28,024 bases of DNA from a virus. Numbering within the stretch: the stretch's first letter is position 1; every line of letters starts with the position of its first letter. Shown here piece by piece: positions 1 to 28,024 of this stretch. The translations under genes and the position numbers were made by a program. The notes under the pieces are model-generated. The model was not told where the DNA came from, did not search any database, and was given only the letters and a program-made list of their open reading frames with translations. The stretch spans positions 1-28,024 of the IMG/VR virus record IMGVR_UViG_3300035670_001036; one strand, 5' to 3'.

Positions 1-32
1 ACAAATTCTGATAATTTTACAATGCTAATCAT
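1..32 (-). CDS. Start of a head-tail or tail gene, cut by the window edge
   Basis: Only ten codons are visible (MISIVKLSEF). The ATG overlaps the TGA stop of the preceding gp10-like gene in an ATGA arrangement, the coupling used at many junctions in this genome. By position it should be the next head-tail or tail-terminator gene, but the visible residues carry no family signal. Confidence 0.55.
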   Translation of the reverse strand, partial: MISIVKLSEF

Positions 33-346
33 TTATGAACAAAACTCCTTCCTGTTGAAGATACTACTGCATAACGTGATGGTGTGTGAAAAGATTCTCT
101 CAAAGATTTAACTACATCGTCTACCGCTCGTTCATCAATAAATCCTTTGTGCTTTTTATGTCTTTGCAAAAAATCAATATATGGAGCAACTCTCTTATCG
201 AAAACAATAGAGAATTGATTCTTAACCACAAAATCTACTTTAGTGGCATTATTTCTTAAGTTTCCTGTTCTATAAGGAAAACTAGGATTAGACTTGACTT
301 TTGCTAAAGCGTTATAACCTAAACGTTGAACTACATCGTCCCTCAT
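29..346 (-). CDS. HK97 gp10-like head-tail connector / minor capsid protein
   Basis: The product has 105 residues, near the usual size of small HK97-gp10-like or minor-capsid proteins that join head and tail. The stretch FPYRTGNLRNNATKV, at about residues 23-37, matches the YxTGxLRxS-type signature common in that group. The rest is basic, with a predicted helix-strand mix and no membrane segment. It overlaps the preceding gene by four bases (ATGA) and lies third after the major capsid gene, the usual place for this component. The family call rests on one motif and gene order. Confidence 0.6.
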   Translation of the reverse strand: MRDDVVQRLGYNALAKVKSNPSFPYRTGNLRNNATKVDFVVKNQFSIVFDKRVAPYIDFLQRHKKHKGFIDERAVDDVVKSLRESFHTPSRYAVVSSTGRSFVHK

Positions 347-708
347 GCTAATGTGATAATCTTAAACGCATTTTTTTCTGAATGCATTTTAGAAAATCTC
401 CCTCCTCCTAATTCGTTTTGATTATTGGCATCATAAGCAATTCTTTCAATGAGATACATATCACCTTGAAATTCTACGTAGCCTTTTAATTCTTTGGCTT
501 CTAATCTTGTGTATATTTGTTTTGAATTCGTTCTGAGAACAAACCTTGTTTTAGCTGTCATTAAGCCAATAACTCGTTGGTTCATGAGTTTTTCTTTTTC
601 GCCAACTAATTGTGCTCTAAAAGTAATAAATTCTTCACGTTCCTCCATTGTGTTTGGGTATCTAGCGAAGAATTTGCACACATAATATTGACCGTTAAGC
701 AACGACAT
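343..708 (-). CDS. Putative head closure / head-tail joining protein
   Basis: The product has 121 residues and is predicted to be mostly beta strand (FITFRAQLVGE, TRFVLRTNSKQIYTRL, GYVEFQGDMYLIERIAYD). Size and fold impression fit the small beta-barrel head-closure proteins (SPP1 gp16 / HK97 gp7-like group) that follow the connector adaptor. No diagnostic motif is visible. The ATG shares one base with the preceding TAA stop (TAATG) and the end overlaps the next ATG, so translation is probably coupled. The role is inferred mainly from position. Confidence 0.45.
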   Translation of the reverse strand: MSLLNGQYYVCKFFARYPNTMEEREEFITFRAQLVGEKEKLMNQRVIGLMTAKTRFVLRTNSKQIYTRLEAKELKGYVEFQGDMYLIERIAYDANNQNELGGGRFSKMHSEKNAFKIITLA

Positions 709-1172
709 TAGTAATCCCTCACTGTATATTTATTTGCTTCCAATCTTACTCCATAATCTGCTGGGTATAATAAGTTGAAATCACTACTTGCGTTCATTAA
801 GATTTGCTCAACTAACGGACTAACTTGTGATTGAACTTGTCTTGACCTCATCATTTGACCACCTGACTTAAAATCAATTCCAATTTGATTAACTACATCA
901 TTACCACCTGATGCGAGGTCATACATAAGCTGCGCTAGAAGAGCTTCTTTTAGTGGATTGAGGAATCTACTGTCTTTTGCTAATAAGTATTCTACTAAGT
1001 CTTTGTTTTCTAAAGGAATTCTGTTATAAATATAATTGTATACGACTAACGATTGAAGTTTTAATTGCATGACTGTGCTAGTTTCATTTCCATATTCTTC
1101 TACTACGTTTCCTAAATCTTCAGTGTCAGAAATATCTAAATGCCAACGATGAGTATATTTATTGTAAGTCAT
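708..1172 (-). CDS. Putative head-tail connector adaptor
   Basis: The product has 154 residues and is largely helical, with clusters such as LKLQSLVVYNYIYNRI and LNPLKEALLAQLMYDLA. It is the first gene after major capsid, where the helical adaptor (gp6 / gp15-like) normally lies. The start is set by AGGAGAAAAAT directly before ATG at 1172. A structured gap of about 100 bases separates it from the capsid gene. No sequence signature proves the family. A neck or packaging accessory protein is the main alternative. Confidence 0.45.
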   Translation of the reverse strand: MTYNKYTHRWHLDISDTEDLGNVVEEYGNETSTVMQLKLQSLVVYNYIYNRIPLENKDLVEYLLAKDSRFLNPLKEALLAQLMYDLASGGNDVVNQIGIDFKSGGQMMRSRQVQSQVSPLVEQILMNASSDFNLLYPADYGVRLEANKYTVRDY

Positions 1173-1273
1173 ATTTTTCTCCTATTAGGCGAATCAGGGA
1201 AGCTAGTGTAAAACTGAACTTGGGGGAAAGGTGGTAAAACCACTAACTTCCCTAACTCTTTTTATTTACTTAA
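1173..1273 (-). other. Structured gap after the major capsid gene
   Basis: This non-coding gap holds a long inverted repeat. The 13-base arms at 1196-1208 (agggaagctagtg) and 1241-1253 (cactaacttccct) pair along their full length if one G-U pair is allowed, leaving a 32-base loop. A second hairpin, GTGG-TTTTA-CCAC, competes with it at the inner side of the 5' arm. No run of T follows the structure on the minus strand, so it is not a standard intrinsic terminator. An mRNA stability or partial attenuation element is possible. Confidence 0.5.
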
Positions 1274-2626
1274 TTACGATAAGGTGAATGTTCCAGAGGA
1301 ACGCACAACTGTGACGTTTCCAAGGTCATCCGCAACTTTGACGTATAAGTAGTTGGCAGTTAAACCGGTTTGTGTAGCGGTTGTTCCACCGACGGCACTG
1401 ATAGCAGCTTTTTTAGTTGCTGCAGCGTATGCAGTATCAAATCCAACGAGTGTTTGTTTGACAGTAGCAGTCGCTGAATAAAAGTATGCAGAAGCTTTAA
1501 GGGTTCGTCCAGTAGCAAGTGCAACAGTAATAACTGGAGCAGCAGTTCCACTTTGAACGTTAAGCGTTGCAGTTGGTTTCAAACGTGAACCAGGAGCAAG
1601 AATTTTGGTCGTGACTTCAGCAACTTGTGGGACAGTGAATCCAGATTTGACTAAGAATACGTTGCCTTTTGGATAGAAAACTTCGAAACCCATACGGCAG
1701 TCTGGTTGGATTAAAATACCTTGAGCGGCGATTGCATCGACAATCTTGATATTTTCTTCTAACGCAATACCACGAGCATTGGCCATAGGCGAAGAGATAT
1801 AACCATAAACATCATCAAGTTCTCCAGCTGGGAAACCGAGATATTTTTCGGCTAATTGCCACACTAAGTCAGCAGCCATATAAACAGGGACTGCATCAAC
1901 TACACCGATAAAACCATTACGTTGGTCACGAGCTGAACCAGTATCAAGAGTTCCTTTTGCAAGAATATCTTGAGCATAGTTAGAACCACCAACAAAAATG
2001 TTATTGGCTTTGAAGAAATATGGACGAAGCATCGTGCGAATAACAGCAACACGACCTTCTAATGGGAACATATCAACTGCGTTATCAACATCACCTTGGT
2101 CTAATTTAGCATTAGCTTCAATGAATTTGTCACGTAAGTGAGTAGCATCTGTTGACGCTAAATCAACTTCAACTAATTGAGACGCAATTAAGGATTTTGC
2201 AACTTTACCAGCAATTGTCATTGCGTTAATGTTGCGATAAACTAATTGTGAATAGTGTTTAGTTTCTTCTTCTAAAAGATTGACAGGAATCATGTCTTTC
2301 GTAGTATTACGAATAGCGATTGGTTTGTCAATGATAGTTAATACATCTAAACCATATTCAATGGTCGAAGGAGCTTCAAAACCTTCTGGGAATGGAAGAC
2401 CGTTGTGGTCTGCACCATAAGAACGAGCTTCTTGAGTAAGCGGTAAAACACGAAGAACGTTAATGCGACCGCCTTTAGTATCTTTCGCAAAACGTTGTGT
2501 GACACCTTCGCCATCATTTTCGATAATGTTTTGTGCGACTGTGCGTAAGATTTCGTTCGTTAAAATTAAACGAGCATGAACTGAATTGATAAACGGTTGT
2601 CCGTAATCACTTAAAAAGTTTGGCAT
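1274..2626 (-). CDS. Major capsid protein with C-terminal Ig-like extension
   Basis: The product has 450 residues and is the likely shell subunit, by position after portal, minor head and scaffold-like genes and by size. The first 345 residues have the mixed helix and strand character of an HK97-fold capsid protein (for example ARLILTNEILRTVAQNIIEN, then ITIAGK-type helices). From about residue 346 the sequence turns into a Thr/Ala/Val-rich all-beta stretch ending LTANYLYVKVADDLGNVTVV, typical of Ig-like or FN3-like virion surface domains. The start is fixed by AGGAGGAAAATAACGT before ATG; that site overlaps the stop of the gene before. Codon use here is less AT-rich than in the flanking genes, as expected for a highly expressed gene. 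Confidence 0.8.
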   Translation of the reverse strand: MPNFLSDYGQPFINSVHARLILTNEILRTVAQNIIENDGEGVTQRFAKDTKGGRINVLRVLPLTQEARSYGADHNGLPFPEGFEAPSTIEYGLDVLTIIDKPIAIRNTTKDMIPVNLLEEETKHYSQLVYRNINAMTIAGKVAKSLIASQLVEVDLASTDATHLRDKFIEANAKLDQGDVDNAVDMFPLEGRVAVIRTMLRPYFFKANNIFVGGSNYAQDILAKGTLDTGSARDQRNGFIGVVDAVPVYMAADLVWQLAEKYLGFPAGELDDVYGYISSPMANARGIALEENIKIVDAIAAQGILIQPDCRMGFEVFYPKGNVFLVKSGFTVPQVAEVTTKILAPGSRLKPTATLNVQSGTAAPVITVALATGRTLKASAYFYSATATVKQTLVGFDTAYAAATKKAAISAVGGTTATQTGLTANYLYVKVADDLGNVTVVRSSGTFTLS

Positions 2627-2640
2627 ACGTTATTTTCCTC

Positions 2641-3195
2641 CTAGTAGCCACCGAGTTTTTTGGCTAACATATCGGTGATGTTAGGTTCAGACTCAACCAT
2701 TTTTCCGGGCTTGCCTTTTTGCCCAACCGATTCGTCTTCTTTTTCAGCTTCTTCTTCGCTTATCGGTTCGCGAATTGCGACTCCTTCCAGCATTTTCTTA
2801 ATAGCTTCAATTGATTCGCGTAATGAAGAGATTTCGTTTTGAATTCCAATCATTGCTTCATCGTGTTGAGTATTTTGTAATTCTGGTTCTGCAGCTACAG
2901 CTTCTAAATCTTCTGGCAGAGGCATTTGTTCAGGAGCAGGCATATTTTCTTCCGCTTCAACTGGCATTTCTTCTGCAGGCATTTCTTTTGCTGGCGGCAT
3001 AGGAGCTTCGATTCCAGCTTCAGCTTCTAGAGCTTGCATATCTGGACTTTCTGCTGCTTCTTCTGCTGGGGTTTCTGTTGGTTCCTCTTCGGTGGCATAC
3101 TTCCCTGCAAGTTCTGCTAGCATGGCTTTGTCTTCTTCAGAAAGTTGGTCTTCAGGTATTGAAGCCAGCGTTTCGAGAATTTGTTTCAAATCCAT
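2641..3195 (-). CDS. Scaffold-like acidic protein
   Basis: The product has 184 residues, counting from ATG at 3195 (MDLKQILETL), which has AGGAGGAAAGTT just upstream. A longer reading adds ten residues but loses the ribosome site. The protein is strongly acidic, with a central Pro/Glu/Ala-rich low-complexity part (repeats of the form MPAEEMPVEAEE), a coiled-coil segment near residues 115-140 (IGIQNEISSLRESIEAIKKMLEG) and a short basic-hydrophobic tail (ITDMLAKKLGGY). Acidic, disordered, coiled-coil proteins directly before major capsid are usually scaffolds; a short basic C-terminal helix is what often binds the shell. There is no sign of a fused protease. Confidence 0.6.
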   Translation of the reverse strand: MDLKQILETLASIPEDQLSEEDKAMLAELAGKYATEEEPTETPAEEAAESPDMQALEAEAGIEAPMPPAKEMPAEEMPVEAEENMPAPEQMPLPEDLEAVAAEPELQNTQHDEAMIGIQNEISSLRESIEAIKKMLEGVAIREPISEEEAEKEDESVGQKGKPGKMVESEPNITDMLAKKLGGY

Positions 3196-3335
3196 AACTT
3201 TCCTCCTATTGGATTTTACACTCATCGTTGTTCATCAAATCTTTCTATCCGCTCATGTCCTGAATCAAGACTTCCACGAGATTCAATAAAGGAATTTAGT
3301 GCTGTGAGTTTTAATCAACTAGTTTTGCTCACTAA
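3196..3335 (-). other. Gap between minor head and scaffold-like genes
   Basis: No gene with a start codon is visible here. In frame with the preceding minor head gene, beyond its TAG and a second TGA seven codons later, lies an open stretch of 30 codons (3225-3314) without ATG, GTG or TTG. It would read as a charged, helix-like peptide ending GHERIERFDEQR. The stretch TTAGTGAG...CTCAC..CACTAA next to the TAG can fold into a hairpin. The scaffold-like gene's ribosome site lies at the left end. Confidence 0.4.
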
Positions 3336-4409
3336 CTAGGCAACTTTTAACAACTCGTCTGGAATAGAGATACGATCAGGATAGTATGCGTGAGAATTTT
3401 CTTCGCTATACTGAATGTATGCTCTTTTCTTTTCTGCGGCTAACTTCCGCAATTCACTTGACCGTTGTGGGTCTATATCTTTCAATAAGACAGCTTCGTG
3501 TTTTAACTTGAAGATTTGTCTTTCCATTGCTCTTTGTTTAGAGCTTATTTCTCTTTCTTTTTTCAGTTCAGCATCACCATAATCAAGAGGTCTGGTGCTT
3601 CCATATGTATATTGTATCATATAATGACGACAATTATAACCGAATAAACCGTTTTTGAAAATTCTTCCTTTTTTCGTTGTAGTAAATACATCTGTAGCTT
3701 TTTCTATTGGAAAGAACTTATTTCCGTCTTGAGTTCCTGTTGTTCCATCAAGACTATATAATTTGCCTTGCCAAGGAGCACAACGTTTGCTAGCGTCTGA
3801 GTGTGTTGATACCCACACAAGCTTAGCTCCGCCTTCTTTGAATTCGTTCATAGAATCTTCGTGATATTGTTTTCTCAAACTAAGTTCTACTAGCGAACGT
3901 AAAGACAACGCGCTACGTTCTGTTCCTTCTTTGATTGCAACTTTAGCCATAGCAACAAAACCTTGTCTTAGTTTCTTGTAATAGTTAACGATTGGAATTG
4001 CACCTTTTTGAGACATCCAAGTTCCTTCGTTAGACACATCGTAAATGTTATCTATGTTAACGTTCTTTGCATTCTCTAAAAATACAGCAATAAATTCCTT
4101 AGGAGAATCTACTTTTCGTTTCAATAATTCTTTAGTAATTCTTTGAGCTTCTGGAAAACCTAAAGTGGCAGTTGATTTTATTTGCAAAAACAATCTCATC
4201 TTATATGTTCTTAATCCACGTAAGATTTCATCTCTATAATAAAATCCTTGTGGAATAGTTTTCATGAATTGTTGGATGAGTTTTTCTGATTGAACGTTAA
4301 TTGACGAAAAGTCTAAAAGCTTTAATGCCCCATTCTTAACAATCAACTTCAGTTTAGTTTCTACTTCGTTGACTGCTTTCAGTATTTCTATCTTATATTC
4401 TGGTTTCAT
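3336..4409 (-). CDS. Phage minor head protein (Phage_min_cap2 / MuF-like)
   Basis: The product has 357 residues. The core at about 200-265 reads WVSTHSDASKRCAPWQGKLYSLDG followed by GLFGYNCRHY; this pair (SxHxDAxxxCAPWQGK and G.NCRH) is the hallmark of phage minor capsid protein 2 and is related to the MuF minor head domain. The N-terminal half is helical and the C-terminus has a coiled coil (KKEREISSKQRAMERQIFKLKHEAVLLKDI in two parts). These proteins sit inside the procapsid near the portal. ATG overlaps the stop of the 32-residue gene before it (ATGA). Confidence 0.8.
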   Translation of the reverse strand: MKPEYKIEILKAVNEVETKLKLIVKNGALKLLDFSSINVQSEKLIQQFMKTIPQGFYYRDEILRGLRTYKMRLFLQIKSTATLGFPEAQRITKELLKRKVDSPKEFIAVFLENAKNVNIDNIYDVSNEGTWMSQKGAIPIVNYYKKLRQGFVAMAKVAIKEGTERSALSLRSLVELSLRKQYHEDSMNEFKEGGAKLVWVSTHSDASKRCAPWQGKLYSLDGTTGTQDGNKFFPIEKATDVFTTTKKGRIFKNGLFGYNCRHYMIQYTYGSTRPLDYGDAELKKEREISSKQRAMERQIFKLKHEAVLLKDIDPQRSSELRKLAAEKKRAYIQYSEENSHAYYPDRISIPDELLKVA

Positions 4410-4504
4410 TTTTTCTTAGGTTCTTTTACCTTTTGAGCTGTAGTCTTAAGTGGAGGCACGTTTACTTTTTTTTGAATTGGTTTTAAGTTGTTCCCGTATT
4501 CCAT
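4406..4504 (-). CDS. 32-residue protein with the YGNNLKP peptide
   Basis: This very short gene encodes MEYGNNLKPIQKKVNVPP and a Lys-rich tail ending KEPKKK. It is well supported as translated: AAGGAGATAACTAAA precedes the ATG with normal spacing, and its TGA overlaps the ATG of the minor head gene. Residues 3-9 repeat the peptide found in four proteins at 8875-10089 (YGNNLKP, YGNDLKP, HGNDLRP). Here it is attached to little more than a basic tail, so the peptide itself may be the working part. It could bring a partner to the head shell or scaffold; function is unknown. Confidence 0.7.
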   Translation of the reverse strand: MEYGNNLKPIQKKVNVPPLKTTAQKVKEPKKK

Positions 4505-4506
4505 TT

Positions 4507-4719
4507 TTAGTTATCTCCTTCCTTTTTTTTGACATAATGTTCTATGATTCTATAGAGTTCTTTTTCTCCTAGTTTTTCAAACTTTTCTTTAAGTGAATTT
4601 AGTTTTTCTTCTGTTGTCCAAATTGAAAAATCAAAAACACTCAATGCATAGATACATTTAGACGCATTCATGTCTTTTTTTATGTATTTCAATACAATTC
4701 TTTCTAAATCTCTTTTCAC
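4507..4719 (-). CDS. Small helical protein of unknown function
   Basis: The product has 70 residues, all predicted helix and rich in Lys and Glu (LNSLKEKFEKLGEKELYRIIEHYVKKKEG). The start is GTG at 4719, which overlaps the stop of the metallopeptidase-like gene (GTGA) and has AGGAGGAAAGTTT upstream. It lies between two head-region genes and is probably a minor virion or assembly factor. I recognise no family. Confidence 0.65.
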   Translation of the reverse strand: MKRDLERIVLKYIKKDMNASKCIYALSVFDFSIWTTEEKLNSLKEKFEKLGEKELYRIIEHYVKKKEGDN

Positions 4720-6929
4720 AAACTTTCCTCCTTGAGATATTTTTTATTTGTGTATTTATACAACATGAATCTTAAAAACTCATGAAGTTTATATTGTGTG
4801 TATCGCGATGGTCCATTTCCCATTCTAAACGCATCCATTCCCTTTTTTATAAGGTCATCAAAACTAGCTGTATCAAAAAAACCTCTCTTATCTAGAGAAA
4901 TTCCATCAGTAATGTTGAGAAGAGCTTCTAAAACTTGTTCTCTAACACCTGTCGTATTATAATAACTTCTATAGTGTGCACCGTATTCAAGCATATATTC
5001 GTCCCATAGTCTATAAAAGTTTTCGTTCTTATTTACTTTGAAAAAATCTTTGTATTCTCCTGTTGAAAAATCTTTCATAATTTCAATTGGTTTATAATCC
5101 CAATTATAACTTCTCTTTGAACCTAAAATGTTGGCAGGATTTCCTTGATAGTTTAATTCTTCTGATGCAAAATTGTAAAAGTCAAAACCTTTTCCTTTTG
5201 TGATTCTATCAATATACCAATCACCAAGTTGTTCAATAGAATTGATGTTGTGTTTTTTCAAAAATCCACTTTCGTCTAATATTGGTAAAATACTAGTAAA
5301 AAATTCTAAATACGATAAACTGCTTTTTTCTAAATTATTTAAGTCTGGATGAATGTCTTTCATTGCTTTTGCAACAGAAATGGTGGCAGCTGTGTTAAAC
5401 ACTTCCATAAAAGCAATGTGGTCTTCGTTGAAACCACCTCTTCCTCCATCTTTTCCGTATTCTTCAAACGTGTGGTCTGGTGCCATCCAATTATAACTAT
5501 TAACGTTCATATTATGAAGCATTTCGTGAATTGTCGTTCCTAATACTTTTTTTCTATTTAATCCGTGGTCTGCAAATGCTTTTGTGTTAAAATTCAATCC
5601 TTCGTTTTTATACGCCTGATGTTTGGTTCTTAATTGCCATTGACTAGCTACGTTTGAAGCGAGAGCGCCTTGTCGAGCACTCACGAAATTCAACTTCACC
5701 TTTTCTCCTTGCATTTTCAAAATATCTTTCACTATTTTTTTCATACCTACGACTAATTCATCGAACGAAAACCATCCATTAGACGATATTGCTTCATTAT
5801 CTGTTGGAGCCATTTTTAAGTGTTTCTTAAATAAATCCATAAATGTTTTTTTAGTAGTAGCAACATCTTTGAAGTATTTTTGATTGTAAGGAAGTTTCAC
5901 AAAGTTTTCTTGAATTTTTTTTCTTCTTGCAAGAAGATGTCGTCTAACAATGGGTTTCATCTGTTCTTTTTTCATATATTTAGTTTGTTCAACTTTTTGA
6001 GTTTCTGGATTGACAGTGAATTCCACAAAATCATCTGCGACATAAAAAGTTCTATACTTATATTCATCTTTCAAAACTGGTTTAGCATAAAGTTTTTTAA
6101 GATTTCCTGTTTTTTCATCGTAAATCTCTATTGTTTCATTTTCTCTAAAAAAAGTTTCCTTCAAATCTATAAACACTGGTTTTGATGAATCTCCAGCTGC
6201 ATTCACTTGTTTTAACATTCCTGGGTATTGTTGTATGGACATCACTGCTTTATCTAAGTTGAAAGCTGGATGTCTTGGGTCGTCAGCATTAGATTTCTTA
6301 CGACTTCCTCCGAAGTATTCGTTATCTATTTTAATAAAACTAATTTCTCCAGGATTGATTGAATAACTTCTTTGAAAATCAGTATGTGCAAGTTGATTTT
6401 CTATATTATATTCAGCTTTAACCTTAAATGGAAAAGTAGCGCTCTCTTGTCTTTGGTTAGCTATTTTTTCGTATTTAGAATAAACACGTGATGCTTCATT
6501 TGAAGCAAATGTTTCGTCTACACTACTTCCTGGAATGTTTTTGAAAGCTGATTCTATTAGTGGTCTAATTCCTTGATAAATAGTATCATCACCCTTTAGT
6601 TTAATGTTTCCATCATCGTCTACAAATTCTATTTCAGGGAAAGTGAAATTATTTTTGACAGGATTATAAAATTTGTTAGTCATTCCAGACGCTCTAAAAG
6701 CTTCTTTCAAAATGTTTTGCAAATCTTCTAAATCTGTTTCAGCTTCTCCTTTTTCGTTAACTTTTAATTTTCTAGAAGGAACTAAAACTGAGTTAAAATA
6801 ACCATGAGTTGGTTTTTGTGTTTTTTCGTCAAAAAACCAATCGTGATTTTTTTCATAAGAATTAGGTTTTCCAGCTGAAGTCTTATAAGGACTATTGCCT
6901 TTTTGAATAAAGTCTGAAGGCAGTTTCAT
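4716..6929 (-). CDS. Large head-region protein with HExxH zinc-metallopeptidase motif
   Basis: The product has 737 residues and is encoded between portal and minor head protein. Residues 468-472 read HEMLH inside TTIHEMLHNMNVNSYNW, a classic zinc-binding HExxH motif. Acidic residues follow at about 502 and 509 (NEDHIAFMEVF) that could give a third ligand, as in gluzincin peptidases. The N-terminal 400 residues are mixed strand and helix with no recognised domain. Size and place fit a protein packed in the head or bound at the portal, which might be ejected with DNA or cut proteins during assembly. ATG overlaps the portal stop (ATGA). Protease activity is inferred from the motif only. Confidence 0.6.
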   Translation of the reverse strand: MKLPSDFIQKGNSPYKTSAGKPNSYEKNHDWFFDEKTQKPTHGYFNSVLVPSRKLKVNEKGEAETDLEDLQNILKEAFRASGMTNKFYNPVKNNFTFPEIEFVDDDGNIKLKGDDTIYQGIRPLIESAFKNIPGSSVDETFASNEASRVYSKYEKIANQRQESATFPFKVKAEYNIENQLAHTDFQRSYSINPGEISFIKIDNEYFGGSRKKSNADDPRHPAFNLDKAVMSIQQYPGMLKQVNAAGDSSKPVFIDLKETFFRENETIEIYDEKTGNLKKLYAKPVLKDEYKYRTFYVADDFVEFTVNPETQKVEQTKYMKKEQMKPIVRRHLLARRKKIQENFVKLPYNQKYFKDVATTKKTFMDLFKKHLKMAPTDNEAISSNGWFSFDELVVGMKKIVKDILKMQGEKVKLNFVSARQGALASNVASQWQLRTKHQAYKNEGLNFNTKAFADHGLNRKKVLGTTIHEMLHNMNVNSYNWMAPDHTFEEYGKDGGRGGFNEDHIAFMEVFNTAATISVAKAMKDIHPDLNNLEKSSLSYLEFFTSILPILDESGFLKKHNINSIEQLGDWYIDRITKGKGFDFYNFASEELNYQGNPANILGSKRSYNWDYKPIEIMKDFSTGEYKDFFKVNKNENFYRLWDEYMLEYGAHYRSYYNTTGVREQVLEALLNITDGISLDKRGFFDTASFDDLIKKGMDAFRMGNGPSRYTQYKLHEFLRFMLYKYTNKKYLKEESL

Positions 6930-8590
6930 AACTCACCTTCAGGAGTTCCTTCCATAGGACCACCTTGCATCATCATGGCTTCCTGCATTTGTTTCATCTT
7001 GTCTTGTTGAATTTTCTCATAAGCTTCTTTGACTTGTTCTTCGTCTGCATCATACATCCATTCTTTTAATGCATCAAACTCACTAATGAGTCCTGCTTGT
7101 TTTTCCATTGTAATTCTTTGAAGAAGTTCGTTTGTATTGATAACACCTTCTTTGGAAAACTTAATTTCCACATCGTCTGGAAGCTTATAAAAATCTTTGA
7201 CACACTTAAGCATTTTGTTGATTGGTTTTTCTGCGACAGAACGACTAATTTCAATAAATGATACAGAGTTGCTATCTTCAGACGAGACTTGCGTTGCTGT
7301 TTTTAATCCACCTGCACCTAAGAAACTGGCGATTGTGCGAGGAGATAGTTGTAAAGTCATTGCGATATTTTCGATAAGATAGTCTCGTATTTGTGCCCAT
7401 TCTTGTGAACGTAAATTGAATTGAACTTGCTCAATCATTTGTTTTTCTTGACTTGTTGTTTCATAAGTCATAAACATAGATTCATCTAAACCTAAAAATG
7501 GATTTCTATCTGTAATGTTCGAAGCACTGTATTTGTTTTGTGCCATAAACTTAGGCATCAATACGATACCTTTACCTTGATACATATCTCTAAAGAAATA
7601 AGAGAACGCGATGTCATAACCCATCAAATACGATACAATGTTTTCTAACATCGATAATCCAAAAGGAGTGTTAGGTAGGCTGATATTCCCATCATCAGAC
7701 GTCATTAGGTATGCACCAAGTGAGTTCTTGAATGGCAATTCTTGTTCTTTTCCTATCTCGATGATAGAATAGTCCTTTTTGATAGCGTCTCTTACTTTTT
7801 TAGGAATTGAATCCCAGGCGATAGTTTGTTTAACGTCAGTGCTATATGTATTATTGTTGAGAATGTTTCCTGCATACTTATGAACTTGATATACGATATG
7901 TGGAACTTGAACTACTTCATCATAAGATTCTAATTGATTGTTGACGTTTCGTCTGAATTTAGTTTCTCGTTGATATTTGAAAAAACGCTTTTCAACTAAA
8001 TAAAAGTTAGATGTTTCTCCATTTTTAGACACATCTGTATAACCTTTTAGTAAGCACACAACTTCTTTTATATCATTACGAGCATCGACTTCGAAATAAA
8101 AATAATCTAATCGAATAGCTTCAACCCACAATTCATCATGATTAGCAATGTTGAGTTTTAACAAAGAAGTTCCTAAAGCTTTAGAAAACTTAATGGCTCG
8201 TTTGCATTCTGTTTGAAAGTTTGAATTCTTCGACCATTTAGACATAAACTTTAGCGAATTATTGTCTACGTTTTTGTCTTTTTCAGAACCAACGTTTCTA
8301 AATAATAATTCACGACCAAAAACTGATTCACCAACAGAATTGATTAAAGAGTTAGCAAAACGAGTGCTAAAAATACCATTTGTTTCTTTGTGAAAAGTAG
8401 GAACATAACCATCTAACCATTGAGCTAATCTACGAACGTTATTATAGTAATATGTATAATAAGTTGGATTGACTAAGGTATAAAAGCCTGCGTTGTTAAT
8501 CCACGAATATGTTTCGTTAACGATGACTGACGATGTTTTCTGAGTTTGTGGAAACTCTTTCGTCAGAACGTTTAATTCTGTGTCTGGCAT
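6926..8590 (-). CDS. Portal protein (SPP1 gp6-like type)
   Basis: The product has 554 residues, a normal portal length. It lies downstream of terminase and upstream of the minor head and capsid genes. Features seen in portals include an aromatic N-terminal region (NPTYYTYYYNNVRRLAQWLDG), a strand-rich wing (DYFYFEVDARNDIKEVVCLLKGYTD), long crown helices near 420-530 (RSQEWAQIRDYLIENIAMTL and VEIKFSKEGVINTNELLQRI), and a Met/Gly/Gln-rich disordered tail (MQGGPMEGTPEGEL). It should form the dodecameric DNA channel at one vertex. AAAAAGGAGGTCTAA gives a strong ribosome site before ATG 8590. Family call is from layout and general character. Confidence 0.75.
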   Translation of the reverse strand: MPDTELNVLTKEFPQTQKTSSVIVNETYSWINNAGFYTLVNPTYYTYYYNNVRRLAQWLDGYVPTFHKETNGIFSTRFANSLINSVGESVFGRELLFRNVGSEKDKNVDNNSLKFMSKWSKNSNFQTECKRAIKFSKALGTSLLKLNIANHDELWVEAIRLDYFYFEVDARNDIKEVVCLLKGYTDVSKNGETSNFYLVEKRFFKYQRETKFRRNVNNQLESYDEVVQVPHIVYQVHKYAGNILNNNTYSTDVKQTIAWDSIPKKVRDAIKKDYSIIEIGKEQELPFKNSLGAYLMTSDDGNISLPNTPFGLSMLENIVSYLMGYDIAFSYFFRDMYQGKGIVLMPKFMAQNKYSASNITDRNPFLGLDESMFMTYETTSQEKQMIEQVQFNLRSQEWAQIRDYLIENIAMTLQLSPRTIASFLGAGGLKTATQVSSEDSNSVSFIEISRSVAEKPINKMLKCVKDFYKLPDDVEIKFSKEGVINTNELLQRITMEKQAGLISEFDALKEWMYDADEEQVKEAYEKIQQDKMKQMQEAMMMQGGPMEGTPEGEL

Positions 8591-8603
8591 TTAGACCTCC
8601 TTT

Positions 8604-8867
8604 TTAGTCTTCTTTTTTGAGAATCTTAGCTTGTTCGATAAGTGCATTAATTTTCTTTTGTTGTTCTTCTGTCAATCCTGCTTTAACAGCAATTTCAATG
8701 TCGATAATCGAAGTCATCATGTTATTAAGCAAAGTCAGTGTGTCATTCATAAATCGATATACGATTTGAAATTGTTCTGCTTTGTTTAATTTTCTAACGT
8801 CTACTTCCCCTACGCGCATTTGAAGAGATTTCAATTCAATTGTCGCTTGTTCTGTTTTGTTTTCCAT
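8604..8867 (-). CDS. Small helical protein upstream of portal
   Basis: The product has 87 residues and is nearly all helical, with two amphipathic segments (KLNKAEQFQIVYRFMNDTLTLLNNMM and LTEEQQKKINALIEQAKILKK). It starts seven bases after the stop of a YGNNLKP-peptide gene and lacks that peptide. The upstream ribosome site is weak (AAAGGTAAATAAAAC). It is probably an oligomeric head-assembly or internal protein. No family is recognised. Confidence 0.65.
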   Translation of the reverse strand: MENKTEQATIELKSLQMRVGEVDVRKLNKAEQFQIVYRFMNDTLTLLNNMMTSIIDIEIAVKAGLTEEQQKKINALIEQAKILKKED

Positions 8868-8874
8868 GTTTTAT

Positions 8875-9201
8875 TTACCTTTTATTTTTTGGAGTATAAT
8901 TCAAAAGTTGTCTTATTTCGTTTAACCTTTTATCATCTATTTGTGGTGTTTTTCCTAAAATTCTTTCTTCTGCATCGAAACTATTTTGATCGTTAGGAAT
9001 GTAGTTATATTTATTTCCAGAAAAATAACCTTTATTTCCCAAAACTTCTAATACTTGATTAAAGTCTGGTTCAAGAAGACTATCAGAATCGTCATAATCA
9101 CTTAACATTTGTGTAAAGAATTTCATAAAGCTATTCGGACTCATTCCTAAATGTTTAGGATTTTTATTTATAGTAGGCTTTAAGTTATTACCGTAATCCA
9201 T
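8875..9201 (-). CDS. YGNNLKP-peptide protein, fourth gene of the set
   Basis: The product has 108 residues. YGNNLKP occupies residues 3-9, right after the start (MDYGNNLKPTINKN). The rest is hydrophilic, with an acidic middle (DYDDSDSLLEPDFNQVLEVLG) and a basic end. ATG comes one base after the preceding TAA and has no clear ribosome site, so its translation likely depends on ribosomes ending the previous gene. Outside the peptide it shows little likeness to its three neighbours. That pattern suggests a shared docking or targeting tag on different cargo proteins. Function unknown. Confidence 0.7.
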   Translation of the reverse strand: MDYGNNLKPTINKNPKHLGMSPNSFMKFFTQMLSDYDDSDSLLEPDFNQVLEVLGNKGYFSGNKYNYIPNDQNSFDAEERILGKTPQIDDKRLNEIRQLLNYTPKNKR

Positions 9202-9202
9202 G

Positions 9203-9478
9203 TTATTTACGTAAATCTAAACCCATCATTTTAGCTAATTGTTGAATGAATTTAGATTGTGCAATTTCGTATTGAACTGGACCTGCTTCTGTGTTTTTAG
9301 GAATAGGTGCAGATTTTATAATGTCTTGAAGTTTCTTATATTCAGAAATTAAGTAATCGTTGATGTCAAAACTATTTTGAGTCATTTTTGGTTTTAAGTC
9401 ATTACCATACTCTTCTTGTTCTGACTTTTCTTGTAAGTAAGACAAGTCTTCTGGGTTTAAAGGTTCTTTGATTGCCAT
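9203..9478 (-). CDS. YGNDLKP-peptide protein, third gene of the set
   Basis: The product has 91 residues. Here the shared peptide is internal, at residues 24-30 (EEYGNDLKPKMTQNSFD), after an acidic leader rich in Glu and Leu. The C-terminal half is helical (AQSKFIQQLAKMMGLDLRK). ATG 9478 has GGAGGCAAATAGT upstream, and there is no Met near the peptide to support a shorter form. The stop lies one base before the next ATG. It is a probable minor virion or internal protein by position. Confidence 0.7.
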   Translation of the reverse strand: MAIKEPLNPEDLSYLQEKSEQEEYGNDLKPKMTQNSFDINDYLISEYKKLQDIIKSAPIPKNTEAGPVQYEIAQSKFIQQLAKMMGLDLRK

Positions 9479-9479
9479 A

Positions 9480-9797
9480 CTATTTGCCTCCAGTTTTTTG
9501 TAATGTTTTTAGAAATGAATTTTTCCAAAAGTCACGCATATAATTATCGTCGAATCCATATTTTTTTTGCATTTGGTCATAAAGGTCTTGGCCTACGTTG
9601 TATGTTTCTTCGTCATAGTCTTCGTATTCCATCAATTTAGAAAGCATTTGAGGATTAGAACCATATTGCTTCATTAAAAGATTAAAAAATTCATCTGTAG
9701 CTTTATTTGCTTTTTGTTGGTCGTAAGGTTTAATAGGTTCTGCTTCTAAAGCTGGATGAGTTGTATAAGTCGGTCTTAAATCATTACCGTGTTTCAA
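9480..9797 (-). CDS. HGNDLRP-peptide protein with TTG start
   Basis: The product has 105 residues and starts at TTG 9797, supported by CAGGAGTAAAATAAC just upstream; no ATG competes. Residues 3-9 are HGNDLRP, the most diverged form of the shared peptide. The remainder is acidic and aromatic (YEDYDEETYNVGQDLYDQMQKKYGF) and probably helical. The previous stop lies one base before its start. The unusual start codon may lower its yield compared with the neighbouring genes. Confidence 0.7.
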   Translation of the reverse strand: MKHGNDLRPTYTTHPALEAEPIKPYDQQKANKATDEFFNLLMKQYGSNPQMLSKLMEYEDYDEETYNVGQDLYDQMQKKYGFDDNYMRDFWKNSFLKTLQKTGGK

Positions 9798-9798
9798 G

Positions 9799-10089
9799 TT
9801 ATTTTACTCCTGGTTTTTTAGCTCTTTCGTATGGTCCATATAGTTTTTGTAATTCTTCGTATTTTTTCATAATATCAAAATATGTGCTTTGGTCTAAACC
9901 AGACATAAGTCGAGCATTTGGGTCATACATGTTGAATTTTCCACCGTATTGAACATTACGAAATTTGTCGAATTGTTCTTTAGTAATTTGCGGCTTCAAA
10001 TCATTACCATACTTCATTGCTCGTTCTTCAGGCGTAGTCATGTTTAACATAGTGTCTTTTTTTACTTCGTCCATGAAATCGTCGTTCAT
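9799..10089 (-). CDS. YGNDLKP-peptide protein, first gene of the set
   Basis: The product has 96 residues, with the peptide at 27-33 (MKYGNDLKPQITKEQFDKF) after a Met/Asp-rich leader. It is the first gene after the promoter that overlaps the end of the large terminase gene, and AAGGAGGATTTTCA gives it a strong ribosome site. The C-terminal part is rich in Tyr, Lys and Glu (YFDIMKKYEELQKLYGPYE). Met at residue 25 could in principle give a shorter form starting MKYGNDLKP, like the two neighbours where the peptide is N-terminal, but no ribosome site was noted for it. Confidence 0.7.
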   Translation of the reverse strand: MNDDFMDEVKKDTMLNMTTPEERAMKYGNDLKPQITKEQFDKFRNVQYGGKFNMYDPNARLMSGLDQSTYFDIMKKYEELQKLYGPYERAKKPGVK

Positions 10090-10121
10090 TGAAAATCCTC
10101 CTTAGGGCTCAACTTGATTTT

Positions 10122-10150
10122 ATTATAACACACATTCTAAAATGTGTCAT
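10122..10150 (-). promoter_or_regulatory. Promoter with embedded dyad at the end of terL
   Basis: On the minus strand ATGACA (10145-10150), a 17-base spacer and TATAAT (10122-10127) preceded by TGT form an extended -10 promoter. The spacer holds a perfect dyad, ACACATT-TTAG-AATGTGT (10130-10147), that could bind a regulator. It overlaps the large terminase stop codon and faces the head genes beginning at 10089. Confidence 0.6.
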
Positions 10151-11597
10151 AAAAAGTTTCTCTATTCTCGTTGTAAATGCTCAGTATGCGTAAAGCGTGT
10201 GGATTTCTAAATACTTGATTCACTGCATAAGTGAAGGCATCAGATGCGTCATTAGGAACAGATGAGTCATAACCTGTTTGTTTTTCGTTCCATATTAGGT
10301 TTTCTAATGCTACTACAAGTGGATGTGTATCGTTTACAAAATCATTAGTCGTCCAATTACGATAACCATCAAAATCCATAACGTATACCATATTACGAGC
10401 TAACGCGTCTTGCACAATACCGACCATGTCTAATATCGTTTGTTTGCCATATTCATACACATCGATTGATTGGTCTAATGTGTAGCGTAAGACACGTATA
10501 AGTTCAGTTGAAGCACTATCAATACTGAAGATGATAGGTTTCTGTTGCGAAAGAAGCAAATATCGTTTGTCAAGATAGTGAAGCCAACGTGTAATGTGTG
10601 GCAGTAGTTCCATCGAGCTCTTCTGTCCTGACTTCTGTGGGTCATAATAGAAAGGTTCTAATGCGACCATCTGACCGTTAGCCATCAATGCCATAGGTAT
10701 GAACACTGTTGCGTCATGCGTAACGGCACCATCTCCACCTATGATAACTGCTTGAATGCGTTGACCAAATCGTATGGCTTTAACTTCGTCTGTGAGGTTT
10801 AGTCCTTCTGTCATACCAAATCTTTCTAACAGTGTAGTATATTTAATGAAGTGTTTGTCGCGTTTGAATTGTGGATAGATTGAGCCAAAACCTCCACCTG
10901 TCTTACCTAAATACATCCATTCATAACGTAATGGGTCGTATACTTTCATCTTAAGTATTTCTTTTAAGTCTACGTCATTAAGGTATTTCACAATGTCAGT
11001 GTAGTCGCTATAGATACATAACCAATCAGTGTCTCGTTTTCTGACATTCCAATAGATATTTACCCAATGTGAATTCTGAGAAGGTGGGTTGAAGAGGTGG
11101 ATGAACATACCTTTGTCAATATCTAAGTGTCTTCGAAAAGTAGCGTGTGCTTGTTCTAAAGACTCTTGGTCTCGTGTTTGTTGTAGCTCTTCGAACACAA
11201 CAGCAATGAGTGGATTATGTGGTCTGAATGAGTGAGTGCGATGAATATCAGAACCACCAATACCTAAGAAATAAATATGACTATGTGTTCGAGTGTTTGT
11301 AATATGTAGTGGTGCTGTGCGAAATTCGAATTCTGCTTCAAGTCCGTTATCACCTATAAACTTCTGAAATTCTGTGAAAGCTGAGTTCTGTAAGTCGCTA
11401 TAGCTATCACGAGCTATAACTATATCACGTTCAGGAAAACTCATCGACATAATGACACACATCTGCGCACTGAATGTAGATTTACCTGATGCACGTCCAC
11501 CTTTGATGAGCACGAACCGCTTAGAGAATTCTAAGATGGGTGAGAAAGGTTTAGCGACTTCTAATTTCATCTTCGAGTTTTTGCAATCGATCGCCAT
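10137..11597 (-). CDS. terL: Terminase large subunit
   Basis: This is the DNA-packaging motor. Walker A is GGRASGKST (24-32 residues after ATG 11597 or slightly later), Walker B with catalytic Glu is IAVVFEEL about 100 residues on, and the RNase H-like nuclease is marked by GGDGAVTHD, FSIDSAS and the C-terminal NDASDAFTYA. Length, about 486 residues, is normal. Possible starts are ATG 11597, ATG 11570 (MKLEVAKPF) and TTG 11615; none has a clear ribosome site, and all overlap the small subunit gene, so translation is probably coupled. It binds the portal and small subunit to cut and pump DNA. Confidence 0.92.
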   Translation of the reverse strand: MAIDCKNSKMKLEVAKPFSPILEFSKRFVLIKGGRASGKSTFSAQMCVIMSMSFPERDIVIARDSYSDLQNSAFTEFQKFIGDNGLEAEFEFRTAPLHITNTRTHSHIYFLGIGGSDIHRTHSFRPHNPLIAVVFEELQQTRDQESLEQAHATFRRHLDIDKGMFIHLFNPPSQNSHWVNIYWNVRKRDTDWLCIYSDYTDIVKYLNDVDLKEILKMKVYDPLRYEWMYLGKTGGGFGSIYPQFKRDKHFIKYTTLLERFGMTEGLNLTDEVKAIRFGQRIQAVIIGGDGAVTHDATVFIPMALMANGQMVALEPFYYDPQKSGQKSSMELLPHITRWLHYLDKRYLLLSQQKPIIFSIDSASTELIRVLRYTLDQSIDVYEYGKQTILDMVGIVQDALARNMVYVMDFDGYRNWTTNDFVNDTHPLVVALENLIWNEKQTGYDSSVPNDASDAFTYAVNQVFRNPHALRILSIYNENRETFYDTF

Positions 11598-12000
11598 CAG
11601 TCTTGTCAGTGACAACGATTTCGATTTGTCTGATTGGCTCTTTGTTCGTAATATCTTGTTCGGTCTTGTCTTTCCAACCGAAGTTATTCTTCAACATAAA
11701 AATAATCCCTACAACATTACCTTCGAATAGGCGTTCTTCGAGATACGCTTCAATCACCGTTTTTGCTTTTTTTATCTCTTCCCTGACTATGGCGTCTCCT
11801 TCTTCTTCGAGTTTACGGAATTCGGAGCGAGAGATACCTGCATAGACACAAAGGCCAGAAATGGTGGGTTTTCTGAAGAATTTGGTTGTGAGGACATCAT
11901 TTCCTGCATCATCTTTAAGTTTTTTGCCATCGATTTCGGCAGGAACTTGTTTAGAGATTGATCGGAAATATTCGTTAAAGATTTTAGTGTATTTAGCCAA
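11551..12000 (-). CDS. terS: Terminase small subunit
   Basis: The product has 149 residues. The start is TTG at 12000, with AGAAGGAGTGATTC in the right place and no competing ATG. A helix-turn-helix lies near residues 45-75 (TISGLCVYAGISRSEFRKLEEE), then a helical oligomerisation part, then FEGNVVGIIFMLKNNFGWKDKTE, a phrase widely found in small terminases. It should recognise the packaging site and load the large subunit. The C-terminus is charged and probably binds the motor. The 3' end overlaps the start of terL. Confidence 0.85.
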   Translation of the reverse strand: MAKYTKIFNEYFRSISKQVPAEIDGKKLKDDAGNDVLTTKFFRKPTISGLCVYAGISRSEFRKLEEEGDAIVREEIKKAKTVIEAYLEERLFEGNVVGIIFMLKNNFGWKDKTEQDITNKEPIRQIEIVVTDKTDGDRLQKLEDEIRSR

Positions 12001-12023
12001 AAAGAATCACTCCTTCTGGTATT

Positions 12024-12029
12024 ATTATA
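12024..12029 (-). promoter_or_regulatory. Possible -10 element for the terminase genes
   Basis: TATAAT lies about 20 bases before the ribosome site of the small terminase gene, in the 47-base gap after the sigma-like gene. No good -35 hexamer lies 16-18 bases upstream, so an activator could be needed. The evidence is the hexamer and its place only. Confidence 0.3.
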
Positions 12030-12047
12030 CACTAAGGTGATGAATAG

Positions 12048-12335
12048 TTATAAGTAATTGATTAGGATAGTGAGTGCAGTTGATTTTGTTTTCGAGATAT
12101 AGACGTATGAGAAATTGAGTGAGCGTGCTATGGCTTGCACGGAAAGTCCTTCAAGGTAATACATAAGAATGACTGTTTTCATGATAGGTTTAGGAAGTTT
12201 ATCGATAGCATCAAAGATAGTTTGTATTTGTTGTTGAAGGTTGGATGCGTCAGTGATGTTATGTTTTTGCATCCATAATAATTTTTTTCGTAAAAATTGA
12301 AGTTGTTCCATAAGTGAGAATGCACAGTTGTGCAT
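12048..12335 (-). CDS. Sigma-region-4-like transcription regulator
   Basis: The product has up to 95 residues. The C-terminal half reads DKLPKPIMKTVILMYYLEGLSVQAIARSLNFSYVYISKTKSTAL in overlapping parts, the layout of a sigma-70 region 4 helix-turn-helix (LP..x..V..L.Y.EGLS..EIA..L..S...V...). Small proteins of this type (ArpU/RinA-like in role) often switch on late genes, and here it lies directly before terminase. Its ATG 12335 is inside the inverted site of the 105-bp element; a second ATG at 12311 (MEQLQFLRKK) is possible. Neither has a good ribosome site, so the 5' end is uncertain. Self-control through the element is plausible. Confidence 0.65.
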   Translation of the reverse strand: MHNCAFSLMEQLQFLRKKLLWMQKHNITDASNLQQQIQTIFDAIDKLPKPIMKTVILMYYLEGLSVQAIARSLNFSYVYISKTKSTALTILINYL

Positions 12336-12424
12336 AGTTTTATTGATTTTTTATAAAATAGGGTAGGAAATAAAATTCTATAGAAGATTATAGAAAATGA
12401 ACCAAACTGTGCCTAACTGTGCAT
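12320..12424. repeat. 105-bp element, copy A
   Basis: This region aligns without gaps to 24885-24989, with 80 of 105 bases identical by my hand count. It is also internally symmetric: the left end (atgcacagttgtgcatagtttt) and the reverse complement of the right end (atgcacagttaggcacagtttg) match over roughly 37 bases. Each end carries two TGCACAGTT-like boxes about 10 bases apart, and the middle is AT-rich (tttttataaaata). It overlaps the end of the VRR-NUC gene and the start of the sigma-like gene. It may be a replication origin, an operator pair or both. Confidence 0.7.
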
Positions 12425-12727
12425 ATACCTTTCTATAAATTCTTGAAGAGAGTAGGCTACAAAGGCATTGAAGCCTCTATTTTTCATTAGTTGTATGAAT
12501 TGGATTTGTTGTTCTGTAGGTTTTCTTGGTTTTATCTTAGTTTCGACGAAAGTTGCTTTGCCGTCAGCTGAAAGTAAGAGAAGGTCAGAGAAACCGACAG
12601 GTAAGCCTGTATCGAACCATCTGCCATCGACTGTTTTGACTTTACCGACATTGATACGTAGGCAGATGATGTTATGTTCTCCACACCAGAGTTTGATTTC
12701 GTTTTGGAGGCGATGTTCTGGCGTCAT
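12413..12727 (-). CDS. VRR-NUC domain nuclease
   Basis: The product has 104 residues and is a stand-alone VRR-NUC domain of the PD-(D/E)xK fold. E10, the GFSDLL stretch with D48, ETK at 62-64 and Q74 form the expected active site, with a conserved hydrophobic core (LLLLSADGKATFVETK). Such phage enzymes cut branched or flap DNA during replication and recombination. The ATG overlaps the preceding regulator stop (ATGA). Its last three codons and stop (MHS*) lie inside the 105-bp element. Confidence 0.85.
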   Translation of the reverse strand: MTPEHRLQNEIKLWCGEHNIICLRINVGKVKTVDGRWFDTGLPVGFSDLLLLSADGKATFVETKIKPRKPTEQQIQFIQLMKNRGFNAFVAYSLQEFIERYMHS

Positions 12728-12909
12728 GATTTAAGGGATTCAATGAAGTCCATAATTTTGTCTTCAAGGTGTAGGCATTCATAACGACCACTAACGATGT
12801 TATTGATATACTGTCGCGTATAATGAAAGTGATGGCCTAAATATTGTTGAGTAAGGCTATGTTGTTTGAGGATTTTTTTGATATAATTCGATTGAGATTT
12901 ACTGAACAT
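12724..12909 (-). CDS. Small helix-turn-helix protein
   Basis: The product has 61 residues, starting at ATG 12909 (MFSKSQSNYIKKIL) with GGAGCTTTCAGACG upstream. A longer open frame to 12975 lacks such a site and crosses another gene. Residues 15-45 (HSLTQQYLGHHFHYTRQYINNIVSGRYE) look like a Cro/C1-type DNA-binding motif. Its target may be one of the phage operators nearby. It starts just beyond the upstream stop and ends in an ATGA overlap with the nuclease gene. Confidence 0.6.
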   Translation of the reverse strand: MFSKSQSNYIKKILKQHSLTQQYLGHHFHYTRQYINNIVSGRYECLHLEDKIMDFIESLKS

Positions 12910-13075
12910 CGTCTGAAAGCTCCACATTAATGAGTGCTGCTTGATAGTCGGCGATAATGATTTCATAGATGGCAATCATATCTTCGTTAGGATTCTTGCG
13001 TTTTTTTTCGTTAGAGAGTTTACGTTTGAGTTCTTTGATATAGGTTTTGAGTTTATTTGCTGATAAAGAATTCAT
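12899..13075 (-). CDS. Small charged helical protein
   Basis: The product has 58 residues, read from ATG 13075 (MNSLSANKLKTYIKELKRKL). The frame stays open far upstream, but that part lies antiphase inside the 178-residue gene, so the short form is preferred; GGAG lies 11 bases before its ATG. The sequence is a likely coiled coil (KLSNEKKRKNPNEDMIAIYEI) with an acidic end (ELSDDVQ). The 5' end overlaps the previous gene by 23 bases. Function unknown. Confidence 0.55.
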   Translation of the reverse strand: MNSLSANKLKTYIKELKRKLSNEKKRKNPNEDMIAIYEIIIADYQAALINVELSDDVQ

Positions 13076-13589
13076 GGTTTGAGATGCTCCATTCTTCAGG
13101 TTTATATGTATCTGCATCACGTAGGAAGTAAGGGATGGGACGTTTAGTATATTTAGCGAAGCGAAGTTTTTCAGCTTTGTAATATTGCTGATAGGATTTG
13201 ATAGGGTCATTTTGAACTTGATATTGTTGAGGCATACAAAGAGGAAGAGGTGAAATAGTTGTAGAATAGTTAAGATGAGTTGGGGCATAAGATAACGCAT
13301 GCAGTAATGAAGAAGACTTATGATGTTTGCCATAACGAATAGTATATTCACGTAAGAGTGCAGAGAATAATTCATAAGCGTAACGATAATTAGCAGTGTT
13401 AGTGCGCACCCAAACAGTCATAGGATGATTGGGATACGCAGGCTGATAAATACTATTAGAAGGATTGCCGCAAAGATGGTGTGCAGTGCTGAGCATTTGA
13501 GCAGTTTCCACAATCATTTTGCAAACATGTTTGTCGCAATGATATTCGGCTGCTACGCGAGGATTTTTGTCTAAATAGAATAAGTTCAT
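13053..13589 (-). CDS. Conserved phage protein with CDKHVxKM motif
   Basis: The product has 178 residues. The N-terminus (NLFYLDKNPRVAAEY, then CDKHVCKMIVETAQMLSTAHH) matches a widespread phage family I know only as a conserved hypothetical, with the typical later features NHPMTVWVR, ANYRYAYELFSALLREY and RYGKHH. Conserved Cys, His and Asp residues hint at metal binding or catalysis, but no reaction has been shown to my knowledge. AAGGAGGTTCTATC lies before ATG 13589, and one of the three boxed promoters lies just upstream. Confidence 0.65.
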   Translation of the reverse strand: MNLFYLDKNPRVAAEYHCDKHVCKMIVETAQMLSTAHHLCGNPSNSIYQPAYPNHPMTVWVRTNTANYRYAYELFSALLREYTIRYGKHHKSSSLLHALSYAPTHLNYSTTISPLPLCMPQQYQVQNDPIKSYQQYYKAEKLRFAKYTKRPIPYFLRDADTYKPEEWSISNHEFFISK

Positions 13590-13637
13590 GATAGAACCTC
13601 CTTGATGATATTATTGTAATACATGGAAATACAAATT

Positions 13638-13655
13638 GTAAATAGTTTTTTTAAT
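13638..13655 (-). promoter_or_regulatory. Promoter box upstream of 13589
   Basis: The minus strand reads ATTAAAAAAACTATTTAC, identical over 18 bases to the box at 14831-14848. TTTACA is a good -35, and TACAAT about 18 bases downstream can serve as -10. The box overlaps the stop codon of the gene before it. Confidence 0.55.
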
Positions 13656-13845
13656 CGTCATCTCGAACGAAGTCATACCAGTGAAATGATTGTTCTTCGA
13701 TGAGGAGTAGAGCGGTGTCTATGCATTCTTGAAGGGTCATGTTTTCATTGAAATGTTTCTTAGTTTGAATCATATGAATGACTTCCTTTGGATGCTTAGA
13801 ATTTTTCATGATGTAGGATTTTTGGTTATCGTTGAGCAATATCAT
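13651..13845 (-). CDS. Small protein of unknown function
   Basis: The product has 64 residues from ATG 13845 (MILLNDNQKSY). AAGGAGTTAATTGCAA gives ten-base spacing to this ATG but only four to the in-frame TTG two codons earlier, so the ATG is preferred. It overlaps the previous gene by 20 bases. The C-terminus is acidic and aromatic (FHWYDFVRDDD). No family is recognised. It belongs to the run of small early-type genes between promoters. Confidence 0.6.
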   Translation of the reverse strand: MILLNDNQKSYIMKNSKHPKEVIHMIQTKKHFNENMTLQECIDTALLLIEEQSFHWYDFVRDDD

Positions 13846-14188
13846 TTGCAATTAACTCCTTGAATAATTTAGTTTTGAATTTCCAACTGTAACGACCTTC
13901 GTATTCAATAACGTCTAAGACTTTAGCAGTAAAAGTTAGAACTGATTCGTCTCGAGAATTAAGATTGATATTGAAATTACCTGTGATGTAGCCTTTTTGT
14001 TTGAGTTGAGTGACATAACCTGCAACTTGTTTTTTAGTAAGACCTGTTTGAATAGATGCATTTTCTATAGATGTGCTTGCCCAAGTTTCGAATTCATTCC
14101 ACTTTTCAAAGTTGTTAGAATAGGATTCTGTAGCGAATTCATCCATAAGACCGACTAAGACAGCGACTTCCATTGTGTTGAGATTCAT
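13826..14188 (-). CDS. Putative winged-helix regulator
   Basis: The product has 120 residues. The middle (STSIENASIQTGLTKKQVAGYVTQLKQKGYIT) reads like a winged helix-turn-helix recognition unit, followed by a strand pair (NFNINLNSRDESVLTFT). Such small phage proteins can bind host or phage promoters, but no partner can be named. GAGGAGGTAAAATAAA lies before ATG 14188. Confidence 0.55.
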   Translation of the reverse strand: MNLNTMEVAVLVGLMDEFATESYSNNFEKWNEFETWASTSIENASIQTGLTKKQVAGYVTQLKQKGYITGNFNINLNSRDESVLTFTAKVLDVIEYEGRYSWKFKTKLFKELIANDIAQR

Positions 14189-14189
14189 T

Positions 14190-14345
14190 TTATTTTACCT
14201 CCTCAACGTTTAACACTGCGATAGGCATAACTGCTATTTTTCTCATTGCATTCGCTGCGTGTTTCCAGTCATTCGCAATGAGTTTACGACTATACATACG
14301 GCTGAAGTCTGAGTAGTAAGAATAAGTGACTATGAATTTTGCCAT
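14190..14345 (-). CDS. Small basic protein of unknown function
   Basis: The product has 51 residues from ATG 14345 (MAKFIVTYSYYSDFSRMYS). A longer form from ATG 14366 (MSLVITSMAKF) is possible; neither has a convincing ribosome site. The pattern of a strand, a basic Tyr-rich loop, helix (NDWKHAANAMRKIAV) and strand resembles the next upstream protein (strand, then a helix containing AKNFKDAYKKTTAAM), so the two may be distant relatives. Stop lies one base before the next gene. Confidence 0.5.
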   Translation of the reverse strand: MAKFIVTYSYYSDFSRMYSRKLIANDWKHAANAMRKIAVMPIAVLNVEEVK

Positions 14346-14346
14346 A

Positions 14347-14535
14347 CTAGTAATAACCAATGACATAACCACCGCGTTCTAAGATTTTTTTGTAAGATTT
14401 ACCAAACTGTTTTTTCATAGCTGCAGTAGTTTTTTTGTAAGCATCTTTGAAATTCTTAGCAGTGACAAGATGGTCGATATGCCATATTTCTTGATTACTT
14501 GTGAGAACGTCTACTGTGATGTTGTATCGAATCAT
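14347..14535 (-). CDS. Small protein of unknown function
   Basis: The product has 62 residues from ATG 14535 (MIRYNITVDVLTSNQEIWH), chosen because AAAGGAAATGAAT gives proper spacing to it. The fold looks like strand, helix (AKNFKDAYKKTTAAMKKQFG), strand. Upstream Met codons at 14541 and 14562 lie in or before the ribosome site. It is basic and could bind nucleic acid, but there is no direct evidence. Confidence 0.55.
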   Translation of the reverse strand: MIRYNITVDVLTSNQEIWHIDHLVTAKNFKDAYKKTTAAMKKQFGKSYKKILERGGYVIGYY

Positions 14536-14548
14536 ATTCATTTCCTTT

Positions 14549-14779
14549 CTATTCAACTTCAAACAATTGTTTGAGTTCTTTATGAATTTGTTCTAATGGC
14601 TTGCCTTTTTTGAACTTAATAGCAATGATATGCATACGAGCTTCTTCGATGAGTTGTTTGAATGTAAGATTTCCGAAGTTAATTTCAGGATCGCTTTGAA
14701 TCATTTCTACAATTTGACTAGCTTGTTTCAAACTTACTTTAAACTTTTTACTAATTAGCTTTGCGAATTGAATGTTCAT
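14549..14779 (-). CDS. Small helical protein of unknown function
   Basis: The product has 76 residues from ATG 14779 (MNIQFAKLISKKFK). The ATG at 14785 lies inside the AAAGGAAATGAAC ribosome site and is less likely. It is all helical, with alternating basic and acidic segments (VSLKQASQIVEMIQSDPEIN and LEQIHKELKQLFEVE). It is the first gene after one of the boxed promoters, which suggests early expression. No family is recognised. Confidence 0.6.
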   Translation of the reverse strand: MNIQFAKLISKKFKVSLKQASQIVEMIQSDPEINFGNLTFKQLIEEARMHIIAIKFKKGKPLEQIHKELKQLFEVE

Positions 14780-14801
14780 GTTCATTTCCTTTCTTTTTCT
14801 G

Positions 14802-14848
14802 ATTATATAGTAATATAGTGATTTGCAAAAGTAAATAGTTTTTTTAAT
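14802..14848 (-). promoter_or_regulatory. Promoter region upstream of 14779
   Basis: The box ATTAAAAAAACTATTTAC (14831-14848) is followed on the minus strand by TTGCAA (14823-14828), 15 bases, and TATAAT (14802-14807). Which hexamer acts as -35 is unclear, as TTTACT in the box is too far from TATAAT. Confidence 0.5.
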
Positions 14849-14854
14849 TATTTT

Positions 14855-15307
14855 TTATTTTGCTAAATACTTTGCAATTCGAGGTGTTGAATCCACTACT
14901 AAACCATTAGGATTAAACTCAACGTTTTTAATCCAAACATGAGATACTGATTCATCTCCACTAAACCACGAATCATAGAAAATTCCATCTGAAATAGCAA
15001 CTACATGTTGTCTATCTCTTAAGAAAACGAAAACTTTACCTTTTGGGTAAAGCTTGCAAACTTGTCGAACTGTTAGACCAAAAACTTTTTGATTAGATTG
15101 GTAATTGAAAGCTCTTAAACGAGCTTCAATGTCTGGTGATGTAGTGTAGCCATAGAATTGTTTTTGTCTAAGATACTTACGAGTGAAAATGTATTCACTG
15201 TCTAAAATAACTGTAAATGCTCTTGTGACACAATCACCAACTCTGCGACCTTTTGGATGAGGATTATAATAGCACCAGTCTTTGTCTTTTACAAGTTCTT
15301 TAATCAT
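14855..15307 (-). CDS. Papain-like-fold protein (putative cysteine peptidase or inactive relative)
   Basis: The product has 150 residues. GRRVGDCVTRAF (Cys26 at the start of a helix), QHVVAISDGIFYDSW (His101 at a strand, Asp112 after it) give the order Cys-His-Asp seen in papain-like (C39/NlpC-like) folds. A family of phage proteins with GDCxxRA and GHxVAxxDGxYYDxW is widespread and has no settled role. It has its own boxed promoter and AAAGGAGAAGTGT before ATG, pointing to early use against the host. A peptidase, deamidase or a non-catalytic fold are all possible. Confidence 0.55.
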   Translation of the reverse strand: MIKELVKDKDWCYYNPHPKGRRVGDCVTRAFTVILDSEYIFTRKYLRQKQFYGYTTSPDIEARLRAFNYQSNQKVFGLTVRQVCKLYPKGKVFVFLRDRQHVVAISDGIFYDSWFSGDESVSHVWIKNVEFNPNGLVVDSTPRIAKYLAK

Positions 15308-15331
15308 ACACTTCTCCTTTTCTGATTCTAT

Positions 15332-15370
15332 AGTATAACAGAAAAAGATAAATGTAAATAGTTTTTTTAT
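15332..15370 (-). promoter_or_regulatory. Promoter upstream of 15307
   Basis: On the minus strand ATAAAAAAACTATTTACA contains TTTACA (15353-15358), followed after 15 bases by TATACT (15332-15337) with TGT before it (extended -10). Its 16-base core TAAAAAAACTATTTAC is shared exactly with the boxes at 13638 and 14831. Confidence 0.6.
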
Positions 15371-15597
15371 ATTTTAGTTATTTTATACTCGATGTATTTT
15401 TTAAGTCTTGGTTTTAATTCCATCACGTTCTTCATAGCTTCTTGCGCAGTTTTAATTCCAAAAAACATTGCAGCATCTGACTTTAGGTTTGTGATTTCAT
15501 ACTTTTCTATATTATGTTGAAAACTAAAGTTGATGTCCTTAACATAATAAGTTTTGCCAATGAAATGTAATTCAATAACATAAATTGATAAGTTCAT
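15367..15597 (-). CDS. Small protein of unknown function
   Basis: The product has 76 residues from ATG 15597, which overlaps the helicase stop (ATGA) and has GAGGAAAAGAAT upstream; a longer open frame runs antiphase through the helicase gene and is not used. The content is mixed strand and helix (MNLSIYVIELHFIGKTYYV) with a basic C-terminus (ELKPRLKKYIEYKITKI). It may work with the helicase because they are coupled, but no family is recognised. Confidence 0.55.
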   Translation of the reverse strand: MNLSIYVIELHFIGKTYYVKDINFSFQHNIEKYEITNLKSDAAMFFGIKTAQEAMKNVMELKPRLKKYIEYKITKI

Positions 15598-16904
15598 ATT
15601 CTTTTCCTCGCTTTCATAATTTGTTTCGCCCAATAATATGGATTTTTGTAGCCTCTTTGTCTTCCTATTTCTACAAGTTGTTCTAAAGACCAAGCTCTAG
15701 ATTGTTCTTTCTTTTTAGTTCTTCTTTCGAGTTCTTGTATTTTTTGCAATTCAACTTGTTCATCTTGTTCTATTTGTTTTCTTGTCTTACCATTATCGTG
15801 TTTGCAATATGGACATATTGAATGAGTTCCTTTATAAACTCTTAAACAAGAACCACATTGTCTGACAATCAAATCTTGAACTTCTGTTTTATTTCTTACA
15901 GTAAGTTTATTTTCTAAAGACCAAGCTCTAGTTTCTGTTGGCATTCCGTGTCTGAAAACATTACCCACAAAATCATAGATAATTGCTCGTTTGTTTTCTT
16001 GTGGTCTGAGTGCTCTCATTGATTGTTGTATGTATAACGTTAGAGACATAGTAGGTCTTAGCAACATAACACAATCGCAATCAGGAACATCGAATCCTTC
16101 ACCGATAAGGTCTACGTTGCTTAGTGCTCTTATTTTACCTTCTCTGAATTCTTTTACGATTCTATCTCTTTCGTTTTTTGGAGTTTCTCCATCGAAATGA
16201 ACAATCCATGGTATTTTTTTGCATAATTCTTTACTAAAGCGTATACTCGGTGAGTAAATAATCGTCTTCCGCGCCTTCGAGAGATACGAGGTGATAGTCC
16301 CATAAGCTTTCGCATTCTCGAGGCACACGGTGGCAGCTTCCAAATCGAAATCTGCACCTTTTATGACGAAATCTGCATCTTTTACGTTAATTTTAGGCGC
16401 GTAGTAGTCGTATTCAGACAAAAATCCCATTTTTATCAATTCTTCGGGTTCAGGTCCAAGCACTAAATTGTTGAAGATAGTTCCTAATGGTTCGCCATTC
16501 ATCCTTGCAGGTGTAGCTGTTAAACCTATAATAGGAATGTTAGAATGTTGTTGAATTATTTTCTTCCATGTATTTGCGGTTGCATGATGTGCTTCGTCAA
16601 AGATAATCATCGAAGGATTACCTGTCATTTTTTTATAACTTTGCACCATACCAACTTGAATGTTATTCATATCTAAATTCATTCTTTTAAATGTTTCCAC
16701 TGTTTGGTCTATAAGTTCTTTACGATGAACCATAAACCACACTACGTTATTTGAATTTTTAGATACGTGGTTTTTGGACATATAAGCGAAGCACACGGTT
16801 TTACCTGCTCCACATGGAAGAACGACCAATGGTTTTGTTTTTCCATTTACAAAAGACAATCTAGTGTCTTGAATAACGTCAAGTTGATATGGCCTTAAGT
16901 TCAT
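15594..16904 (-). CDS. SF2 DEAD/DEAH-box helicase with C-terminal zinc finger
   Basis: The product has 436 residues. Motif I is LPCGAGKTV (residues 29-37), motif II is IIFDEAHHA, motif III is GLTATPA, and motif VI-type residues lie in TLYIQQSMRALRPQ. A four-Cys zinc finger near 347-370 (CGSC then CPYC) and a basic tail follow. The form resembles phage helicases of the UvsW/RadD-like type, which unwind or anneal branched DNA during replication and repair. It overlaps the zinc-ribbon gene by four bases (ATGA). Its substrate cannot be told from sequence. Confidence 0.85.
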   Translation of the reverse strand: MNLRPYQLDVIQDTRLSFVNGKTKPLVVLPCGAGKTVCFAYMSKNHVSKNSNNVVWFMVHRKELIDQTVETFKRMNLDMNNIQVGMVQSYKKMTGNPSMIIFDEAHHATANTWKKIIQQHSNIPIIGLTATPARMNGEPLGTIFNNLVLGPEPEELIKMGFLSEYDYYAPKINVKDADFVIKGADFDLEAATVCLENAKAYGTITSYLSKARKTIIYSPSIRFSKELCKKIPWIVHFDGETPKNERDRIVKEFREGKIRALSNVDLIGEGFDVPDCDCVMLLRPTMSLTLYIQQSMRALRPQENKRAIIYDFVGNVFRHGMPTETRAWSLENKLTVRNKTEVQDLIVRQCGSCLRVYKGTHSICPYCKHDNGKTRKQIEQDEQVELQKIQELERRTKKKEQSRAWSLEQLVEIGRQRGYKNPYYWAKQIMKARKRI

Positions 16905-17077
16905 TCTTTATTTTCCGTATTAGCGTCGAACACAGTCATAGGTTTTACATGTCGAGTAAATCGTAGTGAAAAGAAGTCTTTGCAGTTATCACATTCAATA
17001 ACAGTTGGAACTGCAATCATTTTTTGACTTACATACACATGATGAAGAGATTTGCAATGAGGACAGAAGATTCGCAT
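16901..17077 (-). CDS. Zinc-ribbon protein
   Basis: The product has 58 residues from ATG 17077 (MRIFCPHCKSLHHV). Two CxxC pairs (residues 5/8 and 29/32) should bind one zinc ion. GGAAAATAAT precedes the ATG; the longer open frame to 17161 crosses the dUTPase gene. The end is acidic (FDANTENKE). Such stand-alone ribbons may bind nucleic acid or a polymerase. It lies between dUTPase and helicase, with an ATGA overlap into the helicase. Confidence 0.65.
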   Translation of the reverse strand: MRIFCPHCKSLHHVYVSQKMIAVPTVIECDNCKDFFSLRFTRHVKPMTVFDANTENKE

Positions 17078-17078
17078 A

Positions 17079-17489
17079 TTATTTTCCAGTGGAATTAAAA
17101 GCTCCACTGCCTCGTTCATCACCGAGTTCTTCAACGAATTCAGCGATGACAATTGGAACAATAACTAATTGACCAACGCGTTCGTGTAATCCTACAATGT
17201 ATTCTTTATCTGAAGTATTGATGACAATAGCGTGAATAGAACCACGATAGCCACTATCAATTGGAGGAATTTGAGCTACAATTCCTTTCTTTGCATGACC
17301 GCTGCGTGGTAAGATTAAACCACACATACCGTCTGGAATTTCTACTGAGATTCCTAAGTTGATAGCAGTTGAACTATGAGGTGGTAATAAGACAGAGTCT
17401 GGTGAATAGACATCTGCACCTGCATCGTTATAGTGTGAGCGAACTGGAATCATTGCGTCTGGTCGAGTTTTTGTGATTTTAATTTTCAT
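17079..17489 (-). CDS. dut: Trimeric dUTPase
   Basis: The product has 136 residues, the normal length for the trimeric family. All five motifs are visible: DAGADVY (22-28), PRSGHAKKG, PIDSGYRGSI, ERVGQLVI and the C-terminal arm RGSGAFNSTGK. It converts dUTP to dUMP and pyrophosphate, keeping uracil out of DNA. In this operon the nucleotide enzymes may instead serve base modification, and dCTP as an added substrate cannot be excluded by eye. TTAAGGAGGAAATAAT lies before ATG. It is the last gene of the four-gene cassette with kinase, hydroxymethylase-like enzyme and glucosyltransferase. Confidence 0.88.
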   Translation of the reverse strand: MKIKITKTRPDAMIPVRSHYNDAGADVYSPDSVLLPPHSSTAINLGISVEIPDGMCGLILPRSGHAKKGIVAQIPPIDSGYRGSIHAIVINTSDKEYIVGLHERVGQLVIVPIVIAEFVEELGDERGSGAFNSTGK

Positions 17490-17501
17490 ATTATTTCCTC
17501 C

Positions 17502-18746
17502 TTAAAAATCAAATAAACCTTCGATAATTTTTTCTTCGTTAATCATCTTCAAAACTTTTTCGAAAATAACATCATTGTTCAAGTATTTAGAATAGAAATT
17601 GAATGCATTGTTTCTAAACTTGTCATACATTTCTTTGTCTTGAGATAATTGATTCATAAGTTCTACTGAAACTTGAGGATTTTCTTCATCTAAGATAACT
17701 GTTCCAATATGTTCTTGTCCATATTCGATAAGTGGTTTTCCACCGAGCTTAAACAGTTCAGTCCATCGTTTACGGAAAATAGGAACTGTGCCGTTAGCAA
17801 TATATTCGAACATTGCATATTCAATAACGTTATCTAAGAACCTATCATCTAAGAGAAGAAGTTCAATTGAGAATTGAGTTTTTCGAAGTCTATACATACC
17901 TACATCATTCGTATAAGGCGGAAGAATAAATGCAGGCATATTACGATCGAATGTATAAGTTCCGTCTTGGTCTAGACATAAAGTCACGTCTTTGCGAGGA
18001 ATTCTATTTGGTGTAGTTTCAACGTATAAATCTCCAAGAACACCAATCGAAAGTTCAATACCTTCAATGTATGTGTTGTAGCCATTTTCTTTGAAGATTG
18101 ATTCATGTAAATCGCGAACTAACCATGGACCTTTCCAACCTGCACTTCGACCCATGAAGCGAATTGAACGATATTCTTTTTGTTCAAAAGGAATCCACAA
18201 AGGCTTATATTCTTCAAAATTAAAACCTAAGATGTCTCCTTCGTCTGGAGTTAAAATGTTATTAGTTGATATTCTACGTTCTCGGCACCAACGCATATAA
18301 TCACCATCTTTTGAGTGTGTAATTGTTTTGTGCAAGTAATCGAAGAACTTCATGTATTTGTCATCGCTATAAAAGTTTCGAGAAATAGAAGCAGATTTGT
18401 GATCGACTTGAATGTAAGCAATAGGTATATTTTTTTCTTTGAGAAGTCTAAGAACTTCTAAGAATCCGTCTTTTGCTGCTTCATCATAGTTAGCAGCAGG
18501 AACAGAGAGAACGATAACATTATCACAATCCTTTAACATGTGATATGCTTCCATAAATTGATTTTTGAATTTGAGTTCAATAATTTTATGGTTATGAGAT
18601 TTGTTTCGACCCCATGATTTATCTTTACCTGCGATTGAAACGCAAGTGTTTCCAGTTTTCACTAAATATTTATCGAGTTCTACAGCGTATTTAGTATTAC
18701 CTGTTCCTTCGATACCACGACCTAACAACAATCCGTATTTTTTCAT
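17502..18746 (-). CDS. DNA glucosyltransferase, T4 alpha-glucosyltransferase (AGT) homologue
   Basis: The product has 414 residues, close to the 400 of T4 AGT. From my memory of T4 AGT several blocks match in order: GRGIEGTGNTKYAVELDKYL (T4 ARGLEGCGVTKFSLEQRDWF), KDKSWGRNKSHNHK (KDKSFTRTSSHDHK), SVPAANYDEA (SVPATSVQEA), FMGRSAGWKG (WIGRTTTWKG), YIEGIE (VMEGLE) and ANGTVPIFRK (ACGTIPVFWK). Asp115-His116 keep the same numbers as in T4, but T4 His114 is Val here. AGT is a GT-B enzyme that moves glucose from UDP-glucose to 5-hydroxymethylcytosine in duplex DNA. ATG overlaps the hydroxymethylase-like gene stop (ATGA). Sugar and linkage are inference. Confidence 0.8.
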   Translation of the reverse strand: MKKYGLLLGRGIEGTGNTKYAVELDKYLVKTGNTCVSIAGKDKSWGRNKSHNHKIIELKFKNQFMEAYHMLKDCDNVIVLSVPAANYDEAAKDGFLEVLRLLKEKNIPIAYIQVDHKSASISRNFYSDDKYMKFFDYLHKTITHSKDGDYMRWCRERRISTNNILTPDEGDILGFNFEEYKPLWIPFEQKEYRSIRFMGRSAGWKGPWLVRDLHESIFKENGYNTYIEGIELSIGVLGDLYVETTPNRIPRKDVTLCLDQDGTYTFDRNMPAFILPPYTNDVGMYRLRKTQFSIELLLLDDRFLDNVIEYAMFEYIANGTVPIFRKRWTELFKLGGKPLIEYGQEHIGTVILDEENPQVSVELMNQLSQDKEMYDKFRNNAFNFYSKYLNNDVIFEKVLKMINEEKIIEGLFDF

Positions 18747-19558
18747 ATAATGATTTTCAAATCTCTCGCCATTTTTTCGAGAGTTCCTTTCATTTTGTCT
18801 TTCATTTGTTCATTATCAGTATTAAGTTTTTCAACTAAAGCTTCTAAGAATTTTGCTTTTTTCTTTAATTCTAAGAAGTCTATAACAAATGGCTTAAACT
18901 GACGTTTTTGTTTAATAATCTTTTTAGCTGCTTCGTAATCTTTATCATATAAATGAAGACTAGTCACGAAGTGAGTGTGTTTTCCTAACTTAACTTCTAA
19001 CGTGTCAGCAATAATCATTTGCAATGCTCTAAAGTAAATAATATCGTATGGAAATCCAAACCAAATGTCATTACTTCTCATTATAGAAGTCATCATAAGT
19101 CTATCATTACGGACCATAAATTGAAGTGCAATGGTGCATTGTTCGTCTTTCGTTTGTAGTTTATTATTGTGAGCATAGTTAATGTTAATTACAGCGCGTC
19201 TGCTATATGGGTCTAAACTAAGAATCTTCACAACTTGTTCTAATTGGTCGAAGTTATATTTTTTGTGAATCATATAACCATAAGCTGAATTGCTTGTTTT
19301 ACCATCGTCTGATAAACTATTCCAAAAATTACTAAACTTTGTAATGAATGCTTTGTCATTTCTTCCTGTAAAATACCAGATGAGTTCTCCTAAAGCATAA
19401 GATGGACTAAGTTTCCTGTCAGTTAAAGTGACGAATGGATTGTAATAAGCTGGCAAAGTAATCTTAACATTGTTAATTTCACGAGTGTTATTGACTTTTG
19501 GAGCTTTAACGAGTTGCTTCAATAAATCTACATAGATTTTATTTATTTTTGTCAGCAT
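18743..19558 (-). CDS. Thymidylate-synthase-fold enzyme, probable dCMP hydroxymethylase
   Basis: The product has 271 residues from ATG 19558 (MLTKINKIYV), supported by GGAGAAAATTGCTT; TTG 19582 is a poor alternative. Family residues are present: Glu58 (ELIWYF), Arg120-Arg121 (DPYSRRAV), catalytic Cys141 (EQCTIALQF), Arg161-Ser162-Asp164 (MRSNDIWFGF), His202 and Tyr204 (LHLY). The Asn that reads uracil in thymidylate synthase is Asp172 here (FGFPYD), as in T4 dCMP hydroxymethylase (MRSNDVVFGFRND), and Cys is followed by Thr, also as in T4. It should add CH2OH from methylene-tetrahydrofolate to dCMP. About 40 helical residues at the C-terminus replace the usual end. dUMP as substrate remains possible. 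Confidence 0.75.
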   Translation of the reverse strand: MLTKINKIYVDLLKQLVKAPKVNNTREINNVKITLPAYYNPFVTLTDRKLSPSYALGELIWYFTGRNDKAFITKFSNFWNSLSDDGKTSNSAYGYMIHKKYNFDQLEQVVKILSLDPYSRRAVININYAHNNKLQTKDEQCTIALQFMVRNDRLMMTSIMRSNDIWFGFPYDIIYFRALQMIIADTLEVKLGKHTHFVTSLHLYDKDYEAAKKIIKQKRQFKPFVIDFLELKKKAKFLEALVEKLNTDNEQMKDKMKGTLEKMARDLKIII

Positions 19559-20036
19559 AAGCAATTTTCTCCAAAGTTTCAACTATTTTCATGAATTCAT
19601 CGTCTGTGTAATCGAATACTGAGAATGTTGGAATTCCATACTTTTCTGCAACTTTCATAAACTTTTTGTTAATACGCTTATGATTATTTCTAACTGTTTC
19701 ATAGATGTCATCTTCATTGTGAGAATTAAGAACTTCATCTGTAGCAGTTAATACAAGAATCACAACACCAAGTTCTTTTGCTTGTTTGAGTAATCGTTCA
19801 AAATGATATTTTCCAATTTTTGGTTTTCGATTAAAAAATCGAGGATAGACCATTTCGCCGATAAAATGACGGTCCCAAACTACGTTTGCTTTCCTCATTG
19901 ATTGAGAGTAAAACGGATAGTCTGAAGGGTCATCTGTTCCGCAATGGACATATTCAAGTCCATACTTTTCAATAAGTTTTTTCGCTAAGGTTGTTTTACC
20001 TGTTCCATCACAACCTTCAATTATAAATCTTTTCAT
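19539..20036 (-). CDS. Deoxynucleoside monophosphate kinase (thymidylate-kinase-like)
   Basis: The product has 165 residues. The P-loop is EGCDGTGKTTLAKKL (8-22), followed by WDRHFIGEMVYPRF, the DRxxxxExVY segment of phage dTMP/dNMP kinases. It lacks a full-length lid, as is common in small phage members. It would phosphorylate a phage-made dNMP, probably hydroxymethyl-dCMP given the neighbours, on the way to the triphosphate. GAGGAAATCTA precedes ATG, which overlaps the primase stop (TAATG). Its 3' end overlaps the hydroxymethylase-like gene by 20 bases. Confidence 0.75.
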   Translation of the reverse strand: MKRFIIEGCDGTGKTTLAKKLIEKYGLEYVHCGTDDPSDYPFYSQSMRKANVVWDRHFIGEMVYPRFFNRKPKIGKYHFERLLKQAKELGVVILVLTATDEVLNSHNEDDIYETVRNNHKRINKKFMKVAEKYGIPTFSVFDYTDDEFMKIVETLEKIAYADKNK

Positions 20037-22288
20037 TAGATTTCCTCATATTTCTTTCTATTGATATTATATTCTAAGCTATCTTTAAGCTTAATTCCTA
20101 GATAATAAGTAGCACCTGCGAATCTTTTCTTTTCGAATTTTTTACTCATGTTTCTTCCGAACATAGTATTAGATATTTGATACTCTTTGTTGATTGAAAC
20201 GTAGTTGCATAAATTCTGAAATAAGTTTGTGGCTTTTTCCCTATAAGAAGGGTTAATTTCACAAGATTCATCAATCCACCTTTGAACTAAATCCATTTCC
20301 GATCGATATTCTTTGATGCTGTCATCAATGGCTGCAGGATTTTCTAAACCTTCTTGTTGCCATTTTAGAGCACCTTCGACTAACCAACCAAGAATTTCAG
20401 GTAGTTCTTTTTCTAGTTTGAAAACTAATTCTTTATCACGTTTGTCGTTTTCAAAGATAACATTGAACGGTATAATTTTAATACGTCTCCAAATTCCATT
20501 ATCAGTTCCTCGTATAATTGGTCTATGGTTTGTTGCCATAAAAATCTTGAAGATTGGGAAGAATTCGAATTCATCACCATATAAGAATCTAGCTACGATT
20601 TTTTCTATACCAGAAGTCATCATCTTGATTCTGGATTCGTTGAGTTTATCACCAATTTGTGATTCACTAGTAATAACATTACGAATTCCATTAAGTCTTG
20701 CTATTTCTCCAAGGTTAGCAGTTTTGTTATTTTTTTCTAATAACACTTCGATTTCGCTAACTGAACCATAGCTTCCTGCTACTTTGTTAAGAATTTCTAA
20801 TAAGACCGATTTTCCATTACTTCCGTCTCCTAATAACATAAACATGCATTGTTCTTTAGTGCTTCCTGTAATCGAATAACCCATAATTTTGTGCATATAG
20901 TTTATAAGTTGTTCGTCTTCATTAAACACTTCGTTTAAGAACTTCAAGAACTTTTCAGGTTTTTTGTTAGAAAACTTGATTGGACTTATTTTAGATATGA
21001 GAAGATTTTTATCATGAGGTATGAGCTCACCAGTTTTTAGGTTAATGATACCATCTTCACAATTAAATAAGAATTGGTCTTTGTCGAAATCTGCGTTTGT
21101 GCATGGAATCCCTTCAATATGTTCTGCTTCTTTAAGAAAAGCCTCCTTTCCAGAAGAAGATAATGCACGTTTAACGTTTTTAATCAACATTTGTCTTTGT
21201 TCTTCGCTTTGGACCATTAACGCTTGTTGCTTCATGTCCTCAATCATAAGTTCTGCAAAGTTTTTAACGTGATTATAAACATCATGTTGCCAATACTTTC
21301 CGTTCCATATCATCCATTTTTTATTGTTAACGTTGAATCTAATTCTATCTCCAAACTTTTCAATGAATCTATGGGCATTTCCTGTATCGTTAAGTTCGTA
21401 TTCGCTAATGATTACAGTTTGTTTAGAATTGACTACTGCAGAAATTGCAGCTTTAATTGTCGAGTCTCTGTAATCTGTTCTTTGAATCCATTTCTTTTTG
21501 TGAGCTTCATCTTTTGAAGCAAAGTAAGGACTATTTCTAAAGTTTTCGTCGATGGCGTTATAATTTCCATTGAGATAATAGGCCAACTTATTACACAAAG
21601 CTAAATCTAATTCGCTTTCGTTTGCACCGGAACCTGGAGCAATTGAATTCCACAATTTGTTGAATTTAGCGTCTTTTTTCAGCGCATTCTTAAGTTGTTC
21701 AATATCGTAGGAAGAATCAATTTTTTCAAGAAATGCTACGTTTTTCTTTTTCATATATTTATTAAGAATGTATGAAATATCGACAGTAGCTATTTCACTT
21801 TGAAAAATTGCGTTTCCTGTAATAGTCACGAACTTATTTGTGTTATCGCTGATGTAGATTTCTAAACCAATATTTCTGTTGTTGATGTAGTATGAATTTT
21901 TGTCAATAACATTATTGGTTTTGAAAATGATTCTTATACCTTTACCAGATGGACTAGTTTCGGTATAGCTTTGCATATAGTCTATAATCTCTTGAGCAAC
22001 ATCACTGATTTTGCCATTTTCATCAATACAGTTATCAATATCAATGGCGCTAAATCCATTGAAAATACCTAAACCTAATCCACCAACCATTTTACCATCT
22101 TCGCCAAAAGCATAATAGTTGCTGAGAACAGTTAGTGCTTGTGAGTAAGAATGGAACGTTGATGGATTATTAGATTTAGCGTAGTCTCCAGTGAGCGTGT
22201 CAAATGGAATCTTACCTTTTTCAGTCAAGCGCCAGCAACACCATAAGGCGTTTTGTTTTAATTCATTCGGTAAAGAATTCCAAAGCAT
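20036..22288 (-). CDS. Primase-polymerase fused to SF3 (D5-type) helicase
   Basis: The product has 750 residues. The N-terminal 200 form an archaeo-eukaryotic primase (PrimPol) domain: AIDIDNCID with catalytic Asp83 and Asp85, SGKGIRI near 114-120, and LEIYISDNTNKFVTITGN near 142-159. The C-terminal part is an SF3 helicase: Walker A GDGSNGKS near 486, Walker B region NVITSESQIG, and IFKIFMATNHRPIIRGTDNGIWRRI in overlapping parts. Length and order resemble the NrS-1 phage PrimPol-helicase. It likely primes and unwinds, and may synthesise, at the origin. It heads the operon that also makes the nucleotide-modifying enzymes. Confidence 0.88.
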   Translation of the reverse strand: MLWNSLPNELKQNALWCCWRLTEKGKIPFDTLTGDYAKSNNPSTFHSYSQALTVLSNYYAFGEDGKMVGGLGLGIFNGFSAIDIDNCIDENGKISDVAQEIIDYMQSYTETSPSGKGIRIIFKTNNVIDKNSYYINNRNIGLEIYISDNTNKFVTITGNAIFQSEIATVDISYILNKYMKKKNVAFLEKIDSSYDIEQLKNALKKDAKFNKLWNSIAPGSGANESELDLALCNKLAYYLNGNYNAIDENFRNSPYFASKDEAHKKKWIQRTDYRDSTIKAAISAVVNSKQTVIISEYELNDTGNAHRFIEKFGDRIRFNVNNKKWMIWNGKYWQHDVYNHVKNFAELMIEDMKQQALMVQSEEQRQMLIKNVKRALSSSGKEAFLKEAEHIEGIPCTNADFDKDQFLFNCEDGIINLKTGELIPHDKNLLISKISPIKFSNKKPEKFLKFLNEVFNEDEQLINYMHKIMGYSITGSTKEQCMFMLLGDGSNGKSVLLEILNKVAGSYGSVSEIEVLLEKNNKTANLGEIARLNGIRNVITSESQIGDKLNESRIKMMTSGIEKIVARFLYGDEFEFFPIFKIFMATNHRPIIRGTDNGIWRRIKIIPFNVIFENDKRDKELVFKLEKELPEILGWLVEGALKWQQEGLENPAAIDDSIKEYRSEMDLVQRWIDESCEINPSYREKATNLFQNLCNYVSINKEYQISNTMFGRNMSKKFEKKRFAGATYYLGIKLKDSLEYNINRKKYEEI

Positions 22289-22300
22289 ACATTATACCTA

Positions 22301-22834
22301 TTAAAACGGTAAATCTTCGTCTGCTATTTCAATGATGTCTTTTGCAGTATTGACAGGAACGTTTTGGGCGCCGGGTAATTTTTTACGTTCTGGAACTTTG
22401 ATTTTTCCTTCTTGTAATGCTTTGATGCTACGAATATCGACTGGTTTGAGACCAACTTTGACTTCGTTAGTCACGGCATCTTGATATTCTTCTTCGCCAA
22501 AGACTACAACAAAATTCTTACCAACTAAATCTTGTTCGTTCCATTTCCATACAAATCCTTCGTTGGATTTTTCAATTGCAGTAATAAAAGACTTGAACCA
22601 AGTTAAGGCGCTTTCTTTATAAGAACGAATCACTGTTCCTAAGTATGGCCATTTGTCTCCAACAACTTGAGCACCGAAAGTTCCTTTGAATTGACCTTCA
22701 GTAATATCGAAATAGACACGTAAGTAGCTTCGATCAGGCACGTCTTCGACTTTCACTACTTTAGCTAAATAAATACCAGGAGCAAGTAGTGTGTTGCTTT
22801 CCTTGATTTCAGACCAGTTTCCTATAGTTTTCAT
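22301..22834 (-). CDS. Single-strand DNA-binding protein (DUF669-like)
   Basis: The product has 177 residues. A beta-rich N-terminal part with GQFKGTFGAQVVGDKWPYLGT and a Trp/Phe-rich middle (SFITAIEKSNEGFVWKW) fits the DUF669-type phage SSB analogue. The last ten residues, IEIADEDLPF, are the acidic DxDLPF tip through which SSB proteins dock replication and repair partners. It lies directly between the Sak4-like ATPase and the primase-helicase gene, in keeping with a role in coating single strands for both. A run of rich ribosome-site bases (AAGGAGG) precedes ATG. Confidence 0.75.
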   Translation of the reverse strand: MKTIGNWSEIKESNTLLAPGIYLAKVVKVEDVPDRSYLRVYFDITEGQFKGTFGAQVVGDKWPYLGTVIRSYKESALTWFKSFITAIEKSNEGFVWKWNEQDLVGKNFVVVFGEEEYQDAVTNEVKVGLKPVDIRSIKALQEGKIKVPERKKLPGAQNVPVNTAKDIIEIADEDLPF

Positions 22835-22843
22835 AATTCCTCC

Positions 22844-23464
22844 TTATAGGTTGTAGTATGTTCGAACAGTAGTATCTACTAACTTCAAATCATTATCGAT
22901 TTTTTCGTCTTTGAACATATCGATGGGTGTTTTTGTGACATCGAATCCGTTCGACTGAGTTGCAAATACATACTTTCCGTCTTCTTTAAGTGCACGTAAT
23001 ACAATCGTAAACATACCTTCAATGCAGACTTTATCATCTAACATTTTACCGATAGTTTTTGGTTTCACATCTCCCATATCGTTCTTTTCTTCGTGCATAA
23101 ACAAGTAAACGATTTTTTCGTTGGGTAATTCGTGAATAATAAATTGAATGAGCTGCCAAAAGTTATCACCTAACGAGTTATAAAGTTCGAAGATTTGACC
23201 ACCTTTGCCACCGCTATGACCACGCATGAATTGGTTAGTAATTAGATAACCTGCATCGTCGATAACAAGCGAATTGACTTTGCTTTGTAAGAGTAAAGCT
23301 TTGATTTTGGCGTAATCATCAGTCTTAATATACTTAAGATTGTTTTTGAACGGAAAGGGTTTTCCTAACACATTCATAATACCTACTTCGTTTTCTCCGA
23401 AGTTTCGTAAAGAGGTGGATTTGCCAGAACCACTTTTACCTAACACAAGAATTGGTAATCCCAT
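22844..23464 (-). CDS. Sak4-like RecA-fold recombination ATPase
   Basis: The product has 206 residues from ATG 23464 (MGLPILVLGKSG), which has AAGGAGAATAAAAACT upstream. Walker A is LGKSGSGKSTS (8-18) and Walker B is NSLVIDDAGYLI near residue 80. The size, GHSGGKGGQIFELYN segment and context fit phage AAA_24/Sak4-type single-strand annealing or RecA-like recombinases. It probably works with the adjacent nuclease and SSB in recombination-linked replication. Confidence 0.75.
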   Translation of the reverse strand: MGLPILVLGKSGSGKSTSLRNFGENEVGIMNVLGKPFPFKNNLKYIKTDDYAKIKALLLQSKVNSLVIDDAGYLITNQFMRGHSGGKGGQIFELYNSLGDNFWQLIQFIIHELPNEKIVYLFMHEEKNDMGDVKPKTIGKMLDDKVCIEGMFTIVLRALKEDGKYVFATQSNGFDVTKTPIDMFKDEKIDNDLKLVDTTVRTYYNL

Positions 23465-23469
23465 AGTTT

Positions 23470-24348
23470 TTATTCTCCTTTTACGTTTTTGTGATAGTGG
23501 TCGCAAAACTGATTGACTGGGCAGTAGTCTTTACAACGTTTGTCTTCGCCTTTTCTAAATTGAATTGTAGCTTTAGGTTCTTCAAACTTGATAAAGTTTT
23601 CTGCTTCTTCTTTAGTATCAAATACACGTATAGCAGTCTTGCGGTTTTCTTTGACTACAGCGTATTTGTCTCCGGTATTCCAACGTTCTTCTGCTGAGCA
23701 CAAAGGTAGTTCTTCATCAGGTAATCTTTCTGATTCCATGAGTTCAGTGATTCTTTTTTTGATAAAGAATTCAATATCTTCGATGTCTGCGCTAGAAACA
23801 TTATATTCCCAAGTGACGATTGGATTTTCAGGATAGTAGTCTCCTTTAAATTCAGCTCGTCGTTTATCACCTGCGTTCCAATCTTTTAGTAAAGCGTGAA
23901 ACTTAAGTGTTTGGACAAACTTTCCTTGCTTTCGTAAAAGCCAAGAATAGATTAGTCCTTGTTTTTTCCAGTCTTCGAAATCTTTATAAATCATTTTCCA
24001 CACAGATGCAGTTTTGTAATCTTCTAACGAATATGTTTCTTCGTTATACAAATCCGCTCGTCCTGTTAAGTAATAATCATCTAAGACTTCTTCTCGAAAA
24101 CTGATTTCGGAGTTTCCTGTTTCGTCATGTTCTTCCATAATTTTATGAACAGCCGTTCCAAGAATCATCCATACCATATCGCTAACGTCCATTTCTATTT
24201 CACCATCGTGTCTTCTTTTCAATAAGATTTCACGTGTAGGTGCAAGTATAGTTGTAGCGCTATAGTCTTTTTCGTTCCATGGTTTTTGATTCTTCAGTGC
24301 GAAGTTTTCCAAGGCTTTCGGTAATTTTTTCTTATTAGTAATCTTCAT
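23470..24348 (-). CDS. Cas4/RecB-like PD-(D/E)xK exonuclease with Cys cluster
   Basis: The product has 292 residues. The nuclease core runs through GTAVHKIMEEH (His68), GRADLYN (Asp99), SLEDYKTAS (Asp110, Lys112) and QGLIYSWLL (Gln130), the order of the RecB-type fold. Three Cys at the C-terminus (CKDYCPVNQFCDHYH) plus one upstream (LPLCSAEE) could hold an iron-sulfur cluster, as in Cas4 and AddB. It probably makes single-stranded ends for the Sak4-like ATPase. No CRISPR genes are nearby. ATG overlaps the XRE regulator stop (ATGA). Confidence 0.8.
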   Translation of the reverse strand: MKITNKKKLPKALENFALKNQKPWNEKDYSATTILAPTREILLKRRHDGEIEMDVSDMVWMILGTAVHKIMEEHDETGNSEISFREEVLDDYYLTGRADLYNEETYSLEDYKTASVWKMIYKDFEDWKKQGLIYSWLLRKQGKFVQTLKFHALLKDWNAGDKRRAEFKGDYYPENPIVTWEYNVSSADIEDIEFFIKKRITELMESERLPDEELPLCSAEERWNTGDKYAVVKENRKTAIRVFDTKEEAENFIKFEEPKATIQFRKGEDKRCKDYCPVNQFCDHYHKNVKGE

Positions 24349-24548
24349 CGTTCCTCCATCATCTTTCTCAAGACTCGAGTTTCCATATTCGTAAACCGGC
24401 TTATTGCCTTTAATACCTTCGGACCTGCTTTCCGCCCATTCTCTAAATTAGATATTGTGACCAAACTTAACCTTAAAGCATACGCTAGTTCTTTTTGTGT
24501 CATAGCTTTATCTAATCGAGATTGGCGGACTAAGTCCGCTAATGACAT
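24345..24548 (-). CDS. XRE-family helix-turn-helix regulator
   Basis: The product has 67 residues. MTQKELAYALRLSLVTISNLENGRK (17-41, in overlapping parts) is a clear Cro/C1-type helix-turn-helix with the usual LENG turn. AGGAGGAAATCT precedes ATG. It is the second gene behind the strong promoter at 24815-24842 and could repress that promoter or one of the 105-bp elements. No partner repressor on the other strand is present, so it is not a classic lysogeny switch within this window. Confidence 0.8.
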   Translation of the reverse strand: MSLADLVRQSRLDKAMTQKELAYALRLSLVTISNLENGRKAGPKVLKAISRFTNMETRVLRKMMEER

Positions 24549-24572
24549 AGATTTCCTCCTTTCTAATCTAAA

Positions 24573-24791
24573 TTATTCAAACTTTTTGTCGTGTTTGAAC
24601 GCAAGAAATTCAAGTTCTGCTGCGAAACGATTCATACGAGAAGCTTCGTAATCCATATTGAATGAATCTTCTTTCGTATGGAATTCTGCAACGACTGATT
24701 TAACTTCGTGAATTTGCTTTGTTAATTCAACAATACGGTCAGCTAAGGTTCGAAGTGTTGCAGACAGATTTTCTTCAGTAATCTTTCCCAT
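24573..24791 (-). CDS. First gene of the replication operon, coiled-coil protein
   Basis: The product has 72 residues. MGKITEENLSATLRTLADRI and LTKQIHEVKSVVAEFH form likely coiled-coil helices; the C-terminus is mixed charge (AFKHDKKFE). AAAGGAGAAAAACT precedes ATG, and the best promoter of the window lies about 25 bases upstream, so it should be made early and strongly. I recognise no family; a host-factor binder is one guess. Confidence 0.65.
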   Translation of the reverse strand: MGKITEENLSATLRTLADRIVELTKQIHEVKSVVAEFHTKEDSFNMDYEASRMNRFAAELEFLAFKHDKKFE

Positions 24792-24814
24792 AGTTTTTCT
24801 CCTTTCATGATTCT

Positions 24815-24842
24815 ATTATACAACTGTTTTTGTCTTTGTAAA
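24815..24842 (-). promoter_or_regulatory. Promoter of the replication operon
   Basis: TTTACA (24837-24842), a 16-base spacer and TATAAT (24815-24820) on the minus strand form a near-consensus sigma-70 promoter. A second ATTTACA lies about 24 bases upstream with A/T tracts, and the 105-bp element copy B lies further upstream. The ribosome site of the 24791 gene follows directly. Confidence 0.7.
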
Positions 24843-24884
24843 TAAAAATGTTAAAAAAAATGTAAATAAGTTTTCGAAGCTGTC

Positions 24885-24989
24885 TTACATAGTTGTGTAT
24901 AGTTTAGTTCATTTTTTATAAAATACACAAGAAAATAAAATCTTATAGAAGTTTATAAAAAACAGCCTAAACTATGTTCAACTGTGCAT
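24885..24989. repeat. 105-bp element, copy B
   Basis: This is the partner of 12320-12424 in the same orientation and of the same length. Its ends, ttacatagttgtgtatagtt and the reverse complement of aactatgttcaactgtgcat, form the same inverted arrangement of paired boxes. The shared AT-rich core includes attttttataaaata and ataaaatyytatagaag. It overlaps the 3' end of the membrane-protein gene and lies upstream of the replication promoter. Confidence 0.7.
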
Positions 24990-25860
24990 CTTGTCTATTT
25001 TTCTTCCAAAGATAAAATCTCTTAATAACACTAATGCTAAAATCTAAATCACCGAGTGCGATCTCGTCAACGAATTCCTTGCTCAAATATGTTCCATTAA
25101 CATAGTTCATCAAGATGCCTAGGATGCGCACCATGACATCTATAATGAGAATGATACTAAATTCTAATACAGCGGTAATTAAGAATGATGCCCAGAAGGC
25201 AGTAAGTGAAATAGATAAGACATAACCTGGTAAAACTTTATGAAGCCACCATCTATATTTATCTCTTCCTGAGTGTTTATCGATGAGTCCGTTATTCATA
25301 GCAAGTTTTCCAGTAGATAAAATAGAACCTGAATAAACCATAGGGAAATCTATGTTAGCGAACTCTAGATTTTGAGCAATATAGTCTTCTGTTCTTTCCG
25401 ATTCAAGTTGTTTTATTTTACTAATCTTTTTGTTCCATTCTTCTTCTTTTCCCTTAAAGTATAGTTTTCTTTCTTCAAGTGTCATTGTGTTTTTAAGTTT
25501 GTTAATTTTATTGTCTAACACATTAAGATACATCTTTCGCTTTCTTTCTAAATTGAATTCAATAAGAAATTCTTCGAACAAATTAGGGTCTTCTGTTTGA
25601 GCAAATTCACTAATTGTGTTTTCTCTGTCAGAAAGTTTTTCATTGTTTTCTTTGAATTTAGGAATTCCCATTGTGATAGAAGATGCGAGAGCTATAACGT
25701 TAATAATGACAACTGTTAACGTCGAAAACCAAAATTGACCACTTAAAAGGACATTAACGTCAAAGTCAGCTTGAATAAAAGAAAAAAGACCAGTAAGAAA
25801 AAACGACGCGAATAATAAGATGACGCTAACTATGGCATGAAGTTTCAGTTTTACTTTCAT
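24967..25860 (-). CDS. Membrane protein with long internal coiled coil
   Basis: The product has 297 residues from ATG 25860 (MKVKLKLHAIVSVILLF), which has AAAGGAAATCTAAA upstream. Two membrane segments lie at about 7-29 and 44-66, then a charged, helical stretch of some 140 residues (KKISKIKQLESERTEDYIAQ), then two more segments at about 211-253. Placing membrane ends together with a large charged domain suggests an envelope role such as exclusion of other phages, a lysis helper or a membrane anchor. No family is recognised. Its last codons lie in the 105-bp element. Confidence 0.6.
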   Translation of the reverse strand: MKVKLKLHAIVSVILLFASFFLTGLFSFIQADFDVNVLLSGQFWFSTLTVVIINVIALASSITMGIPKFKENNEKLSDRENTISEFAQTEDPNLFEEFLIEFNLERKRKMYLNVLDNKINKLKNTMTLEERKLYFKGKEEEWNKKISKIKQLESERTEDYIAQNLEFANIDFPMVYSGSILSTGKLAMNNGLIDKHSGRDKYRWWLHKVLPGYVLSISLTAFWASFLITAVLEFSIILIIDVMVRILGILMNYVNGTYLSKEFVDEIALGDLDFSISVIKRFYLWKKNRQDAQLNIV

Positions 25861-25861
25861 T

Positions 25862-26263
25862 TTAGATTTCCTTTCCAACTAATAATCTAAAAAACAATGC
25901 TATGATATTTGACACTGAGGACCACAATGTAATAAACTGAAGTTTATCTATGTGGTCTTCTGTAATGTTAAGAATAAAGAACAAGAACAGCAATACGAAT
26001 GGTGGCATTATATTTGACAAGAAATACTTAAGCTGACTATTTTTAGAAGATATGACATAAGCTTTGATTCGTTTACTTAGTCCTAATGCAATCACCAAAA
26101 TTACGAGAATTCCCCATCCGCTTACACTGGAACTTATTTTATTAGGGTCATTTGTGAATAATTGGTATTGAGTAGCAATCAATATGATTGGAACTACAAT
26201 CGCAAAGAATACATCCAGGACGTTAAATAACCAAAAGCGTTGTTGCTTGGTTAATTGTGTCAT
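25862..26263 (-). CDS. Small four-segment membrane protein
   Basis: The product has 133 residues with likely membrane segments near 12-31, 48-65, 84-102 and 107-128, and short basic loops (SKRIKAYVISSKN). There is no signal peptide cleavage site. It sits between two other membrane genes. Holins usually have one to three segments, so a holin is possible but not typical. Function unknown. Confidence 0.55.
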   Translation of the reverse strand: MTQLTKQQRFWLFNVLDVFFAIVVPIILIATQYQLFTNDPNKISSSVSGWGILVILVIALGLSKRIKAYVISSKNSQLKYFLSNIMPPFVLLFLFFILNITEDHIDKLQFITLWSSVSNIIALFFRLLVGKEI

Positions 26264-26264
26264 G

Positions 26265-26720
26265 TTATTCTCCTTTGAGTTTCGCTAAATTGCTTACGAT
26301 TTCTTTTGCAGTTTCTATAACTGGAGCTGATTCTAAAACTTTTTTAGCTTTCGCAAATACTTCACCATCAATTTCTGGTTTTTTCATATCTGCTACAATC
26401 TTAGCAATTTTAGCTTTAGCTTCATAACTAAGTTTGCTGTTTAGAAAAGCTTCTGCGAATAACAAGTTTTGTTTTTCTAACATAGTTAATAATTCACGAT
26501 TGTAATTTACCACAACTGACATTTGATTTTTAAGTTCTTGGTATTGTGTTTCCTTAACAACTACAGCTTTCTTAGCACTGTAAGCTTCTAAAGATTTTGA
26601 CCTATTCATAAAAGTCACGAACACACCCATGATTGTAATGGCTGCAATAGATAAACGTGTGAATTCTTCACTAGATAAATAAGCTGCTGCTTGTTCGATA
26701 AATTCGATAATTCCTGTCAT
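26265..26720 (-). CDS. Single-span membrane protein with coiled coil (holin-like?)
   Basis: The product has 151 residues. One membrane segment lies near 22-38 (RLSIAAITIMGVFVTFM), followed by a basic junction (NRSKSLEAYSAKK) and a long helical, charged domain (YQELKNQMSVVVNYNRELLTM). This layout fits some one-span holins or a membrane anchor for a partner. ATG overlaps the stop of the coiled-coil gene before it. No endolysin is visible next to it, which weakens a lysis call. Confidence 0.5.
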   Translation of the reverse strand: MTGIIEFIEQAAAYLSSEEFTRLSIAAITIMGVFVTFMNRSKSLEAYSAKKAVVVKETQYQELKNQMSVVVNYNRELLTMLEKQNLLFAEAFLNSKLSYEAKAKIAKIVADMKKPEIDGEVFAKAKKVLESAPVIETAKEIVSNLAKLKGE

Positions 26721-27064
26721 AAGATATTTCCTTCCTCTTCAACTTTTTCGTTGAGTTCTAATACGGCTGCTTTAAGCATTTCCAAAGCTTCGTCTGTCTT
26801 GACGTTTTTTTCTTGAAGCAACTTATTAGCAGCTTTCAATATTTCTATTTCATCTTTCAATTGTGATACCTCAGTGTTCAATGTGTTGATTTGAGATAAC
26901 AATGTAGCATTATTCAATATGAGATTTTCTGGTTTTATAAATTCATATAAACCTTTTTTAGAATCTACACAAATGAAAACACCTTCAGCTAAACCAGTTT
27001 GAAAAGCTTTAGATTGTGCTTCTATAATTTCGTTTGCTAATCCAACTGCTTTTTTAGTTATCAT
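26717..27064 (-). CDS. Coiled-coil protein, tail or membrane accessory
   Basis: The product has 115 residues. After about 50 residues of mixed structure (FICVDSKKGLYEFIKPENLI) a heptad-rich coiled coil runs to the end (LLSQINTLNTEVSQLKDEIEIL and LEMLKAAVLELNEKVEEE). It overlaps both neighbours by four bases and may form a complex with the next membrane protein, which also has a coiled coil. No family is recognised. Confidence 0.55.
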   Translation of the reverse strand: MITKKAVGLANEIIEAQSKAFQTGLAEGVFICVDSKKGLYEFIKPENLILNNATLLSQINTLNTEVSQLKDEIEILKAANKLLQEKNVKTDEALEMLKAAVLELNEKVEEEGNIL

Positions 27065-27204
27065 TTTTTACCTTCTTCTTTTAATTGCTTTTCTGCTTGT
27101 TGTTTAATGTTTTCAATAAGCGTTGCGACTTGAGCGTATGGGAGTTGCGATAATGCGTTAAGCACATATTGCACTTCTTCTACTTTCAATTCAAGTTTAA
27201 TCAT
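27061..27204 (-). CDS. Conserved 47-residue phage protein
   Basis: The product has 47 residues (MIKLELKVEEVQYVLNALSQ and then LPYAQVATLIENIKQQAEKQ in the middle). This L..LPY..V..LI..I..Q pattern is typical of tiny phage proteins found just after tail-fibre genes, of unknown role. AGGAGGAAGGTCAAA precedes ATG, and the TGA overlaps the next ATG. Its start overlaps the preceding gene by eight bases. Confidence 0.7.
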   Translation of the reverse strand: MIKLELKVEEVQYVLNALSQLPYAQVATLIENIKQQAEKQLKEEGKK

Positions 27205-27376
27205 TTTGACCTTCCTCCTTTTCTAAGTTTTCAAACTCAACAACGGTAGTTCTCCCACAACGCACTTTACCAACAAGTTCTTTTGGTATTTCTCGTTCTC
27301 CAAAAGGTTGATGTGAGGAGTGTATCGCTACGATAACACCTTGTTCGTTTTCTTCATATTGATAATAAATTTCCAT
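27197..27376 (-). CDS. Small protein downstream of tail fibre
   Basis: The product has 59 residues from ATG 27376 (MEIYYQYEENEQGVIVAIH), which has TTAAGGAGAATAAT upstream; a longer frame crosses the tail gene end. The middle reads EIPKELVGKVRCGRTTVVEF, likely strands. Such short proteins after the fibre gene can be fibre chaperones or caps, but this is positional only. Confidence 0.6.
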   Translation of the reverse strand: MEIYYQYEENEQGVIVAIHSSHQPFGEREIPKELVGKVRCGRTTVVEFENLEKEEGQND

Positions 27377-27386
27377 ATTATTCTCC

Positions 27387-28024
27387 TTAATAATTGATAC
27401 CATAGATTTTCACATTAGTAGCATTACGAAGTTTAATGTCTAATTGTGTTCCATCGGTGTTATTTCTAAATACATAAGCACTTGCGATAGTTCCACCATC
27501 ATCAATACACACAGCACCAACACCTTCTCGGTCTTGTCCTGCGTTTGCGTAAAGTAAATCGGAAACGGGTAATTTAGAAACACCCCAAATAATTTCATCG
27601 CTATTAACATAAAGTTCAACACGAATTTGGATTTCATCAAAACCATCAATGTCGCTAACGGTTAATGTTCCATCGGTTGTTCTTGAACCCAACAAAGTAT
27701 AGGTTGGAATAACACTCGCACCACTAAAATTACCATCTTTGTCGATATAAGATTTTTCAACACCATTGAATTGGAACGATACAATTTTACCCGTAGAAGA
27801 AGCATTTTGTTGATTTACAATTAAAGCAGTATTAGCGTCAGCAACATTTCGTGAAATAGTAGTTCCCGTTGAACCAAGCGTGACCGAAGAATTGTTTGAG
27901 TTGGAAACATTTAATATACTCGCAAACCTTGCCGAACCACTTTCTTGAACCCAAGCAACGGCACTACCTGCTTTTTGCCACACTTGTATATTGCCCGTAG
28001 CACTTGCGTTTTGTAGATTGACAA
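27387..28024 (-). CDS. Tail-fibre-like protein, C-terminal part (5' end outside window)
   Basis: The frame is open to the window edge (13 codons beyond GTG 27983), so the gene starts outside. Visible are about 211 C-terminal residues. Two related modules occur: VNLQNASATGNIQVWQKAG followed by WVQESGSARFAS, and VNQQNASSTGKIVSFQFNG followed by YIDKDGNFSG; this QNxSxTGxI repeat type is common in phage fibre or receptor-binding shafts. The last 100 residues (GSRTTDGTLTVSDIDGFDEI, then NATNVKIYGINY) form a beta-rich tip. Host recognition is the likely role. Confidence 0.75.
   Translation of the reverse strand, partial: VNLQNASATGNIQVWQKAGSAVAWVQESGSARFASILNVSNSNNSSVTLGSTGTTISRNVADANTALIVNQQNASSTGKIVSFQFNGVEKSYIDKDGNFSGASVIPTYTLLGSRTTDGTLTVSDIDGFDEIQIRVELYVNSDEIIWGVSKLPVSDLLYANAGQDREGVGAVCIDDGGTIASAYVFRNNTDGTQLDIKLRNATNVKIYGINY

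Follow-up and report, generated by a model that had tools for sequence, protein, structure and literature searches.

A peptide shared by five small proteins in the head module of a phage is a candidate docking tag

Why should five small proteins, encoded around the portal and minor head genes of one phage and mostly unlike one another, carry nearly the same seven-residue peptide near their N-termini? We addressed this question in a 28,024-base IMG/VR record (the whole of which is called the window below) that is classed as linear and is probably a fragment. The head module spans window positions 1274-11615 and has every gene on the minus strand, in the order TerL, t96, t105, t91, t108, g87, portal, p737, g70, t32, minor head protein, scaffold and MCP (Table 1). 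A preliminary description of this DNA had placed the peptide genes around the portal and minor head genes, and the arrangement is as described: four of them lie between TerL and portal, and the fifth overlaps the minor head gene. The scaffold is assigned by position, and the MCP by position together with homology to the gene in the same place in relatives; the MCP has no PHROG match and no credible Pfam match, and its AlphaFold model (pLDDT 38) is unusable. The presumed MCP (window 1274-2626) falls in a family common to five relatives (L065, L066, L124, L126 and L128; about 30-34% identity), possibly an undescribed one.

A six-frame search of the window with the regular expression YGN[DN]L[KR]P returned four matches, all on the minus strand, with first bases at 4498, 9195, 9409 and 10011. 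The exact spelling is YGN[DN]LKP in four small head-module proteins and HGNDLRP in a fifth (first base 9791). The peptide had been reported as YGN(D/N)L(K/R)P in five proteins, which is right for four copies; the fifth needs a pattern with [YH] at position 1. Residue positions given for the five copies (repeated in Table 1) are all correct, with TTG needed as the start codon for that of the t105 copy. Across six frames the window contains no GN[DN]L outside these five copies of what we call the tag. M-[DEK] stands directly before it in four copies, with t105 using TTG as its start. The tag of t96 follows a 26-residue N-terminal extension, with Met25 two residues ahead of it (MKYGN); since this Met is internal, the motif may formerly have stood at the extreme N-terminus. 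Codon usage in the frame of each of the five ORFs is coding-like, and a clear ribosome-binding sequence precedes each of them except t108. The smallest protein, t32, is the tag with a 23-residue basic tail and little else.

Table 1. Coordinates of the tag copies, their genes and other head-module features in the window
Feature	Position	Strand	Basis
Tag copy YGNDLKP, t96 residues 27-33	9991..10011	-	six-frame regex
t96, 96 aa	9799..10089	-	coding-like codon usage; SD AAGGAGG
Tag copy HGNDLRP, t105 residues 3-9	9771..9791	-	six-frame GN[DN]L search
t105, 105 aa, TTG start after AGGAG	9480..9797	-	coding-like codon usage
Tag copy YGNDLKP, t91 residues 24-30	9389..9409	-	six-frame regex
t91, 91 aa	9203..9478	-	ORF; coding-like codon usage
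Tag copy YGNNLKP, t108 residues 3-9	9175..9195	-	six-frame regex
t108, 108 aa	8875..9201	-	ORF; coding-like codon usage
Tag copy YGNNLKP, t32 residues 3-9	4478..4498	-	six-frame regex
t32, 32 aa, pI 10.2	4406..4504	-	coding-like codon usage
Terminase large subunit (TerL)	10137..11615	-	similarity
Portal protein	6926..8590	-	phrog_533, E 9e-33
Minor head protein, Phage_min_cap2/MuF-like, without tag	3336..4409	-	PF06152 E 4e-23; phrog_581 E 2e-25
g87, without tag	8604..8867	-	possible homologue of L066 118-aa gene
p737, 737-aa orphan with HEMLHNM (HExxH), without tag	4716..6929	-	no family match
Promoter-like site ATGACA-17-TATAAT with TG extension	10122..10150	-	sigma-70-like consensus match only
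18-bp palindrome ACACATT-N4-AATGTGT	10130..10147	.	only perfect copy in window

The tag is a real feature, far above chance. Significance was assessed on a hand-made list of 47 genes. With no preset motif, the best seven-residue block in the first 40 residues of these genes scores 146, compared with a mean of 83.5 (sd 3.7) and a maximum of 97 for shuffled N-termini (n=200), which places the real block about 17 sd out. PSSM scores are 23.6-25.0 for the five tag proteins and 8.1 for the next best among the listed proteins. For [YH]GN[DN]L[KR]P, a motif chosen after the fact, five occurrences in the window proteome compare with 8e-5 expected. When one mismatch is allowed, 7-mers recur in four proteins versus at most three in shuffles; two mismatches give six proteins versus four to five, an excess kept small by the abundance of K, N and L in the proteome.

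Conservation of the tag is seen in the peptide and not in the DNA that encodes it. Codons for the same residue are identical between copies in 26 of 56 pairs, and 25.7 would be expected from codon usage alone; third positions thus vary as the preliminary description had said, and do so at the level that codon usage predicts. Since codon identity is that of independent draws, the copies would be either old or of independent origin at the DNA level, and the peptide appears to have been kept or acquired by selection.

The arrangement of the tag genes points to expression with the head genes. Intervals of 1, 1 and 1 nt separate t96, t105, t91 and t108, and the overlap between t32 and the minor head gene, which is 4 nt long, suggests translational coupling. 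The promoter-like site at the TerL/t96 junction heads the tag operon and is the best sigma-70-like match in the window; promoter-like sites in the tag region are no more numerous than in shuffles. Inside this site, and over the TerL stop codon, sits the 18-bp palindrome, a possible operator. Between the tag genes and portal, no terminator-like site was found on the minus strand. With a promoter-like site ahead and no terminator-like site before portal, the four tag genes are likely to be driven together with portal.

Relatives of this phage were found through a TerL DNA pattern and a portal alignment, and several of them are near-duplicates. They have about 30-37% identity in TerL and portal, and in all of them these two genes are adjacent or less than 500 bases apart. 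The examined stretches of the relatives, some of which are short, contain no tag, no p737 and no homologue of the minor head protein. Absence of the peptide from related phages had been proposed as a refutation of its role; the peptide is indeed absent, but the genes that would carry it are absent too, so the comparison returns no verdict on conservation, and the tag has no cross-phage conservation to rest on. Some phages with related portal and MCP proteins have no tag genes, so the tag system would be dispensable for that type of head.

Wider searches gave a similar picture. DNA patterns for the tag, which required a TTA leucine codon or the preceding Met codon and therefore missed other codon spellings, returned 0 and 4 matches in 2.9 million viral contigs and 62 matches, one per stretch, in 84,980 genomes (one per species). 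All were judged to be chance matches because six-frame translation gave no set of tagged small genes. Portal, TerL, MCP and primase were each used singly to scan the viral contigs, none of them detecting a relative; the portal search likewise came up empty in the genomes and in plasmids, and a phage collection gave neither a DNA match nor a credible tag match. When phage loci were screened de novo for other peptides recurring at N-termini, nothing tag-like emerged on co-oriented head genes, most matches being low-complexity or repeat-derived. As far as the searched collections show, the tag cassette is a lineage-specific insertion.

The simplest reading of the tag is a short linear docking motif, and its occurrence either at residue 3 or after 23-26 residues is as expected for one. 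According to this proposal, [YH]GN[DN]L[KR]P, usually after M-[DEK], would let at least five small, mostly unrelated proteins, each carrying it towards the N-terminus and probably co-expressed with head genes, dock at a single binding site. That site would lie on a component of head assembly, with portal, scaffold or the MuF-like minor head protein as the most plausible choices, and by recognising the tag it would recruit the proteins to the prohead during its growth, either as internal cargo or in association with the portal; the tag is not proposed to be cleaved. We regard such delivery through one head-assembly component as a serious possibility, if still somewhat short of probable. That the tag is a binding motif we infer from the sequence pattern, and the prohead interior as destination would be a further and more tentative step. 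A partner in the head is favoured by the placement around portal and by the overlap between t32 and the minor head gene. The tag is missing from portal, scaffold, MCP and minor head protein alike, so the sequence singles out none of them.

Other explanations account for parts of these data. Chance, or a DNA, RNA or translation-level signal that incidentally encodes the peptide, is exceedingly improbable and largely refuted already: an AT-rich, K/N/L-rich proteome does raise chance similarity, and shuffles reach five proteins at two mismatches, but none of the 200 shuffles matches the real block score. That codons agree between copies about as often as codon usage predicts speaks against an element acting as DNA or RNA, and in two genes the tag lies about 70-80 nt from the start codon, which argues against a translation signal. 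Rfam gave no match. Alternatively, the five proteins could be an old paralogous family that arose by tandem duplication, with the peptide left as the one active or binding site still conserved in a common fold. The 1-nt spacing at three successive tag-gene junctions would fit such a history, as would the weak similarity of t96 and t105 after the tag (about 50 aligned columns; p about 0.004, uncorrected, one of 10 comparisons), which hints that these two are distant paralogues. We nevertheless consider a common family improbable, given that 8 of the 10 protein pairs are without similarity outside the tag, that the alignment of t91 with t108 (p about 0.02) covers only 19 residues, which do not correspond in position, and that t32 consists of little beyond the tag. 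The earlier statement that the proteins differ outside the peptide accordingly stands for those eight pairs and is qualified by the hint of paralogy between t96 and t105.

A role as cleavage site for a maturation protease, also raised in the preliminary description, has been weakened and now seems very unlikely. The tags of T4 internal proteins are cleaved by gp21 (PMC9026906), and the HExxH protein p737, encoded in the same operon between portal and the minor head gene, is a possible metallopeptidase (cargo or processing enzyme) that might perform such a cleavage; yet no prohead protease was recognised when ten head-module proteins were searched against PHROG and Pfam, no T4-type (I/L)xE site common to the tags can be read beside them, and MCP and scaffold lack the peptide. 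As for p737 itself, it has no PHROG, Pfam, NCBIfam or phage match, and its AlphaFold model (pLDDT 34) is unusable. The main rival to docking on a head component is that these are accessory (moron) proteins that were added to the late operon under a promoter of their own and never enter the head. Inside the infected cell, their tag would dock them to a shared partner outside the capsid, be it a host factor, a phage hub protein or each other. We retain this as a close rival because SPP1 has extra ORFs at similar positions, some of them called morons (PMC6316719). Compatible with it are the promoter-like site and operator-like palindrome directly upstream of t96, as well as the lack of the cassette in the relatives found, in which little or nothing separates TerL from portal. 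The promoter of the tag set, however, is a consensus match only, the terminator-like site of a moron cassette is missing after the four genes, which would place their expression with that of the structural genes, and the fifth tag copy overlaps the minor head gene. Overall, we consider the moron explanation somewhat unlikely.

How does docking on a head component compare with known ways of loading proteins into phage heads? The internal proteins of T4 have only a capsid targeting sequence (CTS) in common (PMC3012670; PMC9026906), which acts on the scaffolding core and is cleaved by gp21 (PMC9026906). Like the CTS of IPI-IPIII, the tag is a short near-N-terminal peptide on small, otherwise unlike proteins, and just as the CTS serves different cargo, the tag stands on differing proteins. 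Whereas the CTS is at the extreme N-terminus, only three of five tags are so placed, those of t91 and t96 lying 23-26 residues in, and the gp21-type protease and shared (I/L)xE site of the T4 system have no recognised counterpart here. The resemblance to T4 noted earlier thus extends to a shared peptide on unlike proteins, and does not extend to location in two copies or to cleavage, for which reasons we do not file the tag as a CTS.

In phage P1, DarB carries an N-terminal packaging signal, the first 30 residues of which suffice for a reporter, and the N-termini of Dar proteins have no consensus (PMC9024508). The tag resembles the DarB signal in being N-terminal, and DarB is one of several co-packaged accessory proteins; unlike the Dar proteins, the tag proteins have a plain N-terminal consensus. 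SPP1 gp7 enters the procapsid by portal binding (PMC6316719). This MuF protein is thus a portal-bound head-module protein taken into the procapsid, with the same gene neighbourhood as the tag genes, but it is one protein of larger size, 308 aa, and the window's own MuF-like protein lacks the tag. The four tag proteins of 91-108 aa have no credible Pfam/PHROG match to a MuF/Phage_min_cap2 domain, and t32 is too short for one. PMC6316719 describes SPP1 ORFs 3-5 and 8-10 as interrupting the usual gene order and lists those before portal as moron genes; these resemble the tag genes in their small size and in their location, some lying between terminase and portal and others past the minor head gene. 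The cited passages mention no shared peptide, in a comparison with the tag proteins that is by description only. Family 1 encapsulin targeting peptides, which are usually C-terminal (PMC10960027), offer the parallel of a short cargo peptide that a single site on an HK97-fold shell recognises; they belong to a cellular compartment, and no sequence relation to the tag is implied.

The tag is real and unusual, and is best placed with the short peptides already known to target or dock proteins in phage heads. It is possible, though doubtful enough to be put forward only tentatively, that it represents a multi-cargo capsid-loading tag of a small phage that has a head of the scaffold type and no recognised prohead protease, and in which one peptide, one head component and swappable cargo would form a system unrelated to the T4 and P1 signals. 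If cargo loading is what the tag does, it would be a very short signal that could be moved between proteins to direct them into a phage head, it would provide a sequence handle for finding which small function-unassigned proteins travel with phage DNA, and T4-style multi-cargo targeting would have arisen in a scaffold-type head without a recognised protease. If the moron explanation is true instead, the locus would still be a clean case of one docking motif common to a set of accessory proteins.

Several minor observations concern the tag proteins and their neighbours. Pediocin-like bacteriocins also begin with YGN (YGNGV), and a bacteriocin reading of the tag was rejected because the tag proteins contain no cysteines. 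Three YG or HG elements occur in each of t96 and t105. A similarity of t105 residues 78-90 to the presumed scaffold of relative L066 (3575-4108, minus strand; KYGFD.N.M..F, p 0.026) was set aside. The 118-aa gene that L066 has between TerL and portal (6304-6660, minus strand) scores 55 against g87, compared with a mean of 30 and a maximum of 58 in shuffles, and the two may be homologous. The gene after portal has a similar opening, GG..QQ.YD...G.YG.G, in L066 (4227-4586, minus strand) and in L122 (from 3699), and the L066 protein further contains a DEEEAI...DEREH region that looks ferritin-like by eye.
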